In this document: piece by piece, positions 1 to 26,374 of the stretch
Position numbering within the stretch: position 1 is the first letter of the stretch
Layout of the letters: the number at the start of each line of letters is the position of its first letter
Source: a virus
Direction: 5' to 3' (one strand)
DNA length: 26,374 nt
Virus record (IMG/VR): IMGVR_UViG_3300037540_000189
Coordinates: 1 to 26,374 of that record
Made by a program: the position numbers and the translations under genes
The notes under the pieces: model-generated
The model's input: only the letters and a program-made list of their open reading frames with translations
Database searches by the model: none
What the model was told of the DNA's origin: nothing

Positions 1-1480
1 AATAAGCCTCCAGATTCATAGCCACTTTGATAGCATTCGGATCAAAGATATTGGTGCGACTACCACTCAGAGTATCAACCTGCATATCGGAAAGGATGAT
101 AACAGTATCCGGCTCAAACCCCAAATCCTTCTTCATATCCAAAGCAGACTGCAGGTTAGTTCCATATCCCCAATTATCAGCAATAAAGTTCTTGGAAATA
201 TCCATCACCGGAAGATGCGGGTTGATAGCAACATGCTTTGCATAGTCACTGAACAACGTAACCTTCAGATTGGTAGCATCTCTGTTACCCTTAGCAAGAG
301 CGGCGGCAAAGATAGATGCAGTCTCAAACGGAGCCGTACTCACCCAACAGTATCGCGAGGAAAATTGCGATCTTGCGGCAAACTTACCATAATAGCCCAT
401 CATAGAACCAGATGCATCCACGATGATCCAAACATTCTCACCAATAACTGGCACATTGCTCACACTGTAATCAAGAGCCGTAGAGAGTGCCTGATGCAAC
501 TTGTTATCACCACATTCCTGAGTTGCCTTAATAGCATTAACAAAACGAAACGGAAGCTGCTTAGACTTGGCAACCAACTCTGGGTCGGATAGCACATCAT
601 AAACACGCTTCTTCATTACCTTGGCATCAACACCAGCCTCGCTGATATTTCTGGCGTTGCGCATCAAAGCCATAAATCCAATCTTACCGGACTCCAGCAA
701 CTCAGTCCAAAGATCCTTCTTGCTCTTACGCTCTTCCTCTGGAAGCTGTCCATTCTTGGAAAGCTCAACCTCCCAAGTGTAAGGAACGGCAAGCGTCTCC
801 TTCATGATCTTCTCAAAGATAGAACCCTGCTTCTCATCCTTTGCCTTCGGGTGAACGATGCGAAGGACATCAGTCATCTTCACAGCACCATTACGGTTGT
901 ACTTACCAAACTGGTACTCATTAAACTTATTAAAAGCATCAGCAACACCACGCTTGATTGCCATCGGAATCTTACCTTTGGAACCAAACACCTCAAGTGC
1001 ATATGCATACAAATCAGTGATCTGGTCAGCCCTCTGAATAACATCAGCAGTCACGCGACGAAGCGGCAAATACTGAATATTAAGAGTACGAAGTACCTCA
1101 GCAAAATGAACCAGCATAACCAATGGCATGGTACGGATATTCATCTTGGTACGGGCATGAATGATAAGATTGGCAATGAAATGCACATCATCATCGGTTC
1201 CATTAGTAAGCACATCAGCAATACCATCCCTCATGCGGGTGATGCGAGTATCGTTATCCTCATGATAGGAGTCCTTGCCATACATAGACATGGTGGCAAT
1301 CTCATAGAGAGCTTGCTTGTGGTTCTTCTTATACTGCGGATTGCCCTTTGCAGACATTGCGTTGAATGGGCGATCAGTTTGCTCTTGAACAAACCTTCCT
1401 GCTCCAGGCTGGGTCACATCCCACTCCTCGATTCCCTCATCAACGATCTTGCGGACATTCTTCTGATTGATCTTGCTCAT
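1..1480 (-). CDS. Ro60/TROVE RNA-binding protein with vWA domain (C-terminus beyond window)
   Basis: Open from ATG at 1480 to the window edge, about 493 codons without a stop. GAGGAG lies 8 nt before the ATG. Residues about 25-320 read as the helical TROVE ring (for example HFIANLIIHARTKMNIRTMP and RFVNAIKATQ). The last third is a vWA domain with a full MIDAS: DASGSM, then GTNLQSAL, then SDMQVD. Ro60 proteins bind misfolded RNAs in the ring and Y RNAs on the outside; in Deinococcus, Rsr uses a Y RNA to tether PNPase. Two Y-like RNAs lie just upstream on the same strand and four more at 9-13 kb. Assignment is firm; the substrate in this phage is unknown. Confidence 0.93.
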   Translation of the reverse strand, partial: MSKINQKNVRKIVDEGIEEWDVTQPGAGRFVQEQTDRPFNAMSAKGNPQYKKNHKQALYEIATMSMYGKDSYHEDNDTRITRMRDGIADVLTNGTDDDVHFIANLIIHARTKMNIRTMPLVMLVHFAEVLRTLNIQYLPLRRVTADVIQRADQITDLYAYALEVFGSKGKIPMAIKRGVADAFNKFNEYQFGKYNRNGAVKMTDVLRIVHPKAKDEKQGSIFEKIMKETLAVPYTWEVELSKNGQLPEEERKSKKDLWTELLESGKIGFMALMRNARNISEAGVDAKVMKKRVYDVLSDPELVAKSKQLPFRFVNAIKATQECGDNKLHQALSTALDYSVSNVPVIGENVWIIVDASGSMMGYYGKFAARSQFSSRYCWVSTAPFETASIFAAALAKGNRDATNLKVTLFSDYAKHVAINPHLPVMDISKNFIADNWGYGTNLQSALDMKKDLGFEPDTVIILSDMQVDTLSGSRTNIFDPNAIKVAMNLEAY

Positions 1481-1536
1481 TTTCTAATCTCCTCTTTGAG
1501 TTAATATTTTCGCAACAAATTGCGATTAGATTTAAA

Positions 1537-1752
1537 TTATTTCGGTTCGTTATCTGCGTCTGATTCTAAATTAGCCTCAGTTAAAATATCTTCAATACTT
1601 TCGATTAAATCTTCTAAGTGTTCTAAATTATCTTTTTGATAATCAAGAAAACTATTATTCAATTCTATTAACGCATTGCGTGAAATTGGAATTAAATATC
1701 GAAATGTTGTCCTTACAGGCTTTATAGTTTCTTGTTCTTCTTCTATGCTCAT
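1537..1752 (-). CDS. Small acidic hypothetical protein between Y RNAs and Ro60
   Basis: 71 aa, with GAGGG 7 nt before the ATG. It is acidic and helical-looking, with a glutamate/leucine-rich middle (HLEDLIESIEDIL) and an acidic tail, but no recognisable domain. It sits between the 3' end of the Y1 RNA and the Ro60 start, so it is probably on the same transcript and could be a Ro60 RNP accessory. That role is inferred from position only. The gap to Ro60 holds a weak hairpin, CGCAA-CAAA-TTGCG. Confidence 0.6.
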   Translation of the reverse strand: MSIEEEQETIKPVRTTFRYLIPISRNALIELNNSFLDYQKDNLEHLEDLIESIEDILTEANLESDADNEPK

Positions 1753-1774
1753 TTCTATCCCTCAAAAAATAAGT

Positions 1775-1912
1775 GGCTTTGAGTCAAAAACGATTAGAGT
1801 CTTTGAAACGATTACCGAAATAATCGCAAATAACCCGAAGGTTATCTATCACTGATTATTAGTCAGTTAGTTGCTTTAGTATTGAAGTATCTCTTATCTA
1901 CGCAACAAAGCC
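1775..1912 (-). ncRNA. Y-like RNA 1 (three internal hairpins)
   Basis: Read on the minus strand. The outer stem GGCTTTG/CAAAGCC is perfect. Next come the shared 5' arm GTTGCGTAGATAAGAG...CTTC and 3' arm CTCTAATCGTTTTTGACTC; GAT/ATC and AGAG/CTCT pair around one A.A mismatch. Between the arms are three hairpins: ACTGA(CTAATAA)TCAGT, ATAACC(TTCG)GGTTAT and CGATTA(TTTCGG)TAATCG. They match the T-arm, acceptor-like and D-arm positions of YrlA RNAs, although the loops are not tRNA consensus. A T-rich tract (1765-1774) follows the 3' end. It lies 14 nt downstream of Y2 and upstream of the Ro60 gene. Confidence 0.82.
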
Positions 1913-1926
1913 ATTTTTAAAATCAA

Positions 1927-1998
1927 AATTCGAGTTAAAAGCGGTTAAGGTATTTTGTTTCATTAATGGTGAAGTAACCATAACCTACGCAACGAATT
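1927..1998 (-). ncRNA. Y-like RNA 2 (minimal, no tRNA module)
   Basis: 72 nt on the minus strand. Outer stem AATTCG/CGAATT, shared 5' arm GTTGCGTAGGTTATGGTTAC, 3' arm ACCTTAACCGCTTTTAACTC. The helix GGTTA-T-GGT/ACC-T-TAACC has one T.T mismatch. The remaining loop is about 25 nt and has no tRNA-like arms. A T-rich stretch follows. A TATACT -10 box lies 15 nt upstream of the stem, so this is the first RNA of the Ro60 transcript. I read it as a Ro-binding stem without the effector module. Confidence 0.8.
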
Positions 1999-2013
1999 AT
2001 CTAACTTTTATTT

Positions 2014-2041
2014 AGTATAACATATGTTTTTAAATTTTCAA
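2014..2041 (-). promoter_or_regulatory. Sigma70-type promoter of Y2/Y1/Ro60 (proximal)
   Basis: Minus strand TTGAAA (2036-2041), 16-nt spacer, TATACT (2014-2019). The predicted start is within about 10 nt of the 5' stem of Y RNA 2, so its placement fits an RNA gene. Confidence 0.7.
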
Positions 2042-2079
2042 CGTTATGCTAAACATTCTTTTTCCTTCAACAAAAATAT

Positions 2080-2107
2080 ATTATAACACGGTTTGCAAAA
2101 AAGTCAA
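2080..2107 (-). promoter_or_regulatory. Sigma70-type promoter of Y2/Y1/Ro60 (distal)
   Basis: Minus strand TTGACT (2102-2107), 16-nt spacer, TATAAT (2080-2085). It overlaps the stop codon of the gene ending at 2104 and sits just upstream of the proximal promoter, giving two tandem promoters for the Y RNA/Ro60 unit. Confidence 0.75.
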
Positions 2108-2376
2108 CACCTGCCATTATTCAATTGTTTTGCAATAAATTGCTTTGGTGATCCATCATTACAGGATTCAATACAAAACGTGCCTATCAATTCTCCTTCA
2201 TCATCAAAAAGATCAAATGTAAACGAATGATCTTCTTTTAATCGTCCATTCTTCCATTCCTTATCAGCAATCTGCTCCGCTACATAAATTCCTACATCTA
2301 GATTGCTTTCAAACAAGAGACAAACTTCATCTCCTTCTTCACGAATACAATACTTGTATTTAATAACACTTTTCAT
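2104..2376 (-). CDS. Hypothetical protein, paralogue of the preceding gene
   Basis: 90 aa, not recognised. It resembles the product of 2360-2674: both begin with a KYKY...I strand, have an AEQIADKEW / AEDAADYAF helix, and then a TFDLFDDEGELIGTFCIE / TFEIYSMEDELLGSFCMS hairpin. The pair looks like a tandem duplication of a small alpha/beta domain. Its start overlaps the end of the upstream paralogue by 17 nt, so translational coupling is likely. The stop codon lies inside the -35 box of the Y-RNA promoter. Confidence 0.65.
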   Translation of the reverse strand: MKSVIKYKYCIREEGDEVCLLFESNLDVGIYVAEQIADKEWKNGRLKEDHSFTFDLFDDEGELIGTFCIESCNDGSPKQFIAKQLNNGRC

Positions 2377-2674
2377 CTTCCTTTAATTTGCTTGCCCTAA
2401 ACACCGGATCATAATCCATAGACATGCAAAAACTCCCTAATAATTCATCTTCCATTGAATAAATCTCAAACGTCACGGGCCAACTCCATTCCCATCCATC
2501 ATTATTACTGAATGCATAATCTGCAGCATCTTCAGCAATCCATTCCAAATTATATTCATCCTTATCCCAATCGGAACTTACATTCCATCTTGACTCAAAT
2601 TCTATTCCATCAAATTCTATATCTTCTTCTCCATGATCAGGAATCATATACTTGTATTTAAATGGTTTCTGCAC
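2360..2674 (-). CDS. Hypothetical acidic protein, paralogue of the following gene
   Basis: 104 aa, strongly acidic and aromatic-rich, no known family. It shares the KYKY start, a central helix and the EDELLGSFC strand pair with its downstream neighbour (2104-2376). It overlaps the release-factor-like gene upstream by 17 nt and its paralogue downstream by 17 nt, so the three genes form a tightly coupled set. Function unknown. Confidence 0.65.
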   Translation of the reverse strand: MQKPFKYKYMIPDHGEEDIEFDGIEFESRWNVSSDWDKDEYNLEWIAEDAADYAFSNNDGWEWSWPVTFEIYSMEDELLGSFCMSMDYDPVFRASKLKEDEKCY

Positions 2675-3083
2675 TTTTTACCTCATGTCTTGCTTCAATC
2701 ATTGAGCCTATGTCTCCATCTATTACAACAGATTTGTATGGCATTTTCAACCCACTGGCTTTATCATGCACTTCATTTCTAACTGCATGATAGTTTCTAA
2801 TAGTTTCTCCTCCTCCAAACTTAGCGTCTCGATGAGGATTATCTTCAATTTCCCCTTCTCCATAGACATCATAAAAAGCGAAAAGACGAGATGCAAGCTG
2901 ATTAAATGCTTCACGTTGATTATCCACTCTAGATCGACTATTTTGACCAGAAGCCGTTAGTCCAGATTCAATATGAGTGATTCGGCAACAGTTCTGGTGT
3001 TTGTTGCGATGTTGGCCTCCCGCACCTTGACCGGAAAACCATTCTAATTTGAAATCTTTCTTAGTCAGATGCAGCTCTTTCAT
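2658..3083 (-). CDS. GGQ-domain peptidyl-tRNA hydrolase / release factor-like protein
   Basis: 141 aa. The class I release factor catalytic domain is clear: SGQGAGGQHRNK at residues about 17-28, followed by RITHIESGL, the strand seen in RF1/RF2, ArfB and PrfH. GGQ enters the ribosomal peptidyl-transferase centre and hydrolyses peptidyl-tRNA. No codon-recognition domain is present, so it is closer to the short ArfB/PrfH rescue type than to RF1. Unlike ArfB it lacks an obvious long basic tail. It could free ribosomes stalled on degraded host mRNA; that role is inferred. It overlaps the next gene by 17 nt. Confidence 0.82.
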   Translation of the reverse strand: MKELHLTKKDFKLEWFSGQGAGGQHRNKHQNCCRITHIESGLTASGQNSRSRVDNQREAFNQLASRLFAFYDVYGEGEIEDNPHRDAKFGGGETIRNYHAVRNEVHDKASGLKMPYKSVVIDGDIGSMIEARHEVKSAETI

Positions 3084-3084
3084 T

Positions 3085-4122
3085 TCACTTCCCCTTTTCT
3101 GTCTCCTTCAATTGATCGGCGTAATTTTGAAGATTTTCTATAGTAAACCCAATGGAATCACTGGAATCAATTATGGTTGAAGCATCAACAACGTCGCTTG
3201 TCCAAGAATTCACTAAAGAATCTGTATCATTACTTACTACGAATTCAACACCAGATTCAACACCAGATTCATCATTCTTAAAAATCTTGTCAAAAGTTTC
3301 TTGACCCATCGTTAAATTAATATCCGTGGGTTCAATTGTGACCTGATTTTCTGGTTCAATTTTAACTTGCACATCACCTGATTTATGCGTATTTATTGTT
3401 GACAAAGACTCATTATTAGCAACCATTTCATCCATCACGGACGAAGCATACGCCTTTTTAGCCTTCAGACCTGATCCCCGCATTGAACGATGGCTAACAG
3501 CATAAGCAGATGCAACCTTATAGGTATCTCCTACTGTGTTTCTATCAAAATTCAACGTGGTTCCAGAATCAAACCCATACCCTCCACCTGATTCAAGAGC
3601 ATCTTGATTGGCGGCAAGGAAGATAAAATCCCATCCTTTCTTTTTCAATTCATCAATTCTATTAAAAATCTTTTCTTTATTCCATTCTTGGCTTGCATTC
3701 TCACCACCATCCGTAACAATAACAGCAATCTTAGAACCATCAATTTGAACATCTTCTGCACCAGAAAATGCTATACCAATAGCATCCATTAGAGCAGTCA
3801 TTCCTCGCGGGCGAAGATTATATCTCTCAACTGTTTGAAGATCTGCTTTATCATAAATGACATCATATTCACTATCAAACTCTACCATAGTAAAAATTGC
3901 CTTTCCTACTTTCTTATTCTCTTCAATGAAACTATTGACTCCACCTTCAGCATCTTCTCTAATACTACCCATAGAACCAGAACGATCAACAACCATAACA
4001 ATATGGTCAGTTGGTGTTAATTCTTTGGTAATGGTGTCTGTTGGATCTGCCTTCTCTACATTACCCTTACCGGGCTTACCTTTTATAATCGCATCAATTA
4101 CATCTTTTTCAAAATCTTGCAT
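3085..4122 (-). CDS. von Willebrand factor A domain protein (TerY-like)
   Basis: 345 aa. The N-terminal vWA domain has a complete MIDAS: DRSGSM at residues about 46-51, the threonine in RGMTALMDAIG, and VTDGGEN. The C-terminal third is acidic and low in complexity and looks disordered. vWA domains with MIDAS bind divalent metal and mediate protein-protein contacts; TerY-like ones often work with kinases or chaperones. AGGAG precedes the ATG. It ends 1 nt before the GGQ gene starts. This is one of three MIDAS proteins in the window (also Ro60 and the gene at 13978-14916). Specific partner unknown. Confidence 0.85.
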   Translation of the reverse strand: MQDFEKDVIDAIIKGKPGKGNVEKADPTDTITKELTPTDHIVMVVDRSGSMGSIREDAEGGVNSFIEENKKVGKAIFTMVEFDSEYDVIYDKADLQTVERYNLRPRGMTALMDAIGIAFSGAEDVQIDGSKIAVIVTDGGENASQEWNKEKIFNRIDELKKKGWDFIFLAANQDALESGGGYGFDSGTTLNFDRNTVGDTYKVASAYAVSHRSMRGSGLKAKKAYASSVMDEMVANNESLSTINTHKSGDVQVKIEPENQVTIEPTDINLTMGQETFDKIFKNDESGVESGVEFVVSNDTDSLVNSWTSDVVDASTIIDSSDSIGFTIENLQNYADQLKETEKGK

Positions 4123-4144
4123 TTAGTTTCTCCTGTTTGTTATA

Positions 4145-4441
4145 TTATACACAGCCCTTGGGTGCTTTTAAACCACCTGCCTTACTTATTCTCTTCATAA
4201 CTCCCTTCTCAAATAAATCATAAAGCGGTTTTGCTTTACGATCCATTCCAAACTTTTTAGCAAATACACGAATTGGAGGCACAACACCATCTTCTTCGTA
4301 CATCGCTCGTGCTTCTAAAATATATTCGACATGCTCATCAGTCAATTCTAACCCATCTTGACGCGCAAGCTCATACATCACTTCTTCATTCCAATCCTCT
4401 GGATTCTTCAAATATCCATCTGCATCTACATTTAAATTCAT
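4145..4441 (-). CDS. TusE/DsrC-family sulfur carrier-like protein
   Basis: 98 aa. The pattern matches DsrC/TusE: DGYLKNPEDWNEEVMYELA near the N-terminus, GLELTDEHVEYI, a PPIRVFAKKFG segment, and a C-terminal GGLKAPKGCV with the conserved penultimate cysteine. Only this last cysteine is present, as in TusE; DsrC proper has a second one about ten residues earlier. TusE passes sulfur from TusBCD to MnmA for 2-thiouridine at tRNA position 34. Next to so many tRNA genes, a role in tRNA thiolation is plausible but inferred. Its ATG overlaps the upstream stop (ATGA). Confidence 0.78.
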   Translation of the reverse strand: MNLNVDADGYLKNPEDWNEEVMYELARQDGLELTDEHVEYILEARAMYEEDGVVPPIRVFAKKFGMDRKAKPLYDLFEKGVMKRISKAGGLKAPKGCV

Positions 4442-4662
4442 TTCTTTTTATACCTTTTTTTCGTTTTCGCTTTTTCTTTATTCAATTCTGAATCATCCAC
4501 TGTTCTAATTGATTTAGAGATATGAACTGATATTCTAGGATCTACTCCTGTATCTCTAATCATACTTCCAACAACATTATCTTCACTAATATGATTAGGC
4601 ACAACTGTTTCATAAATTATTCGCGTAGTCTTTGTATTAGTAAATGTAAACTTCTTCGCCAT
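4438..4662 (-). CDS. Hypothetical basic protein
   Basis: 74 aa, with AGGAGG at good distance before the ATG. There is a short beta-rich start (KKFTFTNTKTTRIIYETVV) and a strongly basic lysine-rich tail that could bind nucleic acid. No family recognised. It overlaps the Lar-like gene upstream by 46 nt and the TusE-like gene downstream by ATGA, so the three genes are probably co-translated. Confidence 0.6.
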   Translation of the reverse strand: MAKKFTFTNTKTTRIIYETVVPNHISEDNVVGSMIRDTGVDPRISVHISKSIRTVDDSELNKEKAKTKKRYKKK

Positions 4663-4877
4663 GTCAACCTCCTATTCCACAATCTTATTACTTCTTTTTC
4701 TGCGGCAATTTTACTCATTTGCCCTTCTTGTTTTTCTTCTGGCTCATCACAATATTCAACTTGATACGGTTTTGCCCCACAATCATTACATTCTAAATAG
4801 ACACTTTTTCTATTATCTTCCATGCGCGCTTCTAACCCACAAAAGGCACAACTTTTTATAAATGAACGTTTGGGCAT
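4617..4877 (-). CDS. Lar-like zinc-ribbon protein (restriction alleviation family)
   Basis: 86 aa. CAFCG near residue 11, then ECNDCGAKP about 20 residues later, and a EKEVIRLWNRR segment reproduce the Lar/DUF signature: two CxxC-type knuckles followed by an E-A-I-x-x-W-N-x-R helix. Lar of the Rac prophage reduces EcoKI restriction; many phage relatives are untested. The 16 residues after WNRR are basic and overlap the next gene by 46 nt. The first gene after the class II tRNA at 4895. Family assignment likely; anti-restriction activity inferred. Confidence 0.7.
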   Translation of the reverse strand: MPKRSFIKSCAFCGLEARMEDNRKSVYLECNDCGAKPYQVEYCDEPEEKQEGQMSKIAAEKEVIRLWNRRLTWRRSLHLLIQRLRE

Positions 4878-4894
4878 ATTCTATTCTCCAAATT

Positions 4895-4982
4895 TGGTGG
4901 GCGCGGCAAGATTCGAACTTGCGATGGACTTTCGTCACCGGATTATGAGTCCGGGGCCTTCGGACCGCTAGGCAACACGCCC
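4895..4982 (-). tRNA. tRNA with anticodon CAT on a class II (long variable arm) body
   Basis: Acceptor GGGCGTG/CGCGCCC, three-pair D stem GCC/GGC with a Ser-like loop (AGCGGT..GAA), anticodon arm CCGGA(CTCATAA)TCCGG, a 15-nt variable arm TGACGAAAGTCCATC with a GAC/GTC stem, T arm GCAAG(TTCGAAT)CTTGC, A73 and an encoded CCA. Bacterial tRNAs with CAT (Met, Ile2) are class I, so this body/anticodon combination is abnormal. Charging identity cannot be told: the body resembles Ser or Leu, and A73 fits Leu better. Confidence 0.88.
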
Positions 4983-5047
4983 GCATTATAAATTTAATGC
5001 ATATTCTTTCTTCTTTATCTTTTCAATTTCATTTTACCCATATACAC

Positions 5048-5076
5048 ATATTATCACACGCACACAGGAATTTCAA
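5048..5076 (-). promoter_or_regulatory. Sigma70-type promoter for the tRNA at 4895
   Basis: Minus strand TTGAAA (5071-5076), 17-nt spacer, TATAAT-like TAATAT (5048-5053) preceded by TGTGA (extended -10 type). It lies 66 nt upstream of the tRNA 5' end and downstream of the secreted-protein gene. It would drive the tRNA and the Lar/TusE genes behind it. Confidence 0.65.
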
Positions 5077-5108
5077 CAGGCATCCCCTCCCGTCAAATTC
5101 CTTATGGA

Positions 5109-5597
5109 TTACTTATAGACCCATCCAGGCGCGTCCCCTTTTGCCTTTACAATATATCCTATTTTTTCACTACCAAAAGTGAAAACATTGTTGCCTTTAT
5201 TGAAACTAAAAATGACTTCTAATAGTTCACCCCTTTCATTAAGAACTACAGATCCTTTATCAGGGAAACTTTTTACAACCCAAAATGTATCTCTTATATT
5301 CTTACACAGATTCTTTTCGATATTGCAAACTTCTCCATCCACTTTGATTTCGCCATTCTGTGTCCAATTATAAGTCATTACACCGATTGCGTCATCAATA
5401 AGATACGCCTTACCATCTGGAATACATGGAGGCTGCGGCGAAACTTGAGTTCTATTTCCACCACAATCATTTATGAATGCACCAGCATCTATCAAATTAT
5501 ATTCATAAACACCCGGCGCGTTTTCCGTAGGTTGACCAACAGCAAAAACACTGAATGACATTAAAGCCATAATAAGCAACACACTTACTTTATTCAT
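5109..5597 (-). CDS. Secreted hypothetical protein with four cysteines
   Basis: 162 aa. The N-terminus is a clear signal peptide: MNK, a hydrophobic core (VLLIMALMSFSVF) and AVG as a likely cleavage site near residue 20. The mature part has four cysteines (DCGG, PPC, EVC, NLC), consistent with two disulfides in the periplasm, and looks beta-rich. No family recognised. A periplasmic role during infection, such as envelope modification or superinfection exclusion, is possible but unsupported. Confidence 0.7.
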   Translation of the reverse strand: MNKVSVLLIMALMSFSVFAVGQPTENAPGVYEYNLIDAGAFINDCGGNRTQVSPQPPCIPDGKAYLIDDAIGVMTYNWTQNGEIKVDGEVCNIEKNLCKNIRDTFWVVKSFPDKGSVVLNERGELLEVIFSFNKGNNVFTFGSEKIGYIVKAKGDAPGWVYK

Positions 5598-5671
5598 TTT
5601 ATTTTTCCTCTAATTAATAACTAAACATTTTACCTAGTTATTTTTATTTAGATTATAAAAATATGAGTGCA

Positions 5672-5703
5672 AACGAAAATACCCGCCGGAGCGGGTATTT
5701 TCA
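5672..5703 (-). terminator. Intrinsic terminator after hsp20
   Basis: Perfect hairpin AAAATACCCGC-CGGA-GCGGGTATTTT. Read on the minus strand it follows the Hsp20 stop (5724) and ends in TATTTT. It separates hsp20 from the secreted-protein gene and may also work on the other strand. Confidence 0.85.
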
Positions 5704-5723
5704 CTACTTCAACACTGAAGCAG

Positions 5724-6245
5724 TCAGGCAGCTTTACTTACATCCTCAAGTGCTGGACGTTGGGTATGTCCAATAATAGGAATAACCCGTGGCTTCAACT
5801 CTTCAGGAATCATACGTTCGATCTTAATAGATAAAAGTCCATTCTGGAAATCAGCATCTTTAACTTCCATATGCTCGCCAAGTGCATAAGATAGATTGAA
5901 GGAACGTTTTGCAATACCCTTATAAAGGAATTGCTCAACCATACTCTCTTTCTTTGCACCTGCATCGGTGAGAGTATCCTTATCATCTCTTGTCTTGACA
6001 AAGAGTCTGTTATTATCAAGAGTGATTTCAACATCTTCTGGGCCATATCCAGCAAGAGCGATGCTCAACGTATAGTTATTTTCACCATCCTTTACGATGT
6101 CATAAGGTGGGAACCCACCAACGGCAGGCATCTTTGTTCCCCAATTTTCAATGAAATCAGGTAGATAGTCATATCCAATGGAGCGGCGAAAAAGCGCATC
6201 AAATGCGCGGTCAAATTGTGTTTGTGTTCGTGTTAAATTTGTCAT
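5724..6245 (-). CDS. Small heat shock protein Hsp20 (IbpA-like)
   Basis: 173 aa. The N-terminal arm FDRAFDALF and then PPYDIVKDGENNYTLSIALAG start the alpha-crystallin domain (residues about 48-140). FLYKGIAKRSFNLSYALGEH and the FQNGLLSIKIER strand follow, and the PEELKPRVIPI tail carries the I-x-I motif that docks oligomers. Length and motifs match IbpA/IbpB. Small heat shock proteins hold unfolded proteins for DnaK/ClpB; phages with large genomes carry them, probably to help virion assembly. RBS AGGAGG. A 200-nt leader with inverted repeats precedes it, and an intrinsic terminator follows. Confidence 0.94.
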   Translation of the reverse strand: MTNLTRTQTQFDRAFDALFRRSIGYDYLPDFIENWGTKMPAVGGFPPYDIVKDGENNYTLSIALAGYGPEDVEITLDNNRLFVKTRDDKDTLTDAGAKKESMVEQFLYKGIAKRSFNLSYALGEHMEVKDADFQNGLLSIKIERMIPEELKPRVIPIIGHTQRPALEDVSKAA

Positions 6246-6283
6246 TTTATAATCCTCCTATAAGCAATTAATGACGTTATAAT

Positions 6284-6333
6284 GTGAACCCCATTATGGG
6301 CATTCACAGTTATTTAGACAACCATTTGTCTAA
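6284..6333 (-). promoter_or_regulatory. Inverted repeats in the hsp20 leader
   Basis: Two inverted repeats lie 39-90 nt upstream of the hsp20 ATG. One is GTGAA-(CCCAT/ATGGG)-TTCAC at 6284-6307; the other is TTAGACAA-CCAT-TTGTCTAA at 6314-6333. They could be operators or structured leader RNA. Neither pairs directly with the AGGAGG, so a classic SD-masking thermometer is not shown. Confidence 0.4.
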
Positions 6334-6369
6334 AAAGTTCCCCATTGTCCTCTTTTTAAGTAGGATAGT

Positions 6370-6393
6370 ATTATACATTCAAGACGCGTGCCA
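6370..6393 (-). promoter_or_regulatory. Possible hsp20 promoter (sigma54-like element next to a -10 box)
   Basis: On the minus strand TGGCAC-N5-TTGAA (6378-6393) differs by one base from the sigma54 core TGGCAC-N5-TTGCA. TATAAT (6370-6375) follows at once and could be a sigma70 -10 box, but no good -35 is seen. E. coli ibpB is partly sigma54-controlled, which makes the match worth noting. Chance similarity is possible. Confidence 0.3.
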
Positions 6394-6413
6394 AAAATGA
6401 ACTTTTCAAACTA

Positions 6414-6447
6414 TAAAAGATAGTTATAAATAACTATCTTTTATAAA
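6414..6447 (-). terminator. Hairpin terminator after the gene at 6450
   Basis: AAAGATAGTTAT-AA-ATAACTATCTTT is a perfect inverted repeat just past the stop codon at 6450. On the minus strand the 3' arm ends in CTTTTATAG. It is AU-rich but long, so termination is plausible. Confidence 0.6.
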
Positions 6448-6449
6448 TT

Positions 6450-7238
6450 TCAATCCGCAAGTTTAACGATCTTCAAATCTTCTGAAACATGAAGAATGAA
6501 GTTATTCTTAACATCATCTGCATCCTTTTTAGATTCAAAGACAAGATATTCACTATTGAAATCATCTGCATCAATAAAATGTGGAATCAAAGGACGACTG
6601 CGCTCAGAAAGAATCTTATCTCCTTTCTTAAGGATAAAACATTCAACGGACATTCTTCTTTTGAGTTTTGCCTTTTCCTTATAAAACTTAGCACGTGCAG
6701 TTTTAGGATTCATACCGGCTTCAACGGCAACAGCAACAAAGTCTCTAGCGGATGCATTTGGATTCTTTCTTAACCAAGTAAGGGCATCAGAGGCTGGAAT
6801 TCTTGCTTGTTTTGGACGATCTGCTTCAGCCTTTCTTCTTTTAGCCGCCTGTATTTTCTGATCAAACTTAGCTTCTACAGAAGAAACGGGAGGCATTTCA
6901 TCAGCATTAGCTGCAGCATCAGCAGGGTCAAGTTCTGGTTCTTCATCGTCACCACTCATCATAGAACCTCTTGGGTTATGTTCAGAAGCAATGTCTGTTA
7001 ATTCATTAGCAATAAAATTCTGAGCATTTCTGGGAATTGGACCATCGCCCATATCCTTAACAAAAGACGTTGCGGCTTGAAGGGCGGCAGGCTTTGCTCT
7101 TGTATCTTTCATTAACTCTCTATAGATTGGAAGACTACGAACAAATGTTCTGGCATCCATTTCATTTAATACAGCAATTTCTGCCCTACCAATTGCTTTC
7201 TTCATTCCTGCAAGTTCAAGTATACGATCTTTGTTCAT
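6450..7238 (-). CDS. Hypothetical protein with helix-turn-helix-like segment
   Basis: 262 aa from ATG 7238, chosen because GGAGAGATT precedes it; the longer frame upstream has a hydrophobic leader without RBS. Order: helical N-terminus (RILELAGMKKAIGRAEI), an acidic linker (DDEEPELDPADAAANADE), a basic helix (KRRKAEADRPKQAR), then a helical segment DALTWLRKNPNASARDFVAV that resembles a DNA-binding winged helix. The C-terminal 60 residues look alpha/beta. I do not recognise the family. A TATAAATA late-type box lies about 30 nt upstream. Confidence 0.6.
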   Translation of the reverse strand: MNKDRILELAGMKKAIGRAEIAVLNEMDARTFVRSLPIYRELMKDTRAKPAALQAATSFVKDMGDGPIPRNAQNFIANELTDIASEHNPRGSMMSGDDEEPELDPADAAANADEMPPVSSVEAKFDQKIQAAKRRKAEADRPKQARIPASDALTWLRKNPNASARDFVAVAVEAGMNPKTARAKFYKEKAKLKRRMSVECFILKKGDKILSERSRPLIPHFIDADDFNSEYLVFESKKDADDVKNNFILHVSEDLKIVKLAD

Positions 7239-7267
7239 TATAATCTCTCCATAAAATACCTTTTCAG

Positions 7268-7275
7268 TATTTATA
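7268..7275 (-). promoter_or_regulatory. T4-late-like promoter box TATAAATA
   Basis: Minus strand TATAAATA 30 nt upstream of the gene starting at 7238. This is the -10 form used by T4 late sigma gp55. The same octamer occurs upstream of the HNH gene (12438) and Y RNA 6 (12643). Confidence 0.5.
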
Positions 7276-7333
7276 ACAGCTAGAAATAGAAAACATAAAT
7301 AAAAATACAAACCAAACAAAAGAGGAAAATATT

Positions 7334-8260
7334 ATGGGAATGTATACAAAAGATACGTACAACTTCACAAAACCACAAAGAAGAGTAAAAGCAGTATTCT
7401 GCCATTGCTCAGCATCAGATAACCCAGCCCATGACAATGTTGCCACAATGTATGATTGGCACGTTAACGGAAACGGATGGAGCGATGTTGGATATCATAT
7501 CTATATCCGAAAAGATGGAACTATTGAAGATGGTCGTTCATTAGAGCAAACTCCTGCTGCACAAAGCGGATATAATACCGATACCATCGCTATTAGCTGT
7601 GGTGGTCTTGAAGAATTTACAATGGAACAGGCTGACGCACTTTATACAATATGCGATCAAATAAACTTAGCTTATAGTAAGGACATGTATTATTACGGTC
7701 ATAATCAGGTTGCATCAAAAGCATGCCCTGTCTATGATTGGACTAAGATTCTGAATCTTGATACTGGCTATCAAATGACTACCTCAAATATTGATGATGG
7801 AATGAACCCTGGTGTTCCACCTTCTACTGGAAATCCAGATATTCCTACTGATGGCGATTTATCTTCCAACTTTCCATTCTGGGAAAATTCACCATTCAAA
7901 GGACATGAAGCAGATATGCCTGTTGTTGGAAAGGGTGATAAAGGATTCTCGGTCGCATTACTTCAATACCTAATGGCAACAATCAAAGATATTACTATTT
8001 CAGTTGATGGTAATTTTGGACCTAAAACAGAAGCGAAGGTCAAGAAAATTCAGGAAACATTCAATTTGGATGTTGATGGAATTGTTGGGGCAGATACATG
8101 GGCAGCTATCACTCACTTAAGAGCAGTTATGGTAGGTCTTGCAACGGTTGGTATTCGTAACGAAATTGAAAACACACTCGGTGAATTCAGAATCGAAGAT
8201 TTAGGCGATCCAGAGCAATTCAAAGAAAAACTAGCTGAAAAAATTGCAGAAAGCGAATAA
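7334..8260 (+). CDS. Endolysin: N-acetylmuramoyl-L-alanine amidase with peptidoglycan-binding domain
   Basis: 308 aa, the only plus-strand gene. Residues about 15-140 are an Amidase_2/T7-lysozyme-type domain: FCHCSAS (zinc His24), GYHIYIRKDGTIEDGR, a GG turn, and YGHNQVASKACPVYD with the second His and the Cys zinc ligands. A proline-rich linker (PGVPPSTGNPDIPTDG) leads to a PG_binding_1 domain at about 195-260 (KGDKGFSVALLQYL...VDGNFGPKTEAKVKKIQ...VDGIVGADTW). The helical tail is unassigned. No signal peptide, so release needs a holin, which is not seen nearby. AGAGGAAAATATT precedes the ATG. It cleaves the amide between MurNAc and L-Ala. Confidence 0.93.
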   Translation: MGMYTKDTYNFTKPQRRVKAVFCHCSASDNPAHDNVATMYDWHVNGNGWSDVGYHIYIRKDGTIEDGRSLEQTPAAQSGYNTDTIAISCGGLEEFTMEQADALYTICDQINLAYSKDMYYYGHNQVASKACPVYDWTKILNLDTGYQMTTSNIDDGMNPGVPPSTGNPDIPTDGDLSSNFPFWENSPFKGHEADMPVVGKGDKGFSVALLQYLMATIKDITISVDGNFGPKTEAKVKKIQETFNLDVDGIVGADTWAAITHLRAVMVGLATVGIRNEIENTLGEFRIEDLGDPEQFKEKLAEKIAESE

Positions 8261-8266
8261 AGCAAT

Positions 8267-8290
8267 AAAAAGGGGCGTTAGCCCCTTTTA
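8267..8290. terminator. Bidirectional terminator between convergent lysis genes
   Basis: AAAAGGGGC-GTTA-GCCCCTTTT lies between the endolysin stop (plus strand) and the transglycosylase stop (minus strand, 8288). A-tract and T-tract on both sides let it act in both directions. Confidence 0.88.
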
Positions 8291-8998
8291 CTTCTTTCGT
8301 TTCTTTGGTGATTCTAACACCATAAACATTGAACGCCTACTCAATCTAGGATCAAGATATTCTGGTTTAGGCATATTCTTCATAGATGAACTTAATAAAA
8401 CTGGATCAACATGGTAAAAATGATTGCCTTTGGTTAACTTCTTTGCAACAGTTGGTTTACTGTTGATTTTACGTTTACCACCATATCGCTTATAGTTACG
8501 AATGGTGGCAGCAGTATAATTAACAGTTTCGGTGTAAGTTACATTATTATTGGTGCGATCAACTGTTCCTTCGCCTGCATTGTAAGCAGGTATTACTCGT
8601 CCATAGTCATTCTTATATTTCTTAATTAAGCGCTTTAAATGACGCACTCCAGTATTAACATTTATACTTGAATTAAAAAGGTCATTTGGATCATTAACAC
8701 CATAATCCGCTGCCGTTGCTGGCATAAGTTGCATGAGACCAATCGCTCCTTTTGGAGAAACTGCATGTGCATTATATGCTGATTCAGCCATTACAATTGC
8801 TCGTACTAAGGCTCGTTCAACTTTATATCTTTTCGCTATTTTAGCGATTAAAGAATCTATTTGTTTTTTTGAAGGTAAGGGCTTATCTGGTGGAGTAGGT
8901 AATGCTATTATCTCTTCCTCTACATTCTCTTCTTGTTCAGAATCGTCTGCATTAGCAAAAGGTATGAATAAGATTAGTAAAAAGATAATTTTTAACAT
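8288..8998 (-). CDS. Secreted lytic transglycosylase (SLT family)
   Basis: 236 aa. A signal peptide (MLKIIFLLILFIPFANA) is followed by an acidic, proline-rich linker. The SLT domain spans about residues 45-165: AIVMAESAYN with the catalytic Glu, SPKGAIGLMQLMPATA, the NVNTGVRHL helix, and VIPAYNAGEGTV. These are the family 1 lysozyme-like motifs that cut MurNAc-GlcNAc to 1,6-anhydro products in the periplasm. The basic C-terminal 60 residues are unassigned. Convergent with the endolysin, sharing a terminator. Because it is exported, it may help DNA entry or lysis rather than being a virion enzyme. Confidence 0.92.
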   Translation of the reverse strand: MLKIIFLLILFIPFANADDSEQEENVEEEIIALPTPPDKPLPSKKQIDSLIAKIAKRYKVERALVRAIVMAESAYNAHAVSPKGAIGLMQLMPATAADYGVNDPNDLFNSSINVNTGVRHLKRLIKKYKNDYGRVIPAYNAGEGTVDRTNNNVTYTETVNYTAATIRNYKRYGGKRKINSKPTVAKKLTKGNHFYHVDPVLLSSSMKNMPKPEYLDPRLSRRSMFMVLESPKKRKK

Positions 8999-9002
8999 GA
9001 TT

Positions 9003-9026
9003 AAAAAAGGGGCTTACGCCCCTTTT
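9003..9026. terminator. Intrinsic terminator between zinc-ribbon gene and transglycosylase
   Basis: AAAAGGGGC-TTAC-GCCCCTTTT, nearly the same as the terminator at 8267. On the minus strand it overlaps the last codons of the gene ending at 9014 and ends in TTTTTTAATC just upstream of the transglycosylase ATG. Confidence 0.8.
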
Positions 9027-9187
9027 CCCTTGTAATTAATCCATTTAAGATACTTGTGTCCACATTTAGGACACTCCACATTTGTAAATGACTCCTTCCA
9101 TTCATAACCACATATAGGACTTAAACACCTATAATGTTGTTCATTCCTTGATGGATCTCCTCGTCTTGCTTTTTCTGTTTCATCCAT
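9014..9187 (-). CDS. Small zinc-ribbon protein
   Basis: 57 aa from ATG 9187, just past the 3' end of Y RNA 3. The frame runs upstream into the Y RNA but has no RBS there. A CLSPICGYEW knuckle and an ECPKCGHKYL knuckle form a four-cysteine zinc ribbon, as in rubredoxin-like or TFIIS-like small phage proteins. The SD is weak (AGAGAAAATT). The stop lies within an intrinsic terminator. Function unknown; nucleic-acid binding is a common role for such ribbons. Confidence 0.6.
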   Translation of the reverse strand: MDETEKARRGDPSRNEQHYRCLSPICGYEWKESFTNVECPKCGHKYLKWINYKGKGA

Positions 9188-9205
9188 AATTTTCTCTAAA
9201 AAATG

Positions 9206-9321
9206 GTGCGAGTCAAAGGCGGATAGAGGTGAAACTGTCACCAATGTGACTTAACTATCATCCCCATGCGGGGACGATTGGAGTTGAACCAATTTGAAGT
9301 ATCTCTTTCCTACGCAACGCA
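9206..9321 (-). ncRNA. Y-like RNA 3 with permuted tRNA-like module
   Basis: Minus strand. Outer stem GTGCG/CGCAC, 5' arm GTTGCGTAGGAAAGAG, 3' arm CTCTATCCGCCTTTGACTC; GGA/TCC and AGAG/CTCT pair around an A.A mismatch. The interior holds a perfect T arm ATTGG(TTCAACT)CCAAT (9277-9293), a closed acceptor-like hairpin TCCCC-GCAT-GGGGA (9261-9274), and a D-position hairpin GTCAC-ATTG-GTGAC (9237-9250). This is the order known for YrlA, a circularly permuted tRNA. The 3' end runs into TTTTTT (9198-9204). It starts 7 nt after the tRNA-Gly CCA, so the two are probably co-transcribed. Confidence 0.9.
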
Positions 9322-9328
9322 CACAATT

Positions 9329-9403
9329 CTGGAGCGGATACCGAGAATCGAACTCGGACTTCAACCTTGGCAAGGTCACGGGCTACCACTACACCATATC
9401 CGC
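9329..9403 (-). tRNA. tRNA-Gly(GCC)
   Basis: Acceptor GCGGATA/TATCCGC, anticodon arm TGACC(TTGCCAA)GGTTG, T arm CCGAG(TTCGATT)CTCGG, U73 as usual for bacterial tRNA-Gly, encoded CCA. Y RNA 3 follows 7 nt downstream on the same strand. Confidence 0.95.
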
Positions 9404-9410
9404 ATTATTC

Positions 9411-9674
9411 TTATTTAGGATTTTTACGACTCATGTTATAATAGAAAGTATCCCGCGCCTTCTCCGTGTTGAAATACCATTTCACATAATCAGAAACATT
9501 AATTTTAAATTGAATGGTATAAGCATCAATCACATTACCAAAAGACCCCACACTTTCAGTCTGCAAATCAATTCTCATCACAAAATCAGTATTGACAGGA
9601 GGACTTTCCTTTTTCAGAGTACTACCATCACTAAATTGAAAATGAGTGTAATAATCGTCCGGATAAATTAGCAT
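9411..9674 (-). CDS. Hypothetical protein between two tRNA genes
   Basis: 87 aa, not recognised. Aromatic-rich N-terminus (PDDYYTHFQF) and probable beta strands (AYTIQFKINVSDYVKWYF), with a basic C-terminus. AGGAGAAAG precedes the ATG. It fits between tRNA-Met (9691) and tRNA-Gly (9403) with almost no spacing, so one processed transcript is likely. Confidence 0.6.
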   Translation of the reverse strand: MLIYPDDYYTHFQFSDGSTLKKESPPVNTDFVMRIDLQTESVGSFGNVIDAYTIQFKINVSDYVKWYFNTEKARDTFYYNMSRKNPK

Positions 9675-9690
9675 ATTCTTTCTCCTAATT

Positions 9691-9767
9691 TGGTGGTAGC
9701 AGCAGGATTCGAACCTGCGTCTTCTTCCTTATGAAGGAAGCGCCATAGCCAGCTCAGCCATGCTACC
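9691..9767 (-). tRNA. tRNA with CAT anticodon (Met or Ile2), class I
   Basis: Acceptor GGTAGCA/TGCTACC, anticodon arm CTTCC(TTCATAA)GGAAG, variable AAGAC, T arm GCAGG(TTCGAAT)CCTGC, A73, encoded CCA. The paired G1-C72 rules out an initiator. Elongator Met and lysidine-modified Ile2 cannot be separated by eye. Confidence 0.93.
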
Positions 9768-9788
9768 TGATTTGTTTAATGTGAATAC

Positions 9789-9817
9789 ATTATATCACAA
9801 AATACTCTCAATGTCAA
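9789..9817 (-). promoter_or_regulatory. Consensus sigma70 promoter for tRNA-Met/Gly/Y3
   Basis: Minus strand TTGACA (9812-9817), 17-nt spacer, TATAAT (9789-9794): a full consensus match. It overlaps the stop of the gene ending at 9814 and lies 22 nt upstream of the tRNA. Confidence 0.88.
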
Positions 9818-10416
9818 CCAACAAGAAATTCCCTGAAAGTCGAATGCCTTAATGTATCAAAATCTTCAACACTTTCAACAAGTTGTGGCTCAAACCCCTC
9901 AATACTCTCTTGCATTCCGTAATATACATCTTGAATGGATGTCATAGCAACAACAGAATCAGATTTGAGTGAATAGATACGCACTTGCATATTCTTACCA
10001 GCACTCGGATGCTTCATCGCTTCTTCTGCCCATACGGATAATGCCTTTTTAGCTTTAGGATTCATTTGCCATAAATTCACAGCCCAAAACTTGTTGGGAT
10101 AAAGACGAATATGGATGAAACCACGTTGCATGGCGTCCTTAATCAAGTCCTCACGTGCTTTCCCTTCAATACCCATAGGTTCATTATGTTTGGCATGTGC
10201 ATCTTTAATCTCATCTAATGTAAGACCAAATTTCTCTGGTGCTTGAGTCATAGATGTTATATGCTTTCCATGCCCAATATCAAGGATTTTACCATAAGGA
10301 TTGATCCAAAATGCATTTCCTATATCACTTGTGGGTTTCTTAGGGGCCGGCGTGTAAGTGCTCGGCCCTGTGTTCTGCTGTTGCCTTCTATAATCTGCCA
10401 TACTAAAACCAGCCAT
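9814..10416 (-). CDS. Hypothetical protein
   Basis: 200 aa, not recognised. A glutamine/proline-rich N-terminus (about 30 residues) precedes a globular region with AFWINPYGKILDIGHGKHI and GFIHIRLYPNKFWAVNLW, both rich in aromatic residues. The C-terminus contains an acidic stretch (QESIEGFEPQLVESVEDFD). No signal or membrane segment. It lies 15 nt from the next upstream gene and its end carries the -35 box of a consensus promoter. Confidence 0.6.
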   Translation of the reverse strand: MAGFSMADYRRQQQNTGPSTYTPAPKKPTSDIGNAFWINPYGKILDIGHGKHITSMTQAPEKFGLTLDEIKDAHAKHNEPMGIEGKAREDLIKDAMQRGFIHIRLYPNKFWAVNLWQMNPKAKKALSVWAEEAMKHPSAGKNMQVRIYSLKSDSVVAMTSIQDVYYGMQESIEGFEPQLVESVEDFDTLRHSTFREFLVG

Positions 10417-10431
10417 TTTATAATACTCCTT

Positions 10432-11079
10432 TTAATCTTCCCTTAACATTTCTTCAGGCATTTCATTCCACGGCTTTTTAGATAAAGAACTCCATCCACC
10501 TTTGCTGGAAACTGAATTTGGAGGATATGCAAACTCTTTCATAATAAAAGGACGATTGCCCATCTTTGTCATAAACTCACCAGACTTTCCAAAGACAGGA
10601 TTCTTATAATGCTTGACTACACCTATCTTACCAAATCCAGGATATCCTTCTGGACATTTATTGGTGCTAATCATTTCTCCTGATTTCCCTCCTTTAGGAA
10701 GGAATAGGATACTATCTTGCTCAAATTCAACACCCCATTGAGCCATATCTTTCCTTAATGTTCCCTTATCACGAACATCAATAATAAGAAAAGATCTTTC
10801 TTTATCTGGAGTCTTTTGCCCAGGTGTTCCAAAGTTTTCAATGAACTGACCACTAACAGTAGTCAATCCATAACCCCTCGCCATAATTTTTGATCGAAGA
10901 GAAAGATTCCTCTGCATTTTATCACGCATGGAATATGTTTCATCTTCATCCGACTGACATCCTTCTTTTCCTCTGAAAGCAGTCATTAACCCACCATCAT
11001 GCTCTTGAAGCATACGATAAGTTCTTGATAAAGAAGCTTCATTAATTTGTTTAATCTGTTTAATCTCGTCAAGTTTCAT
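10432..11079 (-). CDS. Hypothetical protein, possibly DUF3293-like
   Basis: 215 aa, with AGGAGGA before the ATG. The segment GGLMTAFRG...NLSLRSKIMARGYGLTTVSG, then ERSFLIIDV and FEQDSILFLPKGG, recalls DUF3293 proteins (a start such as 'ITAFNP', an EpSFlV strand and a gQeSvlf strand). I could not verify this by alignment. The rest is basic and glycine-rich with no motif. Soluble by eye; function unknown. Confidence 0.55.
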   Translation of the reverse strand: MKLDEIKQIKQINEASLSRTYRMLQEHDGGLMTAFRGKEGCQSDEDETYSMRDKMQRNLSLRSKIMARGYGLTTVSGQFIENFGTPGQKTPDKERSFLIIDVRDKGTLRKDMAQWGVEFEQDSILFLPKGGKSGEMISTNKCPEGYPGFGKIGVVKHYKNPVFGKSGEFMTKMGNRPFIMKEFAYPPNSVSSKGGWSSLSKKPWNEMPEEMLRED

Positions 11080-11114
11080 AGAAGAATCCTCCTCCTCTAT
11101 TTATTGAATAAGAA

Positions 11115-11263
11115 GCAAAGAGTTAAAGTCGATAAGGCTCTGTTATACCAAATGCTCTACCATTGAGCTACCCCCCGAACGGCTTTAACACCGTCGAGGA
11201 GGTGAGATTCGAACTCACAACTTTCAGGTTTCAATGAAGAAATCCTAATCTACGCAACTTTGC
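11115..11263 (-). ncRNA. Y-like RNA 4 with clear circularly permuted tRNA module
   Basis: Minus strand. Outer stem GCAAAG/CTTTGC, 5' arm GTTGCGTAGATTAGG, 3' arm CCTTATCGACTTTAACTC (GAT/ATC and AGG/CCT around a T.T mismatch). Interior, 5' to 3': T arm GTGAG(TTCGAAT)CTCAC (11202-11218), an 11-pair acceptor-like stem (11171-11201) closed by an 8-nt loop, and a canonical D arm GCTC(AATGGTA)GAGC (11154-11168). Read from the middle of the stem, GGGGGGTAGCTCAATGGTAGAGC looks exactly like the start of a normal tRNA. The anticodon arm is replaced by the Ro-type stem. T-rich 3' flank. Confidence 0.93.
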
Positions 11264-11275
11264 ATTTTTAAATCT

Positions 11276-11491
11276 TTATTGGAATTTGACAGGACACCAA
11301 TCGGGTGTTTTCCAAATAATCCCATCATCAAACCATCGAATGTGCTTACTATCATATCCCCATGTTGAATACATAGATGGATGTACGCAACTAACATCAC
11401 ATCCAACAGTTATCCGCTCAGAAAGACAATGAACACATTTTGCACAACTTTCAATAGTTATTTCAACTGGACCTTCAAATGGAATTTCCAT
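11276..11491 (-). CDS. Small cysteine-rich protein
   Basis: 71 aa, with AGGAGG before the ATG. Six cysteines occur as CAKCVHC, GCDVSC and a late WCPVKF, which could bind zinc or an iron-sulfur cluster; the CxxCxxC spacing is the most suggestive. No family recognised. It sits between Y RNAs 4 and 5 and may be translated from their precursor. Confidence 0.6.
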   Translation of the reverse strand: MEIPFEGPVEITIESCAKCVHCLSERITVGCDVSCVHPSMYSTWGYDSKHIRWFDDGIIWKTPDWCPVKFQ

Positions 11492-11514
11492 TTAATCCTC
11501 CTATAAAATAAAAA

Positions 11515-11615
11515 GCCGAGTTAAAGACGGTTAGAGAGAACGGGTTCGACCCCGCCAATTTGGCACGAGGCCAAACTCATATCCAATGTGAAGTATCTCT
11601 ATCCTACGCAACGGC
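11515..11615 (-). ncRNA. Y-like RNA 5 (two internal hairpins)
   Basis: Minus strand. Outer stem GCCG/CGGC, 5' arm GTTGCGTAGGATAGAGA, 3' arm TCTCTAACCGTCTTTAACTC with one A.A mismatch. Interior hairpins are TTTGGC-CTCGT-GCCAAA and CGGG-GTCGAA-CCCG. The second has a T-loop-like TCGAA core but not a standard T arm, so the tRNA module looks reduced. TTTTTATTTT follows the outer stem at once (11506-11514), a good intrinsic 3' end. It begins 9 nt after the tRNA-Cys CCA. Confidence 0.85.
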
Positions 11616-11624
11616 ATTTAAAAT

Positions 11625-11699
11625 TGGAGCACCAGGAGGGAATTTGACCCCCGTAATACAGATTTGCAATCTGTCGCCTAAACATTCAGCCACTGGTGC
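11625..11699 (-). tRNA. tRNA-Cys(GCA)
   Basis: Acceptor GCACCAG/CTGGTGC, anticodon arm ACAGA(TTGCAAA)TCTGT, U73 as in bacterial tRNA-Cys, encoded CCA. The T arm GGGGG(TCAAATT)CCCTC lacks the usual TTC start of the loop, a mild irregularity. Y RNA 5 follows directly. Confidence 0.88.
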
Positions 11700-11701
11700 A
11701 T

Positions 11702-11914
11702 TTAAATCTCTTGACTCTTTGATACTAAATTTAAAGTATGAGCAATAATCTTAGCGTTGTTCATAAGTCTGATACATTCTTTTACCCCTTTAGAATATCC
11801 ATCCATATACTCATATGCCGAATGTGTATATGTTGCAAGATTACCATTCAATCCATCGTCGTAACCCGATTGCATCGCTTGCCGCCTTAGCTCAGATGTT
11901 TTATTTTGTATCAT
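11702..11914 (-). CDS. Hypothetical protein
   Basis: 70 aa from ATG 11914, chosen because TAGGAAAAAG lies before it; the longer frame would run through the tRNA-Gln. The sequence SGYDDGLNGN...AYEYMDGYSKGVKECI resembles small phage proteins with a D/N-G repeat helix pair. Not otherwise recognised. It is enclosed by tRNA-Gln upstream and tRNA-Cys 3 nt downstream. Confidence 0.55.
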   Translation of the reverse strand: MIQNKTSELRRQAMQSGYDDGLNGNLATYTHSAYEYMDGYSKGVKECIRLMNNAKIIAHTLNLVSKSQEI

Positions 11915-11931
11915 TCTTTTTCCTATGTGTT

Positions 11932-12007
11932 TGGCAGCCGACCAAAGATTTGAACTTTGAATCTTCGCAGTCAGAGTGCGATGCTTTGCCAATTAAGCTA
12001 GTCGGCT
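11932..12007 (-). tRNA. tRNA-Gln(CTG)
   Basis: Acceptor AGCCGAC/GTCGGCT, D arm GCTT(AATTGGCA)AAGC, anticodon arm TCGCA(CTCTGAC)TGCGA, T arm CAAAG(TTCAAAT)CTTTG, G73 (normal for Gln), encoded CCA. Its 5' end overlaps the stop codon region of the HNH endonuclease gene by 10 nt. Confidence 0.94.
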
Positions 12008-12432
12008 AAATTTTGTTTCTCTTCCCAATGTAATTTTCTGTGACAATTAGCACACAAAACAATACATTTTTCAATCTCTTTTTTCAACTTTTTTATAGTA
12101 GAAGCTTTTTGTCTCCATCTAGAAATTTCAAATTCTTTTTCATCTGTATCTAAATGATGAAAATCTAAAGTAGATGGATGATTTTCACCACATTTTTCAC
12201 AACAAATATTTTCTTTATATTCTTTAAGAAAAGAAAGAACTTTCTCCTTCCATTTTCTATTTTTATTAATATAATAAGATTTATTTTCTTTATAATGATT
12301 TCTAGTATATGACTTCATGCAATTTCTACACGTAGCACTATGCCCATCATTCTTAGCTTTGTTTTTATTAAACTCACTAAGATTTTTCTCTGTATTACAT
12401 TTCCCACATTTTTTTAAAGTTATGTTTTCCAT
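11998..12432 (-). CDS. HNH homing-type endonuclease
   Basis: 144 aa. An N-terminal zinc knuckle pair (KCGKCNTEKNLSEF, then CRNCMKSY) is followed by a basic helical region and the HNH core: CEKCGENHPSTLDFHHLD, then EIEKCIVLCANCHRKLHW. HNH nucleases of this type nick DNA and spread as free-standing homing genes in T-even-like phages. It is inserted between two tRNA-Gln genes and its end overlaps tRNA-Gln(CTG). A TATAAATA late-type box sits 6 nt upstream of the ATG, leaving almost no leader. Confidence 0.9.
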   Translation of the reverse strand: MENITLKKCGKCNTEKNLSEFNKNKAKNDGHSATCRNCMKSYTRNHYKENKSYYINKNRKWKEKVLSFLKEYKENICCEKCGENHPSTLDFHHLDTDEKEFEISRWRQKASTIKKLKKEIEKCIVLCANCHRKLHWEEKQNLAD

Positions 12433-12437
12433 AACCT

Positions 12438-12445
12438 TATTTATA
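12438..12445 (-). promoter_or_regulatory. T4-late-like box TATAAATA upstream of HNH gene
   Basis: Minus strand TATAAATA followed by AGG, 6-13 nt before the HNH ATG. The short distance suggests either a nearly leaderless transcript or that the box does not serve this start. Confidence 0.4.
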
Positions 12446-12481
12446 CCTTTGAAAATGAATGATATTCAAAGTCAAATAATT

Positions 12482-12557
12482 TGGAAGGGAGGTCGAGATT
12501 CGAACTCGAAAATACCAGGATCAAAACCTGGGGCCTTAACCGTTTGGCTACCTCCCT
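12482..12557 (-). tRNA. tRNA-Gln(TTG)
   Basis: Acceptor AGGGAGG/CCTCCCT, anticodon arm CCAGG(TTTTGAT)CCTGG with the same loop as E. coli tRNA-Gln, T arm TCGAG(TTCGAAT)CTCGA, encoded CCA. Position 73 is U where Gln normally has G. It lies 7 nt downstream of Y RNA 6. Confidence 0.92.
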
Positions 12558-12564
12558 AAAACAT

Positions 12565-12634
12565 CCTGAGTTAAAGACGATAAGAGTGCTTTTGTTTACC
12601 AATTAAATGAAGTAACTCTAATCTACGCAACAGG
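12565..12634 (-). ncRNA. Y-like RNA 6 (minimal, no tRNA module)
   Basis: 70 nt, minus strand. Outer stem CCTG/CAGG, 5' arm GTTGCGTAGATTAGAGTTAC, 3' arm ACTCTTATCGTCTTTAACTC; GAT/ATC and AGAGT/ACTCT pair around a T.T mismatch. The loop of about 27 nt has no tRNA arms. Same design as Y RNA 2. Promoters lie immediately upstream and tRNA-Gln 7 nt downstream. Confidence 0.8.
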
Positions 12635-12642
12635 AATATCTC

Positions 12643-12650
12643 TATTTATA
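12643..12650 (-). promoter_or_regulatory. T4-late-like box TATAAATA upstream of Y RNA 6
   Basis: Minus strand TATAAATA 9 nt before the Y6 outer stem, nested just downstream of a sigma70 promoter. This suggests both early and late transcription of Y6 and tRNA-Gln. Confidence 0.45.
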
Positions 12651-12655
12651 TATCT

Positions 12656-12684
12656 ATTGTAACATGGGTGCGGCAAAAAGTCAA
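12656..12684 (-). promoter_or_regulatory. Sigma70 promoter for Y6, tRNA-Gln and HNH
   Basis: Minus strand TTGACT (12679-12684), 17-nt spacer, TACAAT (12656-12661). It overlaps the stop codon of purA. Confidence 0.8.
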
Positions 12685-13931
12685 CCCCATATCTGCTTTA
12701 ATTTGCGAACCGCATAAGCTCGCAACACATTATTATGATGATCCCCCACACTCAAATACTTTCCAGTCTCAAGAATTTCATTCAATAAATAATCGCGATT
12801 GGTCATATAAGCTTTTCCTTTATACGCTATATGAACAAATGCATTATCTATAGCATCAACATGAGTAAATGCCCTGGAAATCATACCCTTCCAATTGTTA
12901 TCACGCACATCATCATCAATTCTATCATAAAATTCAGAAAGATCCAACGGAGCAATCCTCAATGAACCTTGATAATCACCATGCTTATTCGTCTCATCCA
13001 TAACTTGAATACCAAGTTCCTTTGGATCGTATATCCCATTTATCAAAGGACCAGCACCATGCCGCGTCATATAAACACGACTCACATAAACCACTTCCGG
13101 ATCTTCATCAGGCTCCTTACCTATATCAGACATCAATTCCATTACATTGTTCAATCCAGTCTTGGAACGAGTAACATGCGGAAAATCCTTACCATCTTCA
13201 TCCAATAATAAACCTTGGGCTCCCTCAAAAATCAATGTGTGCTTGTTTTCAACAAGGTCATTGTAATGAAGATTAGCACATTGGAACTTTCTGGTCATTA
13301 AATGTGCACCTAGCATTTCCCTTGCAGAATCGATAAACTTCAGATTAACCTGTTTGTAAAATGGAAGAGAATAATGATTCTCCAATCCTAATTCCTCTAA
13401 ACGCGGAATAAACCATTCTTTTTGAATTTGATTCAATCTCTTATAAAGCTGCGCTTTATCCAACTCATAAAGGTCTTTTACTCTCAATGCCTTTTCATAA
13501 CGCTCACTTTGCTCAATAGTCTCTCCAAACCCAACCCCTACACTACCATGACGCGCACCAGCACGGGAATCCTCAAGAGCCTGATTGATAATCATATCAT
13601 AAGGTGTGGTCACGCGCGCATAAGGATCAACCCATACTCGCATCTTATTCCAATCATAACCTTGCTCAATCAATTCTTTCTTCTCTTTTACGAAAAGAAG
13701 CGGATTGACAACAAAATATTCACTCAAATAAGTAGGAGCACCAGCAAGAGTTCCAGAACCAAAGTGCGAAAAGACATGCCGAATCTTACCATCATTAACA
13801 GTATGCCCCGCTTGCGCACCACCATTGAAACGAATAACCAAAGGATTCTTTTCCTGACGCACAAGATAATCCGTCATCAACCCCTTGCCCTCATCGCCAT
13901 AATTGGCACCAATGACAACTTTGACCTTCAT
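12681..13931 (-). CDS. purA: Adenylosuccinate synthetase (PurA family)
   Basis: 416 aa, near the usual 430. Converts IMP, Asp and GTP to adenylosuccinate. Motifs: GANYGDEGKG with the general-base Asp13, GGAQAGHTVN with His43, GSVGVGFGETIEQ, LIFEGAQGLLLDED, and TRHGAGPLI. The region where E. coli has the TGR..RTGW substrate loop reads GDYQGSLRIAPLDLSEF here, so the C-terminal part is divergent. Asp13 is kept, whereas phage PurZ enzymes, which make aminoadenylosuccinate for Z-DNA, replace it; that favours PurA chemistry, but the divergent loop leaves a PurZ-related origin open. The SD lies inside a hairpin. purM is 5 kb upstream. Confidence 0.92.
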   Translation of the reverse strand: MKVKVVIGANYGDEGKGLMTDYLVRQEKNPLVIRFNGGAQAGHTVNDGKIRHVFSHFGSGTLAGAPTYLSEYFVVNPLLFVKEKKELIEQGYDWNKMRVWVDPYARVTTPYDMIINQALEDSRAGARHGSVGVGFGETIEQSERYEKALRVKDLYELDKAQLYKRLNQIQKEWFIPRLEELGLENHYSLPFYKQVNLKFIDSAREMLGAHLMTRKFQCANLHYNDLVENKHTLIFEGAQGLLLDEDGKDFPHVTRSKTGLNNVMELMSDIGKEPDEDPEVVYVSRVYMTRHGAGPLINGIYDPKELGIQVMDETNKHGDYQGSLRIAPLDLSEFYDRIDDDVRDNNWKGMISRAFTHVDAIDNAFVHIAYKGKAYMTNRDYLLNEILETGKYLSVGDHHNNVLRAYAVRKLKQIWG

Positions 13932-13933
13932 TG

Positions 13934-13951
13934 AAACCTCCTTTGAGGTTT
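13934..13951 (-). promoter_or_regulatory. SD-masking hairpin before purA
   Basis: On the minus strand AAACCTC-AAAG-GAGGTTT forms a 7-pair hairpin whose 3' arm contains the GGAGG Shine-Dalgarno, ending 3 nt from the purA ATG. Translation may depend on opening this stem. Confidence 0.55.
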
Positions 13952-13952
13952 G

Positions 13953-13972
13953 AGAGGGGCAAAAGCCCCTCT
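13953..13972 (-). terminator. GC-rich hairpin after the vWA gene
   Basis: AGAGGGGC-TTTT-GCCCCTCT on the minus strand, between the vWA stop (13978) and purA. No T-tract follows, so it may be a processing or stability element rather than a full terminator. Confidence 0.5.
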
Positions 13973-13977
13973 GTTGA

Positions 13978-14916
13978 TTAGAGACGAACAGCCTTCATGG
14001 CATCATTGAATGCATCGCCACTGGAAGTAATGTCCTTGATAGCAGAACGAACCGTCATCTCTGTTGAACCATCCCAAGAAGAAGCAACCTCTTCCTTATC
14101 AGCGCCCTCATTGACCTCAATCAGAGAAACGATAACTTCGGATAGATCATTAATATCTTTCAGTTCAACCAAACGCTGCCCCATTCCTGCTTCATTCCAA
14201 GTACTGCGAACATCATCAATTCCACCACAATACCCATGACGAATATAACTACCTTCCATCACAATAATATGGAAACAATGATACATCTTCATTGCCTGAT
14301 CTACAACCTGACTAAAGGGAATGTCAGTCTCAAGTCCAGTATCACCCAAAACCTTCTCAGCAAGTGAACGAGTAAGAACAGCAGGTGCAGGCTCATCACC
14401 CATCGTGAAAAGATAACCCTTCCGGTTGCGCTTCTCAAAACAATCAATGCTCGTCTGATTAGCAGCAAAGTAATAGGGTAAGTCATAAGACTCAAAGTTA
14501 TTACCACCACCAGCACCCTCTAAGTAAATCTTGGTCAGCCAATCAGCAATCTTGATGTCAGCCTCAAACTGAGATGCCTGGAAGGGAACCCGATCACAAG
14601 TGTAATCACCGTTTGCGGTAATCATCAAATGAGGATCAGAAACCGGCTTACGATCAAGAATCTCATCAAACAACTTACCAACACCCTTGCGAACCAATTG
14701 CTCAGCAAGCATTCCCATTGAACCAGTAACATCAACATTGACGATAATAGCAGTTGCTTCTGGATTCTTATCAGAGTCACGAGACTCACGAATCACATTC
14801 TTCGGGTCAAGATCATTATCAAGCCCCCGACTGGTGAAAATCTCTTCACGCTTCTTCGTTGAAGTTGTATCAACATGTGCCGTCCAATCACTTGGCTTAT
14901 ATCTTGAATATCCCAT
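13978..14916 (-). CDS. vWA domain protein, partner of the J-domain protein
   Basis: 312 aa from ATG 14916, preceded by AGGAGATAAA; the longer frame has no RBS. The vWA core begins at about residue 55: IVNVDVTGSMG (MIDAS DxTGS), then GAGGGNNFESYDL as the second loop and LFTMGDEPAP as the third. A cysteine pair (MYHCFHII, HGYCGG) lies later. vWA proteins of this type commonly act as adaptors with chaperones or AAA ATPases. It directly follows the J-domain gene (5 nt), which supports a functional pair. Function otherwise unknown. Confidence 0.82.
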   Translation of the reverse strand: MGYSRYKPSDWTAHVDTTSTKKREEIFTSRGLDNDLDPKNVIRESRDSDKNPEATAIIVNVDVTGSMGMLAEQLVRKGVGKLFDEILDRKPVSDPHLMITANGDYTCDRVPFQASQFEADIKIADWLTKIYLEGAGGGNNFESYDLPYYFAANQTSIDCFEKRNRKGYLFTMGDEPAPAVLTRSLAEKVLGDTGLETDIPFSQVVDQAMKMYHCFHIIVMEGSYIRHGYCGGIDDVRSTWNEAGMGQRLVELKDINDLSEVIVSLIEVNEGADKEEVASSWDGSTEMTVRSAIKDITSSGDAFNDAMKAVRL

Positions 14917-14920
14917 ATTT

Positions 14921-16000
14921 TTATCTCCTGTAAATTTTGTTAGAGTTAATTTCCATCTTGATAAACTTACGCTTACCAAAACACTTCTCTAGGACTTTAA
15001 ACCAATCGTTATAACGATCAACCGCTGTCCTTCCACCAACATTCGCACGAAGCCAACTAATTAACGCTTTCGGAATGTCTCGGTTCATTAACAACGCAGA
15101 TCCTAACATCGACTTATCACCTAGAGACTCAATCAAAGTGGATTTGATCTGACTTCCATCATAACACGCATGAGCAATTTTATCAACAAATAAATTTAAT
15201 GCTACTTTTTGATGAATATCAACAAATATCTCCTTCGGCATAACCCTTGCCATCTTTGAAGGTAGTGCTTTTACCTTCTCTCCTGCCTTCTGAGAATACC
15301 ACCAACCCCCATAAAGATAAACACTATGGTCAGTGGGTCTTATGAAAATTGCATCAGCAGTGAGCCCATTATGATTCATTCTTGAAACATCCATCATCGC
15401 CGCTAGGTTAAACAACCCACTACCAATCCAAGCAACATGCTTCGGATGAACCTTCCCATCAAAATACTCGTTAATGTCTGCCAAACTATAAACATCTTCT
15501 GGCTTACTCATCATCATAACACTATGCGTAGATGTCTTTCCAGTAAAAATAATATTAGGAAGAAACTGCTTAAACTCTTTCTCTAATGTGATGTTTTTGA
15601 AAGGGAACCCTTCAATATTACGCTTCGCATTCTTATAAAGATCTTCAAACTCTTCCTCTACCATAAAGAGCACTTTCTTCTTCCCTATATACATCTTACC
15701 AACATCAATCTTGCGAACTGATTCATAATGAAAAACATAAAGCTTTCCATCAGGTAAAATAGTAAATTCAACTTCTGCATTATTCCCATTCCACATTCCA
15801 GATTCAAAAAGCTTCTCGGCTTTATCATATAGAACATTGATATGATGGAAAACATCAGCAGATTCAGGAAGAGAACATTTGTCAGGATGCCATCGCTTAC
15901 GCAGCTTCATATATTGCACTTTGATATTGTTTTTATCAAAAAGCTTTTCTGGTGTCTCAATCGCCAGAATTTTATCCGCACTCAATTTCTCGGGATTCAT
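14921..16000 (-). CDS. J-domain protein fused to a degenerate kinase-like domain
   Basis: 359 aa from ATG 16000, with GAGGGGAGTG upstream. Residues about 8-65 form a short J domain: YMKLRKRWHPDK carries the HPD tripeptide that triggers DnaK ATP hydrolysis. A beta-rich region follows (DGKLYVFHYESVRKIDVG...KKKVLFMVEEEF). The region HPKHVAWIGSGLFNLAAMMD, NHNGLTADAIFIRPTDHSVY and LYGGWWYS has the layout of a protein-kinase catalytic loop and DFG segment without the catalytic residues, so I read a pseudokinase. Confident for the J domain, tentative for the second domain. It is paired with the vWA gene. Confidence 0.75.
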   Translation of the reverse strand: MNPEKLSADKILAIETPEKLFDKNNIKVQYMKLRKRWHPDKCSLPESADVFHHINVLYDKAEKLFESGMWNGNNAEVEFTILPDGKLYVFHYESVRKIDVGKMYIGKKKVLFMVEEEFEDLYKNAKRNIEGFPFKNITLEKEFKQFLPNIIFTGKTSTHSVMMMSKPEDVYSLADINEYFDGKVHPKHVAWIGSGLFNLAAMMDVSRMNHNGLTADAIFIRPTDHSVYLYGGWWYSQKAGEKVKALPSKMARVMPKEIFVDIHQKVALNLFVDKIAHACYDGSQIKSTLIESLGDKSMLGSALLMNRDIPKALISWLRANVGGRTAVDRYNDWFKVLEKCFGKRKFIKMEINSNKIYRR

Positions 16001-16011
16001 TATCACTCCCC

Positions 16012-16251
16012 TCAAAAGAAAACAAATTTGATCAATTCAAGAACACCCCAAAGCATAAGACCACCAAAAACGAGGCCAATAAGAAAAATCCACCAGAACT
16101 TTTTCAACATCTCAAACATCATAGAACCGGCAACCTTGCCCATCTCCGGGGCAACCCTCCCCATCGATTCCGTCATTCCCTTCATATCAGCTTCCATCGA
16201 CTCAAAATCTTCCTTGCTAAAGTCTGCACCAAACTTTCGATCAATACTCAT
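16012..16251 (-). CDS. Small C-terminally anchored membrane protein
   Basis: 79 aa. The N-terminal 48 residues are charged and methionine-rich (MEADMKGMTESMG), and the C-terminal 30 form a strong transmembrane helix (KKFWWIFLIGLVFGGLMLWG). Topology: cytoplasmic N-domain with a tail anchor. Followed 11 nt later by the J-domain gene. No family recognised. Confidence 0.65.
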   Translation of the reverse strand: MSIDRKFGADFSKEDFESMEADMKGMTESMGRVAPEMGKVAGSMMFEMLKKFWWIFLIGLVFGGLMLWGVLELIKFVFF

Positions 16252-16268
16252 AAGTTTTATAACTCCTC

Positions 16269-16424
16269 TTAAAAAATGTAATGATATGCACCAATAAGTA
16301 CTGCTGGTGCACTAAGCAAAACCACCCAATCAGATCTAATCAATCTACTTGCACTTTTATCTTCCGTAAATTTAGTATAAAAAACAAACAATAAAAGAAA
16401 ATATGTGAAAACAATCTGTCCCAT
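16269..16424 (-). CDS. Small two-segment membrane protein
   Basis: 51 aa. GGAGGGATTTA precedes the ATG. It starts MGQIVFTYFLLLFVFYTKF (first hydrophobic helix), has a short charged loop with TEDKSASRLIRSD, and a second helix WVVLLSAPAVLIGAYHY. It lies between two other small genes with tight spacing (11 nt to the next upstream gene). Not recognised. Confidence 0.65.
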   Translation of the reverse strand: MGQIVFTYFLLLFVFYTKFTEDKSASRLIRSDWVVLLSAPAVLIGAYHYIF

Positions 16425-16435
16425 TAAATCCCTCC

Positions 16436-16693
16436 TCAATAAGGTTGCTTTGGTTTAAAGAAACACAGTGGTATCTTTAATATCTTACAATCTTTTAAAT
16501 CTTCATTTTCCGTAATGTATCCATTAACAATCTCTCTATCTGCACTACATAATGGAGTATATCCACCAAACTTCGTGTGAAATAAAACCTCATCAGCCTG
16601 CGTTGTTAACCAGAATGCATCTACTACACATAAACCTGTTGCAGTCTTGATAATGTCTGCAACTGATACTAACTTATAATCTTCATAACTCAT
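16436..16693 (-). CDS. Hypothetical protein
   Basis: 85 aa, not recognised. It looks like a small alpha/beta protein (SVADIIKTATGLCVVDAFWL, then DCKILKIPLCFF) with three cysteines. Its SD (AGGAG) can pair with CTCCT eight nt upstream (16701-16714), so initiation may be damped by a small hairpin. A TAATAAATA box lies just before that. Confidence 0.6.
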   Translation of the reverse strand: MSYEDYKLVSVADIIKTATGLCVVDAFWLTTQADEVLFHTKFGGYTPLCSADREIVNGYITENEDLKDCKILKIPLCFFKPKQPY

Positions 16694-16700
16694 TTAAATT

Positions 16701-16714
16701 CTCCTATAAAGGAG
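16701..16714 (-). promoter_or_regulatory. Small SD-masking hairpin
   Basis: Minus strand CTCCT-TTAT-AGGAG: the AGGAG is the Shine-Dalgarno of the gene starting at 16693. Same logic as the purA leader, but weaker (5 pairs). Confidence 0.4.
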
Positions 16715-16730
16715 TATTTATTATCTATAT

Positions 16731-16808
16731 TGGTGCCCGCCCAGGGAGTCGAACCCTGAATCCCTGAATTTTGAATCCAGGTGCGTTTCCTGATTAGCAT
16801 AGACGGGC
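16731..16808 (-). tRNA. tRNA-Leu(CAA) with short (class I) variable loop
   Basis: Acceptor GCCCGTC/GGCGGGC, three-pair D stem TGC/GCA with a Leu-type loop (TAATCAGGAAAC), anticodon arm CTGGA(TTCAAAA)TTCAG, five-nucleotide variable loop GGATT, T arm CAGGG(TTCGACT)CCCTG, A73, encoded CCA. Bacterial Leu tRNAs have a long variable arm; here it is missing although the D arm is of the class II kind. Confidence 0.88.
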
Positions 16809-16819
16809 TTATTGTTCAG

Positions 16820-16893
16820 TAGCCTCTCAGAGAGTCGAACTCTGATACATGAAATCTTAAATCTCACCGCGTTTCCAATTAGCGTAAGAGGCC
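16820..16893 (-). tRNA. tRNA-Leu(TAA) with short (class I) variable loop
   Basis: Acceptor GGCCTCT/AGAGGCT (first pair G.U), D stem CGC/GCG with loop TAATTGGAAAC, anticodon arm TGAGA(TTTAAGA)TTTCA, variable loop TGTAT, T arm CAGAG(TTCGACT)CTCTG, A73. CCA is not encoded (ACTG follows). Same reduced-variable-arm design as its neighbours. Confidence 0.86.
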
Positions 16894-16901
16894 ATTAATT
16901 T

Positions 16902-16979
16902 TGGTACTCCTCCCTGGATTCGAACCTGGATTCACTTGAATCTAAATCAAGCCGCGTTGCCTAGTTAGCGTAGAGGAGC
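16902..16979 (-). tRNA. tRNA-Leu(TAG) with short (class I) variable loop
   Basis: Acceptor GCTCCTC/GAGGAGT, D stem CGC/GCG with loop TAACTAGGCAAC, anticodon arm CTTGA(TTTAGAT)TCAAG, variable loop TGAAT, T arm CCAGG(TTCGAAT)CCAGG with an A.A mismatch in the middle, A73, encoded CCA. Third of three tandem Leu tRNAs that probably arose by duplication. Confidence 0.86.
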
Positions 16980-16990
16980 ATATATATTCT

Positions 16991-17341
16991 TTAAGTTCCG
17001 TAAGTAAAGGAACCTCCGTCCCTTTCCCAATTCTCAACCACTTTTCTCATTGCTGCTCGTGATTTCATTTCCTTCTTGGCAAGATCAGGAGCAATCCGGA
17101 CTTGCCATTCAAAAAGATTTACATCAATCTTTCCACGCTGTTCCAGTTCATCCAGCATATCAATTACTTCGTTTTCATCTCTATTTTCCCAATAAGGAAA
17201 AACCAAAATCGACTTCAACGACATCCAACGATCATAAGAACCATGATGAGAATAAGATGCATTCACTTGAATCTCATGCCAAAGCTTTCCAAATCCAGAA
17301 AGCATATCCATATCTTCATCCCAAATTCCTGCACTATCCAT
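16991..17341 (-). CDS. Hypothetical protein
   Basis: 116 aa, not recognised. The N-terminal half is acidic and aromatic (GIWDEDMDMLSGFGKLWHEI). The segment VIDMLDELEQRGKIDVNLFEWQVRIA resembles a small winged-helix or acyl-carrier-like helix pair. AGGAGAATTTC lies before the ATG. Just upstream (minus sense) of the tRNA-Leu trio, so they may share a transcript. Confidence 0.6.
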   Translation of the reverse strand: MDSAGIWDEDMDMLSGFGKLWHEIQVNASYSHHGSYDRWMSLKSILVFPYWENRDENEVIDMLDELEQRGKIDVNLFEWQVRIAPDLAKKEMKSRAAMRKVVENWERDGGSFTYGT

Positions 17342-17383
17342 TGAAATTCTCCTAATTTATTAGACTACAAGATGCGCCAAAAC

Positions 17384-17557
17384 TCAGCCTTTTGTCAAAT
17401 ACTTCATTCCGCACTGGAACAACAACGCCGTAGTCGAAACCGGCCAGAATGCCGCCTGAAACCACTTCACCTTATCACCCTTTGGATTTATCGGCTCACC
17501 ATAAATACCAAAAGCAATAAGAATATACATTATACTAACAAAAATCTCAAAAAACAT
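17384..17557 (-). CDS. Small membrane protein
   Basis: 57 aa from ATG 17557, chosen because AAGGAGG precedes it by 8 nt. Two hydrophobic segments: MFFEIFVSIMYILIAFGIYG and FWPVSTTALLFQCGM, linked by a basic loop (PINPKGDKVKWFQ). Probably an inner-membrane hairpin. Expressed from a strong promoter at 17592. Not recognised. Confidence 0.65.
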   Translation of the reverse strand: MFFEIFVSIMYILIAFGIYGEPINPKGDKVKWFQAAFWPVSTTALLFQCGMKYLTKG

Positions 17558-17591
17558 AACCACGTCCTCCTTAATTTGTTTCAATAAGTAT

Positions 17592-17620
17592 ATTATACCT
17601 CAGCACTTCAGCAAAGTCAA
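17592..17620 (-). promoter_or_regulatory. Consensus sigma70 promoter
   Basis: Minus strand TTGACT (17615-17620), 17-nt spacer, TATAAT (17592-17597). It overlaps the end of the gene at 17617 and drives the small membrane protein and then the gene at 16991 and the tRNA-Leu cluster. Confidence 0.82.
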
Positions 17621-17877
17621 CTTTTTCTTTTAAGCTCATATTCGCGATAATCAAAATTCTTTTTAGCAGCATCATCAAAACAATCTTGAAGAAATGATTT
17701 CAACATTACTTCATTATCTTCATTGAACTCATCACGACATGCATCATATATGATTTCATATAGATAAGAGATGCGCTCCTTATGAAGATAATCTTGAATA
17801 ACTTCTCTTCTAATGATGCGCTTCATCCACCAATGCTCAAATTTATTCATATTAAGTTTTAGGTCATTTGTTCTCAT
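17617..17877 (-). CDS. Hypothetical helical protein
   Basis: 86 aa. A basic, aromatic N-terminal part (NKFEHWWMKRIIRREVIQDYLHKE) is followed by an acidic helical part (FNEDNEVMLKSFLQDCFDDA). This kind of small protein is common in T4-like phages, but I know no function. SD GAGGT 8 nt before the ATG. The upstream neighbour is a 25-codon GIY-YIG remnant. Confidence 0.65.
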   Translation of the reverse strand: MRTNDLKLNMNKFEHWWMKRIIRREVIQDYLHKERISYLYEIIYDACRDEFNEDNEVMLKSFLQDCFDDAAKKNFDYREYELKRKS

Positions 17878-17892
17878 ATATAATACCTCAAT

Positions 17893-17970
17893 TTACCATT
17901 TAATCTTACGACCTTTGGTATATCCTATACTAATAAAATTATCAATAAAATGATCTTCTTTTTTATCCAT
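17893..17970 (-). pseudogene. Remnant of a GIY-YIG endonuclease C-terminus (25 codons)
   Basis: A short ORF (GGAG 8 nt upstream) ends IDNFISIGYTKGRKIKW. The last residues are nearly identical to the end of the GIY-YIG endonuclease at 21903 (LAMGYTKGRKIKF) and similar to that at 25810 (PEGWRKGRVIAK). The GIY-YIG core is absent, so this is most likely the tail left after deletion of a homing gene; it may still be translated because its ATG overlaps the previous stop codon. Confidence 0.6.
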
Positions 17971-18337
17971 TTTCAAACTCCTTCTTTAGTTTTTCATATT
18001 CTGTGCGCCGACGCTGTTCCTTTATGCGCGCTTGAACTCTTTGATATTCAGTTTCTCTATTTTGTTTGCTTTCATCGACCTTATTAGCCCACTCCAGAGC
18101 ATCAGAAACTTTAGCTTCTCTTGTTTCTAGAATAACTACTTCACAATCTTTATAAAGATTTATTCCACACCATTTATAATCCAAATCTTTATATTGAAGT
18201 AGCAACCCAAAATGACGATTTAGATCACCTTGACTTCTCCACACCTTGCCTTTCTTGGTAAAATCCGGCCTACTACCACCAGTGGAAAAGAGCCCATCAC
18301 TTTTGCGACGAATCTTATAGACAATCTCTAAACTCAC
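17963..18337 (-). CDS. Hypothetical phage protein
   Basis: 124 aa. The N-terminal part YKIRRKSDGLFSTGGSRPDF followed by KKGKVWRSQGDLNRHFG is a pattern I associate with T4-like phage proteins of unknown role. The C-terminal 50 residues are a charged coiled-coil (REAKVSDALEWANKVDE...RRTEYEKLKKEFENG). Its ATG overlaps the purM stop (ATGA), so the two are translationally coupled. Confidence 0.68.
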   Translation of the reverse strand: MSLEIVYKIRRKSDGLFSTGGSRPDFTKKGKVWRSQGDLNRHFGLLLQYKDLDYKWCGINLYKDCEVVILETREAKVSDALEWANKVDESKQNRETEYQRVQARIKEQRRRTEYEKLKKEFENG

Positions 18338-19263
18338 ACAAGCCTCCCAATAATCTTAGGGTTATAAAGAAATAAATCGTTCATCAGAAACTCAGCCCTG
18401 TCTGGTGCAACAATAGCAACCATACCAATTCCCATATTGAATGTAGTCCACATTGACTCCTCTTCAACCTCACCTAATTTCTGAATGGATCTGAAAATGG
18501 ATGGGACTTCCCAAGCAGTATAATTAAATTCAACATCCAATCCTTCAGGAATAGCACGTCTCGTATTTTCAACCAATCCACCACCAGTAATATGAGCCAT
18601 AGATAGAAACATATTAGGCAGTGCTTGATAAAGTGAATTCAAATCCGTATATAAACGAGTTGGTTCCAATAGAAACTGAAGTATTTCACTTGTGGAAAAG
18701 TTTTCAATTCCAATAGCATTGATTAGAGAATAACCATTTGAATGAGGACCGGAAGATTCCAAACCTATTACCACATCTCCTCGCAAACATGCATCTTTGT
18801 TGATCATCGTGTCGGCTCTTCCAAAACCCACAGCAAACCCTACCAACTCTGGATAAGCACCAACGTAAGTGTTGGGCATTTCTGCCATCTCACCACCAAC
18901 AAGTTTCATACCAAATAAATCACATGCTACTTGGATTCCGGCAATAACGTCTTTGATGATTCTTTCATCAAGACTATTCATTCCAATATAATCCATAAAG
19001 AAAGTTGGATCTGCTCCTGAACAAATTAAGTCATTCGCACACATCCCCACCAAGTCTTGGCCAACAGTCTTTGCCAATTGTGGGTACTTGCTCAACAGTT
19101 TAATTTTTGTCCCAACCCCATCACAGCTAAGTGCAATGTACTGGTTGTTTCCTATGTCTTGTATGTCAGCAAAACCTGTTGAAATGTCTGTCATTCCTTT
19201 AATCATAGAAACGAGCATTTCATTTTTACCGACATCGACACCTGCTTCTTTATAAGTTGTCAT
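18334..19263 (-). CDS. purM: Phosphoribosylformylglycinamidine cyclo-ligase (AIR synthetase)
   Basis: 309 aa versus about 345 in E. coli; the C-terminus is shorter. Motifs: YKEAGVDVGKNE at the start, LSCDGVGTKIKLL, VGQDLVGMCANDLICSGADP, LVGGEMAEMPNTY (the Mg/ATP loop), LESSGPHSNGYSLI, and HITGGGLVENTRRAIPEG. PurM makes AIR from FGAM with ATP, step five of purine synthesis. Phage purM genes are known from cyanophages, where they boost dNTP supply. Together with purA it suggests increased purine and especially adenine nucleotide synthesis. SD AAGGGG. Assignment is secure. Confidence 0.94.
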   Translation of the reverse strand: MTTYKEAGVDVGKNEMLVSMIKGMTDISTGFADIQDIGNNQYIALSCDGVGTKIKLLSKYPQLAKTVGQDLVGMCANDLICSGADPTFFMDYIGMNSLDERIIKDVIAGIQVACDLFGMKLVGGEMAEMPNTYVGAYPELVGFAVGFGRADTMINKDACLRGDVVIGLESSGPHSNGYSLINAIGIENFSTSEILQFLLEPTRLYTDLNSLYQALPNMFLSMAHITGGGLVENTRRAIPEGLDVEFNYTAWEVPSIFRSIQKLGEVEEESMWTTFNMGIGMVAIVAPDRAEFLMNDLFLYNPKIIGRLV

Positions 19264-19293
19264 AATTTCCCCTTAAATTTAAGCAAATATCTC

Positions 19294-19434
19294 TCATAAA
19301 AAATGCCCAATAAAACTTTTAACAATAAGAGCAACTAAAATAAAAGCAATTACTGCTGTTAATAAATCAGCAAGAGAAGAACCAGATGATTCAGGACAAC
19401 CTTTACAATTTTTACAATCTTTATTTTCATTCAT
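19294..19434 (-). CDS. Small cysteine-rich single-pass membrane protein
   Basis: 46 aa from ATG 19434, which overlaps the stop of the upstream micropeptide (ATGA). The N-terminus has a cysteine cluster, KDCKNCKGC, and the C-terminal 25 residues form a transmembrane helix (LLTAVIAFILVALIVKSFIG). Possibly a metal-binding, membrane-anchored peptide. Last member of a row of tiny membrane proteins. Confidence 0.6.
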   Translation of the reverse strand: MNENKDCKNCKGCPESSGSSLADLLTAVIAFILVALIVKSFIGHFL

Positions 19435-19511
19435 GCTTTCACCAATATCCAAAAAACACCTAAAATAGCAAATGAACAACCCACAATCGTAAAAGCAGTC
19501 GGCCAATCCAT
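19431..19511 (-). CDS. Micropeptide 3 of a tandem family (26 aa, membrane)
   Basis: Starts MDWPTAFTIVGCSFAILGVF and is a single transmembrane helix. A strong SD (AGGAGGATAAC) precedes the ATG. It shares the W-P-T-A-F-T-I-V-G-C core with micropeptides at 19521 and 19613. Repeated SDs and conserved residues argue that it is translated. Confidence 0.62.
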   Translation of the reverse strand: MDWPTAFTIVGCSFAILGVFWILVKA

Positions 19512-19520
19512 GTTATCCTC

Positions 19521-19592
19521 CTATAACCCACGCCACCAAAAAGTAATTATTAATATCCAACCCACAATCATAAAAGCAGTTAGCCACATCAT
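19521..19592 (-). CDS. Micropeptide 2 of a tandem family (23 aa, membrane)
   Basis: Starts MMWLTAFMIVGWILIITFWW and is a single hydrophobic helix. SD AGGAGGATAAT lies directly before the ATG. It keeps the W-x-T-A-F-x-I-V-G core; the proline and cysteine of its paralogues are replaced. Function unknown. Confidence 0.6.
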   Translation of the reverse strand: MMWLTAFMIVGWILIITFWWRGL

Positions 19593-19612
19593 ATTATCCT
19601 CCTATAGTCCTC

Positions 19613-19687
19613 TCAAGATCTCAACCACCAAGCAATAGCAAAAGCACATCCAACAATAGTAAATGCGGTCGGCCAATCAAAACTCAT
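19613..19687 (-). CDS. Micropeptide 1 of a tandem family (24 aa, membrane)
   Basis: Starts MSFDWPTAFTIVGCAFAIAW and ends in a basic residue pair region (WLRS). SD GAGGAGGAAATT. The ATG overlaps the stop of a possible 32-codon ORF upstream. Closest to micropeptide 3 (DWPTAFTIVGC identical). Confidence 0.62.
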   Translation of the reverse strand: MSFDWPTAFTIVGCAFAIAWWLRS

Positions 19688-19782
19688 AATTTCCTCCTCT
19701 TTATTAAATTAGGAATCCACCACTTCACAGGCTTTGCAAACCCTACAGGTGGTGGATAAGCCGCTGATAAGAACTCATGCAA
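19684..19782 (-). CDS. Possible short ORF upstream of the micropeptides
   Basis: 32 codons from a TTG at 19782. The product ends SAAYPPPVGFAKPVKWWIPN followed by LIKRRKL. Support: its stop overlaps the micropeptide ATG (ATGA) and the proline/tryptophan-rich sequence does not look random. Against: no ATG and no clear SD. The same DNA can form CCACCAC/GTGGTGG, so it may be a structured leader instead. Confidence 0.35.
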   Translation of the reverse strand: MHEFLSAAYPPPVGFAKPVKWWIPNLIKRRKL

Positions 19783-19846
19783 AATTGTTCAATATCAACT
19801 AACAAACAAAACGAGTTAAATTCTCATCCGTTTGCTTATCGCGATT

Positions 19847-19922
19847 TGGCACCCACCAGAGAATTCGAATCTCTATCTACAACCTTCGCAAGATTGTGCT
19901 CTTCCATTTAAGCTAGATGGGC
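19847..19922 (-). tRNA. tRNA-Arg(GCG)
   Basis: Acceptor GCCCATC/GGTGGGT, D arm GCTT(AAATGGAA)GAGC, anticodon arm CAATC(TTGCGAA)GGTTG, T arm AGAGA(TTCGAAT)TCTCT, G73, encoded CCA. Bacteria normally read CGN with an ACG (inosine) anticodon, so GCG is uncommon. Confidence 0.9.
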
Positions 19923-19923
19923 A

Positions 19924-20202
19924 TTAATTCTTAATATGATATTCTATCAAAGAAAATAGATATTTCCACGTTTTTTCATTATCGTATTCTGCTAGTATAT
20001 AAACAACCACATCATTTTTTTCATACCAACAATCTAATATACCATTTTCCTTTTCTTTTCTATCTGTTTTTATATGCAATGCTAAACTTTCATTACCTAT
20101 ACTAAAAGTCTTATCCTTACCAAAAAGACCATTCATCTCTTCAACTGAAAGTTTTACTCGATACTTAGTAAGCTCAGGCTCAACTTTAAATTTCTTAGGC
20201 AT
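19924..20202 (-). CDS. Hypothetical protein
   Basis: 92 aa, not recognised. It has the look of a small alpha/beta protein: RVKLSVEEMNGLFGKDKTFSI, then a charged turn, then DVVVYILAEYDNEKTWKYLF. The stop lies 1 nt from tRNA-Arg. It follows the gene at 20206 with 3 nt between them, so they share a transcript. Confidence 0.6.
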   Translation of the reverse strand: MPKKFKVEPELTKYRVKLSVEEMNGLFGKDKTFSIGNESLALHIKTDRKEKENGILDCWYEKNDVVVYILAEYDNEKTWKYLFSLIEYHIKN

Positions 20203-20205
20203 AGA

Positions 20206-21168
20206 TTATTCCTCTGCATACTTTCTCTGGTCTTCCAATATAACATTAGCTTGGTCTAAAGTCAATTTAGCACATAACATTTGTGCATTAACATCAGAAT
20301 TTTGAGAACCGGCACCACTAGGAATAGCATAAACCTTCCTACCCCAATGCATATAAACATTGAATACCATCATCTCAACTGCATTCTCAAAAACTTTACG
20401 ATCACTACGAAGAACTTCTCCCATTCCATGATCACGCAATTGCTCTAAACGCTTTAAAGCATCTTCTTGAGTTTTAAGATTATATCGATTCAATTGTGGA
20501 AAATAGGGATTAGAAAATCCATTATCTAAAACCATAAACTCTCGAACGATTTCAGCCGCATCACTATTCGAGTCATTCACGAAGTCATCATAAAGCTTCA
20601 TTACATCAGACTTCTTAACCAGTTTAGGTGCCCAATCCTCATCATATTTCTTCTTTCCAATATTAAAACGAGAACTAACCTCAAATGCAAAATTCTTTAC
20701 AATCTTTTGATAAACTTTCCTATGAATAACAACGTGCTTTACATAACATTCATCTTCACTTTCCGTATTCATATAACTCTTGGCGTCTTCCCACTTATAA
20801 ACCTTCAAACGCCCACTCTGTTCAGAATCAAGAATCTTACCTATAGTAAGAGATTCACGAGTTACTGCAGGTTCAAAAACATGTGGTGGAGACCCATAGT
20901 CCGATAAGACTGCATCTTGCTCAACAAGATTCTCAGTTATAGCATCCACTAATAATGGAAGGGCGGCCCCTTTACAGTCTTCTACTTTACCATAATCATC
21001 ATACTTGCCGTGAAAAGTAAACTTATAAGGTGTCCAATTTTCAGTAGGATAACTAATACTTTCACCAGGATGTGATTTTACCTCAGAACGAAGCAAAAGA
21101 ACTTCAACCGGATCACCAGCAAAAACTGGCAAATTCGTTACAAAACATGTATCATTCCAACAACCCAT
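20206..21168 (-). CDS. Hypothetical phage protein
   Basis: 320 aa. The start MGCWNDTCFVTNLPVFAGDP has a paired-cysteine beginning (GCWNDTC) that I have seen in large phage proteins of unknown function, followed by a VEVLLLR strand. The middle is helical and charged. DHGMGEVLRSDRKVF and VYMHWGRKVYAIPSGAGSQ stand out near the C-terminus. No catalytic signature recognised and no membrane segment. Confidence 0.65.
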   Translation of the reverse strand: MGCWNDTCFVTNLPVFAGDPVEVLLLRSEVKSHPGESISYPTENWTPYKFTFHGKYDDYGKVEDCKGAALPLLVDAITENLVEQDAVLSDYGSPPHVFEPAVTRESLTIGKILDSEQSGRLKVYKWEDAKSYMNTESEDECYVKHVVIHRKVYQKIVKNFAFEVSSRFNIGKKKYDEDWAPKLVKKSDVMKLYDDFVNDSNSDAAEIVREFMVLDNGFSNPYFPQLNRYNLKTQEDALKRLEQLRDHGMGEVLRSDRKVFENAVEMMVFNVYMHWGRKVYAIPSGAGSQNSDVNAQMLCAKLTLDQANVILEDQRKYAEE

Positions 21169-21179
21169 TTAAACCTCCA

Positions 21180-21329
21180 TTATTTAAATAATATAAACAA
21201 AATCAAAATTAACATAGATACAATAAATAATACATATAGAAATATAATTGCGCTATTTGATGCATCTATAAATCTTTCATATCTTTTCTCTAATGATTCT
21301 TCAGAATAGTCTTTATTATCTTGATTCAC
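21180..21329 (-). CDS. Small single-pass membrane protein (GTG start)
   Basis: 49 aa from a GTG at 21329 with AAGGAG 6 nt upstream. A charged N-terminus (NQDNKDYSEESLEKRYERF) is followed by a long hydrophobic helix (AIIFLYVLFIVSMLILILFI). A C-terminal membrane anchor. The SD overlaps the stop of the upstream gene at 21331. Not recognised. Confidence 0.62.
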   Translation of the reverse strand: MNQDNKDYSEESLEKRYERFIDASNSAIIFLYVLFIVSMLILILFILFK

Positions 21330-21330
21330 T

Positions 21331-21690
21331 TTATTCTCCTTTAACATAACCAAGTAAAAACAATTCCTTACGAAACTTATTACGACTCTCTGTAAGATTT
21401 ACCAAAAGATTTTTCATTTCATTATTATCCGGCTGCTCTCTAATAATATTTGATACTTTATTAAAAATGGCAGTGTTCTGATCCCATGCATTCAAAATTG
21501 ATTCTCGTTCAAAACTGGAAGTCGTAAGTATCGTATAAATTTGATTTACCTTGGCAAAAAGTACTTTGAACATAATAAACCTCTTTTTAAATTGGATAGG
21601 AGTTGGTAATCCAGCCAGTTCTGCTCCTATAAGCCCTGGACGGCCCTCATAATAAGTATGGCTAGGAAAAGTATTCAGTTTGGGCATCAT
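21331..21690 (-). CDS. Hypothetical protein (start uncertain)
   Basis: Up to 119 aa from ATG 21690 (CTAGGAATGT before it) or 80 aa from ATG 21573, which has the better SD (AAGAGG). The extra N-terminal part, with EGRPGLIGAELAGLPTP, looks protein-like, so I keep the long form. The rest is helical and basic (TESRNKFRKELFLLGYVKGE). No family recognised. Confidence 0.55.
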   Translation of the reverse strand: MMPKLNTFPSHTYYEGRPGLIGAELAGLPTPIQFKKRFIMFKVLFAKVNQIYTILTTSSFERESILNAWDQNTAIFNKVSNIIREQPDNNEMKNLLVNLTESRNKFRKELFLLGYVKGE

Positions 21691-21748
21691 ACATTCCTAG
21701 CGACCCGCCATCTATTCAAGGAACCCAAATTCCAATAGTCGATGACTT

Positions 21749-21821
21749 GCAAATGAATGGGATTCGAACCCATGTCCCCGACTCTAACGCCGGTGTTCTA
21801 TCCAGCCTCTACTATCAAATG
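21749..21821 (-). tRNA. Degenerate tRNA or tRNA-like RNA
   Basis: A perfect T arm ATGGG(TTCGAAT)CCCAT and a D-arm-like AGGCTGGATA loop are present. The acceptor CATTTGA/TCATTTG has two U.U mismatches, two D-stem pairs are broken, and the anticodon arm CCGGC(GTTAGA)GTCGG has a six-nucleotide loop, so no anticodon can be assigned. CCA is not encoded. Probably a decaying tRNA. Confidence 0.5.
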
Positions 21822-21834
21822 CTATTGTTCAAAA

Positions 21835-21904
21835 GACTCGGGCTATGAATTGCACATAGCGTTGCCAGCATTTTCCGATGTTTTTCTACTTAAACTACCG
21901 AGTC
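21835..21904 (-). ncRNA. tRNA-like RNA without a proper anticodon arm
   Basis: A seven-pair closing stem GACTCGG/CCGAGTC, a D-arm-like GTTT(AAGTAGAA)AAAC and a T-arm-like CTATG(TGCAATT)CATAG whose loop differs from consensus by one base. The middle does not form an anticodon arm and the D loop lacks GG. TTTTG follows. It begins on the stop codon of the GIY-YIG gene. A tRNA relic or an independent small RNA. Confidence 0.5.
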
Positions 21905-22577
21905 AAAACTTAATCTTTCTACCTTTAGTATACCCCATAGCAAGATATTTGTCAACTTCATCTGGAGCAACCATTTTGTTTATTTCTTCTTCAAGAGAGT
22001 ACATCCAACATTTGCCTCTAGCAGGGTTATTAGCAGGATTAGACATTCTCTTGCGTTGGGATTCGGACATTTTGTTTTTTGATTCTTCAGAATGATTCCT
22101 GCCAGTCCAAGTTTCAATAGACCTTTGGCTATGAATCTTGGCATACTCAGGATCTTTTATTTTTTCCTTCATAGCATTGCCGCCCATCAATGCGGTGATT
22201 CTGCGGAAATCTCCTCCATATTTCTCTAACAAAACCTTATCTGCTTCTAATCTTCCTTTCTTTTGTCCTTCATTACTTCTGATTGAATAGTCAATATGAT
22301 CCCATCCACCTTCCCCACCTAATTTTAGATTATAAGTATCTTCTCTAGCAACGAATTCTTCATTAACTATTTCAGATTCCTTATCAGCCATTTCTTTTGG
22401 ATTATCAAAAACAAAAAGAATTTCTCTTTCAAAGTTTTCTATTCCATACTTTTCTATAGCTCTTTTAATTATTTTACCAGAACCCATATAACCATCATCC
22501 AAATCTTCTGTTTGGTGAAACCCTATATAGATTTTGTTATTAACTATATTTCTAGTTTTATAAATCACGAAATACAT
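21903..22577 (-). CDS. GIY-YIG homing endonuclease
   Basis: 224 aa from ATG 22577, preceded by AGGAGG. The catalytic module starts YFVIYKTRNIVNNKIYIGFH (GIY-YIG variant VIY...YIG), with the downstream RAIEKYGIENFEREIL and NLKLGGEGGWDH segments. The middle carries a nuclease-associated helical repeat (HSEESKNKMSESQRKRMSNP) and the tail GYTKGRKIKF typical of this phage endonuclease group. It probably cleaves near the tRNA cluster and spreads by gene conversion. Placed between the atypical tRNA block (22611-22865) and two tRNA relics. Confidence 0.9.
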   Translation of the reverse strand: MYFVIYKTRNIVNNKIYIGFHQTEDLDDGYMGSGKIIKRAIEKYGIENFEREILFVFDNPKEMADKESEIVNEEFVAREDTYNLKLGGEGGWDHIDYSIRSNEGQKKGRLEADKVLLEKYGGDFRRITALMGGNAMKEKIKDPEYAKIHSQRSIETWTGRNHSEESKNKMSESQRKRMSNPANNPARGKCWMYSLEEEINKMVAPDEVDKYLAMGYTKGRKIKF

Positions 22578-22610
22578 GTAGTAAATCCTCCTACACATAT
22601 TTATCGAATG

Positions 22611-22685
22611 TAGCGGGGGCAGGCTACGCTCCTGCGATCTCCAGGTTATGAACCTAGCGAGTTAAACTGACTTCTCCACCCCGCA
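22611..22685 (-). tRNA. Initiator tRNA-like RNA (CAT anticodon) with abnormal D and T loops
   Basis: Acceptor TGCGGGG/CCCCGCT leaves position 1:72 unpaired (T.T), a hallmark of bacterial initiator tRNA. D stem GAG/CTC, anticodon arm CTAGG(TTCATAA)CCTGG. However, the T loop is AGCGTAG instead of TTCnAnn and the D loop (AAGTCAGTTTAA) lacks the GG, so the usual elbow contact cannot form. Encoded 3' end ACA, not ACCA. Confidence 0.7.
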
Positions 22686-22691
22686 ATTGTT

Positions 22692-22780
22692 TGGAGAATG
22701 TGACGGGGTTCGAACCCGCAATCCCGTTAAGGGAACCAGATTGAAAGTCTGGGTGCTTATTCCAATTTGCATACACATTC
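22692..22780 (-). tRNA. tRNA with TTC anticodon on a class II body
   Basis: Acceptor GAATGTG/CACATTC, Leu-like D arm TGC(AAATTGGAATAA)GCA, anticodon arm CCAGA(CTTTCAA)TCTGG, 16-nt variable arm with TCCC/GGGA stem, T arm GCGGG(TTCGAAC)CCCGT, U73, encoded CCA. TTC is a Glu anticodon, but tRNA-Glu is class I in all standard systems. A normal tRNA-Glu(TTC) lies just upstream. Confidence 0.85.
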
Positions 22781-22790
22781 ATAAATTCTT

Positions 22791-22865
22791 TGGTACTCCG
22801 ACCCGGAATCGAACCGAGATTGCCGCCGTGAAAGGGCGATGTCCTAACCTTTAGACGACCGGAGC
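22791..22865 (-). tRNA. tRNA-Glu(TTC)
   Basis: Acceptor GCTCCGG/TCGGAGT, D arm GTC(TAAAGGTTAG)GAC, anticodon arm TCGCC(CTTTCAC)GGCGG nearly identical to E. coli tRNA-Glu, variable CAATC, T arm CTCGG(TTCGATT)CCGGG, encoded CCA. A standard class I tRNA, with A73 in place of G. Confidence 0.94.
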
Positions 22866-22881
22866 TTCACTTCTTGAAACT

Positions 22882-22910
22882 ATTATATCACCGCATCAAA
22901 GAAAAGTCAA
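22882..22910 (-). promoter_or_regulatory. Consensus sigma70 promoter for tRNA-Glu cluster
   Basis: Minus strand TTGACT (22905-22910), 17-nt spacer, TATAAT (22882-22887), 17 nt upstream of tRNA-Glu. Its spacer and flank (TTGATGCGGTG...AGTTTCAA) repeat almost exactly in the promoter at 23580, a duplicated promoter unit. Confidence 0.87.
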
Positions 22911-22925
22911 CAAATCTTATATATG

Positions 22926-23365
22926 TCAATTACGCAAAGATTGAAACAATTCACTTACTTTTTTTATATTTTCTTCTGTTGCAACTATTGTTGTAGATCT
23001 TCTATTCTTAGGAGGAATAAATTTACCATTTTCATCAATTTTAATATTAAAATTAATCTTGAATGGTGGAACAACTCTTCTTTAGTAGGATAATAGAATT
23101 CCCAACTTCCATCTTTGTCCTCAAAAGCAAAAACAAAAGAATAACAATCTCCCTTTTCAAAAGCAGACTTCCACTCCGTTTCTGTGGATGCCCCAAATTC
23201 CCCCTTACTAGCAGACGCTTTTATTTCAAAATAATGTTCCTTACCATCCTTAAATGCCGAAATATCCGCAGGAGTGCTTATAATCATAACATTTTTATAC
23301 CCATCTTTTTCCAATTTGGTTTTATAAGCATTTTTTGCTCTTTTTTCAAGTTCCGATGTAGACAT
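22926..23365 (-). pseudogene. Frameshifted nuclease-like gene (DUF3883-type domain)
   Basis: The first frame runs from ATG 23365 to 22985 and has STPADISAFKDGKEHYFEIKAS, the E-x-K strand of restriction-endonuclease-like folds, then EWKSAFEKGDCYSFVFAF. After KEELF (near 23055) its tail is unlike protein. A second frame continues from there with VPPFKINFNIKIDENGKFIP and ends TTIVATEENIKKVSELF...SLRN at 22926; this looks like the genuine C-terminus. A one-base shift near 23055 therefore splits the gene. Mutation, read error or programmed frameshift cannot be told apart. Confidence 0.6.
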
Positions 23366-23541
23366 TATCTCATCTCAATTGGAACTGTCCAATACTTATG
23401 AGTCGGATCGAATTGCATTTCTTCCCATATTTCTTCCACACTTCTTTCATCAATTCCATTCTCTCCAATCGCAGATAAGTAATTGAAAAAATCAAGATTT
23501 TCTATCATCCTTTCATTATATCCAATTTCATATATTTCCAC
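23365..23541 (-). CDS. Small acidic hypothetical protein (GTG start)
   Basis: 58 aa from GTG 23541, preceded by AGGAGGTATTTG. Acidic and helical (DERSVEEIWEEMQFDPTHKY). Its stop overlaps the ATG of the frameshifted nuclease-like gene (TAATG), so the two are coupled and could be partners. Not recognised. Confidence 0.62.
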   Translation of the reverse strand: MEIYEIGYNERMIENLDFFNYLSAIGENGIDERSVEEIWEEMQFDPTHKYWTVPIEMR

Positions 23542-23579
23542 CAAATACCTCCTTCATAAATTCTTTAATTGTTGAAACT

Positions 23580-23608
23580 ATTATAACATCGCATCAACGA
23601 AAAGTCAA
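23580..23608 (-). promoter_or_regulatory. Consensus sigma70 promoter
   Basis: Minus strand TTGACT (23603-23608), 17-nt spacer, TATAAT (23580-23585). It overlaps the end of the gene at 23605 and precedes the GTG gene and the nuclease-like gene. Near-identical to the promoter at 22882. Confidence 0.86.
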
Positions 23609-23793
23609 TCTTCCTCCCCGAAAATCTTATCCCACTCTTCAGGAAAAAGACCAGTCAGCAAAAACTCTCGCTGATCAACAGATAGAAACGGAAACGCATT
23701 TTGAACCAACTCACCCTTCAAACAAGATGCACCACCCTTTATCATCTGACGTTCAGTGACATTAGGGAAAATGGCAGTTCTGCCAACATTCAC
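23605..23793 (-). CDS. Small hypothetical protein (GTG start)
   Basis: 62 aa from GTG 23793, which overlaps the upstream stop (GTGA). GGGGGG acts as SD. The C-terminus is rich in acidic residues (FPEEWDKIFGEED), with a DQREFLLTGLF helix. It resembles small phage proteins of no known role. Confidence 0.6.
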   Translation of the reverse strand: MNVGRTAIFPNVTERQMIKGGASCLKGELVQNAFPFLSVDQREFLLTGLFPEEWDKIFGEED

Positions 23794-23855
23794 CCCCCGG
23801 TAAGCTCAACCACAACACCCTCTTCAGTATCCCGAACCTTAAAATCTTGAATCAT
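23790..23855 (-). CDS. Micro-ORF (21 aa)
   Basis: Begins MIQDFKVRDTEEGVVVELTG and ends 4 nt into the next gene (GTGA). SD GGAG 8 nt upstream. Probably a translated coupling ORF; it reads as a single beta hairpin (KVRDTEEGVVVEL). Confidence 0.5.
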   Translation of the reverse strand: MIQDFKVRDTEEGVVVELTGG

Positions 23856-23866
23856 TTAAAATCTCC

Positions 23867-24067
23867 TCAATATTCATCATGATAATGATTAGTCTGCACA
23901 GAATCATCTCTATCCCAACCAGCACTGAAACCAGCACTATATGCATAACCTACCAATTTCAGCAACTCCTTTTTAGGAGTAAATTCATCTAAATTATCCA
24001 ATCCTAACTCAGAAATAGATCTCTTTAAGATTTTCTTTTCTCTCTTTTTATGCCTAATATAAATCAT
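23867..24067 (-). CDS. Small hypothetical protein
   Basis: 66 aa. A basic N-terminus (RHKKREKKILKR) and then TPKKELLKLVGYAYSAGFSA followed by GWDRDD; the tail is polar. The GYAYSAGFSAGWD repeat resembles the small 'D-G helix' phage protein at 11702. No function known. SD AGGAGG. Confidence 0.58.
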   Translation of the reverse strand: MIYIRHKKREKKILKRSISELGLDNLDEFTPKKELLKLVGYAYSAGFSAGWDRDDSVQTNHYHDEY

Positions 24068-24069
24068 GT

Positions 24070-24204
24070 TTAATCCTCCTCGTCTTCTACTTCAGAAGCC
24101 AGATCTGATTCATGCTGACGATAATAAGACATTCCATACTCACCAATTGCTTCAAATACATCAGCATAAGCTTCCTTCAATTCTTCTTCAAAATTCTCAG
24201 TCAT
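24070..24204 (-). CDS. Small acidic protein
   Basis: 44 aa, with GAGGAGGATATA before the ATG. Very acidic (NFEEELKEAYADVFEAIGEY and ASEVEDEED), helical. Not recognised. Its end overlaps the SD region of the next gene (24067). Confidence 0.6.
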   Translation of the reverse strand: MTENFEEELKEAYADVFEAIGEYGMSYYRQHESDLASEVEDEED

Positions 24205-24218
24205 TATATCCTCCTCTT

Positions 24219-24467
24219 CTATAACATATCTTCTTTTAAAAATGCCATTAAATCCTTCTTAAATTCACGATATCCTTGTCCATATTGATACTTCTCCTTA
24301 TCAAGAGAAATACCCAATCCATACAAAACATCATCAACAAAAATCTTAGCAGAATAACTCTCATATCCAACCTGATCATTATACGTCGCCATATAAAGAG
24401 CTAAATTATTCACCGCCTCAACCATATGCTCCTTATCTCGAATTACAAACGGATTAGCTTCACTCAT
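24219..24467 (-). CDS. Hypothetical protein
   Basis: 82 aa from ATG 24467, preceded by GAGAGGAAAG; the upstream extension overlaps the promoter and lacks an SD. The sequence is mixed helical and aromatic (KEKYQYGQGYREFKKDLM). Not recognised. First gene behind the promoter at 24500. Confidence 0.6.
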   Translation of the reverse strand: MSEANPFVIRDKEHMVEAVNNLALYMATYNDQVGYESYSAKIFVDDVLYGLGISLDKEKYQYGQGYREFKKDLMAFLKEDML

Positions 24468-24499
24468 GATACTTTCCTCTCTTTCTTTACGATATAGAT

Positions 24500-24528
24500 A
24501 GTATACCACAAAGTTCAAGAGAAGTCAA
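24500..24528 (-). promoter_or_regulatory. Sigma70 promoter after tRNA-Ser
   Basis: Minus strand TTGACT (24523-24528), 17-nt spacer, TATACT (24500-24505). It starts the block of small genes 24467-23605 and lies 11 nt beyond the tRNA-Ser 3' end. Confidence 0.82.
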
Positions 24529-24538
24529 CCGGTAAAAA

Positions 24539-24627
24539 TGGCAGAGGGAGTCGGAATCGAGCCGAAAGCCGTTAGGCTCCTCCTGTTTTCGAAACAAGGG
24601 CACAAAAACCATTGTGCATCACCCTCT
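24539..24627 (-). tRNA. tRNA-Ser(CGA)
   Basis: Acceptor AGAGGG/CCCTCT, D arm GCAC(AATGGTTTTT)GTGC, anticodon arm CTTGT(TTCGAAA)ACAGG, long variable arm with AGCC/GGCT stem, T arm with a CTCGATT loop (C54 instead of T), G73, encoded CCA. A class II tRNA as expected for Ser. Its 5' end abuts the lpxC stop codon. Confidence 0.88.
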
Positions 24628-25464
24628 TTATCTGTTTACCAAGGCATAATTAGATCCATCAGAAAGCAACTTCTTCACCAACTCAATGTTTAATGAATGA
24701 CCTGACTTATATCCATAAAAATCTCCCTCTATCTCATAACCACTAAGATAAAGATCACCTAAAATATCAAGAATTTTATGACGCACAAACTCATCTTCAT
24801 AACGAAGCGGCTCTTCATTCAACATCCCATCTTCAGTCAAAACAATAGCATTCTCTACACTCCCACCTAATGCAAATCCATTTACTTGCATCTCCTCAAC
24901 ATCTTTCTCAAAACCAAATGTACGCGCATAAGAAATCGCATTAACAAAAGAATCTTTACACCTATCAAAAACAAATATCTGATTACCAATTAAAGGATGA
25001 TCATAATTAATATCACACTCTATTCTCAATCCATCAAATGGTCTTATTTCAACTAAACTATCCTCATTATCAATACGAACATTCTTCTTTACCTTCAATA
25101 CTTTACGAGGAACAGACTGAAGAACAACTCCTGCTTCTTCAATCAATTGAACAAATGGCTCAACACTTCCATCCATCACAGGAACCTCTGGCTCATCTAA
25201 ATGAATGAAACAATTATGAATACGCTTGCCATGCAATGCAGCTAACAAATGCTCAACAGTAATAATAGAAGTATTACCATTAGATAATGTCGTTGCTAAT
25301 TTAGTTATTGAAACATTTGAAACTATTGCAGGAATTTGAACTCGATTACAAATGAATATAATTCCTGAATCTTCCGGTGCAGGATAAAGAGCCATCTGAA
25401 TCTCTTTTCCTGTATGCAAACCAATACCCGCCGCTCTAACTACTCTCGCCAAAGTTCGTTGCAT
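24628..25464 (-). CDS. lpxC: UDP-3-O-acyl-N-acetylglucosamine deacetylase
   Basis: 278 aa against about 305 in E. coli. Motifs in order: GIGLHTG, ATTL, VEHLLAAL (zinc His72), EVPVMDGS, then SYARTFGF, GSVENAIVL, NEEPLRYEDEFVRHKILDILGDL (zinc His and Asp) and GHSLNIEL (catalytic His). All zinc and catalytic residues are present, so it should be active. LpxC is the first committed step of lipid A synthesis and is normally controlled by FtsH degradation; the C-terminal degradation tail appears altered here (SDGSNYALVNR). SD AAAGGAGGG. It sits between a structured RNA and tRNA-Ser. Confidence 0.94.
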   Translation of the reverse strand: MQRTLARVVRAAGIGLHTGKEIQMALYPAPEDSGIIFICNRVQIPAIVSNVSITKLATTLSNGNTSIITVEHLLAALHGKRIHNCFIHLDEPEVPVMDGSVEPFVQLIEEAGVVLQSVPRKVLKVKKNVRIDNEDSLVEIRPFDGLRIECDINYDHPLIGNQIFVFDRCKDSFVNAISYARTFGFEKDVEEMQVNGFALGGSVENAIVLTEDGMLNEEPLRYEDEFVRHKILDILGDLYLSGYEIEGDFYGYKSGHSLNIELVKKLLSDGSNYALVNR

Positions 25465-25483
25465 TTATCCCTCCTTTAATAAA

Positions 25484-25584
25484 AAACTCAAATAACCCTT
25501 TCTGACCGATGTAAGCCACGTGCTCAAGGGTTGAGTATCACCTAGCAACATTTGTCTCGGCAGCTTCATTGCTCATTTGAGTTT
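25484..25584 (-). ncRNA. Structured RNA between tRNA-Pro and lpxC
   Basis: Minus strand. A ten-pair closing stem AAACTCAAAT/ATTTGAGTTT followed by TTTTATT, an inner stem AACCCTT/AAGGGTT, and AGCAA/TTGCT. It begins 4 nt after the tRNA-Pro CCA and ends 20 nt before the lpxC ATG. It has the placement of the Y RNAs but not their arms. It could be an lpxC leader/attenuator or a separate small RNA. Confidence 0.5.
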
Positions 25585-25588
25585 GAAA

Positions 25589-25664
25589 TGGTCTTCCGCC
25601 CAGGATTTGAACCTGGAATGCAACGCCCCCAGCGTTGAGTATTACCCAGTTATACTAACGGAAG
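25589..25664 (-). tRNA. tRNA-Pro(GGG)
   Basis: Acceptor CTTCCGT/GCGGAAG with the C1-G72 start typical of Pro, D arm GTAT(AACTGGGTA)ATAC, anticodon arm CAACG(CTGGGGG)CGTTG, T arm CCAGG(TTCAAAT)CCTGG, A73, encoded CCA. Confidence 0.93.
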
Positions 25665-25675
25665 TTGAAATTGGT

Positions 25676-25701
25676 GGCAAGCCGAAATTAATCGACTTGC
25701 C
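25676..25701 (-). repeat. Hairpin ending in ACCA
   Basis: Minus strand GGCAAG...CTTGCC with six pairs, followed directly by ACCA. It looks like an isolated acceptor minihelix or a tRNA relic, between a tRNA-like RNA and tRNA-Pro. Confidence 0.45.
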
Positions 25702-25702
25702 G

Positions 25703-25806
25703 AATGGGTGGAGAGATTCGAACTCCCGACATCCTGCTCGGTTTGAAGCCTCGTTAGAAGCTGCAAACCAAAGCAGGCGCACTAGACCCAACTGTGCAAC
25801 ACCCCG
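25703..25806 (-). tRNA. tRNA-like RNA with an extended anticodon arm
   Basis: D arm CAC(AGTTGGGTCTA)GTG, variable ATGTC and T arm GGGAG(TTCGAAT)CTCTC are tRNA-like; the acceptor pairs for only five positions (GGGTG/CACCC). Between anticodon stem halves CCTGC and GCAGG lie 35 nt instead of 7, folding as GGTTTG/CAAACC plus GCTTC-TAAC-GAGGC. Either a 28-nt insertion in the anticodon loop or a non-decoding tRNA mimic. Confidence 0.55.
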
Positions 25807-25809
25807 AAT

Positions 25810-26374
25810 TTATTTTGCTATGACTCTACCCTTTCTCCAACCTTCAGGAATAGAATCATTTTTCTTAATCTTTTTACTATTTATTTCATCAGTAATCCAC
25901 ATTGTTCCATACTGAGAATTTTTAATTGGATCTTTTAATCTTTCTTTTGCTACTTGAGACATCTTTTCTTTTGTATCTTTTGAATGAGTTTTACCTAAAA
26001 AAGACCCCGGCTTTCCTTTTGTAGCAGCAATAGCCTTCTTTTGAATTTCTCGCAAATGTTTCAATCGATCTTCTCTAAACTTATCATCATTATAAAACAT
26101 TTCTAAAAATTTATCAACACCAGATTTGCTCCATACTTCAAAAGTCCATCTTCTTTTTTCTATCCCACTTGAAGTATTATTATGATCCCATCCGCCTATA
26201 CCACCCAGCTTCAGATTGTAAGTATCTTTACTTTTTATAAAGTCTTCATTTACAAGAGTTGATTCCATTTCAAACATTTCTTCTGGAGAGTCAAAAACAT
26301 GCAAAATCTCTTTCTCGAAATTCTCTATTCCATGCTTTTCAATAGCTCTATTGAGATAGATCCCAGAACCCATA
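25810..26374 (-). CDS. GIY-YIG homing endonuclease (N-terminus beyond window)
   Basis: At least 188 codons, open at the window end. It aligns with the endonuclease at 21903: MGSGIYLNRAIEKHGIENFE, then EILHVFDSPEEM and TYNLKLGGIGGWDH, then the helical repeat HSKDTKEKMSQVAKERLKDP and the tail PEGWRKGRVIAK. The catalytic GIY part is outside the window. It adjoins a tRNA-like RNA and tRNA-Pro, so again a homing gene next to tRNA genes. Confidence 0.87.
   Translation of the reverse strand, partial: MGSGIYLNRAIEKHGIENFEKEILHVFDSPEEMFEMESTLVNEDFIKSKDTYNLKLGGIGGWDHNNTSSGIEKRRWTFEVWSKSGVDKFLEMFYNDDKFREDRLKHLREIQKKAIAATKGKPGSFLGKTHSKDTKEKMSQVAKERLKDPIKNSQYGTMWITDEINSKKIKKNDSIPEGWRKGRVIAK

What the first reader, a model, noticed from the sequence alone, without database searches (positions are those of the whole stretch)
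11115..11263. Y RNA 4 contains an almost intact, circularly permuted tRNA
T arm GTGAG(TTCGAAT)CTCAC, then a closed acceptor stem, then D arm GCTC(AATGGTA)GAGC, with the Ro stem where the anticodon arm should be. This is the YrlA layout, here with nearly perfect tRNA arms, suggesting recent derivation from a tRNA gene or strong selection for tRNA mimicry.
Basis: partly seen in the sequence, partly recalled or inferred. Interest (0 to 1): 0.85.

Follow-up and report, generated by a model that had tools for sequence, protein, structure and literature searches.

The report
Phage Y RNA mimicking tRNA
This phage carries a Ro60-like protein gene and six small "Y RNA" genes with the same protein-docking stem, and the one reported here ends in a nearly complete tRNA shape with its parts in rotated order, as in a known bacterial RNA family; related phages also carry the same combination with the tRNA parts in normal order.

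Summary
The RNA runs 11263->11115: closing stem, conserved Ro-type internal loop, T arm (5/5 pairs, TTCGAAT), 7-bp closed acceptor, D arm (4/4), then the other half of the Ro stem. With a generic anticodon loop, the de-permuted sequence is called a tRNA by ARAGORN; 0 of 200 shuffles are. It is one of six minus-strand elements with the same Ro stem in the window. Strong covariation supports that stem across 16 copies from three phages. The window also encodes a truncated Ro60/TROVE protein (2-1480). I conclude it is a phage YrlA-type Y RNA: a new variant of a known kind. "Recent derivation" is not supported: no parent tRNA stands out among 114 phage tRNAs, and canonical arms recur in phages whose Ro60s share only 25-54% identity with this one. 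Going beyond the finding, several related Y RNAs keep an encoded CCA inside the closed acceptor, and two phages carry the UN-permuted counterpart: a tRNA with open ends and an inside-out Ro stem in its anticodon loop. This points to an origin by circular permutation within tRNA arrays. Function (tethering Ro60 to tRNA-handling enzymes) is inferred, not shown.

The parts
11115..11263 (-). The Y RNA of the finding: Ro-binding stem plus circularly permuted tRNA-like module
   Evidence: sequence; Rfam YrlA 30.7 bits; ARAGORN on the de-permuted form
11258..11263 (-). P1, 5' strand GCAAAG (pairs with CTTTGC 11115-11120)
   Evidence: covariation of P1 across 16 copies
11251..11257 (-). Ro-site internal loop, 5' side TTGCGTA (invariant or nearly so in 16 copies)
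11243..11250 (-). P2, 5' strand GATTAGGA (6/8 pairs with GCCTTATC 11131-11138)
11235..11242 (-). TTTCTTCA, conserved W-N-CTTC motif after P2
11202..11218 (-). T arm GTGAG-TTCGAAT-CTCAC
11195..11201 (-). Acceptor 3' strand CTCCTCG
11178..11194 (-). Acceptor-closing loop ACGGTGTTAAAGCCGTT, a small CGG/CCG hairpin; no CCA
11171..11177 (-). Acceptor 5' strand CGGGGGG
11154..11168 (-). D arm GCTC-AATGGTA-GAGC, preceded by TA (positions 8-9)
11121..11130 (-). Ro-site internal loop, 3' side GACTTTAACT
2..1480 (-). Ro60/TROVE protein, 493 aa, cut by the window edge; VWA motif DASGSMMG
   Evidence: PF05731 58.4 and 24.6 bits; open-ended ORF; solved TROVE proteins E 4e-18
1927..1998 (-). Minimal Y RNA (Ro stem only), upstream of Ro60
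1774..1913 (-). Y RNA with three hairpins in T/acceptor/D order, no canonical tRNA loops
9206..9322 (-). Y RNA with canonical T arm ATTGG-TTCAACT-CCAAT, closed acceptor CGTCCCC[GCAT]GGGGATG, degenerate D hairpin
11515..11615 (-). Y RNA with two hairpins, not clearly tRNA-like
12564..12635 (-). Minimal Y RNA (Ro stem only)

Best explanation
It is a phage-encoded Y RNA of the YrlA type. The basal stem (P1 - UUGCGUA/GNYUUURACU internal loop - P2) docks on the phage's own Ro60 ring. The effector end is a tRNA body with closed acceptor stem and the T and D arms in circularly permuted order, so that it folds into the tRNA elbow. The phage carries a set of such RNAs with one constant Ro stem and different effector ends: two minimal, one two-hairpin and three in T/acceptor/D order. 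Most likely the tRNA-like end recruits tRNA-handling or RNA-degrading proteins (in bacteria DusA, TruB and PNPase) to Ro60, so that the Ro60-Y complex directs, gates or protects RNA, including tRNA, during infection. Shown here: sequence anatomy, covariation, presence of a Ro60 gene, recurrence in other phages. Inferred: Ro60 binding, the elbow fold, recruitment and role in infection. The confidence given is for the identity as a Ro60-docked tRNA-mimic Y RNA; the recruitment step alone I would put near 0.5.
For: Arms and closed acceptor present exactly. YrlA is the best Rfam match. ARAGORN accepts the de-permuted form, 0/200 shuffles. Six copies share the Ro stem in the window, and 16 aligned copies from three phages give 91.8% paired cells, 61 double-changed cells against 20.9 +/- 3.5 shuffled, and covariation 0.729 against 0.216 with slid controls at most 0.19. 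A Ro60 lies in the window next to two of the Y RNAs. G021, G037 and G039 also hold both. The same T-acceptor-D order occurs in other Ro60 phages. Known YrlA biology: Rsr on the basal stem, tRNA-like end binding PNPase and modified by DusA/TruB (PMC8394870).
Against: Rfam score is below the YrlA gathering score and the model does not match the Ro stem. P2 is weak in this copy and plain folding prefers another pairing. Two phages with the same RNAs (G022, 150 kb; G038, 183 kb) show no Ro60 in their contigs. No RtcB in window or relatives. No expression data.
Confidence: 0.75

Rival explanations
1. tRNA decoy: the RNA mainly acts as a non-cleavable tRNA mimic that occupies host anticodon nucleases or tRNA-binding defence proteins, with Ro60 only stabilising it.
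For: It has a tRNA body without an anticodon to cut; the phage carries many tRNAs. Competitive inhibition of an anticodon nuclease was proposed for YrlA (PMC7790460).
Against: The Ro site is the most conserved part of the family, and minimal copies without any tRNA module exist (1927-1998, 12564-12635), so the family's shared function lies in the Ro stem.
Confidence: 0.2
2. Processed permuted tRNA: the acceptor linker is excised by RNase P and 3' processing, leaving a two-piece RNA with a mature, chargeable acceptor end, as in two-piece tmRNA or permuted tRNA genes.
For: Three related Y RNAs keep discriminator+CCA before the linker (G021:21183; two in G037).
Against: The window copy has no CCA, and its linker forms a hairpin. 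In G022, G024 and G038 the acceptor is closed by GNRA loops (GAAA, GAAA, GCAA), which suggests it stays closed.
Confidence: 0.1
3. Chance junction or remnant of neighbouring tRNA genes rather than one RNA.
For: Tandem tRNAs give weak YrlA hits at their junction (L223:13701-13756), and YrlA matches ring in most control genomes at loose thresholds.
Against: No complete tRNA flanks the element, the two acceptor strands pair 7/7, and the Ro stem encloses it; de-permuted form called as tRNA with 0/200 shuffles.
Confidence: 0.03
4. Recent capture of one of the phage's own tRNA genes.
For: Near-consensus arms; encoded CCA in relatives shows that such capture has happened in this group.
Against: No tRNA in the window or three related phages is closer than unrelated tRNAs are to each other; nothing in 50,697 phages covers 80%. 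The phage genome is incomplete.
Confidence: 0.07

Closest known systems
YrlA (Rfam RF02553; Salmonella and Mycobacterium Y RNA, PDB 6CU1)
   Same: T arm - closed acceptor - D arm order, short helix at the anticodon-stem position, long basal stem for the Ro60 orthologue; size 90-150 nt
   Different: Sub-threshold score; Ro-site sequence (UUGCGUA / GNYUUURACU) is not matched by the model; phage-borne inside a tRNA cluster; no rtcBA found; several paralogues with different effector ends
Deinococcus Y RNA / RYPER (Rsr-Y RNA-PNPase)
   Same: Ro60 orthologue and Y RNA encoded in the same genome
   Different: PNPase tethering not testable here; I did not search for a phage PNPase
Vertebrate Y RNAs
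   Same: Basal stem with bulges or an internal loop for Ro60 (my comparison of the 3' side with the human sequence is from memory, a lead only)
   Different: No tRNA-like module; a review holds that bacterial Y RNAs are not homologous with the vertebrate clades (PMC4726728)
Permuted tRNA genes and two-piece tmRNA (own knowledge)
   Same: 3' half precedes 5' half, sometimes with encoded CCA before the linker (in relatives)
   Different: No anticodon; the halves are joined by a Ro stem; acceptor loop mostly looks permanent

Membership tests
YrlA / bacterial Y RNA | tRNA-like domain with T, acceptor and D arms in permuted order | tested here: met
YrlA / bacterial Y RNA | Basal stem joining 5' and 3' ends with conserved Ro-type internal loop | tested here: met
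   16-copy alignment and covariation; weakest P2 in this copy
YrlA / bacterial Y RNA | Ro60/Rsr gene in the same genome | tested here: met
   TROVE 2-1480
YrlA / bacterial Y RNA | Rfam RF02553 score over the gathering score (69); a curation threshold, not a biological feature | tested here: not met
   30.7 bits, model positions 28-81
YrlA / bacterial Y RNA | Physical binding to Ro60 | not testable with these tools
   needs gel shift or pull-down
YrlA / bacterial Y RNA | D and pseudouridine in D and T loops | not testable with these tools
   shown for YrlA in the literature (PMC8394870)
tRNA | Anticodon arm and open acceptor with CCA | tested here: not met
   no anticodon, closed acceptor
Permuted tRNA gene (mature tRNA product) | Encoded anticodon | tested here: not met
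   anticodon loop is occupied by the Ro stem
Permuted tRNA gene (mature tRNA product) | Linker that is excised from the transcript | not testable with these tools
   needs RNA end mapping

The most novel reading that the evidence does not exclude
Phages build families of Ro60-guided RNAs out of their tRNA arrays: a Ro-binding stem enters the anticodon loop of a tRNA gene, giving first an un-permuted tRNA/Y hybrid with tRNA ends open (seen in G022 and G038), then, by tandem duplication and loss, the circularly permuted YrlA form with the spacer (sometimes CCA plus spacer) as acceptor loop, then erosion to minimal Y RNAs. This would give YrlA's unusual topology a simple origin, and the un-permuted hybrids would be a new kind of Y RNA.
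Probability: 0.45. Interest if true: 0.78.

Novelty: new variant of a known kind. Interest (0 to 1): 0.6.

Why it matters
It shows a virus with its own Ro60 and a set of at least six matching Y RNAs, a compact system for asking what Ro60-Y complexes do in infection. In related phages, permuted and un-permuted forms, encoded CCA ends and eroded copies occur side by side, so the question of where the tRNA-like Y RNAs come from becomes directly testable.

Tried and rejected
Sigma-70 promoter and terminator scan of 11000-12700: nothing useful. RtcB sought and absent. VWA-protein relatives (20 contigs) have no TROVE. Junction-of-two-tRNAs artefact considered and rejected for this element. Chen 2014, Sim 2018 and Sim 2020 are not held, so I could not check what they list for phages. 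Simple folding is a poor guide here: z about -2.5 to -0.7 for the copies, and the un-permuted hybrid is not more stable than its shuffles.

Full report
What is there. The element lies on the minus strand, 11263 to 11115, 149 nt. From the 5' end: P1 GCAAAG; UUGCGUA; P2 GAUUAGGA; UUUCUUCA; a linker; T arm GTGAG-TTCGAAT-CTCAC; acceptor CTCCTCG; loop ACGGTGTTAAAGCCGTT; acceptor CGGGGGG; TA; D arm GCTC-AATGGTA-GAGC; a linker; P2' GCCTTATC; GACTTTAACT; P1' CTTTGC. Read directly from the sequence, the usual tRNA elbow bases are there: T8, A14, R15, G18 G19, A21, and the T loop TTCRANY.

More than chance. Rfam's best call is YrlA, 30.7 bits (gathering score 69), covering only the tRNA-like part. Joining the halves in tRNA order with a generic anticodon loop gives a tRNA call by ARAGORN, 0 of 200 shuffles. 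The exact 5' motif TTGCGTAG occurs six times in the window, always on the minus strand, each followed by the matching 3' half. A descriptor of P1, the two loop sides and P2 finds all six and none in 1.15 Mb of shuffled loci.

A family. Scans of viral contigs found the same Ro stem in G021 (7 copies), G022 (3 plus a hybrid), G037 (4 or more), G038 and G039. In 16 copies from the window, G021 and G022 the stem has 91.8% paired cells and 61 cells changed on both sides, against 20.9 +/- 3.5 in shuffles; covariation is 0.729 against 0.216, and slid versions reach at most 0.19. The alignment joins the two halves without the variable middle, so it tests the Ro stem only. The window encodes a Ro60 (2-1480, cut by the edge), and so do G021, G037 and G039. 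G022 and G038 show none. Of 20 other IMG/VR contigs, chosen by a VWA-protein match, none has TROVE; this is a weak control.

The tRNA-like end. The order T arm, closed acceptor, D arm recurs with canonical arms in G021 (two), G022, phiKT1024, G024, G027 and G030. Together with the window copy and the un-permuted G022 hybrid, 61 of 63 acceptor pairs form, against about 35 when strands are exchanged between RNAs, 0 of 20,000 permutations (one bulged base was removed by hand in each of two rows). G037, G038 and G039 have more, with 7/7 acceptors in the three copies found by script. Ro60 identity to the window ranges from 54% (G021) to 25% (phiKT1024). So the arms are kept by selection over long divergence. 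In the window itself there is a series: 11263-11115 canonical; 9322-9206 with canonical T arm, closed acceptor and degenerate D hairpin; 1913-1774 with three hairpins in the same order but no tRNA loops; 11615-11515 with two hairpins; 1998-1927 and 12635-12564 with none.

Parent. Compared by halves with 114 tRNAs of four phages, the element's best score is 28 of 64; the median best score between ordinary tRNAs is 27 in the window and 25-31 in the others. Blastn against phages gives no match covering 80%. There is no sign of recent derivation; the phage genome is incomplete, so a parent outside the window cannot be excluded.

Where the Ro stem is attached. In relatives a 5-bp anticodon stem is present: GCAGT/ACTGC in G021:21430, GGTAA/TTATC in the G022 hybrid, 4 of 5 in G022:15266 (read from the sequence). 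Rfam's YrlA has a 4-bp helix there. In the window copy the equivalent TTTGG/CTGAA is weak and not favoured by folding. So the Ro stem is best described as an extension of the anticodon loop.

Un-permuted counterparts. In G022 (L223:15954-16086) and G038 (L402:1525-1652, minus) Rfam calls a tRNA (40.8 and 40.4 bits; gathering 29) whose anticodon loop holds the Ro site inside-out: 3' half first, then a closed P1 hairpin (CATCC[TCAT]GGATG; CGC[GTAA]GCG), then the 5' half. Acceptors are 7/7 with different sequences (TGTGAGA/TCTCACA; AGTCAGA/TCTGACT). G022's copy is seen in two contigs (L068 and L081). A rival is that these are remnants of two tandem Y RNAs; the matching acceptor strands, closed P1 and absence of outer halves speak against it. 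Plain folding does not make the G022 hybrid unusually stable (z -0.66), and neither contig shows a Ro60, so what binds these hybrids is open.

Encoded CCA. G021:21183 (CTTCCCA-A-CCA, with a class II variable arm, nearest to tRNA-Leu of the same phage) and two G037 copies (AGTCACC-A-CCA; ACCCCAT-G-CCA) keep a tRNA 3' end before the acceptor loop. This is what a tandem pair of tRNA genes would leave behind. In G022, G024 and G038 the loop is GAAA, GAAA and GCAA, which suggests the acceptor stays closed.

How it works. By analogy with YrlA (PMC8394870): Ro60 holds the basal stem, and the tRNA-like end is recognised by tRNA enzymes and PNPase. A constant Ro stem with different ends suggests interchangeable adaptors for one Ro60. 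The decoy idea (PMC7790460) remains open for the tRNA-like members but does not explain the minimal ones.

Known or new. Phages with TROVE proteins are known (PMC7824862), and YrlA in phages has been mentioned (PMC7765460, citing Sim and Wolin 2018, not held). The window element is a new variant of YrlA. I found no paper on un-permuted tRNA/Y hybrids or encoded-CCA Y RNAs, but key papers are not in the library.

Noticed in passing
L223:15954-16086 (+) and L402:1525-1652 (-): Un-permuted tRNA/Y RNA hybrids: normal tRNA order with an inside-out Ro stem in the anticodon loop; Rfam tRNA 40.8 and 40.4 bits.
   Followed up: partly
L221:1383, L401:1477 (-), L401:1306 (-): Permuted-tRNA Y RNAs that still encode discriminator+CCA inside the closed acceptor stem.
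   Followed up: partly
L221:1700-1829: Rfam tRNA match (30.8 bits) formed by the D half of one Y RNA and the T half of the next in tandem.
   Followed up: partly
window 25706-25804 (-): tRNA-like element (35.4 bits) whose anticodon loop is extended by a GGTTTG/CAAACC hairpin, without the Ro motif.
   Followed up: no
window 11628-11699 (-): tRNA (53.8 bits, anticodon loop TTGCAAA) missed by ARAGORN, just upstream of Y RNA 11615-11515.
   Followed up: no
window 24542-24628 (-): tRNA-Sec-like match, 40.2 bits, below the gathering score of 47.
   Followed up: no
window 2658-3083 (-): 141-aa RF-1 domain (GGQ) protein, nearest to RF2, RF1 and PrfH models, near the Ro60/Y RNA region.
   Followed up: partly
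window 13978-14979 (-) and 12681-13931 (-): VWA-like protein followed by adenylosuccinate synthase, the same order as in Vibrio phage phiKT1024, where a TROVE gene lies a few kb further on.
   Followed up: partly
window 10432-11079 (-): Putative S-adenosylmethionine lyase (PF23780, 30.9 bits), next gene downstream of the Y RNA.
   Followed up: no
window 24628-25464 (-): LpxC (307 bits), a lipid A biosynthesis enzyme, in a phage; suggests a Gram-negative host.
   Followed up: no
L363, L365, L366: Other Ro60 phages carry YrlA-type RNAs with canonical tRNA arms at 28-42 bits, all below Rfam's gathering score; the Rfam model under-calls phage members.
   Followed up: partly
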